DNA from: Dokdonella sp.
Lineage (GTDB): Bacteria > Pseudomonadota > Gammaproteobacteria > Xanthomonadales > Rhodanobacteraceae
Direction: 5' to 3'
Assembly: GCA_019634795.1 (NCBI GenBank)
Contig: JAHCAR010000001.1
Span: forward strand, 310,001-374,000
DNA: 64,000 nucleotides
The notes under the pieces were generated by a model, which saw only the letters and a program-made list of their open reading frames with translations, made no database searches and was not told the origin of the DNA. The translations under genes were made by a program, and so were the position numbers. This document shows, in pieces, positions 1 to 64,000 of the stretch; position 1 is the first letter of the stretch; the number at the start of each line of letters is the position of its first letter.

Positions 1-165
1 CAGGTCGCCGGCCCGCAGCAGGTCCGGCAATTCCACGAACTGACGATCCAGCAGGGACTTCCGGTCGACGTCGAGAACGAGCAAGCGGCTGGCCGAGCGT
101 TCGGCCAGGGGTTGTTGCGCGATCAGTTGCGGCGGTAAATCAAAGTGGAAATCGGACTTCTTCAA
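1..165 (-). CDS. queA: QueA N-terminus (tRNA ribosyltransferase-isomerase), partial
   Basis: S-adenosylmethionine:tRNA ribosyltransferase-isomerase makes epoxyqueuosine in the wobble base of GUN-decoding tRNAs. The frame runs off the left edge, so only the first ~55 residues are seen. They include the family's opening block ([18 protein letters not shown], then SRLLVLD). The frame has no ATG in front of this block; the best start is a TTG at 165 giving KKSDFHF. No strong ribosome-binding site is visible. It is the last gene of a minus-strand series but is separated from the response regulator by about 110 bp, so co-transcription is uncertain. Confidence 0.88.
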
Positions 166-273
166 TGGACCGGCATGCAGCAGAATGGGCGCGCATTGTA
201 GGCGGAGCCGGCCGATTTCTCACGAATTCGGCCGCGCAAGGCCGGACATCGATGCCATTGGGCCGCAAGCAAG

Positions 274-876
274 CTACAGCCAGCCCTTCTGCCTGGCCAT
301 GCGATACGCCTCGATGCGATTGCTGACACCGAGCTTGCCGATCGCTTCGGACAGATAGTTGCGCACGGTGCCGTGCGACAAGTTGAGTTTCGCCGCGATG
401 TCCCCCGCCGCCATGCCTTCGCCGGCGAGGCGCAGGACCTGGCGCTCGCGTTCGTTGAGCGGATCAGCTTCCGACCAGGCATCGACGGCCAGTTGCGGGT
501 CGATCGAACGACCACCGCGATGGACCATGCGCAGGGCCTCGGCCAGGTTTTCCGCCGGCGCATCCTTGAGCAGATAACCGACCACGCCGGCATCGAGCGC
601 GCGACGCAGGAAGCCCGGGCGGGCGAAGGTGGTGACGATGACGACCCGGGTCGGCAGTTCATGGCGCTGGATGCGCTGGGCCAGTTCGAGCCCGGTCAGT
701 CCGGGCATCTCGATATCGGTAACCAGCACATCGGGCTTCAGGCGTTGCAGTTCGCGCCAGGCGCTTTCGCCATCGGCGGCGGCGCCGAGCACCTCGATGT
801 CGGGCTCCAGCCCGAGCAGGGCCGAGAGCGCACCACGAACTATGGCCTGGTCTTCGGCGAGCAGCACGCGGATCAT
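274..876 (-). CDS. DesR-like NarL-family response regulator
   Basis: A 200-residue two-domain response regulator. The receiver domain has the acidic pocket near residues 8-9 (AED), the phospho-acceptor Asp54 in VTDIEMPG, a Thr near 82-83 and Lys104 in YLLKD. A LuxR/NarL helix-turn-helix follows at about 137-195 (LNERERQVLRLAGEG, then GTVRNYLSEAIGKLG). The histidine kinase is 68 bp upstream on the same strand and the ABC exporter lies before that, so it probably controls this transporter operon. The DesK/DesR pair is the closest named system, but no fatty-acid desaturase is adjacent, so the signal is unknown. Confidence 0.92.
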   Translation of the reverse strand: MIRVLLAEDQAIVRGALSALLGLEPDIEVLGAAADGESAWRELQRLKPDVLVTDIEMPGLTGLELAQRIQRHELPTRVVIVTTFARPGFLRRALDAGVVGYLLKDAPAENLAEALRMVHRGGRSIDPQLAVDAWSEADPLNERERQVLRLAGEGMAAGDIAAKLNLSHGTVRNYLSEAIGKLGVSNRIEAYRMARQKGWL

Positions 877-944
877 TCGATGACTGGCTCCTCAATCATT
901 GGCGGGCCAAGCTAGCATTCCGGCGCGTGCCCCTGCACGCGCAT

Positions 945-2135
945 TCAGGACCCGGCCAACGAGGGTCGTGCCCCGGCCGATTTTTCGCCCGCCGCGGCGA
1001 TATCCAGCGGCAACTCGATGGTGACGCTCGTTCCACGGCCGCGCTCGGAGTCGATGGCGAGGCTGCCGCCGATGGCTTCGACCCGCTCGCGCATGCCGCG
1101 CAAGCCGTTGCCGGAGACGATCGCGTTGCCATGGCCATCATCGCTGATGCTCAGGCGCGCAAAGCCGCTGTCCGCTTCGAGGGCGACCCTGGCCCGGCGC
1201 GCGCGGGCGTGACGCTGGATGTTGGTGGTGGCCTCGCGTACGACCATGGCAAGCACGGTCTCCTGCTCCGTACGCAACTCGGTATCGCCGAGATCGTAGG
1301 TGAAATGGACGCCATCGGACTCGAGCATCTGGCGCGCCGAGGCCAGTTCGGCGGCGAGGCCGGCGGCGCGGATGCCGGTAACCGCATCGCGGACCTGCGA
1401 CAGGGCTTCCCGCGCAACCCGGCTCACTTCGTCGATTTCGCGATGCGCGGCAGCGGTATCGCGCGCGAGCAGCTTGCCGGCCAGTTCCGACTTGAGGGCT
1501 ATCAGGGACAGCGTGTGTCCGAGCAGGTCGTGCAGGTCGCGGCCGATGCGCTCGCGTTCGGCCAGTGCTGCAAGTCGCCTGACCTCATCGTGGGAAAGCT
1601 TCAGAGCCACGCGTTTGCGCGAATTTTCGACCTGGAAATGATTGGCCAGGAAGACCGCGATCGATATGAAAGCGGTCAGGGCGAAGACAAAGAGCGGTAT
1701 CCGCAGCACCAGGATTTCGACCAGGAAGGCCGAGAGCATGGCGATCACCCAGGTCAGACGGCGCCAGAGGTCCGCATCTATGAACGCCGCAAACGCGACC
1801 GCATAGATCAGATAGGTATTCGCGAAGGCGTTTATCGGCAGCAACACGAGGCAAAGCGAGGCGATCGCCAGCATGCACAGAATCGCGCGAGCACCTTTGC
1901 TGCGATAGGTCAGGAAATACAGCGGCAGGAAAATAGCGATCGAAGCGAGCGTGGGACCCAGCAGCCCATACGGCACGCCCCGATCGCTCTGGCCGATGAC
2001 GGCGGGAAAAACACTCGGAAAGAACAGGAACACCAGATAGCCGAGAAACAGGAATGGCATCCAGCCCAGCTCGAGTTCGTCGGGTACCAGGCGACTGCGC
2101 CAGTGCAGCAGGCTTTTCCTGATGGAATGCTTCAT
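945..2135 (-). CDS. DesK-like membrane sensor histidine kinase
   Basis: A 396-residue HisKA_3 sensor kinase. The N-terminal ~165 residues hold several hydrophobic segments (five or six probable membrane helices) with no large periplasmic domain, as in the membrane-state sensor DesK. The dimerisation/phospho-acceptor helix carries His202 in ERIGRDLHDLLGHTLS. The ATPase domain has an N-box (REATTNIQRHA) and G-boxes (DDGHGN, GNGLRGMRERV). It sits between the ABC permease (72 bp upstream) and its response regulator (68 bp downstream) and very likely phosphorylates that regulator. The stimulus is not readable from the sequence. Confidence 0.92.
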   Translation of the reverse strand: MKHSIRKSLLHWRSRLVPDELELGWMPFLFLGYLVFLFFPSVFPAVIGQSDRGVPYGLLGPTLASIAIFLPLYFLTYRSKGARAILCMLAIASLCLVLLPINAFANTYLIYAVAFAAFIDADLWRRLTWVIAMLSAFLVEILVLRIPLFVFALTAFISIAVFLANHFQVENSRKRVALKLSHDEVRRLAALAERERIGRDLHDLLGHTLSLIALKSELAGKLLARDTAAAHREIDEVSRVAREALSQVRDAVTGIRAAGLAAELASARQMLESDGVHFTYDLGDTELRTEQETVLAMVVREATTNIQRHARARRARVALEADSGFARLSISDDGHGNAIVSGNGLRGMRERVEAIGGSLAIDSERGRGTSVTIELPLDIAAAGEKSAGARPSLAGS

Positions 2136-2207
2136 TGCAGTGGTTCCCGCCCCCTCATGCTCTGTCGATCCGGGCCGCGCGCGGTTTGCCGGGACCGATA
2201 TGGAAGT

Positions 2208-2993
2208 TCAGCCAGGGCCACTCTGCTCGGCCTTGGCCAATTGCCTGCGTGCGAGCAGGAAACAGCCCAGTGTAATCGCGAGCAGCACACCGAGGTGCCC
2301 AAGGACGCCGCCGGCGCCGTCGCGACCGACCACGGCGAGTGCAATGCGACCGAGGTGATAGGACGGCCAGACCGGGGCGAAGCGGCCAATGGCGTCGGGC
2401 AGGACCGACAGGGGCATCCACAGGCCCGACAGGAAGGACATCGGCAGGTAGATCAGATTGACGATCGCCGGTGCCGCCTGCCCGCTGACCAGGCTGCCTA
2501 TGCAGAGCCCGATGGCAGCGAACGGGAGAACGCCGAGGACATTGATGGCGAACAGCAGCGCCCATTGAGCCGGCTCGAGAACGACCCCCGCCAGGCTTGC
2601 CGCAAGGGTGGCCAGGGTCAGCGAGATGATCGCGGCGAAAATCATGGCCATGGCCAGCTTGGCGAACAGCAGGGCTCCCGGAGGCATCGGCAGGGCGCGC
2701 TTGAGGGTCAGGAAACCACGTTCGCGTTCGATCGCGATGGTCACGCCGAAACCGAACAGGGCGACGCCCATGACGCCGAAGATGCCATAGGTGGCCAACA
2801 GATAGGCCTGCAATTCGCCGCCGCCTCGCCGGGCGCCAAGAACGACGCCGAACAGCAGGTAGAACATGGCCGGAAACAGCAGGCTCGGCAGGACGAAGGA
2901 TGGCGTGCGCAACAGGCGCAGGAATTCGTACTTCGCCTCGAGAACGTAGCAGCGCAGCAGGCGCGCCGTGGGAAACTTGCCGGTGTCCATCAT
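2208..2993 (-). CDS. ABC-2 type transporter permease
   Basis: A 261-residue membrane protein with about six hydrophobic helices and an ABC-2 permease layout: a cytoplasmic N-terminus with YEFLRLLRTPSF, and a conserved stretch near the last helices (NLIYLPMSFLSGLWMPL). It should form the membrane half of an exporter with the ATPase encoded just upstream. The first ATG overlaps the ATPase stop codon as ATGA (4 bp), which fixes the start and points to translational coupling. The substrate is not evident; relatives beside DesKR-type systems are often called multidrug or lipid-related exporters. Confidence 0.9.
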   Translation of the reverse strand: MMDTGKFPTARLLRCYVLEAKYEFLRLLRTPSFVLPSLLFPAMFYLLFGVVLGARRGGGELQAYLLATYGIFGVMGVALFGFGVTIAIERERGFLTLKRALPMPPGALLFAKLAMAMIFAAIISLTLATLAASLAGVVLEPAQWALLFAINVLGVLPFAAIGLCIGSLVSGQAAPAIVNLIYLPMSFLSGLWMPLSVLPDAIGRFAPVWPSYHLGRIALAVVGRDGAGGVLGHLGVLLAITLGCFLLARRQLAKAEQSGPG

Positions 2994-3889
2994 GCAGCCT
3001 CGCGGGTCAGTTGGACGAATGCTTCGGCCAGTCCGGCACGCTCGACTTCGAGCTCGCCGAGCTGGGCGTCTTCGGCCAGCAGCCGGCGCACCACCGATTC
3101 GGCGCTGTCGACCACGATCTGCAATCGTCCGCCTTCGAGACGGGCGTGACGCACTTCCGGCCAGGCAGCGACTTGTTCCGGCGTCAGGCTCGATATGCAG
3201 CGGATACGGCGCTGGGCAACATGCGCGCGGATCTCGCCGACGCTGCCGGCAGCGACCACGCGCCCCTGATTGAGCACGACCACGCGATCGGCCAGGGCCT
3301 CGGCTTCCTCGAGGTAATGGGTGGTCAGCAGGACGGCGCAATCCTGTTCGATCAGCGTGCGGATCGCGCGCCACAGGCCCTGCCTGGACTCGATGTCGAG
3401 GCCGGTGGTCGGCTCGTCGAGAAACAGCACCCGCGGCCGCCCGCAGATGGCCAGGCCGAACTGGACGCGACGTTGCTGGCCGCCGGAGAGTCTGCCGTAG
3501 CGACGATCGAGCAGGTTCTCGAGACCGGCCATCGATGCGCACTCGGCCATGCCGAGCGGATCGGCGTAATAGCTTCGGGTCAGCTCGAGCAACTCGCCGA
3601 CCTTGCTCGCATCCGGGATGCCGGCCGCCTGCAGCATGACGCCTGCGCGGCGACGCGAGGCTAGCTCCTGCGGCGATTGCCCGAACAGGGTCGCGACCCC
3701 GGCGTCGGCCTGGAGCAGGCCCAGCAGCAAGCCGACGGCCGTGGTCTTTCCGGCGCCGTTGGGGCCCAGCAACGCGGTCAGCTCGCCTGCGCGCAGGGCC
3801 AGGTCGATGCCATCGAGCGCCGTCTGCCGGCCATAGCGCTTGCGAGCGCCGCGAAGCTCGGCGACCGGCGCGGTCTGGTTCGTGTGCAT
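2990..3889 (-). CDS. ABC transporter ATP-binding protein
   Basis: A 299-residue ATPase that powers the adjacent ABC-2 permease. It shows Walker A GPNGAGKTT (42-50), the signature LSGGQQ (134-139), Walker B VLFLDEPTTGLD (154-165) and the switch His191 in TTHYLEEA. The C-terminal ~80 residues resemble the accessory region of drug/lipid exporter ATPases. An upstream in-frame start exists at 3916, but the ATG at 3889 has a good GAGGAGG site seven bases before it and gives the usual N-terminus. It is the first gene of a probable four-gene operon: ATPase, permease, DesK, DesR. Confidence 0.93.
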   Translation of the reverse strand: MHTNQTAPVAELRGARKRYGRQTALDGIDLALRAGELTALLGPNGAGKTTAVGLLLGLLQADAGVATLFGQSPQELASRRRAGVMLQAAGIPDASKVGELLELTRSYYADPLGMAECASMAGLENLLDRRYGRLSGGQQRRVQFGLAICGRPRVLFLDEPTTGLDIESRQGLWRAIRTLIEQDCAVLLTTHYLEEAEALADRVVVLNQGRVVAAGSVGEIRAHVAQRRIRCISSLTPEQVAAWPEVRHARLEGGRLQIVVDSAESVVRRLLAEDAQLGELEVERAGLAEAFVQLTREAA

Positions 3890-4096
3890 TGCAATCCTCC
3901 TCAGCCTGGCCGGCATCGTGCCGGGCCTGGAGCGAAGCCGGCAGTCGCAAGCATCAGACGGCGGCCGTGACAGGCGTCATGCGGGCCCCGGCCGGCACCT
4001 TCCCGCTCGACCTGGCCCGGCGGATGGACCCGCGGGCGAGTCCCGACGGGGTACCGGGTGCGGACCCGGCGTGGTAGACTATGCGGACCCATTTTT

Positions 4097-4149
4097 CTTA
4101 GTTAATCAATAGCTAAGCCCCAATGCCCGCGACGTTTCCCGGCGCGGGC
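4097..4149 (+). promoter_or_regulatory. Leader of aminotransferase: AT-rich dyad plus GC hairpin
   Basis: An AT-rich dyad (CTTAG at 4097-4101 and CTAAG at 4113-4117) is followed by a GC hairpin (GCCCGCG at 4125-4131, CGCGGGC at 4143-4149) and the T-rich run TTTGTGCTTT. The ribosome-binding site AGGAG comes 12 bases after the hairpin. The hairpin could be a weak attenuator or a 5'-UTR element; the dyad could be an operator. Both roles are inference from position and symmetry. Confidence 0.4.
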
Positions 4150-4172
4150 TTTGTGCTTTGCAGGAGACCGTA

Positions 4173-5678
4173 ATGAATGCGTTGTTGGTGAAATTGCACG
4201 AAATGCGCGCCGCCGGTGGGGCAGCACGGACCGCGGGCCTCAGCGACGCCGCGCTTGAAGACCTGGTCGGCAAGTATCCCGACCTGGCCGAAGCGGTCGA
4301 TGCCGCCTACGCGGCCTTCCTGGCCTTGCGCTCGAGCAGCCCGGAACTGCTCAAGCTCGACGAGGATGCGCAGATCCATGCGATCCAGGCCGATTACGTC
4401 AATTTCTACCCGGAAGACGGCGTCAATCCCTACGTCGCACTGACCGCCCGCGGCCCCTGGATCATCACCCTCAAGGGCGCCGTGATCCACGATTCGGGTG
4501 GCTACGGCATGCTCGGCTTCGGTCATGCGCCGAAGCCCGTGCTCGAGGTCCTGTCTCGTGCCCAGGTCATGGCCAACGTGATGACTCCGAATCTGGCCCA
4601 GCTGCGCATGGCCGAAGCGCTCAAGCGCGAGATCGGACACAGCCGCGGTGGCTCGCCTTACACGCGCTTCCTGTGCCTCAATTCGGGCTCCGAGTCGGTC
4701 TCGCTGGCCGGTCGCATCGCCGATGTCAACGCCAAGCTCATGACCGATGCCGGCGCCCGCCACGCGGGCCGCGAAATCAAGCGCCTCGCGGTCAAGGGTG
4801 CCTTCCACGGGCGTACTGATCGCCCTGCCCTCTATTCGGATTCCTCGCGCAAGGTCTACCAGCAGAACCTGGCCAGCTATCGCAACGAGCGCAGCGTGCT
4901 GACGGTCGAGGCCTATGACGTCGCCGGGCTGCGCAAGGCCTTCGCCGATGCCGATGCGAACGGCTGGTTCATCGAAGCGATGTTCCTCGAACCGGTCATG
5001 GGCGAGGGCGACCCGGGCCGCGCCGTCACGGTCGAGTTCTACAAGGCCGCGCGCGAACTGACCAAGGCGCATGGCAGCCTGCTCCTCGTCGACTCGATCC
5101 AGGCCGGGCTGCGCGCCCATGGCGTGCTCTCGTTCGTCGACTACCCGGGCTTCGAGGACGTCGAAGCGCCGGACATGGAGACCTATTCGAAGGCCCTCAA
5201 TGCCGGACAGTTCCCGCTCTCGGTGCTGGCCGTCAACGAACGCGCCGCCGAGCTCTACAAGCGCGGCATCTACGGCAACACGATGACCAGCAACCCGCGT
5301 GCGCTCGAGGTTGCCTGCGTCGTCCTCGACATGCTGACCCCCGAAATCCGCAAAAACATCCGCAACCGCGGCCGCCAGTTCATCGAAAAGCTCGAGGCGC
5401 TCAAGGCCGAACTGCCCGGATACATCACCAAGGTCCAGGGCACCGGCCTGCTGTTCTCGTGCGAACTCGCTCCCGAGTTCAAGTGCTACGGCGCCGGCAG
5501 TACAGAGGAATGGATGCGCGAGCACGGTTTCGGCGTCATCCACGGCGGCACCAATTCGCTGCGCTTCACGCCGCATTTCGCGATCACCGAGGCCGAAGTC
5601 GATCTGCTCGTCAGCGGTGTGCGCCAGGCCCTGCTCGAGGGACCACGCCGCAAGAGCGCCGAGGCCCAGGCCGCCTAG
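4173..5678 (+). CDS. Class III PLP-dependent aminotransferase
   Basis: A 501-residue class III aminotransferase. Seen: the N-terminal block GGYGMLGFGHAPKPVLE, the cofactor-phosphate loop around NSGSESVSLAGR, the FHGRTDRPA turn, the Asp that contacts the pyridine nitrogen (LLLVDSIQAGLRAHG) and the probable Schiff-base Lys in YSKALNAGQFPLSVLAV. The Lys context differs from the usual GGG/GG(F/Y)P pattern of ornithine and acetylornithine enzymes. Lysine 6-aminotransferase-like proteins are the nearest label I can suggest, without confidence in the substrate. The start at 4173 is chosen over 4158 because AGGAG lies seven bases before it. It is monocistronic. Confidence 0.82.
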   Translation: MNALLVKLHEMRAAGGAARTAGLSDAALEDLVGKYPDLAEAVDAAYAAFLALRSSSPELLKLDEDAQIHAIQADYVNFYPEDGVNPYVALTARGPWIITLKGAVIHDSGGYGMLGFGHAPKPVLEVLSRAQVMANVMTPNLAQLRMAEALKREIGHSRGGSPYTRFLCLNSGSESVSLAGRIADVNAKLMTDAGARHAGREIKRLAVKGAFHGRTDRPALYSDSSRKVYQQNLASYRNERSVLTVEAYDVAGLRKAFADADANGWFIEAMFLEPVMGEGDPGRAVTVEFYKAARELTKAHGSLLLVDSIQAGLRAHGVLSFVDYPGFEDVEAPDMETYSKALNAGQFPLSVLAVNERAAELYKRGIYGNTMTSNPRALEVACVVLDMLTPEIRKNIRNRGRQFIEKLEALKAELPGYITKVQGTGLLFSCELAPEFKCYGAGSTEEWMREHGFGVIHGGTNSLRFTPHFAITEAEVDLLVSGVRQALLEGPRRKSAEAQAA

Positions 5679-5793
5679 CCGCCGGCAGATTCGCCCTCCC
5701 GCGCCCCGGATCCGGTCTTGAACGGATCGGGGGCGTAGACTGGCCCTGACCGGCGCGAATCCGTGCCGGCAGGCAACGGAGGAGGACATCGAG

Positions 5794-6120
5794 ATGCAAA
5801 TCAGGGCGACAGTACTCACAGCCGTGTCAATCGTGCTGCTGCTCGGCGCTTCGGCTGCGGGCGCGGGCGGCAAGTCATCGGTCAATTCGCAGAAGGCGGC
5901 GGACTGCAATTCGCAGGCGGTCGGCATGACCGGCAGCGAGCGCGAAGCCTTCATGCGGGCCTGCCTCGGCGGCGCTGCACCATCGAAAGCGGCTGCGCCA
6001 TCGAACGTGCCTGCTCCGAACGCGCAGGCCAGTTGCCGCGATCAGGCGAACGCGCAGGGGCTGCGCGGCGAGGAGCGCCGCGCCTTCATGGACCGCTGCC
6101 GGAATTCCGGCGGCCACTGA
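5794..6120 (+). CDS. PsiF-repeat secreted protein
   Basis: A 108-residue exported small protein. A signal peptide (about residues 1-24, ending ASAAGAGG) is followed by two PsiF repeats of about 25 residues. Each has two Cys and a GxxGxERxxFMxxC core (GMTGSEREAFMRAC; GLRGEERRAFMDRC), joined by an Ala/Pro-rich linker. PsiF family members are phosphate-starvation inducible in Escherichia coli, but their molecular role is unknown. The AGGAGG before the ATG supports the start. It stands alone, converging with pip across a shared terminator. I see no convincing Pho box upstream. Confidence 0.85.
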   Translation: MQIRATVLTAVSIVLLLGASAAGAGGKSSVNSQKAADCNSQAVGMTGSEREAFMRACLGGAAPSKAAAPSNVPAPNAQASCRDQANAQGLRGEERRAFMDRCRNSGGH

Positions 6121-6147
6121 ATCGGCCGCTGCCGGCATCGAAACGGC

Positions 6148-6173
6148 AAAAGGCCCGCGCGAGCGGGCCTTTT
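6148..6173. terminator. Bidirectional terminator between psiF-like gene and pip
   Basis: A hairpin with arms AAAAGGCCCGC (6148-6158) and GCGGGCCTTTT (6163-6173). It has A-tract and T-tract ends on both strands, so it can end both convergent transcripts. Confidence 0.85.
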
Positions 6174-6197
6174 GTCTGTTCGGGAGTCGATGCGAGG

Positions 6198-7169
<972 letters not shown>

Positions 7170-7243
7170 TTAACGGGGATGACCGGACTTGGCCGGGCAT
7201 TCGGCTGCCAATCGCAAATAAATCTCAAAGCGGAGATCCGAGA

Positions 7244-7320
7244 TGGTCGGGGCGGCGGGATTCGAACCCACGACCCCCTGCCCCCCAGGCAGGTGCGCTA
7301 CCAGGCTGCGCTACGCCCCG
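7244..7320 (-). tRNA. tRNA-Pro (GGG anticodon)
   Basis: A 77-nt gene including an encoded CCA. The acceptor arms CGGGGCG and CGCCCCG pair, the anticodon loop CTGGGGG gives anticodon GGG, and the T-loop is GTTCGAATC. It follows the merR gene on the same strand, as is common in this lineage. A TACAAT-like -10 lies about 40 bases upstream. Confidence 0.97.
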
Positions 7321-7400
7321 ACGAATACGGACTCGATGATGCTTTGGTGATGCGAGGGGCGCGGATTGTAGCAGGCTTGCGCCAATCGATCCCGCAAAAT

Positions 7401-7757
7401 TCAGCGGCGCAGGATCTGCAGGACTTCCTCGAGTTCCATGCGCACCTGGCGCACGATCTGGCCGGACATGCTCACTTCCATCCGTGCCTGCGGCCCGTCC
7501 AGGCGCTGGCGCGCCCCGGTGATGGTAAAACCCTGGTCGTACAGCAGGGAACGGATCTGGCGGATCATGAGGACGTCATGACGCTGGTAATAACGCCGGT
7601 TGCCACGGCGCTTCACCGGCTTGAGATTGGGAAATTCCTGCTCCCAGTAGCGAAGAACATGCGGCTTTACGCCACAAAGCTCGCTGACTTCGCCGATCGC
7701 GAAATAGCGCTTTGCGGGTATTGCCGGTAGTTCGCTATTGCTCCCCTGATCCAGCAT
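7401..7757 (-). CDS. MerR-family regulator next to ihfA
   Basis: A 118-residue MerR-type DNA-binding protein. A winged helix-turn-helix spans about residues 17-85 ([20 protein letters not shown], then [13 protein letters not shown]), followed by a short C-terminal helix (about 92-118). It has no effector-binding cysteines, so metal or redox sensing is not indicated. It overlaps the 3' end of ihfA by 23 bp on the same strand and is almost certainly co-expressed with the pheST-ihfA transcript. This small MerR next to ihfA is a conserved gammaproteobacterial arrangement, but its targets are not known to me. Confidence 0.9.
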
Positions 7758-8037
7758 AGGCTTCTACTCGGACCTTCAGCTTTTGCCCCGGCCGGAACGT
7801 CACCACGCGCCGGGCGGAAATCGGAATCTCCTCGCCCGTCTTCGGGTTACGCCCGGGACGTTCATTTTTCAAGCGCAGATCGAAATTGCCGAAACCGGAC
7901 AGCTTGACCTGCTCTCCCCTTTCCAAGGCATCGCGCACGCTCTCGAAGAACGCATCCACGAATTCCTTGGCCTCGCGTTTGTTAAGGCCAACGTCCACAA
8001 ACAGACGTTCCGCCATTTCAGCCTTCGTCAGCGCCAT
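7735..8037 (-). CDS. ihfA: Integration host factor subunit alpha
   Basis: A 100-residue DNA-bending protein of the HU/IHF family. [13 protein letters not shown] starts the dimerisation helices, [11 protein letters not shown] leads into the beta-arm, and [14 protein letters not shown] is the arm tip with the Pro that intercalates DNA. It would pair with IHF-beta encoded elsewhere. It begins one base after the pheT stop codon and overlaps merR, matching the classic pheS-pheT-ihfA operon. Confidence 0.97.
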
Positions 8038-8038
8038 C

Positions 8039-10417
8039 CTACCCCCGCAACTTCGCGTTGTAACCAGTCGCCAGAGCGGAGACCGCCAGATCGACGCACT
8101 GATCTGCGTCCTGATCCGTTAGGGTGCGTGAACGGTCCTGCAAAATCAAGCCCATAGCGAGACTTCTGACACCATTTCCGAGATTCGGACCGGCATATCG
8201 GTCGAACAGCATGAGGTCGACCAGGCGCTCGCCCACGGCCGCACGGATCGCCGCCGCAATATCCGCATACGGAATGTCGTCGGACAGAACCACGGCAATG
8301 TCTCGCCGCAGCGACGGAAAGCGCGAGACCGGTTCGGCCGACGGCACGCTGCGCCGGCTCGCGCCGTCCAGCTCGAGTTCGAACACATAGACGTCGTCGT
8401 CGAGATCGAGCGCCCTTTGCAGGCGCGGATCGAGCTGGCCGACCCAGCCGACTGCGCGATCACCCCGCCAGACCGTTGCCGCGCGTCCCGGGTGCAGCCA
8501 GCCCGGCCCACCCGGCAGGAAGCGGAATTCGCCGGCATCGGCGCCGGTCAGGGCGAGCATCGAGACGAGATCGCCCTTGATGTCGAAAAAGTCGAGCTTG
8601 CGGCGCGGTTCCGCCCATTGTTCGGCGCTCGCATCACCGAGGGCGACTGCCGCAACGCGCTCGACCTCGATCGGTGCGGCCTCGCCGGCGTGATAGCTGC
8701 GTCCGACCTCGAACAGGCGCACGCGTGGCTGCTGGCGCTTGCGATTGCCGTCCAGTGCGGCGACCAGGCCCGGCAGCAGGCTGGTGCGCATGACCGCCAT
8801 TTCGGCGGACAACGGATTGGCCAGCGCGATCGGCGCGTCGTGCAGCCCCCAGGTACGCAGCAGTTCGGCCTCGACGAACGCGTAGCAGATTGCCTCGGAA
8901 TAACCCCGCGAGGCGAGCTGCTCGCGGATCCGGTGGGCGGCGACCCGATTCTCGGGAAGGGCCGCCGGCGTGATCTCGCCGCGCGGCGCCTGCACCGGAA
9001 TCCTCGAGTAGCCGTGGATGCGTGCGACCTCCTCGATCAGGTCTTCCTCGATGGCGATATCGAAACGGGCCGAAGGCGGAGTCGCCATCCAGCCTTGCGC
9101 CGATTCGGCGACCTGCATGCCCAGTGAATCGAGGATGCGCGCGACTTCGGCATCGGCCACTTCGTGGCCGAGGATGCGACGCAGGCGCTCGCGGCGCAGG
9201 GTGACCTCGACGCGCTTCGGCAGGTGCTCGGCGGCAAGCGCCTCGGTCAGCGGACCGGCCTTGCCGCCGGCAATCCCGAGCAGCAATGCGGTGGCGCGCT
9301 CGATCGCCTGGCGCGGAAGTTCGGCGTCGACGCCGCGCTCGAAGCGGTGCGAGGCGTCGGTATGCAGGCCGAGACGACGTGCGCGACCGCTGATGCAGGC
9401 CGGCGCAAAGTGCGCCGCCTCGAGGAAGACGTCCACGGTCGCGTCGGTCACGCGGGTTTCGTGGCCGCCCATGATGCCGGCCAGCGCCACGGCCTTCCTG
9501 CCATCGGCGATGACGAGGAATTCCTCGTCGAGCGCGACCGTGCGTTCGTCGAGCAGTTTCAGCGCTTCGCCACGACTCGCCCGCCGCACGACCAGCGGAC
9601 CCGCCAGGCTCTGTGCGTCGAATGCGTGCATCGGCTGCCCGGTCTCGATCATCACGTAGTTGGCGATGTCGACCAGCACGCTGATCGGGCGGATGCCGGC
9701 GCGGCGCAACCGATCCTTGAGCCACTGCGGCGTGGCGGCCCTGGCGTCGAGACCGCGTATGAGGCGGCCGCAATAGCGAGGACAGTCGACCGGCGCGGCC
9801 AGCTCGACCGCAAGCGTGTCGGCCAGCGCGGCCGCCACTTCGGAAATCCGCGGAATCTTCGGTCTCGAGCCGAATTCCGCCGCAACTTCCCTCGCCAGGC
9901 CGTGCATGCCGAGGCAGTCGGGCCGATTCGGCGTCAGCCCAAGTTCGATCGCCGCATCGGGAAAACCCATGGCCTCGGCCAGCGGCCGGCCGACCACGGC
10001 ATCCGCGGCCAGTTCGAACAGGCCATCGGCATCCGCATCGAAACCAAGCTCGCGTCCCGAACAGAGCATTCCGTTCGATGCGACGCCGCGCAGTTTCGCG
10101 GCCTTGATCGTGATCTCGCCGACGCGCGTGCCGACCGTGGCCAGCGGCGCCTTCAGCCCGACCCGCGCATTCGGCGCGCCACAGACGATCTGCAGCGGCT
10201 CGCCCCTGCCGATGTCGACCCGGCAGACCCTGAGCTTGTCGGCATCCGGATGCTTCTCGGCGGCGATGATCTCGCCGACGAGCACGCCATCGAGGGCCGC
10301 GCCGAGCACCTCGACACCCTCGACCTCGAGCCCGCTCATGGTAAGGCGCTCGACGAGTTCGTCCCGCCCTGCCGGGATGTCGACCAGTTCGCGGAGCCAG
10401 TTTTCGCTGAATTTCAT
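8039..10417 (-). CDS. pheT: Phenylalanyl-tRNA synthetase beta subunit
   Basis: A 792-residue beta chain of the (alpha-beta)2 phenylalanyl-tRNA synthetase. Visible in order: the N-terminal block [13 protein letters not shown], an EMAP/OB-type tRNA-binding domain (about 40-150, with [15 protein letters not shown]), the B3/B4 editing region, a B5 domain (about 400-475), the core fold, and a C-terminal anticodon-binding FDX domain ending in [10 protein letters not shown]. Length matches the family. It lies 158 bp after pheS, a gap holding a palindromic repeat, and runs directly into ihfA. Confidence 0.98.
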
Positions 10418-10429
10418 GGTTGAAGAGCC

Positions 10430-10571
10430 GAGAATGGGAAATGGGGAATGGAGAATGGGCTAGAAGCCGTTCGCGCGAATCGGCGGATCCGGAACGGGCT
10501 GGTCACCCGAAAGCCTGCAAATCTGTGAAAGGCCGGCATTCCGATTCCCCATTCCCCATTCTCCATTCCCG
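10430..10571. repeat. Inverted repeat of iterated GGGAATG words (copy 1)
   Basis: The pheS-pheT gap holds two arms. At 10430-10460 lies a run of GAATGGG/GGAATGG words; at 10543-10571 lies the near-reverse complement (ATTCCCC/ATTCTCC words). Together they could form a long imperfect hairpin inside the pheST transcript. The same words recur before uvrB. It looks like a small dispersed intergenic repeat grown by slippage, not an insertion sequence, since there is no transposase. Confidence 0.75.
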
Positions 10572-10575
10572 GCTT

Positions 10576-11649
<1,074 letters not shown>

Positions 11650-11683
11650 TCAGTGTCGACGCGATACCTGCGCCGACAGCGGA

Positions 11684-12043
11684 TCACGCAGCCAGAGCAG
11701 CCTTCGCCTTGTCCGCCAGGGCGCCGAACGCCCCGATGTCATGGATGGCCAGGTCGGCAAGCACCTTGCGATCGACATTGATGTTGGCCTTCTTGAGGCC
11801 GTTCATCAGGCGGCTGTAGCTCAGGCCGTACATGCGGGCGCCGGCATTGATGCGGACGATCCACAGGGAACGGAACTGGCGCTTGCGCTGCTTGCGGCCG
11901 ATATAGGCGTACTGCAGGGCCTTGATGACGGCCTGCTTGGCGACGCGATAGACCTTGCGGCGGGCGTTGTAATAGCCCTTCGCGCGGGAAAGCAGTTTCT
12001 TGTGCCTGCGGTGGGCGGTGACGCCACGTTTTACTCGTGCCAT
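11684..12043 (-). CDS. rplT: 50S ribosomal protein L20
   Basis: A 119-residue protein that binds 23S rRNA early in 50S assembly; in Escherichia coli it also represses its own operon. The basic N-terminal extension ([18 protein letters not shown]) and the globular part ([20 protein letters not shown]) are typical and full length. It lies 13 bp after rpmI. The AGGAGG-type site before the ATG supports the start. Confidence 0.99.
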
Positions 12044-12056
12044 GGGTCAGTCCTCC

Positions 12057-12254
12057 TTACAGGTACGGCAGCATGCGGGCGACGCGGCCGGCATCTTCCG
12101 CGCGCACATGGTTCGTGCTGCGAAGATTGCGCTTACGCTTGGTCGATTTCTTGGTCAGGATGTGGCTCTTGAATGCGTGGCCGCACTTGAACTTGCCTGA
12201 CGCGGTCTTGCGGAACCGCTTGGCAGCGGCCCGGTTGGTCTTCATCTTGGGCAT
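12057..12254 (-). CDS. rpmI: 50S ribosomal protein L35
   Basis: A 65-residue basic ribosomal protein of the large subunit. [17 protein letters not shown] at the N-terminus and the Lys-rich middle ([15 protein letters not shown]) are diagnostic, and the length matches the family. It sits between infC and rplT, the universal order of this operon. The 143-bp gap upstream may carry the translational operator that L20 uses in other bacteria. Confidence 0.98.
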
Positions 12255-12339
12255 GGGCCCAACTCCTTTTGTGGTTTTCGTTACTGGCCCGAGCGACGGC
12301 GGCTGCCGTTCTTTCCATCCTGCTCGATCCGGTGTGTGT

Positions 12340-12357
12340 GACCCGGATTCCCGGGTC
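12340..12357 (-). promoter_or_regulatory. Hairpin in the infC-rpmI gap
   Basis: Arms GACCCGG and CCGGGTC (7 bp) enclose a four-base loop. The gap lies where L20 binds mRNA to repress rpmI-rplT in Escherichia coli. The hairpin is seen; a regulatory role is inferred from position only. Confidence 0.35.
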
Positions 12358-12397
12358 TCTCCTCATTCGCCGCCGGATCGCTCCGCCGGCAAAAATC

Positions 12398-12919
12398 CTA
12401 CTTGTTCTTCTTTGGCGCGATCATCATGACCATCAGGCGGCCTTCCATGCGCGGGTACTGCTCGATCACTGCCTCTTCGGCGATGTCCGCCGCGATCTTC
12501 TTGACCATGGCGTCGCCGAGTTCCTGGTGCGCCATTTCGCGGCCGCGGAAACGGATGGTGATCTTGACCTTGTCGCCCTCGTCGAGGAAGCGGCGCAGGT
12601 TGCGCAGCTTGATCGCGTAGTCGCCAACGTCGGTGGTCGGACGGAACTTCAGTTCCTTGATCTCGACCTGCTTCTGCTTCTTCTTGGCCGCATGCGCCTT
12701 CTTCTGCGCATCGAACTTGAACTTGCCGAAATCCATGATCCGGCAAACCGGCGGATCGGCCGTAGGCTGGATCTCGACCAGATCCAGTCCGAGCTCTCCG
12801 GCCATCTCCAGGGCCTCGTCGCGCGAAAGAACGCCTACCTGTTCTCCGTCTGCGCCGATGACTCGTACCCGCGGAACGCGAATCTCGGTATTCCTGCGGT
12901 TTGCTTTTTCGGTTGCGAT
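12398..12919 (-). CDS. infC: Translation initiation factor IF-3, probable AUC start
   Basis: A 173-residue factor that binds the 30S subunit and checks start-codon pairing. The first ATG in frame (12805) would delete part of the N-terminal domain. The frame stays open upstream and encodes the missing family sequence ([17 protein letters not shown], then [12 protein letters not shown]). The full protein begins at an ATC (12917-12919) with AGGAG eight bases before it. Rare AUU/AUC/AUA starts are the known device by which IF-3 represses its own synthesis. The C-terminal domain (about 85-173) is intact. It lies 42 bp after thrS. Confidence 0.95.
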
Positions 12920-12961
12920 ACTGCGTTCTCCTGGCGATTGCTACGATCGGGGCGCCGACGT

Positions 12962-14866
12962 TCAGGCGACGGCAGCCTCGGACTTCAGGCGCTCGGCGAA
13001 GGCACTGATCGAGAACGATCCGAGGTCTTCCCCTGAACGCGCACGCACAGCAACGGCCCCCGCCTCCTTTTCGCGGTCGCCAACGACCAGCAGATAGGGA
13101 ACCTTGTTAAGCGTGTGTTCGCGGATTTTATATCCGATCTTCTCGTTTCGCAAATCGGCCTCCACCCTGAACCCTTGCGCGACAAGGGTTTGCATGGCTT
13201 CGGCGGCGAAATCGGCCTGCGCGTCGGTAATATTGAGGATTACAGCCTGAACCGGGGCCAGCCAGGTCGGAAACTGGCCGGCATGGTGCTCGATCAGGAT
13301 GCCGATGAAACGCTCCATCGAACCGACGATGGCCCGGTGCAGCATGACCGGAACGTGCCGGGCCGAATCCTCGCCCACGTATTCGGCGCCGAGCCTGCCC
13401 GGCATCGAAAAGTCGACCTGCATCGTGCCGACCTGCCAGGCGCGACCCAGCGAATCGCGCATGTGGTACTCGATTTTCGGCCCGTAGAAAGCCCCCTCGC
13501 CCGGCAATTCCTGCCATTCGACCCCCGAACTGCGCAGGGCCGTGCGCAGGGTTTCCTCGGATTTGTCCCAGATCTCGTCGGAACCGATCCGCTTGTCCGG
13601 GCGCAGGGCGATCTTCAGGGCGATCTCGCTGAAGCCGAAATGCGCGTAGACCTGCATGGCCTGGCGGTGGAAGGCGACCACTTCGCCCTCGATCTGCTCT
13701 TCCGTGCAAAAGATATGGCCATCATCCTGGACGAAGCCGCGCACGCGCATGAGGCCGTGCAGCGCGCCGGACGGCTCGTTGCGCGTGCACGAGCCGAATT
13801 CGCCATAGCGGATCGGCAGGTCGCGGTAGCTGCGCAGACCGTGGTTGTAGACCATGACATGGCCGGGACAATTCATCGGCTTGAGCGCGTAGGTGCGCTT
13901 CTCCGACTCGGTGAAGAACATGTTGTCCTTGTAGTTGTCCCAGTGACCGGTCCTTTCCCACAGGCTCCTGTCGAGGATCTGCGGGCACTTGACCTCCTGG
14001 TAACCCGATTCCCGGTAGACCTGGCGCATGTACTGCTCGACGACCTGCCAGATCTGCCAGCCCTTCGGGTGCCAGAACACCAGGCCCGGTGCCTCTTCCT
14101 GCATGTGGAACAGGTCGAGCTGCTTGCCGAGCTTGCGGTGGTCGCGCTTTTCGGCCTCCTCGATGCGCAGGATGTAGGCGGCGAGCTGCTTCTTGTCGGC
14201 CCAGGCCGTGCCGTAGATGCGCTGCAGCTGCTCGTTCTTGGCGTCGCCACGCCAGTAGGCGCCGGAGATGCGGGTCAGCTTGAAGGCCTTGAGGAAACGC
14301 GTGTTCGGCACGTGCGGGCCGCGACACATGTCGACGTATTCCTGGTGGTAGTAGAGGCCCATGGCCTTCTCGTCGGGCATGTCCTCGATCAGGCGCAGCT
14401 TGTAGTCCTCGCCGCGGGCCTTGAATTCGGCAATGACCTCGTCGCGCGGCTTGACCCGCTTGATCACGTCATATTCGGTATCGATCAGCTCGACCATGCG
14501 CTTTTCGATCGCGGCCAGATCCTCGGGCGTGAACGGCCGCTGGTACCAGATGTCGTAGTAGAAACCTTCCTCGATGACCGGCCCGATGACCATCTTGGCG
14601 TCGGGAAACAGCTGCTTGACCGCATGGCCGACCAGGTGCGCGCAGGAATGGCGGATGATCTCGACACCCTCCTCGTCCTTCGGCGTGATGATCTGCAGCT
14701 TGGCGTCATGGTCGATGCGATCGCTCGCGTCGACCAGTCGGCCGTCGACCTTGCCGGCAACCGTGGCCTTGGCCAGGCCGGCGCCGATCGAGGCCGCGAC
14801 GTCGGCGACACTGACCGCGCTTTCGAACTGGCGGACGCTGCCATCGGGGAGAGTGATGTTGATCAT
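12962..14866 (-). CDS. thrS: Threonyl-tRNA synthetase
   Basis: A 634-residue class II synthetase that charges tRNA-Thr. Domains in order: TGS (about 1-60, [15 protein letters not shown]), the N2 editing domain with the zinc-type [16 protein letters not shown] and CRGPHVPNT motifs, the catalytic core with motif 2 ([20 protein letters not shown]) and motif 3, and the anticodon-binding domain at the C-terminus. The ATG at 14866 is chosen over longer forms because it gives the family start MINITLPDG and has GGAG in front. It is the first structural gene of the thrS-infC-rpmI-rplT-pheST-ihfA series and has its own attenuator-like leader. Confidence 0.98.
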
Positions 14867-14891
14867 GGGATTCGGGACTCCGGAAAAACAA

Positions 14892-14913
14892 AAAGGGCGC
14901 CGAAGCGCCCTTT
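14892..14913 (-). terminator. Intrinsic terminator inside the thrS leader
   Basis: Read on the minus strand, AAAGGGCGC, loop TTCG and GCGCCCTTT are followed by a T-rich run (CTTTTTGTTTTT). The T-run ends about 15-20 bases before the thrS ATG, so the hairpin would stop transcription before the gene unless bypassed. The Thr-rich leader peptide stop codon lies 30 bases upstream. CGAAGC between the two is complementary to the GCTTCG at the hairpin tip and may contribute to an antiterminator. Confidence 0.75.
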
Positions 14914-14942
14914 GTCTTGTAGTGTGCTTCGCGTCGGTTCGG

Positions 14943-15044
14943 TCAGTGGGCAAAGGTTCGCGTCATGGTGATCGTGTTCGTTCGAACTACGGTTCCTGCT
15001 GAGTTGAGGTTGCGGGTACTGCGTGGCGCGATGCGGGTGTCCAT
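14943..15044 (-). CDS. Candidate threonine-rich leader peptide of thrS
   Basis: A short frame (33 codons from the ATG at 15044) ends in TGA 30 bases before the leader terminator. Eight of its 33 residues are Thr, and near the end Thr alternates with other residues five times (TNTITMTRT, then FAH). This resembles the thrL peptide of Escherichia coli. Stalling of a ribosome here when charged tRNA-Thr is low would favour read-through into thrS. Weak point: neither this ATG nor the inner ATG at 14966 has a clear ribosome-binding site, so the true start is open. Confidence 0.6.
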
Positions 15045-15072
15045 TGCGAAGCTGTGCGAAGAGAGCGTGAAC

Positions 15073-15290
15073 GCTTCTTCGGCCTTGCCGGGCGGTCCTA
15101 CTTTACCGGCTTGGAGCGAAAGAGCCGACAATACTCTTTCGCTTCGCCGGTCTTTTCTTCGTTACCGGCCTGAAGGCCAAGAGCCGACATGCCTCTTTCG
15201 CTTTGCCGGGCGGTCCTTCGTTTCCGACTTGAAGCGCAAGAGCCGACAATCTCTTTCGCTTCGCCAGGCGATCCTTCGTTTCCGGCGATT
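15073..15290. repeat. Tandem ~59-bp repeat, about 3.7 copies
   Basis: Diverged copies begin near 15073, 15134, 15193 and 15251, the last truncated. Each contains CTCTTTCGCTT, a GCCGGGCGGTCCT-like core, a CCGGCTTGAAGCG-like part and AAGAGCCGACA. At the first junction GCGAAAGAG (15116-15124) and CTCTTTCGC (15134-15142) form a perfect 9-bp dyad; the other junctions form weaker ones. No coding potential is convincing. It lies between tRNA-Val and the thrS leader and may affect read-through between them. Confidence 0.8.
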
Positions 15291-15292
15291 GT

Positions 15293-15367
15293 TGGTGGGC
15301 GCGACAGGGATCGAACCTGTGACCCCTACCATGTCAAGGTAGTGCTCTACCGCTGAGCTACGCGCCC
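15293..15367 (-). tRNA. tRNA-Val (GAC anticodon)
   Basis: A 75-nt gene including CCA. Acceptor arms GGGCGCG and CGCGCCC pair, the anticodon loop TTGACAT gives GAC, and the T-loop is GTTCGATCC. A possible promoter upstream has TTGTGC (15409-15414, minus strand) and TTAATC (15387-15392) spaced by 16 bases. Confidence 0.97.
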
Positions 15368-15496
15368 CTGAATACGGGGCCGCGGAGATTAACCGAGTCT
15401 GCGGCGGTGCACAAGCCGGGGCTAGCGATTGGGGTGATATTTCGACGGCCCAGGTGCCACTACGCACACCGGACCGTTCGAGCTTCGACCCCGGCC

Positions 15497-15581
15497 GGGA
15501 ATGGGGAATGGAGAATGGGGAATCGGCAGAGCACGGGGGCAACGCCTGACCATTCCCTATTCCCCATTCCCCACTCCCGGC
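15497..15581. repeat. Inverted repeat of iterated GGGAATG words (copy 2)
   Basis: The left arm (15497-15525) holds repeated GGAATGG/GAATGGG words. The right arm (15551-15581) holds the complementary ATTCCCC words. It sits just after the uvrB stop codon, so its hairpin may end or protect the uvrB transcript. It is the same family as the repeat between pheS and pheT. Confidence 0.75.
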
Positions 15582-15584
15582 CCT

Positions 15585-17621
<2,037 letters not shown>

Positions 17622-17852
17622 GAAGGCTCCACGGATGGCCCCGGATTCTACGCGGCCGGTCGCCGCGACCGGGAATGACGCTGCCGGAAGGCCCAATCTC
17701 GTAGCCGGCCCGCGCGCTTTCAAGCCGTGCGCAGGAATCGAACTACATGAACAATCGACGATTTCCTACAAGAGCACGCAAGGTTCTGCCATCGTCTTGG
17801 CCGGTTGCGGTTCCTAGCATGAGTCCCGACCCGCCGCTTACGGATCCCGACC

Positions 17853-18410
17853 ATGCCGACGCTTCGCCCTCGCTGCACCGGTGTCACCCTGATCGAGCTG
17901 CTGATCGTGGTCTCGATCATCGCCGTCCTCGCGACCATCGCCACGCCCACGCTGGGCAACCTCAGGCAGGCCGGTGCCTCGCGCTCGGCACGCAGCGCCC
18001 TCGCCGTCGCCATCAACCAAGCCCGCATCAGCGCCGCCACGCACAGAAAAACCGTCGTGCTCTGCCCGTCGGCGGACCAGTCCAGTTGCGACCGCAGCAC
18101 GCGCTGGCAAGACGGCTGGCTGGTCTTCTTCGATGACAACCGCGACAACCAGCATGACGGCGACGAGACCGTGATAGCGGCCAGCCAGGCCCAGGCCCGC
18201 GGTCTGGCCATGCTCAGCAGCAGCAGACGCTACCGCATCCGCTATCAGGCCGACGGCACTTCCGATGGCAGCAACCTGACCATTACCGTTTGTGATCGAC
18301 GCGGACCGACCGAGGCGCGGGCCCTTGTCATCAACAATTCGGGTCGCCTGCGCAGCGGCACGCCAACCGCCGCCCAGGCCAGCGCCGCCTGCGCCGCGAT
18401 CGATACCTGA
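17853..18410 (+). CDS. FimT/GspH-like type IV pseudopilin
   Basis: A 185-residue minor pilin-like protein. A short basic leader and the prepilin cleavage/methylation site (G-VTLIELLIVVSIIAVLA, with Glu5 after the cut) lead into one hydrophobic helix. A GspH-type globular domain with one pair of close Cys (CPSADQSSCDRS) follows. Prepilin peptidase would process it and place it in a type IV pilus or type II secretion pseudopilus. No other pilin genes are nearby, so it is solitary here. Some FimT proteins bind DNA during natural uptake; that role cannot be judged from this sequence. Confidence 0.88.
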   Translation: MPTLRPRCTGVTLIELLIVVSIIAVLATIATPTLGNLRQAGASRSARSALAVAINQARISAATHRKTVVLCPSADQSSCDRSTRWQDGWLVFFDDNRDNQHDGDETVIAASQAQARGLAMLSSSRRYRIRYQADGTSDGSNLTITVCDRRGPTEARALVINNSGRLRSGTPTAAQASAACAAIDT

Positions 18411-18424
18411 ACGCAATGCAGGGC

Positions 18425-18453
18425 TTGACGATCCGGTTCCATCTCGCGAAAAT
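18425..18453 (+). promoter_or_regulatory. Promoter of tRNA-Asn
   Basis: TTGACG (18425-18430) and GAAAAT (18448-18453) are spaced by 17 bases and end 10 bases before the tRNA. This fits a sigma-70 promoter. Confidence 0.6.
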
Positions 18454-18463
18454 GCGCGGCTCC

Positions 18464-18540
18464 GCCCGAATAGCTCAGCTGGTTAGAGCACTTGACTGTT
18501 AATCAGGGGGTCGTTGGTTCGAGTCCAACTTCGGGCGCCA
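18464..18540 (+). tRNA. tRNA-Asn (GTT anticodon)
   Basis: A 77-nt gene including CCA. Acceptor arms GCCCGAA and TTCGGGC pair, the anticodon loop CTGTTAA gives GTT, and the T-loop is TTCGAGT. It is followed directly by a strong terminator. Confidence 0.97.
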
Positions 18541-18551
18541 GATTTCAAATC

Positions 18552-18581
18552 AAAAAGGCCGCGAGCATTCGCGGCCTTTTT
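18552..18581 (+). terminator. Terminator of tRNA-Asn
   Basis: Stem GGCCGCG (18557-18563) with CGCGGCC (18570-18576), extended by A-run/T-run pairing and ending in a run of Ts. Confidence 0.85.
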
Positions 18582-18801
18582 TGTTGCTGGATCGGCCCAC
18601 TTTTTCCCGGTCGCGGCACCGCATGCCCATTCGCCCGGGCGCCGCGTGCCGGATACGGCTGCAGCGATCCACTCCTGGCGTCTTCCCTGCAGGTCCATGA
18701 GAAGGAAATGCCGGGCGTGTCGAAAGTAACCCTCGTGACCTTTGCCGCATCCCATGGTGAAGGCGTCCGGCGCATGCTGGCGCAACTTCGGAGGGACTGC
18801 C

Positions 18802-21800
18802 ATGCGATTGATCAACGCGTCGATTCGCAACCCGATCGCCGTCGGCGTCGTCGTCCTGCTGATCTGCCTGTTCGGGGCGATGAGCCTCGGCCGGCTGCCT
18901 CTGCAGCTGTTTCCCGACATCGAGCGGCCGAACATCTCGATCTTCACCGGCTGGCGAGCGGCTTCGCCCGAGGAAACCGAGGCCGAGTTGCTCGAGCCGC
19001 AGGAACAGGTGCTGCAGGGTCTGCCGGGCGTCGAGGAGATCGAGGGCAACGCCAATACCGGCGGCAGCTTCATCAACCTGACCTTCGCCATCGGCACCGA
19101 CATGCGTTCGGCCCTGGTCGACGTGATCGGGCGCATGAACCGGGTCCGCTCGCAGCCGGCCGACGCCGACCGGCCGATCATCCAGCTCGGCGGTGGCCAG
19201 AACGACTCCAACGACTCGCTGTCGTGGTTCTTCGTGCAACTGCTGCCCGGCACCGAAGGGCCGATCGAGAATTACCGCAGCTACATCGAGGACGTGATCC
19301 GGCCGCGCATCGAATCGGTGCCCGGGGTGGCCTCGGTCAACGTCAATTCGGGCCCGCCCGACGACCTGCGCATCACCGTGGACCTGGCCAAGGCTGCGGC
19401 CTTCGGCATCGGCATCCCGGAAATCGCCCAGCGCGCGACCCGCGCGACCGACGTCTCGGCAGGGCAGATCGGCCTCGGCCGCCAGCAATACACCCTGCGC
19501 TTCACCGGTCGCTACAAGGCCGACGACCTAGGCGACCTGGTCTTGGCCTGGCGCGACGGGCGCCCGATCAAGCTCGGTGACGTCGCCACGATCGAGAAGC
19601 GACCGCCCGACCAGCAGTTCTTCGTCTACCAGAACGGCAATCCGGCGATCGGCCTGCAGGTGCTGCGCTCGCCAGGGGCCAACGTGCTCGGCACGCTCGA
19701 ACAGGTCAAGGACGTCGTCGCCCAGTTGCGCGATGGCGAACTGAAGTCTCACGGCCTCGGCATCGAGCAGAGCTACGACTCCTCGCTGTTCATCCACCGC
19801 GCGGTCAACCTGCTGACCGAAAACCTGATCATCGGCGCCCTGCTCGCCCTGATCTGCGTCTGGTGGTTCATGCGCGACTGGCGCGCCACCTTGCTGATCG
19901 CGGTGGCGATACCGGTTTGCCTGCTCGCAACGTTCGGCGCGCTCGACCTCGGCGGACGCACCCTCAACGTGATTTCGCTGGCCGGACTGGCTTTCGCCGT
20001 GGGCATGGTCGTCGAGGGTGCGATCGTCGTTTCCGGCAACATCATCCGGCTCAAGGAAGGCGGCATGACTCCGGTCGAGGCGGCACAGACCGGCACCCGC
20101 GAAGTGGTACCCGCCTTGATCGCCTCGACCGTGACCACGATCGCGGTCTTTCTGCCCGTACTGTTTCTGCGCGACGTCGAAGGCCAGATCTTCGCCGACC
20201 TCGCGCTGACCATCTCGATCGCCGTCGCCCTGTCGATCGTGGTCGCGATCACGGTGCTGCCGGCAGCGGCCGGCGGCTGGCTCAAGGCCAAGAAGCTCAA
20301 GTCCGGCTACGGCGATGGCTGGCCGGCCCTGACCGACCGCATCCTGCGCTGGACCGACAGCCGGCCCAAGCAACTCGGCTGGATCATGGCCCTGCTGGTG
20401 ATGCCTCTGCTGGCCTGCTGGATCTTCCTGCCCAAGCTCGACTACCTGCCGCCGGTCAAGCGCGCGGCCATCGATGCATTCTTCAGCTTTCCGCCGGGCA
20501 TGAGCCCCGAAGTGGTCAATCGCGAAATCGGCGACAAGCTGATCGAGCGCCTGCAGCCCTACATGAAGGGCGAAAAACAACCGGCGCTGAAGAACTATTA
20601 CATCTGGCTGTGGCCCGGTGGTGGCACCATCGGCGCCCGCGTCGTCGACGAGTCGCGCATCGGCGAACTCGAGACAATCATGCGCGACGAGATCACCCAG
20701 GGCTTCCCCGATACGCGGGCCTTCGCCACCGAAGGCGAGCTGTTCGGCGGCGTCGGCGGCTCGGCGAGATCGGTCGCGATCCACCTGCAAAGCGACGACA
20801 CCAAGGCGCTCAACCGCGTCGCCGAGGAAGGCCGCCTGCTGCTCGAGAAGAAATTCCCCGGGGCCAACGTGCAGGCCAATCCGAATACCGACCAGAACTC
20901 GCTCGAACTGCGCGCGATTCCGGATGACCGACGCATTGCCGAGGCCGGTTGGGACCGCGCCACGGTCGGCACGATCGTGCGCACGCTCGGCGACGGCGCC
21001 TGGCTCGGCGAATACTTCGACGGGCAGAACCGCTTGCCGATCATCCTGCGCGCGGACCGGCGCGAGACGGCCGAAGCCCTGGCCGAGGCGCCGCTGGTCA
21101 CGCCGGATGGCCGGGTCGTGCCGCTCGGCGACGTGATCAGCCTCGAAACCGCGATGGGACCCGGCCAGATCCGCCGGCTCGATCACCGGCGCACGGTCAC
21201 CCTGACCATGGATCCGCCGCAGACCCTATCGCTCGAAGACGCCCTCGCTACGCTGCAGAAGGAAGTGTTGCCTGTGCTCGAAGCGAAACTGCCCGCCGGC
21301 GCCAACATCCGCATGGCCGGCAGTGCCGACCGATTGCAGACGATCACCGCGACCATGGCCAAGAATTTCGGCCTCGCCCTGCTCGTCCTGTTCATGCTGA
21401 TGGCCGCGATGTTTCGCTCGCTGCGCGATTCGCTGGTGGTCGTGCTGACCGTGCCGGTCTCGCTGGTCGGCGGCATCATCGGCCTGCGCACACTCGGCCT
21501 GATCGCGTTCCAGCCACTCGACCTGCTGACCATGATCGGCTTCATCATGATGGTCGGCATCATCGTCAACCACTCGATCCTGCTCGTCGATCGCACCCGC
21601 ATCGCGCAGAACCAGGGCTTCAGCCTCGAGGAGTCGATCGGCCAGGCCATGAACCAGCGCCTGCGGGCGATCCTGGCCAGCACCCTGACCGGCGCCCTCG
21701 GTGCCCTGCCAATGGCGGTCAATCCTGGCCCCGGCAGCGTGATCTACCGGGGCCTTGCGGCCGTCATCGTCGGTGGCGTGGTGGTTTCGATGATTTTCTC

Positions 21801-21906
21801 CCTGCTGCTGCTGCCCAGCCTGATGCGGCTGATGTCGGGATGGCGAGGCGAGCCATCGGCGGGTGCGGCCAGCACCCATGCCGACGCGGTTCCGCGCGCT
21901 GCCTGA
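18802..21906 (+). CDS. RND-family efflux permease with altered proton-relay residues
   Basis: A 1034-residue inner-membrane RND (HAE1-like) pump with the standard duplicated layout: TM1 (about 12-30), a large periplasmic loop, TM2-6 (about 340-500), TM7, a second loop and TM8-12. It starts at the ATG with GGAGGG seven bases upstream. The TM4 motif that normally has two Asp reads GMVVEGAIVV here (Glu405-Gly406), and the TM10 motif that normally has Lys reads VGIIVNHSILLVDR. The proton path must therefore differ or be impaired. The adaptor follows 21 bp later; no outer-membrane channel gene is present. The substrate is unknown. Confidence 0.92.
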   Translation: MRLINASIRNPIAVGVVVLLICLFGAMSLGRLPLQLFPDIERPNISIFTGWRAASPEETEAELLEPQEQVLQGLPGVEEIEGNANTGGSFINLTFAIGTDMRSALVDVIGRMNRVRSQPADADRPIIQLGGGQNDSNDSLSWFFVQLLPGTEGPIENYRSYIEDVIRPRIESVPGVASVNVNSGPPDDLRITVDLAKAAAFGIGIPEIAQRATRATDVSAGQIGLGRQQYTLRFTGRYKADDLGDLVLAWRDGRPIKLGDVATIEKRPPDQQFFVYQNGNPAIGLQVLRSPGANVLGTLEQVKDVVAQLRDGELKSHGLGIEQSYDSSLFIHRAVNLLTENLIIGALLALICVWWFMRDWRATLLIAVAIPVCLLATFGALDLGGRTLNVISLAGLAFAVGMVVEGAIVVSGNIIRLKEGGMTPVEAAQTGTREVVPALIASTVTTIAVFLPVLFLRDVEGQIFADLALTISIAVALSIVVAITVLPAAAGGWLKAKKLKSGYGDGWPALTDRILRWTDSRPKQLGWIMALLVMPLLACWIFLPKLDYLPPVKRAAIDAFFSFPPGMSPEVVNREIGDKLIERLQPYMKGEKQPALKNYYIWLWPGGGTIGARVVDESRIGELETIMRDEITQGFPDTRAFATEGELFGGVGGSARSVAIHLQSDDTKALNRVAEEGRLLLEKKFPGANVQANPNTDQNSLELRAIPDDRRIAEAGWDRATVGTIVRTLGDGAWLGEYFDGQNRLPIILRADRRETAEALAEAPLVTPDGRVVPLGDVISLETAMGPGQIRRLDHRRTVTLTMDPPQTLSLEDALATLQKEVLPVLEAKLPAGANIRMAGSADRLQTITATMAKNFGLALLVLFMLMAAMFRSLRDSLVVVLTVPVSLVGGIIGLRTLGLIAFQPLDLLTMIGFIMMVGIIVNHSILLVDRTRIAQNQGFSLEESIGQAMNQRLRAILASTLTGALGALPMAVNPGPGSVIYRGLAAVIVGGVVVSMIFSLLLLPSLMRLMSGWRGEPSAGAASTHADAVPRAA

Positions 21907-21927
21907 AACCAAATTCCTGGAGTTCCC

Positions 21928-23013
21928 ATGTCATTCAAACCCTTGCCCCTGATCCTCGCCTCCCTGGCCCTTGCCGCGCCGAGCTTGCCGCTGCTGGCCC
22001 AGGGACCCGCGGCCATGGTCGAAGTCGCCACCGCCGATCTCGTACCCATCGCCCCGCAACGCTGGGTTCCGGGCAGCGTCGTCAGCCGTGACGACGCGCG
22101 CCTGGCGACGAGTGCCTCGGGGCGCCTCGAGTTCGTCGCCGAAGTCGGCACCCGGCTCAAGGCTGGCGAACTCGTAGCCCGGCTCGAGGATCGTGCCGCG
22201 CGCCTGCGTCTCGAAGACGCCCGCGGCGAAGTCGCCCGCATCAAAGCCCAGCGCGACCTGGCCCAGCGCCAGCGCGACCGCCTGCAGGCCCTGGCCGACA
22301 GCAACAGCATCGCCGCCAACCAGCTCGACGAGGCCAGCGCCCAGCTCGGCCAGCTGGCCGCCCAGCAGCGGCAGGCCGAAGTCCGTGTGCACACTGCCGA
22401 ATACGAACTTTCGCAGACGCGGATCGAGGCGCCGTTTCCTGGCGTGGTCACCGAGCGCCTGGCCCAGCGCGGTGAATACGCGGCGACCGGTACCGCCATC
22501 GTGCATCTGGTCGACGTGACCAATCTGGAGGCGCGCGTGCAGGCGCCGCTGGCCCTGGCGGGCATGGTGCGTCGGGGCATGCCGCTGGCCGTGCGCGCCG
22601 GCGATCGCTTGCTCAACGAAAAGGTGCGTTCCGTGGTCGCCGTCGGCGACGAGCGCTCGCGCCAGTTCGAACTGCGTATCGCCCTACCCGGCAGCGCCCT
22701 GCTGGTCGGCAATGCGGTCGAGGTCGCCCTGCCCGAACGCGAGGCCGAAAAGACCATGGCCGTGCCGCGCGATGCGCTGGTCGAGCGTGCCGATGGCAGC
22801 TACGTGGTGCGGATTTCAGGCGACGGCAGCAGCGAGCGTGTCAGCGTTCGTGTCGGTGCCAGTGATGGCGAGTTCACGGCCGTCGAAGGCGCGCTCAATC
22901 CCGGCGACCAGGTCGTCGTCCGCGGCGCCGAGCGACTGGCCGCGGGCCAGAAGGTGCAGATCGCCGCCGGCAGCGTTTCGGGTGGCGGCAAGCCAACCGC
23001 CTCGATGCGCTAG
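21928..23013 (+). CDS. RND periplasmic adaptor (membrane fusion protein)
   Basis: A 361-residue periplasmic adaptor that would join the RND pump to an outer-membrane channel. A signal peptide (about 1-25, ending LLAQG) precedes a lipoyl-like half motif, a coiled-coil hairpin (about 90-150, rich in Gln/Arg/Leu), the second lipoyl half (SQTRIEAPFPGVVTERLAQRGEYA), a beta-barrel and a membrane-proximal domain. No lipobox Cys is present. It is 21 bp after the pump gene; pump-before-adaptor is the reverse of the usual order. An outer-membrane partner must come from elsewhere. Confidence 0.92.
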   Translation: MSFKPLPLILASLALAAPSLPLLAQGPAAMVEVATADLVPIAPQRWVPGSVVSRDDARLATSASGRLEFVAEVGTRLKAGELVARLEDRAARLRLEDARGEVARIKAQRDLAQRQRDRLQALADSNSIAANQLDEASAQLGQLAAQQRQAEVRVHTAEYELSQTRIEAPFPGVVTERLAQRGEYAATGTAIVHLVDVTNLEARVQAPLALAGMVRRGMPLAVRAGDRLLNEKVRSVVAVGDERSRQFELRIALPGSALLVGNAVEVALPEREAEKTMAVPRDALVERADGSYVVRISGDGSSERVSVRVGASDGEFTAVEGALNPGDQVVVRGAERLAAGQKVQIAAGSVSGGGKPTASMR

Positions 23014-23046
23014 GGAGGACGGCCCGGTGCGGTCGTACGCGCCGGA

Positions 23047-24444
23047 TCAGCTGGCAAGGATTCGATAGCAGGGCTCGTAGGCCGCGCCGCCCGGCAACTT
23101 CATGCGCTGCTGGCTGACGAAACTGGCCAGCAGTGCGTCGAGTGCCTGCATGATCTCGGCATCGCCGCGGATCAGGAAAGGGCCGCGCTGCTCGATCGCA
23201 CGCATGCCTTCGATCTTGACGTTGCCGGCAACGATCCCCGAGAAGGCGCGGCGCAGATCGGCAGCAAATTCGTGCTGGGGCTGGTCGCGATGCAGGTTCA
23301 GCGCGGCCATCGCTTCGTGGGTCGGACGGAATGGCTGTTGCAAGGCCATGTCGATGTTCATGGCCCAGTTGAAGAAGAACGCATCCTTGTTGTCCAGGCG
23401 GTGCTTGCGCACGCGCTCGACGCCCTTGACGACCTGGTGGGCGACGCGTTGCGGGTCATCGATGATGATCTGGTAGTAGTTGGAGACTTCGTCGCCAAGG
23501 GCCATGCGCAGGAAGCGGTCGATCTGCTCGAAATAAGCCGCGGAGGCGCGCGGACCGGTGAAGATCAGCGGGCACGGAATGTCGGCGTTGTCGGGATGCA
23601 GCAGGATGCCGAGCAGGTAGAGAATTTCCTCGGCCGTGCCGACGCCTCCGGGGAAAACGATCAGGGCGTGGGCGGCACGCACGAAGGCTTCGAGACGCTT
23701 CTCGATATCCGGCATGATGACCAGGTTGTTGACGATCGGATTCGGCGACTCGGCCGCGATGATGCCGGGCTCGGTGATGCCGATGTAGCGGTTTTTGCGC
23801 AGTCGCTGCTTGGCATGCGCGATCGCGGCGCCCTTCATCGGCCCCTTCATCGCACCGGGGCCGCAGCCCGTGCAGATATCGAGACCACGCAGGCCGAGCT
23901 GGTAACCGACCAGCTTGGTGTAATCGTATTCGGCGCGCGATATCGAGTGACCGCCCCAGCAGACGACCAGGTTCGGATCGACATTCGGGCGCAGCACGCG
24001 TGCGTTGCGCAGGATGTCGAACACCGCGTGGGTGATGCCCTCGGAGCTGGCCAGGTCGAAACTGCCACCCTCGAGTTGGGTCGATACATAGACGATGTCC
24101 CGGACCACGGCGAACAGAAGCTCGTTGATGCCGCGGATGATCTTGCCGTCGACGAAGGCATGCGCCGGCGCATGAGTCAGCTCGAGGCGGACGCCCCGAT
24201 CCTGCTGCAGCACTTCGATCTCGAAGTCGGAGTAGAGCTCGCTGACCGCACGCGGATCATCGGTCACATGCCCCTGGGTCAGCACGGCCAGTGCGCAGCG
24301 ACGCAGCAACTGGTGCAGCCCGCCTGCGCTGGCGTCGCGCAGGCGCGCCACTTCCTGGCGGGAGAGGACATCGAGGCCCGCTGCCGGCGCGATGCGCGCG
24401 CTGACCTTGCCGGGATGAGGGTGGTGGGAACTGGAATCCGTCAT
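23047..24444 (-). CDS. ppnN: PpnN-type nucleotide 5'-monophosphate nucleosidase (LOG family)
   Basis: A 465-residue enzyme of the LOG/YgdH family that cleaves purine and pyrimidine nucleoside monophosphates to base and ribose 5-phosphate. In Escherichia coli it is activated by (p)ppGpp. The central LOG domain carries GCGPGAMKGPMKGA and the catalytic PGGVGTAEE motif. N-terminal (about 1-140) and C-terminal (about 350-465) extensions match PpnN and not the short cytokinin-type LOG proteins. It converges with the RND adaptor gene, 33 bp apart, with no obvious terminator between. Confidence 0.9.
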   Translation of the reverse strand: MTDSSSHHPHPGKVSARIAPAAGLDVLSRQEVARLRDASAGGLHQLLRRCALAVLTQGHVTDDPRAVSELYSDFEIEVLQQDRGVRLELTHAPAHAFVDGKIIRGINELLFAVVRDIVYVSTQLEGGSFDLASSEGITHAVFDILRNARVLRPNVDPNLVVCWGGHSISRAEYDYTKLVGYQLGLRGLDICTGCGPGAMKGPMKGAAIAHAKQRLRKNRYIGITEPGIIAAESPNPIVNNLVIMPDIEKRLEAFVRAAHALIVFPGGVGTAEEILYLLGILLHPDNADIPCPLIFTGPRASAAYFEQIDRFLRMALGDEVSNYYQIIIDDPQRVAHQVVKGVERVRKHRLDNKDAFFFNWAMNIDMALQQPFRPTHEAMAALNLHRDQPQHEFAADLRRAFSGIVAGNVKIEGMRAIEQRGPFLIRGDAEIMQALDALLASFVSQQRMKLPGGAAYEPCYRILAS

Positions 24445-24581
24445 TTCTTGTTCTTCTCATAGGTTGCTGCGAGTCGGCGCACTGGAGCGACTTCGCATCG
24501 CCGTGCCACGGCGGTCGGCTAGCATCCCCGAAGCGGGCGGATCAGGTCAATATGCGCAAGCGAGGCACCTGTGGCACAAAA

Positions 24582-24609
24582 AAACCGGCGCCGTTGCGGG
24601 CGCCGGTTT
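24582..24609 (-). terminator. Terminator of the TonB-dependent receptor gene
   Basis: Arms AAACCGGCGCC (24582-24592) and GGCGCCGGTTT (24599-24609). On the minus strand a seven-T run follows the stem. Confidence 0.88.
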
Positions 24610-24636
24610 CCTGATGAACCACGACAACAGTCGCGC

Positions 24637-27600
24637 TTAGAACTTGTAGCGGAAGGTCGCCTGCACGGACCAGCGCGAAACGCCGGTGTTGATGCCGTCG
24701 CCATTGACTTCCTGGATGCTCGAGCTGTCGGCACCGGTGAAGCGGTAGATGTACTTGCCGGTGGTCGGGTCGATACCGGCGAAGTTGCCGATGCGACGGG
24801 TCGAGAAGAAGCCGTAGTCGTCGATCTGTCCCCAGTCCTTGTTGATCAGGTTGCCGATATTCATGATGTCGAGGGTGACTTCGGCCTTGTGGCCACTCAT
24901 GAAGCCCGGGAATTCCTGGGTCAGGCGCACGTCGAAGTTGTGCAGGAACTTGGCCGTCAGCGAGTTCGCCGGAGCGACACGACCGCGGTACTTGTTGATC
25001 TCCGGATGCGCGTCGAGGTAGGCGAAGAACGCCTCTTCCTCGCCCGCAACCGGGAAGATCACGTCGCCCGGGCCGGCCGGAACGTAGAACAGGTCGTTGG
25101 CGCTACGGCTGTCGCCGTTGGCATCGTTGAAGTAGACCAGGCTGTATGGACGTCCGGTGCGACCTTCATAGACGACGGAGGCCGTGGTCTTGTTGTCGCC
25201 GAAGAACTTCCATTCCTTGGTCAGGATGCCCGAAAAGCGGTGCTTGAAGGCATAACGCGAATCGTAGGCGACTTCCTCGTTGGCCTGGTAGATCGGGTTG
25301 TAGTTCCAGTTCGAGGTGTTCTGCGAACTCGTACCGGAGTTCACTTCCTTCGCTTCGGTGTGCGTGTAGCCGACCAGCCACGACCAACCGTCATCCGACA
25401 TCGGCTTGGCCAGGCTCAGGGTGATCTGGTTGCCGCCACCCTTCTTGGTGTTGCGGACCAGGATCACGTCGCCGATATCGCTCGGACGATTGGCGCGCTG
25501 CACGCCACCCGACGGGAAGTTCAGGCAGCTCGAGCTCGTTCCAGGACACCAGCTGGCCGGATTCAGGCCAGCCTGGTTCCAGAAGATCGTACGGCCGTCC
25601 GGACCCACCGCGGTCGGTTCACCGAGATCGAGACGGTTGAAGTAGATGCCGTCCTGGTTCCAGAACGACAGTACTTCGACCGAGGCGACGATACCGGCCC
25701 ACGGCAGTTCGTGATCGAGAGCGACATTGGCCTTCCACACCGACGGCATCTTGAAGCCCGGCTCGATGATGTCGACGTTCTGGCGGCCGCCAACGCTGCC
25801 GGTGGTCGGCTGGTTGTTCGGATCCGGATTGAAGATCTCGCCGATGCCACCGCTCGCACGCGCGCTGTATTCGACGTAGTTGCGGCCGGTGTTCTGATAG
25901 ACGCCCGACAGCCACACATTCGGCGGCGAGCCCATGAACAGGCCGAATCCGCCGCGCACCTGGGTCGGACGCGCCGTCTCGATGTTGTAGTTGAAGCCGA
26001 AGCGCGGCTGCACCACCGAGCTGTTCGGCCGGTTGGTGTTGTCGAGGCCGTACAGTTCCTGGATACGGTCGTTTTTGAGCGGCGTGTCCGGGAAATCCGG
26101 GGTGTCGACGCGCACACCCATGGTCAGGTTCAGGTTGTAGGTGGCAGCCCAGCTGTCCTGGACGAACAGACCGGTGTTGTTGATCGTGAACTGTGCGGGG
26201 ATGTCGGCATAGCTGCCGCCCGGCGCCGGCGCGCGATAATCGTATTCACGCGGATTGCCGGCCGCGAATTCGTCGATGCCCGCAAACCGGTAGGTGCCGT
26301 TCTGGTTGCGACCGTAGTAGTTGAAGATGTCGTTGTTCGAATAGTCGACGCCGAACTTGACGGTGTGATCGCCGAGGAACAGGTTGCCCGCGGCGAACAG
26401 GCTCTTTTCCTTGGTGTTGATCACGTTGACGTGACGGTTCTGTTCGGTACCGAGGTAGAGCGAATCGCTGCCGAAATCGATGCGGATCTGCGGCAGGAAC
26501 GAGGTCGGCTGGGCGACCGCGTCGTACTTGCGGTAGGACATCTTCAGTTCGGTCGAGAACATGTCGTTCCAGTCGCTGAACAATTCGCCGACGTAGCTCT
26601 CGAAGGTCTTGTTCTGGTTGTACCAGTGCGTGCTCAGCGAGACGCGGCTGCTGTCGAAGTTCGGGATCTTGGCGACATCCTGCGAGAGCTTGCTGTAGCG
26701 GAAGCTGGCGCGGTGGTTCTCGTTGATGTTCCAGTCGATCTTGGCCGCATATTCCTCGATGTCGGTGCCGAGGTTGCTCGCACCCTCGGCGCTACCGGCG
26801 TCGAAGCCCCAGACGTTCTGGGCGATGCTCTGGACCTGGGCGATGTCATCGGCGGTGATGCCGCCGTCGCCGAGCGGCGAGTTCGAGACATCGGCGCCCG
26901 GTGCCGAGCGCTTGAACTTCTCGTAGTTGACGAAGAAGAACAGGGTGTCCTTGATCAGCGGACCGCCGAAGGTCAGGCCGTAGGTCTTCTCGTCCTTGAA
27001 ACCCTTGAAGTCGTTGCCGCTCGGGTCTTCACCAACCATGCTGTCATCGCGATAGACGCCGTAGACGCTGCCGTGGAATTCATTGGTACCGGACTTGGTC
27101 ACTGCGTTGACGACCGCGCCCGAACCACCCGACGTGGTCACGTCGTAGTTGGCCAGGCCGATGTTGATTTCCTCGATCGCATCCATCGAGACCGGCTGGC
27201 GCTCGGTCGGGAAGTTGTTCGACTCGAGACCGAACGGATCGTTGGTCGAGACGCCATCGATGCGGATCGCATTGAAGCGCGTGTTCTGGCCGCCGGCCGA
27301 GATCGAGCCATCGGCCTTGCTGACCTGGGCGATGCGCGGATCGAGACGGATGTAATCCTGGATGTTGCGGCCGATCGACGGCAGGGCCTGGATTTCGGCG
27401 TTCGAAACATTGGTGCCGGTACCCATGCGCTCGGAGCTGAACAGCAGGTTGGTGTTCCCGGTAACCACGATCGTGTTCAGGCTCTCGGCCGGAATCAGGC
27501 TCGCGCTGACCGTGTTGGCTTCACCGATCTGCAGATAGACGTTGTTGCGCGTTTCGGTCTGTCCGTCCTTGGTGATGGTGATCGTGTAGGGACCACCGAC

Positions 27601-27828
27601 GCGAAGGCCGCGCGCGGAATAGCGACCCGCAGCATCGGTCGTGGCGCGGCTGACCGTGCCCGAGTTGGCATGCGTGATGACGACTTCGGCACCGGTCGCC
27701 GGCTGGCCCTGCGCATCGGTGATGGTGCCGCCAAGGGTGGCTGACGTGCTCTGCGCGTAGGCACCGGACACGGCAAAAAGCGAAGAAAGCATCAGCGGCA
27801 GCAACCGCATCGTCAATCGCTTGTTCAT
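24637..27828 (-). CDS. Oar-like TonB-dependent outer-membrane receptor
   Basis: A 1063-residue outer-membrane transporter. A signal peptide (about 1-25, ending SGAYA) is followed by a carboxypeptidase-regulatory-like beta-sandwich (about 30-115, GGTITDAQGQPATGAEVVI), a short segment NTIVVTGN, the plug domain (about 130-260, ending around GSGAVVNAVTKSGTNEFHGS) and a long beta-barrel ending in the aromatic signal FRYKF. This Oar/OmpA-related layout is common in Xanthomonadales, often as an abundant protein. The substrate is not evident; no ABC importer or regulator is adjacent. AGAGGAA before the ATG supports the start, and a strong terminator follows. Confidence 0.92.
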   Translation of the reverse strand: MNKRLTMRLLPLMLSSLFAVSGAYAQSTSATLGGTITDAQGQPATGAEVVITHANSGTVSRATTDAAGRYSARGLRVGGPYTITITKDGQTETRNNVYLQIGEANTVSASLIPAESLNTIVVTGNTNLLFSSERMGTGTNVSNAEIQALPSIGRNIQDYIRLDPRIAQVSKADGSISAGGQNTRFNAIRIDGVSTNDPFGLESNNFPTERQPVSMDAIEEINIGLANYDVTTSGGSGAVVNAVTKSGTNEFHGSVYGVYRDDSMVGEDPSGNDFKGFKDEKTYGLTFGGPLIKDTLFFFVNYEKFKRSAPGADVSNSPLGDGGITADDIAQVQSIAQNVWGFDAGSAEGASNLGTDIEEYAAKIDWNINENHRASFRYSKLSQDVAKIPNFDSSRVSLSTHWYNQNKTFESYVGELFSDWNDMFSTELKMSYRKYDAVAQPTSFLPQIRIDFGSDSLYLGTEQNRHVNVINTKEKSLFAAGNLFLGDHTVKFGVDYSNNDIFNYYGRNQNGTYRFAGIDEFAAGNPREYDYRAPAPGGSYADIPAQFTINNTGLFVQDSWAATYNLNLTMGVRVDTPDFPDTPLKNDRIQELYGLDNTNRPNSSVVQPRFGFNYNIETARPTQVRGGFGLFMGSPPNVWLSGVYQNTGRNYVEYSARASGGIGEIFNPDPNNQPTTGSVGGRQNVDIIEPGFKMPSVWKANVALDHELPWAGIVASVEVLSFWNQDGIYFNRLDLGEPTAVGPDGRTIFWNQAGLNPASWCPGTSSSCLNFPSGGVQRANRPSDIGDVILVRNTKKGGGNQITLSLAKPMSDDGWSWLVGYTHTEAKEVNSGTSSQNTSNWNYNPIYQANEEVAYDSRYAFKHRFSGILTKEWKFFGDNKTTASVVYEGRTGRPYSLVYFNDANGDSRSANDLFYVPAGPGDVIFPVAGEEEAFFAYLDAHPEINKYRGRVAPANSLTAKFLHNFDVRLTQEFPGFMSGHKAEVTLDIMNIGNLINKDWGQIDDYGFFSTRRIGNFAGIDPTTGKYIYRFTGADSSSIQEVNGDGINTGVSRWSVQATFRYKF

Positions 27829-28200
27829 TACTGACTTCCTCTAGATTGGTTCGAACTTGAAGTACGGCACGCATGGGCCGGCTCGCCTGTGCGAGCGGGC
27901 TGTCGACTCGAGAACCCCCTGGGGTACCCACTGAGTTGAATCGTTTCGCTTCGGACCGAAGACCCTGCCTGGGCAGGACCCTCGCGAAGGGTTGCGATTA
28001 ACCGGAGTTTAACCTGAGTTTATGACGAATTTCTAACAGTGTTTTGGCCGCGACATCCGGCCGCATACGGCCGAATCGACGGCCGCCTGAGGGCGGCTCG
28101 TCCGGTCTCCGTGGTCAGCCTCCCAAGGCCCCCAGCGGTGGGCCGAGAATTCTTCGACTTATCATGCGACTGGCACAATTTCCTGATGCTCTGGATCAAT
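27829..28200. other. 372-bp intergenic region upstream of the receptor
   Basis: No open frame here looks coding. It holds the 5' region of the TonB-dependent receptor, including the 11-bp-period direct repeat described separately, a GGGTCCTGCCCAGGCAGGGTC-type palindrome near 27963-27982, and a CCGGCCG/CGGCCG dyad near 28056-28072. Confidence 0.5.
27998..28030 (-). promoter_or_regulatory. 11-bp-period direct repeats upstream of the receptor
   Basis: On the plus strand two units, TTAACCGGAGT (27998-28008) and TTAACCTGAGT (28009-28019), abut and differ at one base. A weaker third unit, TTATGACGAAT, follows. An 11-bp period is the spacing of tandem response-regulator half-sites such as Pho boxes, and GTCATAAA on the minus strand matches one such half-site. 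A binding site is inference. Confidence 0.45.
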
Positions 28201-28794
28201 TCAGGAAGTCAGCCGCACGTAGGCAACCACGCCATCCAGGAACATCTGCACCGACAGCGCCACGAGCAGCATGCCCATCAGCCGCTCGAGCGCGACCAGC
28301 ACGCTGTGGCCGAGCCAGCGGTACAGGTAGGTCGAGGAGATGAGCAGGGCCGAAGTGGCCAGCCAGGCCAGGAACAGGGCGATGCTCCAATCCACGGTGC
28401 GGCCCGGATTGCTGTTGGCCAGCAGCATGACCGCGGCCATGGTCGAAGGTCCGGCCACGGCCGGAATCGCCATCGGCACGATGAAGGGCTCGCTGTCGAC
28501 GTCTCCGCCGAAAATGCCGTCCTTGGGCGGGAAGATCATGCGGATGCCGATCAGGAAAAGCACGATACCGCCGGCAATGCTGACCGATTCCGCCTTGAGC
28601 TGCAGCGCGCTGAGCAGGTACTTGCCGCTGAACAGGAAAATGAACAGCACGACCAGCGCGATCAGCAGTTCGCGGATCAGGACCAGGCGCCGGCGCGCCG
28701 GGTCGACATTGCGCAGCAGACTCAGGAACAACGGGATATTGCCGAGCGGATCCATGATCAGGAACAGCAGGATGCCGGCGGACAGGGTGCTCAT
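28201..28794 (-). CDS. MarC-family integral membrane protein
   Basis: A 197-residue protein with six hydrophobic helices, matching the MarC/UPF0056 family in length and in the motifs DPLGNIPLFLSLL and AIPAVAGPSTMAAVMLL. The biochemical function of the family is unknown; an early link to multiple antibiotic resistance was not upheld. A much longer in-frame start exists, but the ATG at 28794 with AGGA seven bases upstream gives the family N-terminus. It lies 13 bp after the SDR gene and may be the third gene of grxD-SDR-marC. Confidence 0.9.
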   Translation of the reverse strand: MSTLSAGILLFLIMDPLGNIPLFLSLLRNVDPARRRLVLIRELLIALVVLFIFLFSGKYLLSALQLKAESVSIAGGIVLFLIGIRMIFPPKDGIFGGDVDSEPFIVPMAIPAVAGPSTMAAVMLLANSNPGRTVDWSIALFLAWLATSALLISSTYLYRWLGHSVLVALERLMGMLLVALSVQMFLDGVVAYVRLTS

Positions 28795-28807
28795 CGTGGT
28801 GTCCTGC

Positions 28808-29581
28808 TCAGCTGCCTGGGCGAAGGTCGAGCGTGCGGCCGCGCAAGGCTGACGCGGCGGGAGTGGCGAGGAAGGCAGCCGCCGCGCCAGCCCGGTCCGG
28901 CAGCTCGCGCTGCAGCGCATCCTCGCCAAAATAGGCCATGCGGCGCAGCGCCGTGCGCATCGGCGACGGCAACAGCGCATGCACGCGCACCGGGCCGTTT
29001 TCGGTTTCCTCGTGGAGTATCGAGGCGAATGCCTCGAGCCCGGCCTTGGCCGTGCCATAGGCGCCCCAGTACGCCTTTCCGTAACGCTCGCCATCGTCGA
29101 GCGCGAAGACGACCGCCGAATCGCTGCGCTCGCGCAATAGCGGCAGGCAGGCCTGGGTCAACAGGAACGGCGCATTGAGCCCGACCTGCTGGATGCGCAA
29201 CCAGTCGGCCGGCTTGATCTGTTCGACCGGGCGCAGGCCGTCGAACAGGACCGCCGCGTGCACGATCGCGTCGAGGCGACCGCACTGGATGCGAACGGCG
29301 TCGGCCAGGCTGGCAAAGTCTTCCGGCGTCGCGCCTTCAAGGTTGATCGGATAGATCGCAGGGGTCGGCGCACCGAGCGCCTCGAGTTCGTCGTACAGCG
29401 ATTCGAGCGGGCGCACCTTGCGCCCGGCCAGAACCACCGAGGCTCCGGCGCGCGCACAGGCGAGCGCGCAGGCCCGGCCGAGACCGCCACTGGCACCGGT
29501 CACGAGCACGACCCTTTCGCGCAGCGAATCGATGTCCGGCTGCGGGTGCTCGACCCGGGCCAGCGGCAATGGCGCGTTCAC
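28808..29581 (-). CDS. Short-chain dehydrogenase/reductase (YciK-like)
   Basis: A 257-residue Rossmann-fold oxidoreductase. The dinucleotide motif is TGASGGLGRA, and the catalytic Tyr/Lys pair is in YWGAYGTAKAGLE. The Ser expected before them falls in a weakly matching stretch (VVFALDDGERYG), so activity is not certain. It resembles the YciK group, whose substrate is unknown. The start is a GTG at 29581 whose last bases overlap the grxD stop as GTGA, a sign of translational coupling; longer in-frame starts would run through grxD. Confidence 0.85.
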   Translation of the reverse strand: MNAPLPLARVEHPQPDIDSLRERVVLVTGASGGLGRACALACARAGASVVLAGRKVRPLESLYDELEALGAPTPAIYPINLEGATPEDFASLADAVRIQCGRLDAIVHAAVLFDGLRPVEQIKPADWLRIQQVGLNAPFLLTQACLPLLRERSDSAVVFALDDGERYGKAYWGAYGTAKAGLEAFASILHEETENGPVRVHALLPSPMRTALRRMAYFGEDALQRELPDRAGAAAAFLATPAASALRGRTLDLRPGS

Positions 29582-29895
29582 GCCCTGTGCACTTCGCGAA
29601 CCATACGCTCGAGTTCCCCGCTTTCGAACAGCTCGAGCGTGATGTCGCAGCCGCCGATCAGCTCGCCCGCGATGAACAGCTGAGGAAAGGTCGGCCAGTT
29701 CGAATAGCGTGGAAGGTTCGCACGCACTTCGGGATCTTCCAGTACATTGACCGAGACAAACGGTGCACCCAGCGTGTTGAGCGCCTTGACCGTCCGGCTC
29801 GAAAATCCGCACATCGGAAACTGCGGTGTGCCCTTCATGAACAGGACGATGGGTGCCGACTGGACGGTGGACCTGATGCGTTCGATGATTTCCAT
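29578..29895 (-). CDS. grxD: Monothiol glutaredoxin Grx4 (CGFS type)
   Basis: A 105-residue monothiol glutaredoxin that binds and passes on a glutathione-ligated [2Fe-2S] cluster with BolA proteins and serves Fe-S assembly. The diagnostic block FMKGTPQFPMCGFSSRT holds the CGFS site. TFPQLFIAGELIGGCDI is the glutathione-binding cis-Pro and GGCD region. The ATG at 29895 gives the family N-terminus (MEIIERIRSTV) and has GGGA before it. It is coupled to the downstream SDR gene by a 4-bp overlap. Confidence 0.95.
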   Translation of the reverse strand: MEIIERIRSTVQSAPIVLFMKGTPQFPMCGFSSRTVKALNTLGAPFVSVNVLEDPEVRANLPRYSNWPTFPQLFIAGELIGGCDITLELFESGELERMVREVHRA

Positions 29896-30113
29896 GCTGT
29901 TCCCGGCATTGACGAAACGCGACCGCTCACTGCGAGCCGCGCCAATCCGCCATTTTACCAGCCCGGCGCCGGCGTGGTTGATTTGCGTCGCGACAGCTTC
30001 ATATGCTGGAGGACTGGCCTCCCGGGATCGCGCCCGGGCAGGCTGCTGAATTCGCGACACCCCAAGCATCGCCGATACCCGGCATCCAACCACCAACCGG
30101 CAAGGAGATTCCC

Positions 30114-30692
30114 ATGGCCATCGAACTACCCCCTCTTCCGTGGGCCCGAGACGCACTCGCACCGCACATCTCGGCCGAGACCATCGACTACCACTACGGC
30201 AAGCATCACCAGGCCTACGTCACCAATCTGAACAACCAGATTGCCGGAACCGAATTCGAGAAACTGGATCTCGAGGAGATCATCAAAAAGTCCAGCGGCG
30301 GCATGTTCAACAACGCTGCACAGATCTGGAACCACACCTTTTACTGGAACTGCCTTGCCCCGAACGCGGGCGGAGAACCGACCGGCAAGCTCGCCGACGC
30401 GATCAACAAGGCCTTCGGCAGCTTCGCCAAGTTCAAGGACGAGTTCACCAAGACCTCGGTCGGCACTTTCGGCTCGGGCTGGGGCTGGCTGGTGCAGCGC
30501 CCCGATGGCGGCCTGGCCCTGGCCAGCACGTCGAATGCGGCCACCCCGCTGACCGGAAGCGACCGCGCCCTGCTGACCTGCGATGTCTGGGAACACGCCT
30601 ACTACATCGACTACCGGAATGCGCGCCCGAAGTACCTCGAGGCATTCTGGAACCTGGTCAACTGGAAGTTCGTCGAAAGCCAGATGGCTTAG
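30114..30692 (+). CDS. sodB: Iron superoxide dismutase
   Basis: A 192-residue cytoplasmic Fe/Mn-type superoxide dismutase. Metal ligands are visible: His in [11 protein letters not shown], His in [11 protein letters not shown], and the Asp and His in [12 protein letters not shown]. The residues around GSGWGWLV and the [10 protein letters not shown] block favour the iron form. It starts at the ATG with AGGAGA before it ([15 protein letters not shown]). It is monocistronic and is followed by an iterated ATTCGAG repeat and a hairpin. Confidence 0.96.
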
Positions 30693-30696
30693 GGCC

Positions 30697-30727
30697 GGGA
30701 TTCGAGATTCGAGATTTGGGATTCGGT
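30697..30727. repeat. Iterated GATTCGAG/GATTTGGG word repeat
   Basis: A short slippage-type repeat of the words GGATTCG, AGATTCG, AGATTTG and GGATTCG, just after sodB. It resembles in style the GGGAATG repeats before pheT and uvrB but uses a different word and lacks a second arm. Confidence 0.6.
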
Positions 30728-30802
30728 AGAACGAAACCCCGGAAGACGGACCCAATTCGTACGGCCGGGTCCGAGACCCACATGCAACGTCGCGTGCAAC
30801 AC

Positions 30803-30825
30803 GGGGCGGGTCCGCGACCCGCCCC
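30803..30825. terminator. 10-bp GC hairpin between sodB and purK
   Basis: Arms GGGGCGGGTC (30803-30812) and GACCCGCCCC (30816-30825) pair perfectly around three bases and touch the purK stop codon. No T-run follows on either strand, so termination would be inefficient; mRNA end protection is also possible. Confidence 0.5.
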
Positions 30826-31967
30826 TACGCCGTGCCGTTCGCGGTCAAGGCCGCGATGACCGGAGCGACGTGGTCTTCACGGTCGAGTGCGCGGCCGACA
30901 CGCTGCAGCCGCTCGACCAGTTCGTGGGCAGTGTCCGCGCACAGGGTCGCGTGGCCGACCTTGCGACCGGGCCGGGGCGACTTGCCGTAGTCGTGCCAGT
31001 GGGCGCGCGCTTCGGCGAGCACCGGGGTCGCATCGGGAAGTTCGCCTATCCAATTCAGCATCGCGCTGCAGCCCTGTGCCTCCGTATCACCGAGCGGCAG
31101 GCCGAGCACCGCACGAACATGATTTTCGAACTGGCTGCAGGCCGTTCCTTCAATGGTCCAGTGTCCCGAGTTGTGCACGCGCGGCGCCATCTCGTTGCCG
31201 AGAAGGCGTCCTCCGCAGGCGAACAGCTCGAGGGCGAAAACACCGACATAATCGAGACGCTCGGCCAGCGCCCGGGCGCGCGCGACGGCGCGCCGCTGCA
31301 GATCCGCATCGACCGCGACCGGCGCCAGGCTGGCCGAGAGGATGCCGCTGCGGTGCCAGTTGCGGGTCAGCGGGTAGTGCCGGAACTCGCCACTGCGAGA
31401 GCGCACGGCGATCACCGACATCTCGCTCTCGAATGGAACGAACGCTTCGAGGATCAGCGGCACGCCACCGAGTTCCTGCCAAGCCATCTCGATATCCGAG
31501 TGCTGGCGCAGGATGGCCTGGCCCTTGCCATCGTAGCCGAGGCGGCGTGTCTTGAGGACGGCCGGCAGACCGGTTTTCTCGACCGCGCGCTGCAGGTCGG
31601 CGAGGCTGTCCACGGCGGCAAAGGTCGGCGTGTCCAGCCCGATTTCGCCGAACAGCGATTTCTCCACCAGCCGGTCCTGGGCCACGGCCAGTGCCGCCGG
31701 ATTCGGAAACACGCGCGTGTGCGCGGTCAGCCATTCGGCGGTCTCGGCAGGCACGTTCTCGAAATCGAAGGTGGCCACGTCGATCTTCGAGGCGAATTCC
31801 TCGAGCGCCGCGAAGTCCCGCCAGTCGGCCCGCAGCACCGGCGCCACCTGGGCCGCACAGGCGTCCTCGGCACTGTCTACGACTAGAAAGCGGTGCCCGA
31901 GCGGGGCGCCGGCAATGGCCAGCATTCGCGCGAGTTGCCCGCCACCGAGGATGCCAATGGTTGCCAC
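30825..31967 (-). CDS. purK: N5-carboxyaminoimidazole ribonucleotide synthase
   Basis: A 380-residue ATP-grasp enzyme that carboxylates AIR to N5-CAIR in purine synthesis. The N-terminal GILGGGQLARMLA, the ATP-grasp core (KTRRLGYDGKGQAIL, ILEAFVPFESEMSVI) and the metal-binding region (NEMAPRVHNSGHWTIEGT) are all present at full length. It starts three bases after the purE stop, the standard purEK operon order, so PurE can use its unstable product directly. Confidence 0.97.
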   Translation of the reverse strand: MATIGILGGGQLARMLAIAGAPLGHRFLVVDSAEDACAAQVAPVLRADWRDFAALEEFASKIDVATFDFENVPAETAEWLTAHTRVFPNPAALAVAQDRLVEKSLFGEIGLDTPTFAAVDSLADLQRAVEKTGLPAVLKTRRLGYDGKGQAILRQHSDIEMAWQELGGVPLILEAFVPFESEMSVIAVRSRSGEFRHYPLTRNWHRSGILSASLAPVAVDADLQRRAVARARALAERLDYVGVFALELFACGGRLLGNEMAPRVHNSGHWTIEGTACSQFENHVRAVLGLPLGDTEAQGCSAMLNWIGELPDATPVLAEARAHWHDYGKSPRPGRKVGHATLCADTAHELVERLQRVGRALDREDHVAPVIAALTANGTA

Positions 31968-31970
31968 AGT

Positions 31971-32477
31971 TCAGTCCTTGCGTGGGTCCGGCCGCGACAG
32001 AACCGACTCGGTCTGCTGGCGGCGGTAGGTTGCAAGACGTTCGGCCAGCGCCGGGTCGCCGCTTGCCAGCATCGCCGCGGCGCAGAGCGCCGCATTGACT
32101 GCGCCGGCGCGACCGATCGCGAACGTCGCGACCGGGATTCCTGCCGGCATCTGCACAATGGAGAGCAGCGAATCCATGCCGTTCAGCGCCTGCGACTGCA
32201 CCGGCACGCCGAGCACCGGCAACGGGGTCTTCGCGGCCAGCATGCCGGGCAGGTGTGCCGCACCTCCGGCACCGGCAATGATGGCGCGGATGCCGCGGCC
32301 GGCCGCCGCTTCCGCATACTCGAACATCAGGTCGGGGGTTCGATGCGCGGACACCACGCGAACCTCATGGACGATGCCCAGACTCTCGAGTGTTTCCGCG
32401 GCGTGACGCATGGTCTCCCAGTCGGAACGGGAACCCATCACGAGGCCTATTCGCGGAGTTTCGGCTTGGTCGGTCAT
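31971..32477 (-). CDS. purE: N5-carboxyaminoimidazole ribonucleotide mutase
   Basis: A 168-residue class I PurE that moves the carboxyl group of N5-CAIR to carbon 4, giving CAIR. The motif [13 protein letters not shown], the VVSAHRTPD block with the catalytic His, and [16 protein letters not shown] are all visible. It is the first gene of purEK and is divergent from the Trm112-like gene, with about 92 bp holding both promoters. Confidence 0.97.
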
Positions 32478-32569
32478 GGTCGTGGCGCGGGAAAATCGCT
32501 ATTGTACGCACATTGCAAAGCCTGTTCGGCGCGCCATCGTGGCAAACCGCCTGCGCCGGAGTCGACACC

Positions 32570-32836
32570 ATGGACAAACACCTGCTCGACATCCTCTGCT
32601 GTCCGCTGACGAAGACACCGGTACGCCCGGCCCGGCGTGACGAGCTCGAGGTCGTCAACCGCGGCGTCAGCGCCGGCACGCTACTAACCGTAACCGGAAC
32701 CCCGGTCAGCCTGCCGCTGGCCGAGGCGCTGATCACCCGTGACGGCAAGACCCTCTACCGGATCGAGGACGATATCCCGGTGATGCTGGCGGATGAAGCG
32801 ATCAGCACCTTGCAGCTGACCGACTTTCCGCGCTAG
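32570..32836 (+). CDS. Trm112/YcaR-like small protein lacking the zinc Cys pairs
   Basis: An 88-residue protein with the Trm112 family frame: LLDILCCPLTKTPV at the N-terminus and IEDDIPVMLADEA near the end. Family members with four Cys bind zinc and activate methyltransferases; here only the adjacent CC remains and the second pair is gone, so a zinc ribbon is unlikely. YcaR-like members are usually near lipid A or kdsB genes; here it stands alone. The ATG at 32570 follows CCGGAGTCGACACC, which supplies GGAG. Confidence 0.82.
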   Translation: MDKHLLDILCCPLTKTPVRPARRDELEVVNRGVSAGTLLTVTGTPVSLPLAEALITRDGKTLYRIEDDIPVMLADEAISTLQLTDFPR

Positions 32837-32962
32837 ACAGAAACGGCGAGTTGTGACGTGCGTCACACTCGCGAGACGCTCGGCACATGAAGCTTTGCCT
32901 ATCCTGAGGCAAGCTGTGTGCCTTCAACATGCTCGAGCAGTATTCGAGCGGATCGAGGCCCG

Positions 32963-35377
32963 ATGTCCACCCCCGAAGACAAGCCCAACCGAGTCGTCGA
33001 ACTGAAGCAGCGCCAGGGTGCCCTGTCCGGTTCCGGGGATCGGCTGGGCGAGCTGCTCAAGCTCGTTCGCGGCATCGCCCTCAAGCGGGTCAACGGCCTC
33101 GTCAGCACGCTGTTCGAAAACGTCGACGACGCCCTTTTCCATCTCGCCGAACGCGCCGAGAGCAATGCCGTGCAGGTGCAGTTCTTTGACGGCATGCGCG
33201 AAGTCCGCAAGAAGCGCCAGCTCGTCGAGCGCGTGTTCCAGGAACAGCTCTCGAAGATCTTCAGCGATTTCGCCGAAGGCAACCTCAAACCGGTGCGACC
33301 GGAGGTGGCCAATCCGAGCAGCGGCGGGCTGTCGCTGGTCGACGACCAGGAACTGGAGGACTCGCTGGCCATATCGAGCATGGTTTCGAAGGCGGAAAAC
33401 CGACTGTCGCGAACGCTGCACCTGGTCAACCAGCGGCTCGGCGTGATCGTCGGCGGCACCACGGTCGAGGACGCCAGCAATCCCATCGGTCCCGCTCCGC
33501 TTTGCCAGGCATTCCGTAATGCGGTGCGCGAATTCGAACTGAACGTGCAGGTCAAGCTGATCATCTACAAGCTGTTCGACCGCTACGTGATGTCGGGTCT
33601 CGAACCCCTCTACGACGAAGTCAACGCCGAGCTGATCCGGGCCGGCGTGCTGCCGCAGATTCGCCATCAATTGCCGCAGTCCGCGCGCGGCCGCGGCAGC
33701 GTGCCACCGCGTGCGCCGCAGGCCGGCCAAGCCGCAGTGCCTGCGGGTGAAGGTCAACCGGGCAGCGAGGGTGGCGGCTATCCGGGGGCGACCTATGATC
33801 CCGTCGCCGCGGAACTGCAGGCGGAACTTTACGGCACCTTGCGCAACCTGCTCGCCAGCCGCCATCCGCGTGGCGAACATGGCGGTGGCGAGGCCGGTGG
33901 CTACGGCGGTGGCGGCGGCATGGTGCCCAACCTCAGCCCGACCGACCTGCTCAGTGCGCTCTCGATCCTGCAGAGCCAGACCAATGCCAATCTGTCGCAT
34001 GCCGAATCGGTGGCCGATGCGGCCAAGGCCGTGCAGCAGATCAAGCAGGAACTGCTCGAGCAGGCGCATCGACTCGGAGGCAATGCGACCAGCGGATACA
34101 GCGTTTCCTCGGCCGACGAGGACACCATCGATCTGGTCGGCATGCTGTTCGAGTTCATCCTGCAGGATCGCAACCTGCCTCCGCAGATCCAGGCCATGGT
34201 CGGCCGATTGCAGATTCCGTATCTCAAGATCGCCATTCTCGACAAGCATCTGTTTGCGCAGAAATCGCATCCGGCACGACGCCTGCTCGACGCGATCGCC
34301 GAGGCCGGCAAGAGCTGGTCGGCGGAGTCGGATGTCGACAACAAGCTGTACGACCGCATCAAGTCGGTGGTCGAGACGGTCCTGACCGACTTCGACGACG
34401 ACCTGGCGGTCATCGAACACGAGCTCGCCGGTTTCGAGCAGTTCGTGCACCAGCACAAGCGGCGCTCCGAACTCGCCGAGCAGCGTGCGGCGGAAGTCAC
34501 CCGCGGCCGCGAGAAGCTGCACACCGCCCGGCGCGAAGCGGCAAAGGAAATCCTCACCCGCATCGGCAACCGGGAACTGGCGCCGGTCATCCACAACGTG
34601 CTTTCGCGCCCATGGGCGAACTACCTGGTGCTGACCGACCTGCGCCACGGCCATGATTCCGAAGAATGGAAGAACGCCCTGCGCTTCGCCGACGAATTCG
34701 TCTGGAGCTCGTTGCCAAAGACCACCGAAGCCGAGAAGACCCGCCTGCGCGCGTTGCTGCCGCAGCTCGAGAAGGCACTCAAGCACGGACTCGGAACCGT
34801 CGCCTACCATGAAGGCGATGTGCGCGCCCTGATGCAGGAGCTCTCGCAGTTCTATCAGCGCCTGCTCAACGGCGAGACCTTCGAACTGAAGACCGCGGAA
34901 GAGGTCATCGCCGACAATGCCGCGGCTGAAACGGCCGCAGAGGGCGTTGGCATCACAGGCCGTCCGGAAGGCGCGCCGGTCACCCAGAGCCCGGTCGAGG
35001 AAATCGTCCTGTCGTCGGGAACGGTCGAGAAGCAGGAACCCGAAGAAGTCGACGAAAACGATGAGTCGGCCGAGGCGGCACGCCAGATGAAGGTCGGCAA
35101 CTGGATCGAATTCATCGACGAGAACGGCAATCGCGAACGCGCCAAGCTGTCCTGGATCAGCCCGATCAGCTCGCGCTACCTGTTCGTCAACCGGCGCGGC
35201 CTGAAGGTTTGCGACAAGTCGGTCGCGGCCCTGGCCGTCGAGCTGCGCCGGGGCACCGCGATCCTGCTCGAGGAGGTGCCCTTGTTCGATCGCGCCCTCG
35301 ATGCGATCGTCGAGCGCCTCAGGCAGACCCACTCCGCTGGTGATGACGCAGCGCCCGCTGCGGACACCCCAGCCTGA
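32963..35377 (+). CDS. DUF1631-family protein with C-terminal PilZ-like region
   Basis: An 804-residue cytoplasmic protein of the DUF1631 family, sometimes mislabelled thymidine phosphorylase. The N-terminal ~200 residues are helical (LLKLVRGIALKRVNGLVSTLF). A Gly-rich low-complexity linker (about 250-320) is followed by a long helical domain (about 350-640). The C-terminal ~100 residues (VGNWIEFIDENGNRERAKLSW, then SSRYLFVNRRGLKV) look like a PilZ-type beta-barrel, but I do not see the RxxxR...DxSxxG cyclic-di-GMP motif intact. The start at 32963 has GAGG five bases upstream. The function is unknown. Confidence 0.85.
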   Translation: MSTPEDKPNRVVELKQRQGALSGSGDRLGELLKLVRGIALKRVNGLVSTLFENVDDALFHLAERAESNAVQVQFFDGMREVRKKRQLVERVFQEQLSKIFSDFAEGNLKPVRPEVANPSSGGLSLVDDQELEDSLAISSMVSKAENRLSRTLHLVNQRLGVIVGGTTVEDASNPIGPAPLCQAFRNAVREFELNVQVKLIIYKLFDRYVMSGLEPLYDEVNAELIRAGVLPQIRHQLPQSARGRGSVPPRAPQAGQAAVPAGEGQPGSEGGGYPGATYDPVAAELQAELYGTLRNLLASRHPRGEHGGGEAGGYGGGGGMVPNLSPTDLLSALSILQSQTNANLSHAESVADAAKAVQQIKQELLEQAHRLGGNATSGYSVSSADEDTIDLVGMLFEFILQDRNLPPQIQAMVGRLQIPYLKIAILDKHLFAQKSHPARRLLDAIAEAGKSWSAESDVDNKLYDRIKSVVETVLTDFDDDLAVIEHELAGFEQFVHQHKRRSELAEQRAAEVTRGREKLHTARREAAKEILTRIGNRELAPVIHNVLSRPWANYLVLTDLRHGHDSEEWKNALRFADEFVWSSLPKTTEAEKTRLRALLPQLEKALKHGLGTVAYHEGDVRALMQELSQFYQRLLNGETFELKTAEEVIADNAAAETAAEGVGITGRPEGAPVTQSPVEEIVLSSGTVEKQEPEEVDENDESAEAARQMKVGNWIEFIDENGNRERAKLSWISPISSRYLFVNRRGLKVCDKSVAALAVELRRGTAILLEEVPLFDRALDAIVERLRQTHSAGDDAAPAADTPA

Positions 35378-35585
35378 GACAATCCGGTCGTCCTGCAGTA
35401 CCCTATCCGGCCCGATTTTCCGAGGCTGGCCCGTGACGGCCCATCGCGCCGATGCACATGCGTAAGCAAGTCCCTGCCCGCCATGAGCCAGGAGAATCCG
35501 GCCCGTTCAGCGCGGATCGGTACATTCCGGCCCAGCCTCGCCTCATGAGCCGTTCTGTCACCCGCCACGGAATCCGGTATCCCGC

Positions 35586-36437
35586 ATGAATCGTCCAGAT
35601 CCTGAAGTCGTTCGCCATGATGTGCGTCTTGCCCTGGCCGAGGATATCGGCAGCGGCGACGTCACTGCCGACCTGCTGCCGGCCTCGGAATGGGCCAGGG
35701 CCAGGGTCATCACACGCGAAACAGCCGTACTCTGCGGACAGGACTGGTTCACGGCCAGCTTTGCCGAGCTCGATGCCGCGGTCGAAGTCGAATGGATGGC
35801 CGAGGAGGGTGGGCGCGTGGCGCCGGGCCAGGTCCTTTGCAATGTCCAGGGACCTGTGCGCGCGCTGGTCAGCGCCGAGCGTTGTGCGCTGAATTTCCTG
35901 CAAACCCTGTCGGCGACGGCAACGGCGACGGCGATCCATATCGAGGCCATCCGCGGCACCCGCACGACGATCCTCGATACGCGCAAGACCCTGCCGGGCC
36001 TGCGCCATGCGCAGAAATACGCGGTACGAACGGGCGGCGGCATGAACCACCGCATGGGCCTTTTCGACGCCATCCTGATCAAGGAAAACCATATCGCCGC
36101 CGCCGGCTCGCTGACCGCCGCGGTGAGCCGCGCGCGCAACCTGCATCCATCGATCATGGTTGAGGTCGAAGTCGAAAATTTCACCGAACTGCGCGAAGCG
36201 CTGGCTGCCGGTGCCGATCGCATCATGCTGGACGAATTCGAACTCGACGAACTCGTGCAGGCGGTCGTCGAGGTCGACGGCCGCGTGCCGCTCGAGGTAT
36301 CGGGCGGCGTCGGCATCGACCGCGTCCGCGCGATCGCCGAAACCGGTGTCGACTACATTTCGATCGGCGCCCTGACCAAGCACGTGCGCGCGATCGACCT
36401 TTCCATGCGCATCGAACTGGTCAGGAACGGGACCTGA
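35586..36437 (+). CDS. nadC: Quinolinate phosphoribosyltransferase (nicotinate-nucleotide pyrophosphorylase)
   Basis: A 283-residue enzyme of de novo NAD synthesis that converts quinolinate and PRPP to nicotinate mononucleotide. Seen: EDIGSGDVTADLLP near the N-terminus, CALNFLQTLSATAT, TRKTLPGLRHAQKYAVRTGGG with substrate-binding Arg/Lys/His residues, LIKENH, EVEVE, IMLDEF and the phosphate-binding VSGGVGID. Length is typical. It follows DUF1631 after about 208 bp that hold no visible gene, so it probably has its own promoter. Confidence 0.97.
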   Translation: MNRPDPEVVRHDVRLALAEDIGSGDVTADLLPASEWARARVITRETAVLCGQDWFTASFAELDAAVEVEWMAEEGGRVAPGQVLCNVQGPVRALVSAERCALNFLQTLSATATATAIHIEAIRGTRTTILDTRKTLPGLRHAQKYAVRTGGGMNHRMGLFDAILIKENHIAAAGSLTAAVSRARNLHPSIMVEVEVENFTELREALAAGADRIMLDEFELDELVQAVVEVDGRVPLEVSGGVGIDRVRAIAETGVDYISIGALTKHVRAIDLSMRIELVRNGT

Positions 36438-36449
36438 GTCTCCCCATCG

Positions 36450-37250
36450 TCAGATCTTGCCGAGGAACTTGAGGACTCCTGCCGCGATCGCGCCAAGGAT
36501 CACGACGGCGCCGATCACCCAGATGGCCACCGGACTCGAGGACTTTTCCGGTTCCGAGATGGGCTCCACGGCGGCGGGTGTCGCTGCCGGGGCCTGACTG
36601 CCCGGTGAGAGCAGCAGGAAGCGCACGGTGTCGAGGCGCAATTCGTCACCCGGTACGAGCATGCCCGTATGCACGCGCTTGTCGTTGATCCAGGTTCCAT
36701 TGGCGGAGCCGAGATCCTCGACCATGACGCCCTCTGCGGTGACCTGCAGACGGGCATGATGGCGCGAGATTTCCTCGGCCTGGATCGGAATCCCGCAATC
36801 GCTCTGCCGACCAATGGTCATCGTCCCGACCAGGGCGAAATTGCGCCCGAACGTGGCCCCCGACACGCCGCGCAGCATGAACTTCGGCAAGGCCATGCGC
36901 ACGCGCGTCCGGCCGTCGGAATCGTCCGCGGCAGGAGCCGATTTCGGTGCGGCAACCGCTGGTGTCGCCTCGGACGCCACGACGCGACAGCCGATGCGGC
37001 CGAACAGGAGCAGGTCGCCCGGCTTGAGCGGACTCTCCTTGGCGATCTGCCGGCCGTTGAGCACCGTCGCCACGCTCTGGTCGCGAATCCGGACCACGGC
37101 CTGGCGACCGCTTATCTCCACGTCGCAATGATTGACCGCAACGCCTGGTGCAACGAGCACGATCTGGCAATCGCTGCCGGATCCGATCTGGGTGATCCCC
37201 TCGCCCAGTTCGACCGCGGCATGCTCACCATTCGGGAATATCAATTTCAT
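36450..37250 (-). CDS. Twin-FHA-domain membrane protein
   Basis: A 266-residue protein with two forkhead-associated domains and one C-terminal membrane helix (about 243-263, VAIWVIGAVVILGAIAAGVL). FHA 1 (about 15-90) has GSGSDCQIVL but a degenerate SxxH (VNHCDV). FHA 2 (about 130-205) is canonical (IGRQSDCGIPI, EEISRHHARL, GSANGTWIND) and should bind phosphothreonine. It lies 31 bp downstream of the membrane Ser/Thr kinase and is its likely reader. The start at 37250 has GGGAG before it. The tail anchor would hold both proteins on the inner membrane. Confidence 0.88.
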   Translation of the reverse strand: MKLIFPNGEHAAVELGEGITQIGSGSDCQIVLVAPGVAVNHCDVEISGRQAVVRIRDQSVATVLNGRQIAKESPLKPGDLLLFGRIGCRVVASEATPAVAAPKSAPAADDSDGRTRVRMALPKFMLRGVSGATFGRNFALVGTMTIGRQSDCGIPIQAEEISRHHARLQVTAEGVMVEDLGSANGTWINDKRVHTGMLVPGDELRLDTVRFLLLSPGSQAPAATPAAVEPISEPEKSSSPVAIWVIGAVVILGAIAAGVLKFLGKI

Positions 37251-37281
37251 CGCGTCTCCCTCCGAGCGCTTTCGCGACGGG

Positions 37282-39717
37282 TTATTTGTCGATCTCACGA
37301 ACCAGGCGGATCCCGAGGCTGTTCAGGGCCGTATCCTCGGAATAGTTGTCACTCTGCATCAGCTCTTCCTTGTCGGCGGGCGACAGCCAGCCGCGACCGC
37401 GGATCCCATGATCGCGGCAGCCCTCCGTCAACGGCGCGCCCTTGCCGCAGGCGGCGACCCATTCACGCACGTTTCCATCGATATCGAAGACCCCGGCGAC
37501 CGCCGGAAACAGTCCGACCGGCGCCGTGCCGGCGTGGCCATCGCTGCAGTCGGATCCGCTGCGCGAATCGAAGGCTTTCTTGAAGGTTTCGTCCGCGAGG
37601 TTCGCCGTCGAGCAGCTTCCCGCCGGCGCCTTGCGTGCAATCTGCTCCCATTCCGCGGGCGTCGGCAGACGGTAGCGCTTGCCGGTCTCCTTGCCGAGCC
37701 AGGCCGCATAGGCCTGGGCCTCGGCGAAGCTCGCGCAGACCACCGGATGCGTATCATCCTGGGCAACGTCGGGTTCCCTCCAGGTGCGCTTTCGCGACGA
37801 GCGGAAGATCGATTCCCGATCCCGGCACGAGGGCTCGTTGCCGGTAAACTGGCGTTGCCCGGCAGCCTTCCACCAGGCGGCGAATTCGCCGCGCGTCGTC
37901 TCGTGCCGGGCGAAGGCGAGTGAGCCCGAAACGATGACCATCTCCGGCCCCTTGCGCGCACCGATCGAATCGCGGAACACATAGCCGGGCTTGCCGATGC
38001 GATCCACCGCGCGCAGCCCGTCGCGGGCGGCCGTGTTGTCCGCATCGATGACCGCGACCTTTTCGTAGGCAGCCCGGGCAGCAGCGGCGTCCATGGCTTC
38101 GACGGCGGCGGCAGCAGCGGCCAAGTGCTTGTCGACCTCGCGCTTCCGTCGCGCCTTGGCTTCGGCCACGGTGTCTGCACCTTCCTTCAGCGAACCCGCC
38201 ACTTCCTCGGCCTTGTCGAGAAAACCGGCGAATTCGCCGGGGTTGCCTTCGGCCAGGGACTTGTCGGCCAGATCCAGATACGCGCGAGCGGTGTCGATGA
38301 CGCCCTGGATGGCAGCGCTGTTGGTCGGATCGATGCGCAGGGCAAGACTGAAACGTTCGTAGGCATTGGTGCGCGGCGGATTGGTCAGGCGCAATCCGGC
38401 CAGGTCGGCGCGGGCCAGACGCACCAGATTCAGCACCGGATCGACGACGGTCGGGACCAGGGCCAGATCGAGCTCGTCAGGCGGCAGCAGGGCATCATCG
38501 ATCCCGGCGCTTGCAGCGCCATCGCCCGAATCCTCGCCCCGGGCGTCCGCTGCCAGCGGTTTGCGCTCGACTCCTGCCGTTGCGGCGTTCGGTGCCGCGG
38601 CAAGCGGCGACGACTTGGCAGGTGCAGTCTCGCGGTTGGCTTCGGTGTCCGGTTCGCTGCCACGCCCGGCGATCAGGGCGTAGCCTACCGAGCCGATCAG
38701 CAACAGGCCTGCTGCCGCCAACGCCCAGGGCAGCCAGGGCCGTGCCGAACCGGCGGCGTTCGCCCCTGCAGCCTGATCGCTGCCCAGCGACTCCTCCATC
38801 GTCGGCAGGACGCCGATGCGCGTCGGCGCCTCGTTCGCGCGCAGGGCCGAAGCGACCGATTCGCGCTGGAGGATGCGCGTCGGCGCTTCCTGCGGCGCGC
38901 CGGCCTCGGCTGCGCTGCGCGGCTCGATCGTGCCGAGCGCTGCGATGAACTCCTCGGCATCCTGGTAGCGATCGGCCGGATCCTTGGCCAGCGCCTTGTC
39001 GATCAGGCCCTGCCAGTGCTGCTGCGCAGGCGGCAGGCGCGGAATCGGTTCGAAAACATGGGCATAGGAAACCGCGAAACCATCGGCCCCTTCATAGGGT
39101 GGCTTGCCGGTCAGGCCGAACCAGGTCAGCACGCCGAGGCCGTAGAGGTCGGAGCGCGCATCGACATCGCTGCCGCGGGCCTGCTCGGGGCTCATGTAGT
39201 GGCTGGTGCCGACCGAGAACCCGGCGCTGGTGATACGGGCCGCCTGACTGAACGCACGGGCGATCCCGAAGTCGGTCAGCAAGGGCGTGTCATTGAGGTC
39301 GAACAGGATATTCCCGGGAGCCACGTCGCGATGCACATAACCGCGGTGGTGAGCGTAGCCGAGCGCGTTGGCGATGCCTTCGAGCACGCGGATCAGGTCC
39401 TTTTCGGTTAGCCCCATCCGCACGCGCTGGGCGAAGTCTCCGCCCGAAAGGTACTGCATCGAGAAATAGTTGAGCTGGGCCTGGGTGACGCCGACGTCGT
39501 AAACCTGGACGATATTCGGATGGGCCAGCGACGCGAGCATTCGGGCTTCCTGCAGGAAGCGCTTGGAGAATGTCGGATCGGCCGCCAGCGCAGGCGCCAT
39601 GACCTTGAGCGCGACCTCGCGGTCGAGCGAGGTCTGCAGGGCCAGGTAGACACTGGCCATGCCGCCAACCCCGACCTCGCGCCGGATCACGTACCCAGGA
39701 ATGTCAATCGCAGTCAC
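37282..39717 (-). CDS. Membrane Ser/Thr protein kinase fused to SUMF1-like domain
   Basis: An 811-residue PpkA-like protein. The cytoplasmic kinase (about 5-265) has a Gly loop (VGVGGMASVY), Lys38, catalytic-loop HRDVAPGN (129-136, with Ala in place of Lys) and DFG (149-151). A linker carries EAPTRI twice (Thr280, Thr299). One membrane helix (about 331-350) leads to an extracytoplasmic helical repeat region and a C-terminal SUMF1/formylglycine-enzyme-like domain (about 600-811) with no catalytic Cys pair. The start is a GTG at 39717 with GGGAG five bases upstream. It is followed by the FHA gene, so it probably forms a sensing kinase/reader pair. Confidence 0.88.
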   Translation of the reverse strand: MTAIDIPGYVIRREVGVGGMASVYLALQTSLDREVALKVMAPALAADPTFSKRFLQEARMLASLAHPNIVQVYDVGVTQAQLNYFSMQYLSGGDFAQRVRMGLTEKDLIRVLEGIANALGYAHHRGYVHRDVAPGNILFDLNDTPLLTDFGIARAFSQAARITSAGFSVGTSHYMSPEQARGSDVDARSDLYGLGVLTWFGLTGKPPYEGADGFAVSYAHVFEPIPRLPPAQQHWQGLIDKALAKDPADRYQDAEEFIAALGTIEPRSAAEAGAPQEAPTRILQRESVASALRANEAPTRIGVLPTMEESLGSDQAAGANAAGSARPWLPWALAAAGLLLIGSVGYALIAGRGSEPDTEANRETAPAKSSPLAAAPNAATAGVERKPLAADARGEDSGDGAASAGIDDALLPPDELDLALVPTVVDPVLNLVRLARADLAGLRLTNPPRTNAYERFSLALRIDPTNSAAIQGVIDTARAYLDLADKSLAEGNPGEFAGFLDKAEEVAGSLKEGADTVAEAKARRKREVDKHLAAAAAAVEAMDAAAARAAYEKVAVIDADNTAARDGLRAVDRIGKPGYVFRDSIGARKGPEMVIVSGSLAFARHETTRGEFAAWWKAAGQRQFTGNEPSCRDRESIFRSSRKRTWREPDVAQDDTHPVVCASFAEAQAYAAWLGKETGKRYRLPTPAEWEQIARKAPAGSCSTANLADETFKKAFDSRSGSDCSDGHAGTAPVGLFPAVAGVFDIDGNVREWVAACGKGAPLTEGCRDHGIRGRGWLSPADKEELMQSDNYSEDTALNSLGIRLVREIDK

Positions 39718-39992
39718 GGCAGCTCCCCTACCCTTCGCGGCCAATTGTAACGAATCGCGAACGACTGTCTGTGTTTCAATGCACCGCCACCCGCCCGACC
39801 CCGGCTGTGCAGTCCGTGCGGACTCGCGGCCACAACAGCCTGCCCGCGAGCCCATCGGACAGACTCTGCCTTCAATGGGACGAGGCGTCCAGTGCGACCC
39901 CGAACCGGCCGGGCGGACCCGGTCTCGGTCCCGCATTGCCGGCCGTCCCAAACCCGCTTGAATGCCGGGAATGCGATCCGCACACTGCCGGC

Positions 39993-40304
39993 ATGGATGC
40001 ATCGATGATCGGCTTGTTGCTCGCGGGTGTCGTGGTCGCGCTCTGGCTCGACGCGCTGGCCGCGCGCGAGCTGGCCGGGATGTACAGCCGACGGCTGTGC
40101 GCGGACTCGGGTCTGCAATGGCTCGACCAGAGCATCGCCCTGCAGCGCCTGGGGTTCGTTCGCGTCGATGGCAGGCTGGTCCTGCGTCGCCAATACCGCT
40201 TCGAGGTCAGCCTCAACGGCAGCGACCGCCATCGGGCCAGCATCAGCCTGCATGGGCGGCGCATCGCAAGTTACGTACTTCCCGCCCGCGAATTGCCCGA
40301 GTAG
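39993..40304 (+). CDS. DUF3301 small membrane-anchored protein
   Basis: A 103-residue protein with one N-terminal hydrophobic helix (about 5-20, MIGLLLAGVVVALWLDAL) and a soluble part with LCADSGLQWLDQSIAL and LRRQYRFEVSLNG, matching the DUF3301 family of Gammaproteobacteria. Function unknown. The ribosome-binding site is weak; a second ATG at 40005 is possible. It converges with sspB across a 25-bp gap and is divergent from the kinase gene. Confidence 0.78.
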   Translation: MDASMIGLLLAGVVVALWLDALAARELAGMYSRRLCADSGLQWLDQSIALQRLGFVRVDGRLVLRRQYRFEVSLNGSDRHRASISLHGRRIASYVLPARELPE

Positions 40305-40329
40305 GAACCCGCTGGCCGTTCTTCGACGC

Positions 40330-40725
40330 CTACTTGACCACATGCAGCCGCGGTCGCCTGGGCGGCTCATCTGGCGCGGGCGGATCGGGTGGGGTCGTCG
40401 ATTCTTCGGCCGGAAACATCATGCCCTGACCATTTTCCTGGGCGTAGATGGCGAGAACCGCGGAAATAGGTAGCTCTATGGAATGGCTGACGCCGCCGAA
40501 GCGGGCGAGGAAACTGACGGTTTCCATGCCGATGTCCAGTCTGGCCACGGCACGCGAAGCGACACTGAGCACGATCCGGCCATCCTTGATCGCCGAGGCC
40601 GGAACGCGCACGCCGGGCGCACCCGCCTCGACCAGCAGATACGGGGTCAGTCCGTTGTCATTGATCCATTCGTGAATGGCCCGCAGCAGATAGGGCCGAT
40701 TCGAAGTCATTGTCATCTCGGGCAC
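40330..40725 (-). CDS. sspB: ClpXP adaptor SspB
   Basis: A 131-residue specificity-enhancing factor that delivers ssrA-tagged peptides to ClpXP. The SspB fold runs from about residue 8 to 100 (RPYLLRAIHEWINDNGLTPYL, then GVRVPASAI and IVLSVASRAV). A flexible Pro/Glu-rich linker ends in RRPRLHVVK, the short C-terminal tail that docks on ClpX. The start is a GTG at 40725 with GAGG seven bases before it. It is nine bases after sspA, as in many Gammaproteobacteria. Confidence 0.95.
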   Translation of the reverse strand: MPEMTMTSNRPYLLRAIHEWINDNGLTPYLLVEAGAPGVRVPASAIKDGRIVLSVASRAVARLDIGMETVSFLARFGGVSHSIELPISAVLAIYAQENGQGMMFPAEESTTPPDPPAPDEPPRRPRLHVVK

Positions 40726-40734
40726 GCGATGTCC

Positions 40735-41358
40735 TCATGCGCGCAATGCGCGCTCCTCGGCAGTCATGCTGCGCATGAACGCCTGGCTGTGGAATATCCG
40801 CTCGCCATAGTCGACGATCGACTGCGCCTCGCGTGGCAGGGTGATACCGAGCGATTGGAAGCGCCAAACGAGCGGCGCGAAAGCACAGTCGGCCAGGCTG
40901 ATTTCGGGACTCAGGAAGAATTTCGACGCCTTGAAAGCCGGCGCATTGCTGATCAGTTCGTCACGCAGGGCCTTGCGCGCCGTCTCGGCGCCCTTGCCCC
41001 CCTCCTCGATCTGGTCGACCAGGGTCAGCCAGTCGTTTTCGAGCCGCACCATGGCCAGGCGGAGCCGGGCCCGGGACAGCGGATCGACCGGCATCAGCGG
41101 CGGATGCGGGTAGCGTTCGTCGAGGTACTCGCAGATTACGCTGGTATCGTAGAGGACGAGGTCGCGATCGACGAGGGTCGGCACCGAATTGTAGGGATTG
41201 AGCTCGATCAGGTCTTCCGGCGGATTATCGAGGTCGACGACGACATGATCGTAGCTGACACCCTTGGCCGAAAGGACCAGCCGGACCCGATGGCAATGGA
41301 CGCAGTCGCGCGCGGAAAAAAGAGTTAGCACTGCCCGTGATCGCTGACTCAAGGCCAT
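40735..41358 (-). CDS. sspA: Stringent starvation protein A (GST fold)
   Basis: A 207-residue RNA-polymerase-associated protein with a glutathione-S-transferase fold that modulates transcription under stress. The thioredoxin-like half starts VLTLFSARDCVHCHRVR, with the cis-Pro in NSVPTLVDRDLVLYDTSVI; the helical half has LADCAFAPLVWR. The CxxC at its start is unusual for SspA but not diagnostic. The ATG at 41358 is chosen over a longer form to match family length. It lies between petC and sspB. Confidence 0.94.
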   Translation of the reverse strand: MALSQRSRAVLTLFSARDCVHCHRVRLVLSAKGVSYDHVVVDLDNPPEDLIELNPYNSVPTLVDRDLVLYDTSVICEYLDERYPHPPLMPVDPLSRARLRLAMVRLENDWLTLVDQIEEGGKGAETARKALRDELISNAPAFKASKFFLSPEISLADCAFAPLVWRFQSLGITLPREAQSIVDYGERIFHSQAFMRSMTAEERALRA

Positions 41359-41481
41359 GACGGCACACCTCCCCTGGCGGGCTAGTGACCCGCATGACCA
41401 CACAAACCGGGGCTGGCCCGGCCTCTCCCGCTCGCATTCACTCTACTACGCCATGGCGAAAGCGCATAGATGAGTCGGACC

Positions 41482-41502
41482 GGGCTGCCGAATCGGCAGC
41501 CC
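41482..41502 (-). terminator. Hairpin between petC and sspA
   Basis: Arms GGGCTGCCG (41482-41490) and CGGCAGCCC (41494-41502) pair over 9 bp with a short loop. On the minus strand no T-run follows, so it may be a Rho-dependent pause, an mRNA 3'-end stabiliser, or a weak terminator separating petABC from sspAB. Confidence 0.5.
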
Positions 41503-41567
41503 AAATCACTGAAAACAAACAGGAAACCGGCCAAATCACCTGAGCTTTTCGGGGCCGTGCCGGGCTC

Positions 41568-42329
41568 TCAGTGGACGTCCTTCCAGTATTCCTGCTTGAG
41601 GAAATAGGCCAAAAGGGTGAACGCGGCAAGGAACAGCAGGACCCAGATGCCGATCGATTTCCGCTGCATGGCGGCGGGCTCGGCGGCATATTGAAGGAAA
41701 TTCGCGATATCCCGCGCAACCTTGTCGAATTCCTCGGGTTTCAGGGTTCCGGCCTGGTGCATCTCGAAGCCCTCGAACTGGGCCGGCTCGGTCCCCTCGG
41801 CTGGCTTGAATTTCGCCGTCTGCACGCCCTGCAGCTCCCACAGCGGATTCGGCATCGAGGCGTTCGGGAAGACCGTATTGTTCCAGCCCACCGGGCGACT
41901 GGCATCGAGGTAGAAGGACTTCAGGTAATTGAAGACGTAGTCGACACCCTTGGCCCGCGCCATCAGCGAGAGATCCGGTGGTGCCGCGCCAAACCATGTC
42001 TTGCCGTCGGCCGGACTCATCGACGGCGGGATGCGCTCACCGAAGTTGGCTCCGCTGAAGTTGAGATTGTTCATGACCTGGTCTTCGCTGAGGTCGAGAT
42101 CCTCGGCAATGCGCGAATAACGCATCAGCTTGAGCGAATGGCAGCCCGAGCAGTAGTTCATGAACAGCTTGGCGCCATGCTGCAGCGAACCGGTATCGGC
42201 CAGATTGGCATTGGACGGCTCAAGACCGCCCTCCTCGGAAGCCGCGGCCGGCAGTGCGAGACCGAGGGTCAGAGCCACGAGTAGGCCGGCGATCCAGCGT
42301 TGGGGCTTGTGCATGATGGTCTCAGTCAT
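41568..42329 (-). CDS. petC: Cytochrome c1 of the bc1 complex
   Basis: A 253-residue membrane-anchored haem protein of the cytochrome bc1 complex that passes electrons from the Rieske protein to soluble carriers. A signal peptide (about 1-30, ending PAAAS) is followed by the haem motif CSGCHSLK and the axial Met region (ERIPPSMSPADGKTWFGAAPPDL). A C-terminal membrane helix (about 228-247, SIGIWVLLFLAAFTLLAYFL) anchors it. It overlaps the end of petB by 8 bp. The nearby HiPIP (about 55.5 kb) is a plausible electron acceptor. Confidence 0.96.
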   Translation of the reverse strand: MTETIMHKPQRWIAGLLVALTLGLALPAAASEEGGLEPSNANLADTGSLQHGAKLFMNYCSGCHSLKLMRYSRIAEDLDLSEDQVMNNLNFSGANFGERIPPSMSPADGKTWFGAAPPDLSLMARAKGVDYVFNYLKSFYLDASRPVGWNNTVFPNASMPNPLWELQGVQTAKFKPAEGTEPAQFEGFEMHQAGTLKPEEFDKVARDIANFLQYAAEPAAMQRKSIGIWVLLFLAAFTLLAYFLKQEYWKDVH

Positions 42330-43590
42330 GGTCGTTCACCCGCTCCGGGACGGCCTTGGTCTTCTCGAAGCCGAACGCGGTATAGACCCAGAGGAAAATG
42401 AAGAAGCCGAAGTAGGCCGCGGTCAGGAAGCGACCGATGATGGTCTCGACCGGATCGGTGCCGGGGCCGGAGCCGATCTTGCCGAGCCAGACGAAGCAGA
42501 TGCCGAGCACGAACAGGGCGATCCGGAAGCCGGTGCCGCGATAGCGCCACGACTTGACCTTGCCGCGATCGAGCCAGGGCAGGAAGAACAGCACGAGGAT
42601 CGCGCTGAACATCGTCAGCACGCCGGCCAGCTTGTTCGGCACCACGCGCAGCATCGCGTAGAACGGCGTGTAGTACCAGGTCGGCTTGATGTGCTCGGGC
42701 GTCACGAGGCGATTGGCCTCGATGAAGTTGTCGTGTTCGAGGAACAGGCCGCCGAAGGTCGGCTGGAAGAAGATGATGAACGCGCAGATCAGCAGGAAGC
42801 AGCCTGTATAGAAAGTGTCCTTGACCGTGAAGTACGGATGGAACGGGATACCGTCGGCAGGCGCCTTGTCAGACCAGCGGTTGCCCTTCGGGCCCTTCTT
42901 GATCTCCACGCCATCGGGATTGTTCGAGCCCACTTCGTGCAAGGCGAAAATGTGCAGAACCACGAGCAGCAGCAGGACCAGCGGCAGGGCGATCACGTGC
43001 AGGGCGAAGAAGCGGTTGAGCGTTGCATCCGAGGGCAGGTAGTCGCCCATGATCCACTCGGTCAGCGCGCTGCCGACGTAGGGAATCGCCCCGAACAGCG
43101 AAATGATCACCTTGGCGCCCCAGAACGACATCTGGCCCCAGGGCAGCACGTAGCCCATGAAGGCCTCGGCCATCAGAACCAGGTAGATCAGCATGCCGAG
43201 CAGCCAGACCAGTTCGCGCGGCTTCTTGTAGGACCCGTACATGACGCCACGGAACATGTGGATGTAGACGACCACGAAGAAGGCCGAGGCACCAGTGGAG
43301 TGCATGTAGCGGATAAGCCAGCCCCACTCGACGTCGCGCATGATGTACTCGACCGAGGCGAACGCTTCGGCGGCACTCGGCTTGAAGAACATCGTCAGGA
43401 AGATGCCGGTGACGATCTGGTTGATCAGCACCACCATCGACAGCACGCCGAAGATGTACCAGATGTTGAAGTTCTTCGGCGCGTAGTACTGCGTCATGTG
43501 TTTGGCATAGAACGGGCCAAACGACGGCGCACGATCGTTGAACCATTCCTGCACGCCGGAGACGGCCTGGGTCAGTCGATTGGCCATCAC
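42322..43590 (-). CDS. petB: Cytochrome b of the bc1 complex
   Basis: A 422-residue integral membrane subunit with two b-type haems and the quinol sites. Eight helices are expected. Haem-ligand His residues fall in YMHSTGASAFFVVVYIHMFR and in the HVIALPLVLLLLVVLHIFAL helix. The Qo-site PEWY-type motif appears as PTWYYTPFY, a variant of the usual PEWYFLP. It starts at an ATG overlapping the Rieske stop codon (ATGA) and overlaps petC, giving tight coupling of all three subunits. Confidence 0.96.
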   Translation of the reverse strand: MMANRLTQAVSGVQEWFNDRAPSFGPFYAKHMTQYYAPKNFNIWYIFGVLSMVVLINQIVTGIFLTMFFKPSAAEAFASVEYIMRDVEWGWLIRYMHSTGASAFFVVVYIHMFRGVMYGSYKKPRELVWLLGMLIYLVLMAEAFMGYVLPWGQMSFWGAKVIISLFGAIPYVGSALTEWIMGDYLPSDATLNRFFALHVIALPLVLLLLVVLHIFALHEVGSNNPDGVEIKKGPKGNRWSDKAPADGIPFHPYFTVKDTFYTGCFLLICAFIIFFQPTFGGLFLEHDNFIEANRLVTPEHIKPTWYYTPFYAMLRVVPNKLAGVLTMFSAILVLFFLPWLDRGKVKSWRYRGTGFRIALFVLGICFVWLGKIGSGPGTDPVETIIGRFLTAAYFGFFIFLWVYTAFGFEKTKAVPERVNDHD

Positions 43591-44183
43591 GCTGCTCCCT
43601 CGGCTGCGCCGATCATGATGTGCGTATCGTCCACGAAGTAGTACGGCGGCACGACCAGGTTGGTCGGCGCCGGGACCCCGTCATAGACACGGCCGGCCAT
43701 GTCGAAGCGCGACTTGTGGCAAGGGCAGAAAAAGCCGCCCTTCCAGTTCGGATCGAACGGCTCGGGCTCGAGTTCGCCATGGAACTTCGGCGAGCAGCCC
43801 AGGTGCGTGCACAGCCCGACCAGCACGAGCAGTTCCGGCTTGCGCGAGCGGTATTCGTTCTGGGCGAATTTCGGCTGCTGGTCCTCGACCGAGGATGTCG
43901 GATCCTTGAGCCGGGAATCCTGGCTCGGCAGCGCATCGAGCTGGGCCTGGGTGCGATGGATGATCCAGATTGGCTGACCGCGCCACTCGTAGGTGACCAT
44001 CTGCCCGACTTCGAGCTTGCTGATGTCGGCTTCGACCGGTGCGCCGGCAGTCTTTGCCCGGGCGCTCGGTTGCCACGATTTGATGAAGGGTACGGCCGCC
44101 ATTGCGATTCCCGCACCGCCCACGACAGCTGTCGTTGCGGTCAGAAACCTGCGGCGGCCCTTGTCGACGCCGTCATTTGCCAT
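43587..44183 (-). CDS. petA: Rieske iron-sulfur subunit of the bc1 complex
   Basis: A 198-residue 2Fe-2S subunit that takes electrons from quinol and swings to cytochrome c1. It has a Tat-type N-terminus (KGRRRFLTATTAVVGGAG) serving as membrane anchor, and Rieske motifs CTHLGCSP and CPCHKSRFD with the two Cys/His pairs. The ATG at 44183 is preferred to a longer form (GGAG six bases before). It is the first gene of petABC. The divergent DegS-like gene starts about 165 bp away. Confidence 0.97.
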   Translation of the reverse strand: MANDGVDKGRRRFLTATTAVVGGAGIAMAAVPFIKSWQPSARAKTAGAPVEADISKLEVGQMVTYEWRGQPIWIIHRTQAQLDALPSQDSRLKDPTSSVEDQQPKFAQNEYRSRKPELLVLVGLCTHLGCSPKFHGELEPEPFDPNWKGGFFCPCHKSRFDMAGRVYDGVPAPTNLVVPPYYFVDDTHIMIGAAEGAA

Positions 44184-44349
44184 CCGGCACTCCACAGAGG
44201 TGCTTGCTGAAAAACGAAAATGGAACAGGGAAACGCGGGGATGCCGCAGAATCATGCTAGTTTAACGAAGCACTCCGCACCGCACAATCGAGCGCGACGC
44301 GGCAAGATGTCCCTTGCATCCCGTGCCTTCACCCTTGCAACCCGATCCC

Positions 44350-45552
<1,203 letters not shown>

Positions 45553-45582
45553 TTCCTGTCCCCCGGGACCTCCGAGCGGAGC

Positions 45583-46530
45583 TCAGAGCGCCTTGCGGTA
45601 GCGGTCGCGGAGCGTCGCCACGCGCTCGACATAGACCTGGGTTTCGGCGAACGGCGGTACGTCCGAGTACTTCTGCACCGCCGCCGGTCCGGCATTGTAG
45701 GCAGCCGTGGCCAGTCGCTCGTCGCCGTTGAAGTTCTTCAGCATCCGCGCCAGGTACTGCGCGCCGCCGCGAATGTTCTGCGCGGCGTCGAAGGCGTCGT
45801 CGACACCGAGATCGGTCGCCGTCCCCGGCATCAGCTGCATCAGGCCCTGCGCGCCCTTGCTCGAGATGGCCAGCGGATTGAAGGCCGATTCGGCGTGGAT
45901 GACGGCCCGCAGCAGCGACTCGTCGACGCCCGACTCGGCCGCGGCTTCGGCGACTTCATCGCGGTAGGCATCGAGGTTGAGGGCGGTACGGGCGAAGTTG
46001 ATCGTCGAATGCAGGTCGCAGGCGACACAGGTCGAGATATAGGTGAAGAGCACCGCAAAGCGCCCGTCGCGCGGCCGCACGTTGGTGTATTCGGTGACCC
46101 CGCTGCTGCGCTCGACCCGGTACACCGCACCGCGCAGCACCCTCGGTGCGAGGCTGGCCGTGGTCGCGCTGGTCATGACCTTGTTGTCGACCTTCTGCTC
46201 GGCCTCTTCGCGCCGCGGCGCCTTGGCTGGACCCGGCACGATGGCAGCGGTCGAGGCGACGCCCGAACGGGTCGCGCGGACATCCGGCCGCTCCTGGTAG
46301 TCGACCTTGCGGCGGGCCTGGGCGCTTTTCGGCGCCGGCTTGGCGGCCTGGTAACTGCCGATCGCCCTGCAGCCCGTGAACGAGGCCCGCTTGTTGGTGT
46401 AGGCGACACTGCCGCCCGGACCCTCGCACTTGTAAAGGGTGTCGGCGGCGGCGTTCGATGCCATCAGGATCAGGCTGGCAGCGAGCAGGCCAAGCAGTGA
46501 ATTTTCAGGCACTTGCAGCATATTCGTCAT
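45583..46530 (-). CDS. Lytic transglycosylase with SLT domain
   Basis: A 315-residue exported muramidase-type lyase. A signal peptide (about 1-28, ending SNAAA) precedes a DUF4124-like segment (TLYKCEGPGGSVAYTNKRA), a basic variable linker and the SLT domain (about 185-300). The catalytic Glu is in VIHAESAFNPLAISSKGAQG, followed by LMQLMPGTA and AAYNAGPAAV. It cuts peptidoglycan glycan strands in the periplasm. The ATG at 46530 or 46521 gives the signal peptide; neither has a strong ribosome-binding site. It converges with the DegS-like gene and is divergent from miaB. Confidence 0.9.
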   Translation of the reverse strand: MTNMLQVPENSLLGLLAASLILMASNAAADTLYKCEGPGGSVAYTNKRASFTGCRAIGSYQAAKPAPKSAQARRKVDYQERPDVRATRSGVASTAAIVPGPAKAPRREEAEQKVDNKVMTSATTASLAPRVLRGAVYRVERSSGVTEYTNVRPRDGRFAVLFTYISTCVACDLHSTINFARTALNLDAYRDEVAEAAAESGVDESLLRAVIHAESAFNPLAISSKGAQGLMQLMPGTATDLGVDDAFDAAQNIRGGAQYLARMLKNFNGDERLATAAYNAGPAAVQKYSDVPPFAETQVYVERVATLRDRYRKAL

Positions 46531-46666
46531 TAAACCATGGAACTGGATGCCCCGCCTGCGAAGGCGGTCCCGGAGCGGGCGCCCTGCCCGGCTTCGCGAG
46601 CTTTCGCTGGCGGGCCTCAAGTCCTGTGCGTAAACTACTGGGTTTGCTGACAATTCTCCAGTTCCC

Positions 46667-48013
46667 ATGGCCGGAAAGCTGTACATCAAGACCCACGGTT
46701 GCCAGATGAACGAGTACGACTCGGCGAAGATGGCCGACGTCCTCGGCGCGGCGCACGGCCTGGTGTTGACCGAGGATGCCGCCGAGGCGGACGTCATCCT
46801 GATCAATACCTGCTCGATCCGCGAGAAGGCCCAGGAGAAGGTGTTCAGCCAGCTCGGCCGCTGGAAGGAGCTCAAGCAGCACAAGGCCTCGGTGGTCATC
46901 GGCGTCGGCGGCTGCGTGGCCAGCCAGGAGGGCGATGCGATCGTCAGGCGCGCGCCATTCGTCGACCTCGTGTTCGGACCGCAGACCCTGCACCGGCTGC
47001 CCGAAATGATCGAGGCGCGCCGGCAGAGCGGCAAGCCGCAGGTCGACATCAGTTTCCCCGAGATTGAAAAATTCGACCGCCTGCCCGAACCGCGTGCCGA
47101 AGGCGCATCGGCCTTCGTCTCGATCATGGAAGGCTGCTCGAAGTACTGCAGCTTCTGCGTGGTTCCGTACACGCGTGGCGAGGAAATCAGCCGACCGTTC
47201 GACGACGTGCTGGCCGAGATCGCCCAGCTCGCCGAACAGGGCGTGCGCGAGGTCAACCTGCTCGGCCAGAACGTCAATGCCTATCGCGGACCGATGCACG
47301 ACGGCGGCATCGCCGATCTCGGCCTGCTCATCCACGCCGTGGCCCAGATCGACGGCATCGGCCGCATCCGCTTCACGACCTCGCATCCGATGGAGTTCAG
47401 CGATTCGCTGGTCGAGGCCTACGCCAACGTGCCGGAGCTGGCCAACTTCCTGCACCTGCCCGTGCAGTCGGGATCGGACCGCATCCTCTCGGCAATGAAG
47501 CGCGGCTATACGGCGCTCGAATACAAGCAGCGCATCCGCAAGCTGCGCGCGGTGCGGCCCGACATCTGCATCTCCTCGGATTTCATCGTCGGCTTTCCCG
47601 GCGAGACCGAGGCCGATTTCGAAAAGACCATGAAGCTGATCGACGAAGTCGGCTTCGACCAGAGCTTCAGTTTCATTTTCTCGGCGCGCCCGGGCACACC
47701 CGCCGCCAACCTCGCCGACGACACCCCGGCCGAGGTCAAGCACGCCCGCCTGATGCGCCTGCAGGGCGTACTCAACGAGAATGCGCGCGCCATCAATGAG
47801 GCCATGCTCGGCACGACCCAGCGCATCCTGGTCGAGGGCCCCAGCCGGCGCGATCCGAATGAAATGACCGGGCGCACCGAGAACATGCGCAAGGTCAATT
47901 TCGCCGGTCATCCGCGCATGGCCGGCCAGTTCGTCGACGTGGTCATTACCGAGGTCATGGCCAACTCGCTGCGCGGTCGCGTGCAACTGGCCGGCAGCGA
48001 ACAGGCCGCCTGA
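46667..48013 (+). CDS. miaB: tRNA-2-methylthio-N6-dimethylallyladenosine synthase
   Basis: A 448-residue radical SAM methylthiotransferase that modifies A37 of tRNAs reading UNN codons. The N-terminal cluster-binding Cys ([27 protein letters not shown]) and the radical SAM motif CSKYCSFC are present. A TRAM domain ends the protein (about 380-445). All three domains are full length. The gene starts at an ATG after CTCCAGTTCCC with no strong ribosome-binding site. It is monocistronic. Confidence 0.97.
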
Positions 48014-48021
48014 GCCAGCGC

Positions 48022-48207
48022 TCAGAATCCGAACGGGAAGCGCCCGCCGGACCCGTGCAGCGCCCAGGCCAGGACGAACCCCGTCCAGAAAAGCCGCTTG
48101 AGTCCGCGTGTTGCCAGCCAGACGACGGCAATGGCGAGAAGGAGCGGCGCCCAGCGCACGAGCGGGTTCGTGACCGAGCCTTTCTGCTGTTGCGAGAAGA
48201 CGTTCAT
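48022..48207 (-). CDS. Small membrane protein, unknown
   Basis: A 61-residue hydrophobic protein with one or two membrane helices (about 15-50, PLVRWAPLLLAIAVVWLATR, then LFWTGFVLAWAL) and a Gly-rich end. I do not recognise the family. GGAGG lies five bases before the ATG at 48207, which supports translation. It lies between miaB (convergent, 8 bp away) and the DUF885 gene on the opposite side. Confidence 0.65.
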   Translation of the reverse strand: MNVFSQQQKGSVTNPLVRWAPLLLAIAVVWLATRGLKRLFWTGFVLAWALHGSGGRFPFGF

Positions 48208-48303
48208 GCTGGCCTCCGGCGCACCGCAATGGTGCGCCGAAAGCATCTCCCACGGCTGTCGCGACCGGCAGCCCCGCTCGTCAGCCGTCGCGGCTGACGC
48301 CTG

Positions 48304-50124
48304 TCATCCGGCCTTGGTCTTCGCGATCCAGTCGTCGATGACGCGCTCGAGCAGGGACAGCGGCAGCGCCCCATGGCTCAGTACCTGGTCGTGGAATGCC
48401 CCGAGCGTGAAGCGATCACCGAGTTCCTTGCGGGCCTTTTCGCGCAGGGCGAGGATCTTCAGCATGCCGGCCTTGTAGGCCAGCGCCTGCCCCGGGTTGA
48501 CGAAGTAGCGCTCGATTTCGGCGGTCACGTCGCCCTCGCCCATGCCGGTGTTCTCGAGCATGTAGGCGATCGCCTGCTCGCGGGTCCAGCGCTTGTAGTG
48601 GATGCCGCTGTCGACGACCAGGCGCACGGCCCGCATCATCTCGTCGCGCAGGCGGCCGAGGTTGTCGAGGGGGTCCTTCTCGAAACCCAGTTCCCAGGCC
48701 AGGCGCTCGGCATACAGGGCCCAGCCTTCCGAATAGGCGGTGAACGGCAGCACGCGGCGGAAGAACGGCACGCCCTGCAGCTCCTGCGCGATCGTGATCT
48801 GGAAGTGATGACCGGGAATGCCCTCGTGGTAGGCCAGGGTGCGCATGGCGAATTTCGGCGTCTCGCCGGGATCGCGCAGGTTGGCGTAGAACACGCCGGG
48901 CCTCGAGCCGTCGAACGCGCCGCTCTGGTAGTAGGCGCCGGGTGCCGTCTTTTCCGAGAACGCGGGAACCGGCCGGACTTCGACACCGAGCTTCGGGCGC
49001 CGGTTGAAGGCATCACCGAGCTTGGCGTTGACGTCATCGAGAATGGCCTGGTACTGGGCGATCATCGCGGTCTTGCCTTCCGGCGTGTTCGGGTACATCT
49101 GTTCGGGCTGGCGGGCCAGTTGCTGAACGCGCTCGCCGATGCTGCCCTCGGTCAGCCCCTGCTCGCGCAGGATCGCATCCATCTCCGCGGATATCCGCGC
49201 AACCTCGGCCAGGCCGAGTTCGTGGACCTGCTCGGGCGTCATGTCGGTCGTGGTATGGCTGCGCACGCACCAGGCGTAATAGGCGTCGCCATCGGGCAGG
49301 CTCCAGGCACCCTGGTTCTGCGTGGCCTTGGCCTGCAGGGTCGTGAAGTAGGCGATCAGGTCGCGGAATGCGGGATAGACGCTGGACTCGATCGATGCCC
49401 TGACCCGCGCCTTGAGGTCTTCGCGCGTGGCCGTGTCCATCGCGTCGGCGTCGATCTTGTCGAGCTTCTCGCCGAAGCTCGTGTACAGCATGTTCTGCTC
49501 AGCCGGAACGCCGATGAATCCATTCATCTGCTCGAGCACCTTGTCGACGGTGAACTTCGGCGGGATGACACCCTTGCCTTCGCGCAGCTTCAAGCCCTCG
49601 ATCACCTGCGAGAAATTGAGCGGGAACTGGTCGAGGCGGCTGATGTAGTTCTCGGCGTCCCCAGCGTTGTTGACCTGATGGGTCTGGGCCATGAAATTCG
49701 GCTGGCCCGACTGCACGCCGAACATCTGGTTGACCGGGAAATCGTGATAGCGGAACCGGTCACCCTCGACCTGATCGGCGAGGAAGAATTCGAGCGCATC
49801 ATAGGAAAGCTTGCCTTCCTCATCGAGGGCATCGCGGTCATAGCGATGCAGCATGTCCAGGTCGTCCTTGACCATGGCCGCCATGCGATCGGCATGGGCC
49901 GGGGATGCGTCATCGAGCTTGCCGCTGTAAAAATCGGCCCAGGGTGGCAGGATGCGCATGCTGCTGAGCATCTGCGGGCTTTGCAGGGCGAACTGGCCGA
50001 ACACTCGCGCGTAGAACCAGTCGATCTTGTAGGGCTTGAAGTACCAGACATGGACGAAGGCGATGCCGGCCACCACGACCACGACCAGGATCAGTCGAAC
50101 CAACCACTTCAGCAGCTTTCTCAC
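48304..50124 (-). CDS. DUF885-family membrane-anchored putative metallopeptidase
   Basis: A 606-residue protein with one N-terminal signal/anchor helix (about 6-28, WLVRLILVVVVVAGIAFVHV) and a large extracytoplasmic helical domain. The DUF885 family carries a zinc-peptidase-like motif, seen here as TLAYHEGIPGHHFQI (HExxxHH type), with a supporting Glu likely in YSEGWALYAE. Family members are usually called peptidases or lipoproteins without a proven substrate. Length is typical. It is transcribed alone; the divergent rlmJ lies about 240 bp away. Confidence 0.88.
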   Translation of the reverse strand: MRKLLKWLVRLILVVVVVAGIAFVHVWYFKPYKIDWFYARVFGQFALQSPQMLSSMRILPPWADFYSGKLDDASPAHADRMAAMVKDDLDMLHRYDRDALDEEGKLSYDALEFFLADQVEGDRFRYHDFPVNQMFGVQSGQPNFMAQTHQVNNAGDAENYISRLDQFPLNFSQVIEGLKLREGKGVIPPKFTVDKVLEQMNGFIGVPAEQNMLYTSFGEKLDKIDADAMDTATREDLKARVRASIESSVYPAFRDLIAYFTTLQAKATQNQGAWSLPDGDAYYAWCVRSHTTTDMTPEQVHELGLAEVARISAEMDAILREQGLTEGSIGERVQQLARQPEQMYPNTPEGKTAMIAQYQAILDDVNAKLGDAFNRRPKLGVEVRPVPAFSEKTAPGAYYQSGAFDGSRPGVFYANLRDPGETPKFAMRTLAYHEGIPGHHFQITIAQELQGVPFFRRVLPFTAYSEGWALYAERLAWELGFEKDPLDNLGRLRDEMMRAVRLVVDSGIHYKRWTREQAIAYMLENTGMGEGDVTAEIERYFVNPGQALAYKAGMLKILALREKARKELGDRFTLGAFHDQVLSHGALPLSLLERVIDDWIAKTKAG

Positions 50125-50367
50125 GCGACGTCCCCTCTCGCCAGTCCAGACGCAAGCCTAACAGCCGAAGCGCCGGCTCGCGCATGGCCATTGGTCACGT
50201 GCCCATCTGCCTGCGGCGGGACCATGCAGCGACGGCGGCGTCGCGTCCATTCCGGCTACCCGCCGACGGGTTGATTTTTATACCCTTGCCGGACGGCCGG
50301 TGCACCCGGTATGTTGGCCGCGCGGGCCGGCGGCCAATGCCGCTGGCGCACCGGAAGTTCGACAGCC

Positions 50368-51213
50368 ATGAATTATCGCCACGCCTTCCATGCCGGCAAC
50401 TTCGCCGATGTGTTCAAGCACACGATCCTGATCGGATTGATCGAGGCGCTAAAGGCCAAGCAGACCCCGTTCTGCTTCATGGATACTCACGCCGGCCGAG
50501 GCCGCTACTCGCTGGTCAGCTCGGAGGCCATGCGCACCGGTGAAGCCTCCGATGGCATCAAGCAGCTGCTTGCGGCGAGCCGGGTGCCGACCCTGATGCA
50601 TGTCTACGTCAACCTGGTCCGCTCGCTTAATGCGGGCCACGACGAACTGGTCGACTACCCCGGCTCTCCGCTGCTCGCCAGCCTGCTCATGCGCGAATCC
50701 GATCGCGGCATCCTCTGCGAACTGCATCCTGAGGAGTGCACGGCCCTGAAGGCGCTGTTTCGGGGCGATGCGCGCTTCGCCGTGCACGAACGCGACGGCT
50801 ACGGGGCCATGAATGCCCTGCTGCCGCCGAAGGAACGCCGCGGACTGGTCCTCATCGATCCGCCCTTCGAGGCGCAGGACGACGAATTCCGCATCGTCGA
50901 AAAAGCCCTCGCCGATGCGCACCGACGCTGGCCGACCGGCATGTATGCGATCTGGTACCCGATCAAGCTGCGCCAGCAGGTGCAACCGTTCCACCGATGG
51001 CTGGGCAAGAGCGGGTTTGCCAAGGTCATCGTTGCCGAACTGCTCCTGCACCCCGACAACTCGGCGCTGCGCCTGAATGGCTGCGGCATGGTCGTGATCA
51101 ATCCGCCCTGGAAGTTCGAGCGCCAGCTCGAGGAGTTGTTGCCGGCGTTGCAGGACCTGCTCGCCCAGGGGCGCTACGGGCAGCATCGCATCGAATGGCT
51201 GGCCCGCGAGTGA
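50368..51213 (+). CDS. rlmJ: 23S rRNA (adenine2030-N6)-methyltransferase
   Basis: A 281-residue SAM-dependent methyltransferase that modifies A2030 of 23S rRNA. Diagnostic: MNYRHAFHAGNFADVFKH at the N-terminus, the SAM-site block FMDTHAGRGRYSL, the catalytic LIDPPFEAQDD and the later VINPPWKFE. A longer frame exists, but the ATG at 50368 gives the exact family start. It is 63 bp upstream of slp on the same strand. Confidence 0.95.
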   Translation: MNYRHAFHAGNFADVFKHTILIGLIEALKAKQTPFCFMDTHAGRGRYSLVSSEAMRTGEASDGIKQLLAASRVPTLMHVYVNLVRSLNAGHDELVDYPGSPLLASLLMRESDRGILCELHPEECTALKALFRGDARFAVHERDGYGAMNALLPPKERRGLVLIDPPFEAQDDEFRIVEKALADAHRRWPTGMYAIWYPIKLRQQVQPFHRWLGKSGFAKVIVAELLLHPDNSALRLNGCGMVVINPPWKFERQLEELLPALQDLLAQGRYGQHRIEWLARE

Positions 51214-51276
51214 CTCCAAGCCCGGTCGGGCGGACAATGGGGCCAGCTCGGTAGCCGGAACTCGATAGCCGTGGAC

Positions 51277-51774
51277 ATGCGACACATCTCCCTCGTGGCG
51301 GCGTCTGCCGTGGCGCTGTGCGCCCTGCTCGGCGCCTGCGCGACACCGGTCTTCCGGGACGTCGACAATGCCGTCGCGGTCGTCGCCAGCGACGTTCAGC
51401 AAGACCCTGAAGCATTCCGGGGCGCGGAGGTCGTCTGGGGCGGTCGCATTGTCGCCGTCGAGAATCGCGCCGAAACGACCGAAGTGGAGGTGGTCGCCTA
51501 TCCGCTCGACCGCGACCAGCAACCGATGCCCGAGGCACCGAGCCAGGGCCGCTTCATGCTCGTATTGCCCGGATTCGTCGAACCGCTCGATTACGCGGCA
51601 GGCCGTCACCTGACCGTTCACGGCGTGCTGGCCGGGACCCGGCTCGGCCATGTGCAGGAGCGTTCATATCTCTATCCGATGCTGCGCGCGATCGACGTCA
51701 GCATCTGGCCCTGGGGTTTCATGTTCGACAAGAAGCCCCGCGTGAGCATCGGCATCGGCGCCAGCATTCACTGA
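51277..51774 (+). CDS. Slp-family outer-membrane lipoprotein
   Basis: A 165-residue lipoprotein. The signal peptide ends in a lipobox LLGAC (Cys at about residue 21), so the mature protein begins CATPVF. The rest matches Slp/YeaY proteins (FRGAEVVWGGRIVAVEN; DRDQQPMPEAPSQGRF; GRHLTVHGVLAG). Slp is a starvation/stationary-phase lipoprotein of unknown activity. A GTG two codons upstream could also serve as start. Its stop overlaps the end of the convergent CDF gene by 7 bp. Confidence 0.87.
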   Translation: MRHISLVAASAVALCALLGACATPVFRDVDNAVAVVASDVQQDPEAFRGAEVVWGGRIVAVENRAETTEVEVVAYPLDRDQQPMPEAPSQGRFMLVLPGFVEPLDYAAGRHLTVHGVLAGTRLGHVQERSYLYPMLRAIDVSIWPWGFMFDKKPRVSIGIGASIH

Positions 51775-52703
51775 TCCCGGCGTTCGCCCGGATCGCGGTC
51801 GTCGATATCGGGCTCGAAGAAGCTGAAGCGCACGTTCGGGAAGCGGCGCTTGAGCTCGCGCTCGACCGCATTGATCTGCGCGATCATGCCCAGGGCCGAA
51901 TCCTCGCCGCGCATCCTGGCCTTGATCGAGACCATAACGTCATTGCCGAGCTGCAAGGTCAGCAGGTTGTACACGCACTCGATCTCGGGGCGCTGGTCGA
52001 GAAACTCACGCATCTGCTGGCCAATCTCCGGATCCACGCTCTGGCCAATCAGCATGGCCTTGACCTCGACCGAAATGAATACGGCGACGACGATCAGCAA
52101 GGCACCGATCGCCAGCGTGCCGACCGCATCCCAGAGCGGATTGCCGGTGAGCATGGCGATCACTACGGCCGCCAGTGCGAAGGCGAGGCCGAGCAACGCA
52201 GCCAGGTCCTCGCCGAAGATCACCACGAGCTCGACCTGGCGCGTACTGCGGAACCACTGCCACAGCGAACGCTGGCCGCGCGCCTTGTTGACCTCGACCA
52301 GGCACGCGCGCATCGAGACGCCCTCGACGATGATGCTGAAGACGAGCACACCAACGGCTATCCACGGCGACTGCAGCGGCTCGTCGCTGTGCAGCTTGTG
52401 CAGGCCTTCGTAGATCGAGAACATGCCGCCGACGCTGAACAGCATCAGGGCGACCAGGAACGACCAGAAGTAGACCGCCTTGCCATAACCGAGCGGATAT
52501 TCCGGCGATGGCGGTTTTTTCGCCTGGCGGATGCCGAACAGCAGCAGGATCTGGTTGCCGCAATCGGCCAGCGAATGCACGGCCTCGGCGAGCATCGCGC
52601 CGGAACCCGTCAGCAGGGCCGCAGCGAGCTTGGCAAGAAATATCGCGAAGTTGGCGCCGAGAGCGAAGAAGATCGCCCGCAGCGAATCACCCTGACCAGC
52701 CAT
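51768..52703 (-). CDS. Cation diffusion facilitator transporter
   Basis: A 311-residue CDF-family membrane protein with six helices and a C-terminal cytoplasmic domain (about 215-300). The family HSLADCGNQ motif (TM2, with His and Asp metal ligands) is present; the TM5 counterpart has LWDAVGTLAIG with Asp. It would export Zn2+, Fe2+, Co2+ or Mn2+ in exchange for protons; the sequence alone does not settle the metal. No metal-responsive regulator is adjacent. Confidence 0.9.
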   Translation of the reverse strand: MAGQGDSLRAIFFALGANFAIFLAKLAAALLTGSGAMLAEAVHSLADCGNQILLLFGIRQAKKPPSPEYPLGYGKAVYFWSFLVALMLFSVGGMFSIYEGLHKLHSDEPLQSPWIAVGVLVFSIIVEGVSMRACLVEVNKARGQRSLWQWFRSTRQVELVVIFGEDLAALLGLAFALAAVVIAMLTGNPLWDAVGTLAIGALLIVVAVFISVEVKAMLIGQSVDPEIGQQMREFLDQRPEIECVYNLLTLQLGNDVMVSIKARMRGEDSALGMIAQINAVERELKRRFPNVRFSFFEPDIDDRDPGERRDQ

Positions 52704-52795
52704 GCCTACCCCGGGGATGCATTGTTGTTCCGCGCTAGTCTAGACGAGGCTCCGTCGACCGACGAGAGCTTCCGGTCGCCCGCTGTGGCCGCTGC

Positions 52796-53173
52796 TCACG
52801 GTAGGGTGACACCAAGGATGCGCTGTGTCTTCTTCGGCAGCCCGGCGCGGACCAGTTCGTAGGACTGGCGCACGTGGTTTGCCAGTTCGGCCTCGCTGAA
52901 CTGGCCGGTTTCATTGATGCTGACCCAGTACGCGCGCGCCATGTAAGGCGCACTCGAGATGCCGGGCTGGTCGGTCAATTCGAGGAATCGCTCCGGTCCG
53001 ACCTTGAAGCTCAGGCGGCCGCGCTCGGGCCCGATCGTGCAGAGGATGACGAACATCTTTCCCGAGACGCTCCAGACCAGGTCGACGTCCCATTTGATCG
53101 CGCGCGTGGCACCCGGCCAGTTCGCACACAAGTCATCGAGTTGCTCGACGCTCATCCCCATCGATTCGGACAT
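52796..53173 (-). CDS. MmcQ/YjbR-family DNA-binding-like protein
   Basis: A 125-residue protein of the MmcQ/YjbR family. TRAIKWDVDLVWSVSGKMFVIL and YWVSINE mark the double-wing fold; the C-terminus has SYELVRAGLPKKTQ. Family members are assumed to bind DNA but have no established role. The ATG at 53173 gives the family length; a longer form is possible. It is monocistronic. Confidence 0.88.
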   Translation of the reverse strand: MSESMGMSVEQLDDLCANWPGATRAIKWDVDLVWSVSGKMFVILCTIGPERGRLSFKVGPERFLELTDQPGISSAPYMARAYWVSINETGQFSEAELANHVRQSYELVRAGLPKKTQRILGVTLP

Positions 53174-53282
53174 CAAGGATCCTCCGGTCGGCTTCCAGCA
53201 CGGGCATTCTTCGCAGCTCCCGCAGTGTAGCGTAGCCAACTGGAATCGACGCGCATTGACCGGTCACGCCTGCGGCACTCGT

Positions 53283-53504
53283 TCAGGCTGGCGCGGGAAG
53301 CAACCAGGCCAGCAAGATCCATAGAACTACCGCGATGAGCAATGCCGAGATCAACAGCCACGAGAGCACGCGGGCAATACGTCGACGTGCCCCTCCTCGC
53401 GCCCACTCCGCGCGCGTCCGCTCGCGGAATTTCGCGGAAACCACCCAGAGCACGGGCTCGGCCAACTGTGAAAGCAGGCCCGCGATATCGAATAGCGGGA
53501 TCAA
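53283..53504 (-). CDS. Small membrane protein coupled to the L,D-transpeptidase gene
   Basis: A 73-residue candidate with a helix-forming N-terminus (LFDIAGLLSQLAEPVLW), a basic middle (SAKFRERTRAEWARGGARRR) and one C-terminal membrane helix (VLSWLLISALLIAVVLWILL). The likely start is a TTG whose bases overlap the upstream stop codon as TTGA, which suggests translational coupling. I do not recognise the family. A tail-anchored small protein is the best description. Confidence 0.6.
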   Translation of the reverse strand: MIPLFDIAGLLSQLAEPVLWVVSAKFRERTRAEWARGGARRRIARVLSWLLISALLIAVVLWILLAWLLPAPA

Positions 53505-54166
53505 CGGGCGTCGATCCGGTAGTGGTCGCCAACGACGCGAATACGTGAAAGCCGATGGTCCTGCTCGAAGCGGGCGTACGCCGGCTCGAGTTCGCTCCAG
53601 AACGCGAACCATGGAGAATTCCTTTGCGCCTCGAGGTCCATGCGTTCGAGCCGGAACGGAAACGCATGGACCTCGAATGCGGTCTGTCCGCCACGCAAGG
53701 CAGCCGCCGCCAGCGTGTAGATCTCCTCGATACCGTCATCGCCCATCGCGTAGCAGCCAATCGAGACGCACGAACCATGCACCATCAGGAAGTTGCCGGT
53801 TCGCGCATGCGCGCGATCGTAGGCATTCGGGTAGCCGAGGTTGAAGGCGAGATGGAATCGGCTGTGCGGATTGAGCTGTCCTGATGCGACCCGATAGAAA
53901 CCTTCCGGCGCCTGGTTGTCACCCTCGCGCTGCTTGGGTCCAAGCTCACCGGAATAGGTGCAGATCGGATAACTGCGAAACAGCGCGTAGCGACCGCCTT
54001 CTTCTTCCATCCAGAGCTCGAGCAGCTTCTCGCGTTTGAAGATGCGCATGAAAACGGGTGCGCCAAAGCGCAGGCCTGCGTTCTCCAGGTCCCTTTCCAG
54101 GCCCGGCCGCACGCGCGACTCGGCGGCCCTGGCCCGGTCCTGCGCGAGTGGCATCGTTCGCTCCAT
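53501..54166 (-). CDS. YafK-like L,D-transpeptidase family protein
   Basis: A YkuD-domain protein of the YafK/DpaA type. The catalytic motif HGSCVSIGCYAM with the nucleophile Cys lies at about 128-139, preceded by NLGYPNAYDRAHARTG. YafK-like enzymes act on diaminopimelate cross-links or Braun lipoprotein links in peptidoglycan. From the first ATG (54166) the protein has 221 residues and no signal. The frame is open 33 more codons upstream, and those encode a basic stretch and a good signal/anchor helix (ALSAVLAIACLILFSAFWAV), so the real start is probably a non-AUG codon such as ATC at 54265. Confidence 0.87.
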   Translation of the reverse strand: MERTMPLAQDRARAAESRVRPGLERDLENAGLRFGAPVFMRIFKREKLLELWMEEEGGRYALFRSYPICTYSGELGPKQREGDNQAPEGFYRVASGQLNPHSRFHLAFNLGYPNAYDRAHARTGNFLMVHGSCVSIGCYAMGDDGIEEIYTLAAAALRGGQTAFEVHAFPFRLERMDLEAQRNSPWFAFWSELEPAYARFEQDHRLSRIRVVGDHYRIDAR

Positions 54167-54257
54167 TGCAGTACGGCCGGAAACTGCCCAGAACGCGGAA
54201 AACAGGATCAGGCAGGCAATCGCCAGTACCGCCGACAGCGCGCGGCGGCCGCGCCGG

Positions 54258-54650
54258 TCAGCGATAGTTCTCGTAGGACTTTTCCTCGACCAGGGTCGAG
54301 CCGAGCTTTTCGTTGATCACGCGCTTGTACGCGGCGCGGTCGTCGTTGCGGAAATAGACCGCACGCGCCAGCTCGACGAACTCCGAATCGAAGGCCTTGG
54401 CCTTTTCCTTGACCCGGATGTGATCCTCGATGTCCCAGAGCGCCTCGTTGACCGCCTTCAACTTGGCCCGCTCGGCAGCGATGTCGATCGCCGAGTGCGC
54501 ATCGGCCGCCCAAGTCCGGGTCAGCAGGTCGAGTTCGGTGCGGACGTTGGCCAGCTTCTCGGGATTGCCGATACGCTCGGCCTTGATTTCGAGGATCGTG
54601 ATCTTGTCGATCAGTTCGCCATAGGAAACGGGTACGGCAATCTGGCTCAT
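54258..54650 (-). CDS. DUF6165-family protein
   Basis: A 130-residue helical protein. VPVSYGELIDKITILEIKAER at the N-terminus and ALWDIEDHIRVKEKAKAFDSEFVELARAVYF in the middle (given in two parts: ALWDIEDHIRVKEKAK and FDSEFVELARAVYFRND) match DUF6165. These proteins often lie near glycosyltransferase genes; none is here. Function unknown. The 3' end overlaps the extended reading frame of the L,D-transpeptidase gene by a few bases, consistent with coupling. No strong ribosome-binding site is seen at 54650. Confidence 0.8.
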   Translation of the reverse strand: MSQIAVPVSYGELIDKITILEIKAERIGNPEKLANVRTELDLLTRTWAADAHSAIDIAAERAKLKAVNEALWDIEDHIRVKEKAKAFDSEFVELARAVYFRNDDRAAYKRVINEKLGSTLVEEKSYENYR

Positions 54651-54744
54651 CGACGCCCAGCCTTGTTGGGGAAAACGCAATGGTAGGACGGAACGGCTGC
54701 CGTGCGAACCATTTGCGGGAATTTCGAACGTGGGCCCGAATCCG

Positions 54745-55305
54745 ATGTCGCCAGCCACATGGGACACGTTACCCTTGGCAATCCCCTGGCCGCCGACGCC
54801 CGAGATCGTGAAGCCCATTGCCCACGTGCGCTCGCCTTATGCCCATCGCATCGACGCTCCGCACCAGTCGACCGTGACCGAGGGCACCGAAACCGGCACC
54901 GCGTCCGAAGCTCGGATCGAGTTCATTCCCGAAATTCCTGCCGAGGCCTACCGCGACCTGCAGGGTTTCCAGCGCATCTGGCTGATCTTCCTGTTTCATC
55001 GCAGCGAAGGCTGGAAGCCCGAAGTGCGTCCACCGCGCGGCGGCCGGAAACGCAGCGTCCTCGCGACCCGCTCCCCACACCGCCCCAACGCCATAGGCCT
55101 TTCGGCCGTAGAACTTCTTGGTATAGAGGATCGCGCCCTGCGCGTCAGGGGCATCGACCTGCTCGACGGCACGCCGGTGCTCGACATCAAGCCGTATGTG
55201 CCCTACGCCGATTCGTTTCCCGGATCGGTGGCCGGCTGGATCGACGAGATCGATGCCGAACAGGGGCGCCACTCGGCGCCGGGACCCCGCCGGCCACGCG
55301 GATAG
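54745..55305 (+). CDS. trmO: tRNA (t6A37-N6)-methyltransferase TrmO
   Basis: A ~186-residue SAM-dependent enzyme of the TsaA/YaeB family that methylates t6A37 in threonine tRNAs. Typical blocks: IAHVRSPYAHRIDAPHQ, IWLIFLFHRSEGW, RPPRGGRKRSVLATRSPHRPN (the SAM-site region, cited in part) and GIDLLDGTPVLDIKPYVPY. A GTG at 54730 is an alternative start; neither has a clear ribosome-binding site. The N-terminal leader before IVKPIAHV is longer than usual. It is divergent from the DUF6165 gene. Confidence 0.92.
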   Translation: MSPATWDTLPLAIPWPPTPEIVKPIAHVRSPYAHRIDAPHQSTVTEGTETGTASEARIEFIPEIPAEAYRDLQGFQRIWLIFLFHRSEGWKPEVRPPRGGRKRSVLATRSPHRPNAIGLSAVELLGIEDRALRVRGIDLLDGTPVLDIKPYVPYADSFPGSVAGWIDEIDAEQGRHSAPGPRRPRG

Positions 55306-55421
55306 GAATCAGTCGCAGTTTCGATTCGCCCCGGTTTTTCGCATTCATGGATAATTGGGTGTTCAGTCTTCAAGCTCGAATATCCGATCATCGAATGATC
55401 GACAACCTGCGAGGAATTGCC

Positions 55422-55778
55422 ATGAGCAACCGGAAATCCGAAACGTCCGTGAATGGTGGCCGCCGTCAGTTTCTGCAACTGACCGGCCTGGGCATTGGTG
55501 CCGTCGCGCTGGCCGCGGCAACATCCAGATCGGCGCGCGCCGAGGACCTTCCACACCTCTCCCCCGACGATGCCACGGCCAAGGCCCTCGGCTACGTCGA
55601 GGACTCGGCCAAGGCCGATTCAGCCAAGTTCCCGAACCACAAGCCGACCCAGCAGTGCCTGAACTGCAATTTCTACCAGGGCGCCGCGGGCTCGGAGTTC
55701 GGACCCTGCACGCTGTTCCCGGGCAAGGCAGTGCACAGCAAGGGCTGGTGTTCGGCCTACGTGGCCAAGCCCGCCTGA
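55422..55778 (+). CDS. High-potential iron-sulfur protein (HiPIP)
   Basis: A 118-residue periplasmic electron carrier with one [4Fe-4S] cluster. A Tat signal (RRQFLQLTGLGIGAVALAAA, ending ARA) is followed by a mature domain of about 78 residues with cluster ligands in CLNCNFYQG, CTLFPG and WCSAYV. HiPIPs carry electrons from the bc1 complex to terminal oxidases or reaction centres, so the petABC genes in this window supply a likely donor. GAGGAA lies before the ATG at 55422. A strong terminator follows. Confidence 0.95.
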   Translation: MSNRKSETSVNGGRRQFLQLTGLGIGAVALAAATSRSARAEDLPHLSPDDATAKALGYVEDSAKADSAKFPNHKPTQQCLNCNFYQGAAGSEFGPCTLFPGKAVHSKGWCSAYVAKPA

Positions 55779-55804
55779 CGACAGCGCGAGCGATCCTGCA
55801 CTCC

Positions 55805-55840
55805 AAATGAAAAGAGCCCCGCACGGGGCTCTTTTCATTT
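55805..55840. terminator. 16-bp perfect hairpin terminator after the HiPIP gene
   Basis: Arms AAATGAAAAGAGCCCC (55805-55820) and GGGGCTCTTTTCATTT (55825-55840) are exact complements with GCAC between, and T-rich ends on both strands. Confidence 0.88.
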
Positions 55841-55966
55841 CGATGCCTTGCGCAGGCCCGCATCGCTCACCGGCCCATCTGCGGCCGTGGGCTCAAGTCC
55901 GGCATGGAATTTCCGCCCGGTACCCGCACCCTGTCGGCAAGGCCACCAGCAAAAGCCTGCAACGGC

Positions 55967-55995
55967 TTGTCAGCCCGGCCGGCTGCCCGTATGAT
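55967..55995 (+). promoter_or_regulatory. Promoter of the broken tRNA-Ser copy
   Basis: TTGTCA (55967-55972) and TATGAT (55990-55995) with exactly 17 bases between. This is a near-consensus sigma-70 promoter, so the fragment is probably still transcribed. Confidence 0.8.
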
Positions 55996-56010
55996 TCGCG
56001 GCCCACTTCA

Positions 56011-56083
56011 GGAGAGGTGGCAGAGTGGTCGAATGTACCTGACTCGAAATCAGGCGTACGTTTATAGCGTACCGTGGGTTCGA
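56011..56083 (+). pseudogene. tRNA-Ser(CGA) 5' fragment, cut in the T-loop
   Basis: The first 73 nt are identical to the intact tRNA-Ser: acceptor 5' strand, D arm, anticodon CGA and variable arm. The sequence breaks within the T-loop after GGGTTCGA. About 90 bases later ATCCCACCC briefly resumes (56171-56179), but the CTCTCC acceptor strand is missing, so no tRNA can form. Confidence 0.9.
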
Positions 56084-56085
56084 CA

Positions 56086-56174
56086 AATTCGTCAGGAACG
56101 AATTTGGACAGCCGCAGGCTGGCCCGGAGCGCATAGCGCGGAGGGTGAGGCTCAGGGATGAGTCGAACATATCC
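56086..56174 (+). repeat. 89-bp structured element, copy 1
   Basis: It matches 56544-56632 with five differences. It contains four short dyads: AATTCGT/ACGAATT, CAGCC/GGCTG, GCGC/GCGC and GGCTCA/TGAGTC. It sits inside the T-loop of the broken tRNA-Ser. No reading frame is convincing. It could be a REP-like non-autonomous mobile element or a structured RNA. Confidence 0.8.
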
Positions 56175-56250
56175 CACCCGGAACAACCTGATCCGGGTTT
56201 GCTTCAGCCCCGATTTCCGCATCGCTCCGCAGTCTTGATGTTGCTCGAGT

Positions 56251-56426
<176 letters not shown>

Positions 56427-56543
56427 TGCTGGTGTGGGGTGCGTGGACGAACCCACAGGGTTGACTACGGGCGTCCCGCCCTGCGCCCTTCGGGCCATCG
56501 CCTTTGGCGATGTTCGCTTCGGCGTCCTGCCTTCGCAGTGACA

Positions 56544-56632
56544 GATTCGTCAGGAACGAATCTGGACAGCCGCAGGCTGGCCCGGAGCGCGCAGCGCGGA
56601 GGGTGAGGCTCAGGGATGAGCCGAACATATCC
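56544..56632 (+). repeat. 89-bp structured element, copy 2
   Basis: The partner of 56086-56174. Of the five differences, two form a compensatory pair in the first dyad (A-T in copy 1, G-C in copy 2), two fall in the GCGC hairpin loop, and one changes a G-U pair to G-C. This pattern suggests selection for secondary structure. Confidence 0.8.
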
Positions 56633-56644
56633 AACCTCTCCGCC
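56629..56644 (+). other. tRNA-Ser 3'-end remnant
   Basis: ATCCAACCTCTCCGCC resembles the intact tRNA 3' end (ATCCCACCCTCTCCGCC, 56371-56387) with one deletion and one substitution. It abuts the right end of element copy 2, as an attachment-site remnant or recombination scar would. Confidence 0.65.
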
Positions 56645-56745
56645 GGAAACATCAATAAGCCACTGAAATACTAGGCCTTATTGCTTCCCGAGCTCAGCGG
56701 TCCTATCGTTGTTCCCAACGCGGAAAAATTGGATCAGAGGCTAGG

Positions 56746-57537
56746 ATGCGGACTGAACTTCAAGCGCAGGTTGAACAGAAGATCGGGCGCAACCTCCTTC
56801 GATACCAACTTGTTGAGTTGCGCCTTAAGGAGGCGCTGCCGCTGAGAAATGTTCACCTTACGAACGAGGGGATAGATCGGCTGGCCAGCGAAATGGCTAA
56901 GACCAAAAAGCAGTCGTTGGGAATGTTGATGCCGGGCTTCCTGGCGGCGTTTGAATCCATGACGCCGGAGGATGACCAAGCATTTCGCTCAGCCCTCGAA
57001 TCGTTCGTGGAGAAGCGGAACTGGCTCGTCCACCACCTCTTGGCGGAATCCAACGCCCTGTCAACCAACGCTGCCTGCCAAGCGAGCATGGATCGTCTGG
57101 ACAGTGATTACCGGGCATCGGAAGACATTGCTCACCGGGTAAAGCAACTGCATGAATTCGTCGTCAACTCACTTCAAGCCTTTCTCGAAAGCTGGAGCAC
57201 GGCGCAGCCCGGAACAGCGGGAGTGGTAGAGGCGGCCCAGCGGCAAGCGATGCAACTTGCGCAACGCTTTGGGAACAACGTCAGCGTTGAACTTCAATTG
57301 CCCCTCTTGCAGGCGCTCGACGAAATCATGGCGATGATTGAAAGCACGGGTGCGTCTGACGATGGGTGGTTGCCATTTGCACAGGTCGGGCATTCCATGC
57401 ATCGCTCGTATTCCGGCCTGCCACCCCGCCTCCTGTCGATGGCCAGGCAGATCGGCAAGTACGAATTCCGGGAGCGTCCCCCTAAGCCTGGCGCCGGAAA
57501 AGCCTGGATGTATCGCCGGCTTCCGACCAGTTCGTGA
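56746..57537 (+). CDS. Putative HEPN-like plus OST-HTH/LOTUS-like accessory protein
   Basis: A 263-residue helical protein. The N-terminus (VEQKIGRNLLRYQLVELRLK) leads to EKRNWLVHHLL at about residue 90, which fits the HEPN ribonuclease motif R-N-x3-H. The C-terminal ~60 residues (DDGWLPFAQVGHSMHR, LPPRLLSMARQIG, WMYRRLP) resemble an OST-HTH/LOTUS RNA-binding winged helix. The domain calls are by eye and not certain. Codon choice is visibly less G/C-biased than in flanking genes, and it follows a tRNA-associated repeat, so transfer is likely. An RNA-targeting or defence role is inference. The start codon follows GAGGCTAGG. Confidence 0.75.
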   Translation: MRTELQAQVEQKIGRNLLRYQLVELRLKEALPLRNVHLTNEGIDRLASEMAKTKKQSLGMLMPGFLAAFESMTPEDDQAFRSALESFVEKRNWLVHHLLAESNALSTNAACQASMDRLDSDYRASEDIAHRVKQLHEFVVNSLQAFLESWSTAQPGTAGVVEAAQRQAMQLAQRFGNNVSVELQLPLLQALDEIMAMIESTGASDDGWLPFAQVGHSMHRSYSGLPPRLLSMARQIGKYEFRERPPKPGAGKAWMYRRLPTSS

Positions 57538-57585
57538 TTTAAAGCTCTTTCAGCCTCTCAATCGCTCCCGCCGCCTCCAAAAGGG

Positions 57586-57888
57586 GTGCGCCACTTTCCA
57601 AGAGCCGAATACTACTGCTCTGTGGTTTGGGATCTCGAAGAAGGCAATGATCTGCACTTCGACGGCACGGTTCCCATTGACTGTCCTCTCGAGGAAATCG
57701 GCTCCCCCAAGTACAGACTGCTACTGAAGAGTCGAGGACCGATCTCAGGTCGAAAATTCATCGGGAACAAGCCTCGACAACCCAAGTCGAGCTCTCAGAG
57801 TGCCGGCTCAAATGCCCTTACTGCAGAGTCGGTGTGGTGCCACAAAACTGCTGGCGAACCTTTATGGCTTCGGGCATCCAGTTGCTGA
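57586..57888 (+). CDS. Doubtful short reading frame after the HEPN-like gene
   Basis: A GTG-started frame of 100 codons begins 48 bp after the HEPN-like gene. The first ~60 residues (YYCSVVWDLEEGNDLHFDG, then IDCPLEEIGSPKYRLLLKS) look protein-like. The rest overlaps the M48 peptidase gene on the other strand and looks like read-through. It may be the start of a truncated second gene of the accessory patch. I do not recognise it. Confidence 0.3.
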   Translation: MRHFPRAEYYCSVVWDLEEGNDLHFDGTVPIDCPLEEIGSPKYRLLLKSRGPISGRKFIGNKPRQPKSSSQSAGSNALTAESVWCHKTAGEPLWLRASSC

Positions 57889-58717
57889 GCTGGTTGATCC
57901 GCGTGCCTTCTGCGGGATGCGTGGACATGAATTCGGGTGGCTTCTGGCGGCCGAGCGAGGCCATGCGCTCCCACAGTCGGGGCGCTTCCTGGGGATCGAA
58001 ACAGGCGGCCGCCGAGAGCAGCAGGCCGACATGGTCGGCCTCCGATTCATGGCTGCGCGAAAATGGCAGCAGCACGCCGTACTGGGCGCCCGCGCCGATC
58101 GCGGCCATGACCATCTGGCGCTGGCCGGGGTCCATGTCGCCGGTCGACATGCTGGCGGCGATCGAGCCGATCTGCACGAGCTTCTGCTGGGCCATGCGTT
58201 CGCCGCCGTGGCGCAACAGCGCATGGGCGATCTCGTGGCCCATGACGGCCGCGAGGCCGTCGGAATTCTTCGCCACCGGAACAATGCCGGTGTAGACCGC
58301 GATCTTGCCCCCGGGCAGGCAGAACGCGTTGACCTGGTCCGACTCGATCACGCTGACCTGCCACTGGTAGGCGCTCCAGTCGGTGGACGCCGGCACGCCG
58401 TTGGTTTCGGCGAGATAGGCCTCGACCTTGGGCGCGGCCTCGACCAGGCGCTGGGCGATGCCCTGGATCTGCTGCGGCAGGGGGCCGCTGCGAACCACCT
58501 GCGATTGCTGAAGGATTTCCTGGTAGGACTGCAGCCCCAGCGCGGCCTCTTCCTGCGCCGTGGTGTCGAGCAACTGCTTGCGCCCGGTGAACGAGGCCTC
58601 GTTGCTGTGGCTCAGGTAGTAGTAGCCGAAATAGAGTCCGAACAGCAGGATCGGCCAAAGCTTGAGGCCGCGCCGACTGGATTGCTGTCCTGCAGATCGA
58701 TTCCCGAACGGCCCCAT
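57818..58717 (-). CDS. M48-family membrane-anchored metalloprotease
   Basis: A 299-residue peptidase with an N-terminal signal/anchor helix (about 20-36, LWPILLFGLYFGYYYL), a spacer helix region and an M48 domain. The zinc motif is HEIAHALLRHGG (HExxH); the third ligand is the Glu in RSHESEADHVG. The layout matches LoiP/BepA-type or YggG-like proteases that act on envelope proteins. AGGAGG precedes the ATG at 58717. It follows the SUMF1-like gene by 83 bp on the same strand. Confidence 0.92.
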   Translation of the reverse strand: MGPFGNRSAGQQSSRRGLKLWPILLFGLYFGYYYLSHSNEASFTGRKQLLDTTAQEEAALGLQSYQEILQQSQVVRSGPLPQQIQGIAQRLVEAAPKVEAYLAETNGVPASTDWSAYQWQVSVIESDQVNAFCLPGGKIAVYTGIVPVAKNSDGLAAVMGHEIAHALLRHGGERMAQQKLVQIGSIAASMSTGDMDPGQRQMVMAAIGAGAQYGVLLPFSRSHESEADHVGLLLSAAACFDPQEAPRLWERMASLGRQKPPEFMSTHPAEGTRINQLSNWMPEAIKVRQQFCGTTPTLQ

Positions 58718-58800
58718 TTGCGATCCTCCTGCTTGCCGAACGCGAGCTTATCTTGCCAGACCCGAACGCGCAGGCCTCATCACGATCGTTTTCATTTGCG

Positions 58801-60714
58801 CTACAACTCGCGGGCCACCCTGAAACCGAGTCGGGCGCTTCGCGAGTCGGCTGAAATGGCCAGCCGATAGGCCGATCGCACCTGCTCCGGCGCGCTGCCC
58901 CAGGAGCCGCCACGGATCACCCGGCGTGCGCAGCCGGGATTGATCCAGGCCGTGCTGTCGCGCGGCGCGCGGGTGTAGTTATCGTGCCAGCAGTCATCGA
59001 CCCATTCGGACAGGTTGCCGTCGATGTCGAACAGTCCGAACGGATTGGGCGGATAGTTCTTGACCGGCGCCGGTCCCCAATAGCCATCGCTGTAGTGGTC
59101 GAAGGCCTTGCCCCAGCTGCGCTTGGTCGGCGAGCGGTCGCCATCGCCAGTGACGTTGGCCAGCACCTTTGGTGGATCGCCATCGCCCCACCAGAAGCGC
59201 GACTGCGATCCCGCGCGCAGCGCGTATTCGAACTCGGCTTCGCTCGGCAGCCTGTAGCGCTTGCCGGTGCGCTGCGACAGCCAGGCGACATACTCGGCGG
59301 CATCGTTCCACGAGACGTTCAGGACCGGCAGCTTGTCGCTGGCGCGATCGCCCTTGTAGTCGCGCTGCCAGTCGATGCCACGGCGATCGATCATGCGACC
59401 CGTGCTCTCATCGTAGACGCTGCCGGTACCGGCTCGCTCGGCGTCGGTGCGGTAGCCGATCGCCTTGACGAATTCGCGAAACTGGCCGACGGTCACTTCG
59501 GTCTGGCCCATGGCGAAGCCGGTGTTGATCTTGACCGTGCGCTGCGGTTCCTCGTCGTCGCGATGGCCATTTTCCGCGGCCGGCGAACCCATCACGAACT
59601 GCCCTGTGGGAATCACCACGACGGCCGGCGCGATGCCGCTGGTATCGAGGAAGCGGTCGCTGAATACCTGGCCAGGCTTGAAGCTGGCGTAAAGCCGCCG
59701 GTTGCGCAGGCGCTCGGCGAATTCGTCGAGTCCGGCCAGGTCGGGGCTGATCGACTGCGCGGTACGGGCCAGTTTGTCGGCGAGTTCGGCATTGCCGGCA
59801 TCCAGCGCGGAGCGCGCCTGGGCCAGCACCGTTTCGCCGCGCTGGCGACGCAGTCCCTCGATCTGCGAGCGCGTATCGAGCAGGGTCTGGGAGCCGGGCC
59901 GGATCGACGACGCATCGGCAAGGATCCGGTCGGCGTTGGCGAAGTCGTCCTGGGCCGCGGCCGCCAGGGCGCGGTCGAGATAGCCCCGCTCGATGCGCGC
60001 GAGGCCCTCGTCGGCGATGCGGTTGCCCGGATCGATGCCGAGCACCTTGCGGTACATGGCCAGCGCGTTGTCGTCGCCGTCACCGATCAGGCGGCCCTGC
60101 TTGAGCAACTCGGCCGCGGCTGCGAGCATGGGCATCACCTCGCGCATGGTCTTGAGGCGATTGCGCAGGATGTTGAGTTCGTTGTCGGAATGCGGCAGTT
60201 CGGCGAAAAGCCCGGCATAGCGCTGCGCCTCGGCTTCGTCGCCACGTTCGAGAGCCGCCAGCGACCAGTCGCGCACGGCCCCGCCGATCCGGGCCAAAGC
60301 GTCCAGCGCCGCCGGGTTGTTGGGGTCCTGCTCGAGCACCTGCCGGTACAGGCCGACCGCGTTGTTGTCCGGCGGATCGAACAGCTTGCCGTCGTCCTCG
60401 AGCTTGCGCGCATTCTTGAGCAGGCCGGCGACCTCCTTGGTCACCGGTGCCGGCGGACCCATCGCGATGGCCTCGGCCAGGGTGGTGCCGACGATCGGTT
60501 GCTCACCGGCGTCGCGGATCAGCAATGGAGCGGACTGTTCGGCGACCCAGGGCTTGCGTGCCATCGGCGCGGTGGTACTGGTCTGCACCTGGGTCTGCGG
60601 CTCGACATGCAGGATTCCGGGGAAGAATCGATAGGCCAGGGCGAACAGCAGCACGACGATGCCCAGCGCTCCGCCGAGGTTGCGTTGCTTGTTGACGTTC
60701 TCGGTACCGGGCAT
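58801..60714 (-). CDS. Membrane-anchored TPR-like plus SUMF1-domain protein
   Basis: A 637-residue protein. One membrane helix (about 14-33, GALGIVVLLFALAYRFFPGI) places the rest outside the cytoplasm: helical repeats (about 75-330) and a C-terminal SUMF1 domain (about 355-637) with PTGQFVMGSPAAENGH, TEVTVGQFREFVKAIGY, GLFDIDGNLSEWVDDCW and VIRGGSWGSAPEQVRSAYR. The two catalytic Cys of formylglycine-generating enzyme after GGSW are absent (Ser/Val), so a binding or sensor role as in TagR is more likely. It is a paralogue in layout of the outer half of the kinase at 37282-39717. Confidence 0.87.
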   Translation of the reverse strand: MPGTENVNKQRNLGGALGIVVLLFALAYRFFPGILHVEPQTQVQTSTTAPMARKPWVAEQSAPLLIRDAGEQPIVGTTLAEAIAMGPPAPVTKEVAGLLKNARKLEDDGKLFDPPDNNAVGLYRQVLEQDPNNPAALDALARIGGAVRDWSLAALERGDEAEAQRYAGLFAELPHSDNELNILRNRLKTMREVMPMLAAAAELLKQGRLIGDGDDNALAMYRKVLGIDPGNRIADEGLARIERGYLDRALAAAAQDDFANADRILADASSIRPGSQTLLDTRSQIEGLRRQRGETVLAQARSALDAGNAELADKLARTAQSISPDLAGLDEFAERLRNRRLYASFKPGQVFSDRFLDTSGIAPAVVVIPTGQFVMGSPAAENGHRDDEEPQRTVKINTGFAMGQTEVTVGQFREFVKAIGYRTDAERAGTGSVYDESTGRMIDRRGIDWQRDYKGDRASDKLPVLNVSWNDAAEYVAWLSQRTGKRYRLPSEAEFEYALRAGSQSRFWWGDGDPPKVLANVTGDGDRSPTKRSWGKAFDHYSDGYWGPAPVKNYPPNPFGLFDIDGNLSEWVDDCWHDNYTRAPRDSTAWINPGCARRVIRGGSWGSAPEQVRSAYRLAISADSRSARLGFRVAREL

Positions 60715-60832
60715 GCGGGCGAACTGAAAGGCTGACAGCAGCGTGCCAGCACCTTAGGCTATCGCAGGAGGCCACCGCAACAGCGTCGGCCCGAATCGTT
60801 CATCCCCCGTAACTGCATCAGGAAGGCGCACC

Positions 60833-61921
60833 TTGGCAGCCTGGATCGACCGTACCGAAACCCTGCAGGAGTTCAACCGGCGCCCCGGCCGGCTGATCGG
60901 CCTCGACACCGAGTTCATGCGCACCGACACCTTTGCGCCGCGGCTGGCCCTGATCCAGATCGAAGTCGAGGGAGCGGTAGCCCTGGTCGATCCGACAGCG
61001 GGTCTGGACCTCGCGGCCCTGTCGACGCGCCTGGGCGATCCGCAGACCGTGTCGATCATGCACAGCGCCAGCGAGGACCTCGATGCCCTGGGTCCGCTCC
61101 TGCCGGACGGTCTGGGCACCCTGTTCGACACCCAGATAGCAGCGGCCTTCTGCGGACTCGGCGCCGGGCTCGGCTACCAGAAACTCGTCCTCGCCGTCTG
61201 CGGAGTCGACCTGCCCAAGGGCGAGACCCGCTCGGACTGGCTGCAGCGCCCGCTCAGCCCGCAGCAGCTCGAATACGCGGCCCAGGACGTGATCCACCTG
61301 CCCGCGCTGCACGCAGACCTTTCGGCCCGACTCGACACGCGCGGATTCACCGAATGGCACGCCGAGGACTGCGCGCGCATGCTCGAGCGCGCACGCCAGC
61401 GCGAAGCGGATCCGCAACCGCAAACCGGCTATCGCGGCGCCGCCGACTGGCCGCGCGAACAGCAGGCCATGCTGCGCCGGCTGCTGCTCTGGCGCGACGC
61501 CACCGCACGCCGCATCGACAAGCCGCGCCCGTGGATTCTCGACGACCCGCGCCTGCTCGACTTCAGCTCGAATCCGCCGCACGGCAGCGCCGACCTGCTC
61601 GAGCGCAGCAAGGGCCTTCGCGCGCTGCGAGGCCCGGAGCGAGCCGAACTGCTCGATCTGCTCAATCGACCGCTCGACGACCAGGAACTGGAATTCGACC
61701 CGATCCCGGCGCAGGCCGATGGCGAGGAGCGCCGGATGATCCGCTCGCTCAAGGAAATCGTCGTCGAACAGGCGAACCGGCTCGACATTCCGGAAGGGCT
61801 GCTCTGCTCGCGCCGCCATCTGGAGGCCCTGTACGTTTCCCGGAAATGGCCGGCGGCCCTCGAAGGCTGGCGCCGCACCCTCCTGCATGATGACCTGATG
61901 AACCGCCTCGAAGAGACGTGA
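60833..61921 (+). CDS. rnd: Ribonuclease D
   Basis: A 362-residue 3'-to-5' exonuclease that trims tRNA precursors. The DEDD exonuclease domain has GLDTEFMRTDTF, SASEDLDAL and the YAAQDVIHLPAL motif; an HRDC domain follows at about 200-285. The start is a TTG at 60833 with AGGAAGG nearby; no ATG fits the family N-terminus. It is divergent from the SUMF1-like gene and ends about 100 bp before tRNA-Ala. Confidence 0.95.
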   Translation: MAAWIDRTETLQEFNRRPGRLIGLDTEFMRTDTFAPRLALIQIEVEGAVALVDPTAGLDLAALSTRLGDPQTVSIMHSASEDLDALGPLLPDGLGTLFDTQIAAAFCGLGAGLGYQKLVLAVCGVDLPKGETRSDWLQRPLSPQQLEYAAQDVIHLPALHADLSARLDTRGFTEWHAEDCARMLERARQREADPQPQTGYRGAADWPREQQAMLRRLLLWRDATARRIDKPRPWILDDPRLLDFSSNPPHGSADLLERSKGLRALRGPERAELLDLLNRPLDDQELEFDPIPAQADGEERRMIRSLKEIVVEQANRLDIPEGLLCSRRHLEALYVSRKWPAALEGWRRTLLHDDLMNRLEET

Positions 61922-61936
61922 GAGCCCACAGCTTGC

Positions 61937-61965
61937 TTGGCGGCATCGGGTGCATTCGCTATGAT
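61937..61965 (+). promoter_or_regulatory. Promoter of tRNA-Ala
   Basis: TTGGCG (61937-61942) and TATGAT (61960-61965) spaced by 17 bases, about 60 bases before the tRNA. Confidence 0.65.
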
Positions 61966-62024
61966 CCGCGCTCGCATCCGGATCGGTCCCGAAAGACACC
62001 ATCCGGCCGGATGAACGGTTTCAA

Positions 62025-62100
<76 letters not shown>

Positions 62101-62104
62101 ACAT

Positions 62105-62130
62105 GAAAGCCCGGCTTAGGCCGGGCTTTC
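62105..62130. terminator. Terminator after tRNA-Ala
   Basis: Arms GAAAGCCCGGC (62105-62115) and GCCGGGCTTTC (62120-62130), followed by TTGTGCTT. It can also end the convergent M48 gene. Confidence 0.82.
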
Positions 62131-62151
62131 TTGTGCTTCTCGCCCAGGCGC

Positions 62152-64000
62152 TCAAGACGGCGCGGGCGCGCCGCGCAGCCGGGTACCCCGGATCAGGCGC
62201 AGCTTGCGGCGAAACCGGTAGTACTGGCCATCGGTGCAGATGACGAGAGTCTGGCCGGGCAAGGAAACCTCGCGCTGGATCCGGTCCTGCAGTATTCCAC
62301 CGCCCGGTTTGGTCCAGAACCGGTACCAGGGTTTGATCGAGAAGGCCAGCAGGAACAACGGCTGCTCCGGAAAATGCCGCATCGGCTTGCGCGCCAGCCA
62401 GACCTTGCGTGCGCCGAGTCCGGTCACCTGCTCGTGCAGCCGTGCTGCTGTTTCGGCGTCGAGCCCATGGGCCACAAGTCGGTCGCCCAGCGTTATGCCT
62501 TGTCTTTCAGCCTCTGCTGCATCGAGCCGTTGTTGCCGGTCCCAGGCAACTTCGTGGGCCGCGCTGGCCTTGTCTTCGAGACCACGCGCGTGGAAGAAAT
62601 CACGCAGGGCGACATGTCCCGGAACGATCGCCTCATCATCGAGTGCAATGGCCTTTTCTACCAGGGCGATACCTGCCTCATCGTCGTTGGCCAGCAGCCG
62701 TGCTCCCAGCCAATAGTTGAGCCCGGCGTGATCGGGCGCGGCCGCAAGGCGGTCGCGCAGGATAGCGATGGCGGCGTCGCGTCCCTGCCCGTAGGCCTCC
62801 TCGAGATTGGCCCGTTCGATGACTTCCTCAACCGTCAGCGAACCTGCGCTTTCGGGCTTGCTCAAGGTCCAGAGACGGTTGCGCGCGGTCGAGGCTTCCG
62901 AATAGCGCCGTCTCCAGTCCTCGCTGATCTGGAACTGCCAGCGGTCGTCCAGCTTGGCTATCAGCGGGTCACGCAGGTCGCCGAGCAGAAAGTCGGCACT
63001 GGCGCCGGACTGCGGAGAATTGAATTTCGCATCGGCGCCGATGGCGCGCAGGCGATCGACCAGGCCCGGATGCGTATCGGTGGAGTCAGTGGGCTGTGCC
63101 AGAGCGTCGCTGGTCCAACGCGTGATTTCCTCCGCGCCGAGTTCTGTCGTCAATGCGCCGCCCAGGGTTGCATGAGGCGAAAAGGACGGCTGCGGCGTGG
63201 TGTCGGCTTTGGCATACACCTGAGGCCAAAAATTATTTGCGAGATAACGGCCAACGACGGCGGTCGTGGTCAGCGCTTCCGCCAGAGTTTCAGGCGAAGT
63301 CGCGCGAGCGGCCGCGGCATCCGCTTCGTACTCGTTGGCTCGAGCCAGCGGAAAACTGTAGGCATTGAATCGCGGCACATACCATTCGAAGAATCGACGG
63401 AACAGCACCATGCCGCTGCTGCGCGTAGGTTCCAGTTCATCGAGCAGCTGCGACCAGATCCGCCGCAACCGGTAAAGCCAGTTCCCGAATCGCGCATGCC
63501 CTCCGGCCAGATGGCCGAATTCATGGGCCAGGATGGCGTCGAGTTGCCGCGGCGATACACTTTTCAGCAGCGGCATGCCGAGCAGCAAATAGTTCGCATG
63601 CCAGCCCACAGGTCCGAGCCGCGGGACCTGGACCACGCCTGCATTGAACTCGTCGGTAATCAGCACGCGGTGAAATCGCGGCGCACGCAGCTTGCGTCGC
63701 AGCTTGTCGAGACGGTCGAACAGGGCCGGCGCGGAGCGACGGGTCACGGCAAGGCCGGGCGGCGCATTGATGTCGACCCAACACGAGCGCACTACCAGCC
63801 AGACGAACGGTGCAGTGACGAATAGCAGCTTCAGTCCCAGCGCCTTGAGGTAGATGACGGAAAGCACCGACGCCGCCAAAAGCAACAACAGCAGGACGAG
63901 CATGCCCGCCAGATAGCCGTAACCGAGCAGGGCGAAGCCCAGCACGCGCAGCCGGTAGAGCCGGGGGTGCACTTTCGAGTAGGCATCGAGGCGAGCAACC
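62152..64000 (-). CDS. Large M48-family membrane metallopeptidase, partial at window edge
   Basis: At least 616 residues are visible. The frame remains open to the window edge: the codons before the first in-window start (GTG at 63972) encode ARLDAYSKVHPRLYRLRV, which reads as part of the protein, so the true start lies outside. Two or three membrane helices (GYLAGMLVLLLLLLAASVL, then LLFVTAPFVWLVV) precede the M48 catalytic region with HEFGHLAGGH and a likely third ligand in RANEYEADAAA. The C-terminal half has helical repeats. It is probably an envelope quality-control protease; the substrate is unknown. Confidence 0.9.
   Translation of the reverse strand, partial: VARLDAYSKVHPRLYRLRVLGFALLGYGYLAGMLVLLLLLLAASVLSVIYLKALGLKLLFVTAPFVWLVVRSCWVDINAPPGLAVTRRSAPALFDRLDKLRRKLRAPRFHRVLITDEFNAGVVQVPRLGPVGWHANYLLLGMPLLKSVSPRQLDAILAHEFGHLAGGHARFGNWLYRLRRIWSQLLDELEPTRSSGMVLFRRFFEWYVPRFNAYSFPLARANEYEADAAAARATSPETLAEALTTTAVVGRYLANNFWPQVYAKADTTPQPSFSPHATLGGALTTELGAEEITRWTSDALAQPTDSTDTHPGLVDRLRAIGADAKFNSPQSGASADFLLGDLRDPLIAKLDDRWQFQISEDWRRRYSEASTARNRLWTLSKPESAGSLTVEEVIERANLEEAYGQGRDAAIAILRDRLAAAPDHAGLNYWLGARLLANDDEAGIALVEKAIALDDEAIVPGHVALRDFFHARGLEDKASAAHEVAWDRQQRLDAAEAERQGITLGDRLVAHGLDAETAARLHEQVTGLGARKVWLARKPMRHFPEQPLFLLAFSIKPWYRFWTKPGGGILQDRIQREVSLPGQTLVICTDGQYYRFRRKLRLIRGTRLRGAPAPS

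Follow-up and report, generated by a model that had tools for sequence, protein, structure and literature searches.

A short threonine-codon leader frame and terminator before thrS in Lysobacterales: a probable ribosome-mediated transcription attenuator

The thrS locus and its leader region

The DNA analyzed here (hereafter, the window) is a stretch of 64,000 nucleotides from a Dokdonella sp. genome, taken from a draft assembly of 51 contigs. Its minus strand carries, in order, tRNA-Val(GAC), a set of repeats, the leader region, thrS, infC, rpmI, rplT, pheS, and pheT, the names from thrS to pheT being presumed from the encoded proteins and the gene order. The window thrS is matched at full length within its family, and its start was set at ATG 14866; the open frame itself spans 12962..14953. 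The features are as follows, with type A being one of 2 leader types defined below.

15293..15367, minus strand: tRNA-Val(GAC), the nearest gene upstream of the leader, on the same strand
15075-15284, between tRNA-Val and the leader: four direct repeats with a spacing of 58-59 bases
14994..14997, minus strand: the sequence AGGA, candidate ribosome-binding site of the leader frame
14973..14991, minus strand: conserved type A hairpin CGU-A-GUUC-loop-GAAC-ACG, just 5' of the leader ATG
14943..14966, minus strand: leader frame ATG ACG CGA ACC TTT GCC CAC TGA (MTRTFAH*), with Thr at codons 2 and 4
14884..14913, minus strand: intrinsic terminator, with the stem-loop at 14913-14892 and the T tract at 14894-14884
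14878..14881, minus strand: the sequence GGAG, probable ribosome-binding site of thrS
12962..14866, minus strand: thrS, threonyl-tRNA synthetase, with its ATG at 14866-14864, the first gene of the operon

Several other elements surround these features. The direct repeats look like a local expansion, because two related loci (L004 and L005) show, by eye, at most about one unit of the 58-59 base repeat. Between the tRNA-Val and the end of what we take to be a UvrB-like gene, a 37-base inverted repeat with GGGAATGG-type units occupies 15493-15582, and similar text is seen in translations near 10414-10566. The start of infC is apparently an ATC at 12917-12919, behind an AGGAG, and the ATC frame runs into the IF3 protein; infC of E. 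coli likewise has a non-standard start codon. When scanned against Rfam at gathering thresholds, the whole window returns tRNAs only.

The initial annotation had placed a strong terminator just before the thrS ATG, and such an element is present, T tract included. Its stem, AAAGGGCGC-TTCG-GCGCCCTTT, begins 29 bases after the leader stop and folds with -15.8 kcal/mol. Between 14800 and 15600, there are 3 terminator-like sites on both strands compared with a shuffle mean of 1.1, and the one at 14913-14884 is the sole site on the minus strand.

Short threonine frames in related genomes

We detected thrS in 193 of 197 genomes of the window's family. Upstream DNA was compared for 171 loci, i.e. 90 from the family (L002-L031 and L112-L171), 80 from named genomes (L032-L111), and the window (L001), and the thrS start could be located automatically in 133 of these. 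A total of 94 distinct leaders matched either of 2 conserved motifs, the matching of which did not require Thr. Type A, the window's type, reads GGAGYCGUAGUUC-nnnn-GAACACGAUCACC-AUG-ACG-CGA-ACC (13 leaders), and type B reads AGGUGG-hairpin-GAGNGUGNGAC-AUG-nnn-ACN (81 leaders). Family loci contribute 76 of them and named relatives 18, including Lysobacter, Luteimonas, Pseudoxanthomonas, Thermomonas, and Arenimonas. With the loci missed by the motifs read afterwards, a leader is recognized by pattern or eye in 88 of the 90 family loci; L155 has none, none is seen in L007, where little sequence remains before the contig ends, and L152 carries an additional type A leader.

These leaders decide which frame matters. 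The initial annotation had read a 33-codon frame with 8 Thr upstream of thrS, and this frame does exist on the minus strand (ATG 15044 to TGA 14945-14943). Eight or more Thr occur in 239 of the 80,726 overlapping 33-codon open stretches found in the six frames of the window, i.e. the count is unusual but not decisive alone, and the comparative evidence decides. The long frame is not conserved among relatives, where the conserved frame corresponds to the 7 codons of MTRTFAH, and we reject the 33-codon frame as the functional peptide. Specifically, in L008, L011, L013, L014, L216, L218, and L362 (all type A), no ATG, GTG, TTG, or CTG occurs in frame upstream of the inner ATG before a stop. As for the Thr run TNTITMTRT that had also been pointed out, its inner ATG is conserved, as is the Thr at codon 2, and NTIT is the 3' strand of the hairpin plus spacer read in frame.

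The frame has 7-9 codons in 90 of the 94 distinct leaders (8 codons in 70), and all 94 retain Thr at the regulatory codon despite third-base changes. It stands at codon 3 in 81/81 type B leaders (ACT 63, ACG 15, ACA 2, and ACC 1) and at codon 2 in 13/13 type A leaders (ACG 12 and ACT 1). Of the type B leaders, 73 of 81 have a second Thr, at codon 4 or 5, as do 11 of 13 type A leaders at codon 4; L009, L030, and L216 have no Thr at codon 4. In an alignment of type B (A1, with 60 of the 62 sequences left after near-duplicate removal, L124 and L126 being excluded for their long frames), the frame past its ATG has invariant columns only at the first two bases of Thr codon 3 (A and C), and across leaders the residues outside Thr/Arg positions are highly variable. 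A terminator, i.e. a hairpin and at least 4 consecutive T, precedes thrS in 90 of the 94. The retention of both Thr codons and terminator in homologous leaders had been set beforehand as the point on which the reading should be judged, and both are retained at these frequencies. Four loci (L010, L012, L037, and L038) were dropped from later tests as terminator-unclear, except that the tests of protector and 5'-arm pairing instead kept L010 and dropped L041.

A hairpin is also conserved before the leader start codon, with loops mostly of 3-5 nt that are often GNRA-like by eye. In type B, 96% of 476 cells are paired, 5 of 8 pairs have changes on both sides, and 0/500 shuffles are as high on any of five measures. 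The support for type A is thinner because the stem hardly varies: its 7 pairs are formed in 119/119 cells (100%) of 17 sequences, both-side changes affect 2 of 7 pairs (6/500 shuffles), the covariation score is reached by 0/500 shuffles, and the number of further pair types shows no excess (500/500 shuffles). An additional C-G to U-A change is seen by eye in L152. Folded alone, the window hairpin has -6.4 kcal/mol and is not unusual, as 29/200 shuffles are as good.

The initial annotation had cautioned that the peptide has no clear ribosome-binding site, and in type A none is present at normal distance. The candidate AGGA lies 27 nt from the leader ATG in sequence and about 8 nt from it with the hairpin looped out, and the last two bases (GA) of the window AGGA are nearly invariant in the type A alignment (A3).

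At the level of the order, a model of type B (R1) has matches in 111 of the 250 genomes scanned, in 40 of 77 genera, and 101 of these matches are strong. Among the ten weak ones (E above ~1e-9), eight adjoin thrS and G571 does not; G568 is a type A leader. Within the class, R1 matches 9 of 321 genomes, with 3 strong matches that all fall in the sister family f2 and six weak ones, two of which (L175 and L176) have no thrS in the frames listed. Type A was modelled apart (R2), because R1 does not significantly find the window (E 0.34). R2 matches 21 of the 250 genomes of the order, 15 of them strongly (families f1, f177, and f178), and has a single strong match in the window's genome, the next best having E 0.46. 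One genome (G006) harbors two thrS genes of full length, which share 69% and 50% identity with the query, and its single R1 match adjoins the first.

Reading by eye 27 order loci picked from these genome sets reveals a short Thr frame before thrS in 22, with L210 and L215 lacking a clear terminator; L224, L225, L228, L233, and L236 have no such frame. Examples of frames with neither motif are MNVSFRTTT (L226), MMLSTRTFID (L227), MASTLTTVD (L230), MKTTTKN (L234), and MTSTTT (L235). In three loci (L227, L229, and L234), 6 bases separate the leader ATG from a TATAAT-like box upstream, and this short distance suggests leaderless translation of their frames.

A different frame occurs in Burkholderiales (assigned by name, with Variovorax checked), where MTPRT... 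starts 129-187 bases before thrS in 14 of the 62 named loci L050-L111. Carriers of MTPRT are L050-L060, L064, L067, L075, L249, L330, L331, L343, and L344, and MTPLT is carried by L338 and L340. The printed leaders read GAGAAAGGC...GGTT-ATGACACCGCGAACT, followed by a terminator. An order-wide draw of 60 genomes around L249 has MTP[RL]T in 8 of the 30 loci kept, its filter having missed Variovorax loci that were found otherwise to carry the frame. This leader appears to be a second, separate type of thrS attenuator.

A class survey with about one region per family covered 89 regions, of which 87 had a start and 10 passed a simple filter on Thr content; starts were often guessed in short regions, and a few leaders may have been missed. 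L240 and L241 (family f2) and L249 are judged real, and L259, L273, L275, L290, L297, L315, and L326 are chance passes. Five of the latter have GTG or TTG starts only; L259 and L315 have ATG frames, but these end 140 and 186 nt before thrS and were counted as chance. A Thr leader before thrS is apparent through much of Lysobacterales (Xanthomonadales), with the other form in part of Burkholderiales. Dokdonella fugitiva (L085) is placed in Rhodanobacteraceae, Lysobacterales, in the NCBI taxonomy.

Antiterminator pairing and simulated ribosome states

The RNA after the leader stop codon is complementary to the terminator of its own species, over the end of the 5' arm, the loop, and the start of the 3' arm. 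In the window, the 2 arms of this candidate antiterminator are

14926..14934, minus strand: antiterminator 5' arm ACGCGAAGC, beginning 9 nt past the stop codon
14898..14906, minus strand: antiterminator 3' arm GCTTCGGCG, made of the terminator 5'-arm end, the loop, and the 3'-arm start

and the duplex of 14934-14926 with 14898-14906 has -12.4 kcal/mol. When the terminator 3' arm is incomplete, the nascent RNA of the window folds to the antiterminator, with -9.8 kcal/mol (7/200 shuffles as good).

The terminator loop varies by species, and the linker between stop codon and terminator follows it. For example, GCGCaGAGC is found with GCUCgGCGC in L019 and GCGCaAAGC with GCUUgGCGC in L116, and further matches are GCGCGACGC with GCGUUGCGC (L015) and CACCGG with CCGGUG (L018). 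Over 90 leaders, the linker-terminator duplex has a mean of -15.45 kcal/mol compared with -14.0 kcal/mol when species are permuted, and 0/5000 permutations are as good; for type A alone (n = 13), 5/5000 are. No excess pairing with the terminator is seen for the 3' part of the linker (2981/5000 permutations). Because relatedness inflates permutation tests, we also swapped partners within disjoint nearest pairs with different loops. The own partner is better in 28 of 42 pairs and the swapped one in 12, with 2 ties (sign P = 0.008, Wilcoxon P = 0.003), and a narrower target gives 24, 13, and 5, respectively (sign P = 0.049, Wilcoxon P = 0.0016). The antiterminator arm starts at most 12 nt past the stop in 88/90 leaders, compared with 76% with shuffled linkers, and this 5' arm would lie within the footprint of a ribosome at the stop codon.

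Other pairings were considered as well. An antiterminator formed with the terminator 5' arm alone was rejected, as it shows no excess over permutation (1820/2000 for type B and 112/2000 for type A). A possible protector pairing, in which the linker would bind the segment preceding the hairpin and the antiterminator arm would be held off when no ribosome is present, is matched by 1/2000 permutations in type B and 463/2000 in type A, and has -3.3 kcal/mol in the window. In the close-pair test over all leaders (44 pairs), the own partner is better in 14, the swapped one in 18, and 12 are ties; we do not rely on this pairing.

Ribosome states were simulated by folding with a footprint of 30 nt blocked, values for shuffled linkers being means of five shuffles each. 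In type B, the mean terminator probability is 0.438 with a stall at the first Thr, 0.695 with the ribosome at the stop codon, and 0.461 without a ribosome, compared with 0.542, 0.580, and 0.515 for shuffled linkers. The stop-minus-stall difference exceeds 0.3 in 29/77 type B leaders vs 8/77 shuffled. Type A has 0.717 at the stall and 0.873 at the stop (shuffled 0.830 and 0.880), the difference exceeding 0.3 in 3/13 leaders vs 1 shuffled. The initial annotation had proposed folding the leader for mutually exclusive hairpins, and the outcome is divided, i.e. the type B set shifts toward the terminator at the stop, but the window stays at an equilibrium terminator probability of 0.95-0.99 in every ribosome state, with no switching. 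A mutually exclusive antiterminator is, as such, a feature of the leader set, and the window alone does not switch at equilibrium. Specifically, the window antiterminator (-9.8 kcal/mol) is weaker than the UUCG terminator (-15.8 kcal/mol), and a switch in the window would have to be kinetic, dependent on timing, because the finished terminator outcompetes the antiterminator at equilibrium.

Transcript source, proposed mechanism, and known systems

Of 17 type A loci, 16 have a tRNA-Val(GAC) gene upstream in the same orientation, the exception being L212. In type B, the gene is there in 3 of the 19 loci scanned out of 81 (L017, L018, and L092), and it is also upstream of the leaders in the divergent L220, L222, and L235. 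Only 9-16 nt separate the tRNA from the hairpin in L013, L014, and L216, which leaves no promoter space, and judging from this gap the leader must in these loci be transcribed together with the tRNA. The gap is about 300 bases in the window, where we find no minus-strand terminator other than the leader's within 14800-15600. No promoter-like site is found in that range and none before the tRNA either, so the scan is insensitive here. Co-transcription of tRNA-Val and leader is likely in the window, and the tRNA-Val transcript probably feeds the type A attenuator. A sigma-70-like site (at least 9 of 12 positions, at most 140 bases upstream) is present in 44/77 type B leaders (control 1.4%) and in 0/13 type A leaders.

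For type A, a joint reading is that thrS-infC-rpmI-rplT-pheST is driven from the tRNA-Val gene, that the Thr attenuator is the terminator of that tRNA, and that looping-out of the hairpin brings the leader ribosome-binding site to the start codon. We hold this combination tentatively, as a possibility that falls somewhat short of an even chance. If true, one switch would split polymerases between a tRNA-only transcript and the operon for ThrRS, IF3, L35, L20, and PheRS.

The initial annotation had suggested a ribosome-mediated attenuator of thrS, and we now consider it highly likely that the thrS operon is controlled by ribosome-mediated attenuation of transcription. The comparison brings out that frame, Thr codons, hairpin, and terminator are conserved and that the antiterminator pairing is matched to each species; from these we infer that the frame is translated, that ribosomes stall on it, and that expression responds, with consequences for the genes downstream of thrS. 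A ribosome would initiate on the 7-codon frame MTRTFAH. With ample charged tRNA-Thr, it would reach the stop and mask 14934-14926, the terminator at 14913-14884 would form, and transcription would stop before thrS. With charged tRNA-Thr scarce, it would stall at the Thr codons, and the post-stop RNA would stay free to pair with the emerging terminator loop and arms, giving read-through into thrS-infC-rpmI-rplT-pheST. In this way, the cell would very probably make more synthetase when charged threonine tRNA is short.

The position of the tRNA-Val(GAC) gene, upstream on the same strand, invites another explanation, i.e. that the terminator simply ends the tRNA-Val transcript or is a general intergenic terminator, with the Thr codons incidental. 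The leader terminator is indeed the first minus-strand terminator-like site after the tRNA (14800-15600). We nevertheless regard this as very improbable, given that a Thr codon varying in its third base is kept in every one of the 94 leaders, that the frame length hardly changes, and that type B keeps frame and terminator yet seldom has the tRNA nearby in the loci scanned. It is about equally hard to credit that the short transcript acts in trans as a small RNA, or that the peptide itself acts, with thrS read-through being secondary. Trans roles of terminated attenuator RNAs and leader peptides are known elsewhere, as for trpL of Sinorhizobium, but here the peptide residues vary beyond the Thr/Arg positions, the leaders examined sit directly upstream of thrS, and R2 has one strong match in the window's genome. 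These points leave room for an additional trans role, which the leader may have.

Autoregulation by ThrRS through a tRNA-Thr-like RNA has a precedent at the same gene, as E. coli has a tRNA-like operator before thrS, and could draw on the conserved hairpin near the leader start codon. That hairpin stands before the leader frame, however, and not before thrS (in the window, it ends 107 nt before the thrS ATG and has a 4-nt loop), and its loops are mostly shorter than the 7-nt anticodon loop. No mimic of the tRNA-Thr anticodon arm was seen on inspection near the window thrS ribosome-binding site, which is preceded by the terminator and T tract. Hairpins just before the thrS ribosome-binding site are seen in the Pseudomonas-type loci L065, L072, and L087 (e.g. 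GTGACC-TTTGGTAGG-GGTCAC in L072), where the scan listed no Thr frame; they resemble the tRNA-Thr anticodon arm, fitting E. coli-type control. An operator of this kind would leave the Thr codons, terminator, and antiterminator of our leaders unexplained, and there is very little chance that it accounts for them. Attenuation by ribosome stalling is the reading that we retain.

The thrS leader has, at the sequence level, the features of classical leader-peptide attenuators. As in the thr attenuator of E. coli, Thr codons in a short frame are followed by a stop, an intrinsic terminator, and a competing antiterminator. That attenuator governs thrABC, whereas this leader would govern thrS; its peptide, thrL, has a long Thr/Ile run, whereas the thrS leader has 7-9 codons with mostly 2-3 Thr and is, to our knowledge, among the shortest attenuator peptides known. 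The hairpin before the start codon and an antiterminator that takes in the terminator loop and arms also set it apart. The leader of the E. coli thr operon is Rfam family RF00506, which has no match in the window (gathering thresholds) nor in ten related loci (E up to 1). A T-box, suggested by the GGUGG...CGCG of type B, was rejected, as no Rfam match was found in the same searches. The ten loci returned only tRNAs and three sub-threshold microRNA matches, i.e. the RNA element is one that Rfam scans of the window and these loci do not find.

The E. coli thrS operator is the textbook case of synthetase autoregulation, a tRNA mimic that is bound by the protein and acts on translation. It shares with our leader the gene and control at the RNA level, and has no leader peptide. 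Attenuators of synthetase genes are in print for pheST of gammaproteobacteria and for trpS and leuS of Streptomyces (PMC1262725); as described there, these are likewise under leader-peptide control, with a different amino acid and gene. For Streptomyces lividans thrL-thrS, PMC8079986 reports an 18-codon, Thr-containing, leaderless leader (MKRVRPFLETTPGFVPAR) with no clear Rho-independent terminator, which shares with ours a Thr leader peptide before thrS and differs in its actinobacterial host, its length, and the terminator. In a survey of premature terminators (PMC2965389), the single mention of ThrRS in the main text concerns E. coli. None of the literature searched describes a thrS leader peptide from Proteobacteria, and one may already have been predicted computationally (Vitreschak 2004 and the predicted attenuators listed in Table S8 of PMC2965389 lie outside its coverage).

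The leader is unusual in its sensor of 7-9 codons, in the conserved hairpin that separates the start codon from a segment resembling a ribosome-binding site, and, for type A, in probably being fed by transcription from a tRNA gene. The same gene appears to be controlled by different routes, as much of Lysobacterales and part of Burkholderiales very probably use ribosome stalling, compared with the operator of E. coli, which would make this a clear example of one conserved operon whose mode of regulation has switched.
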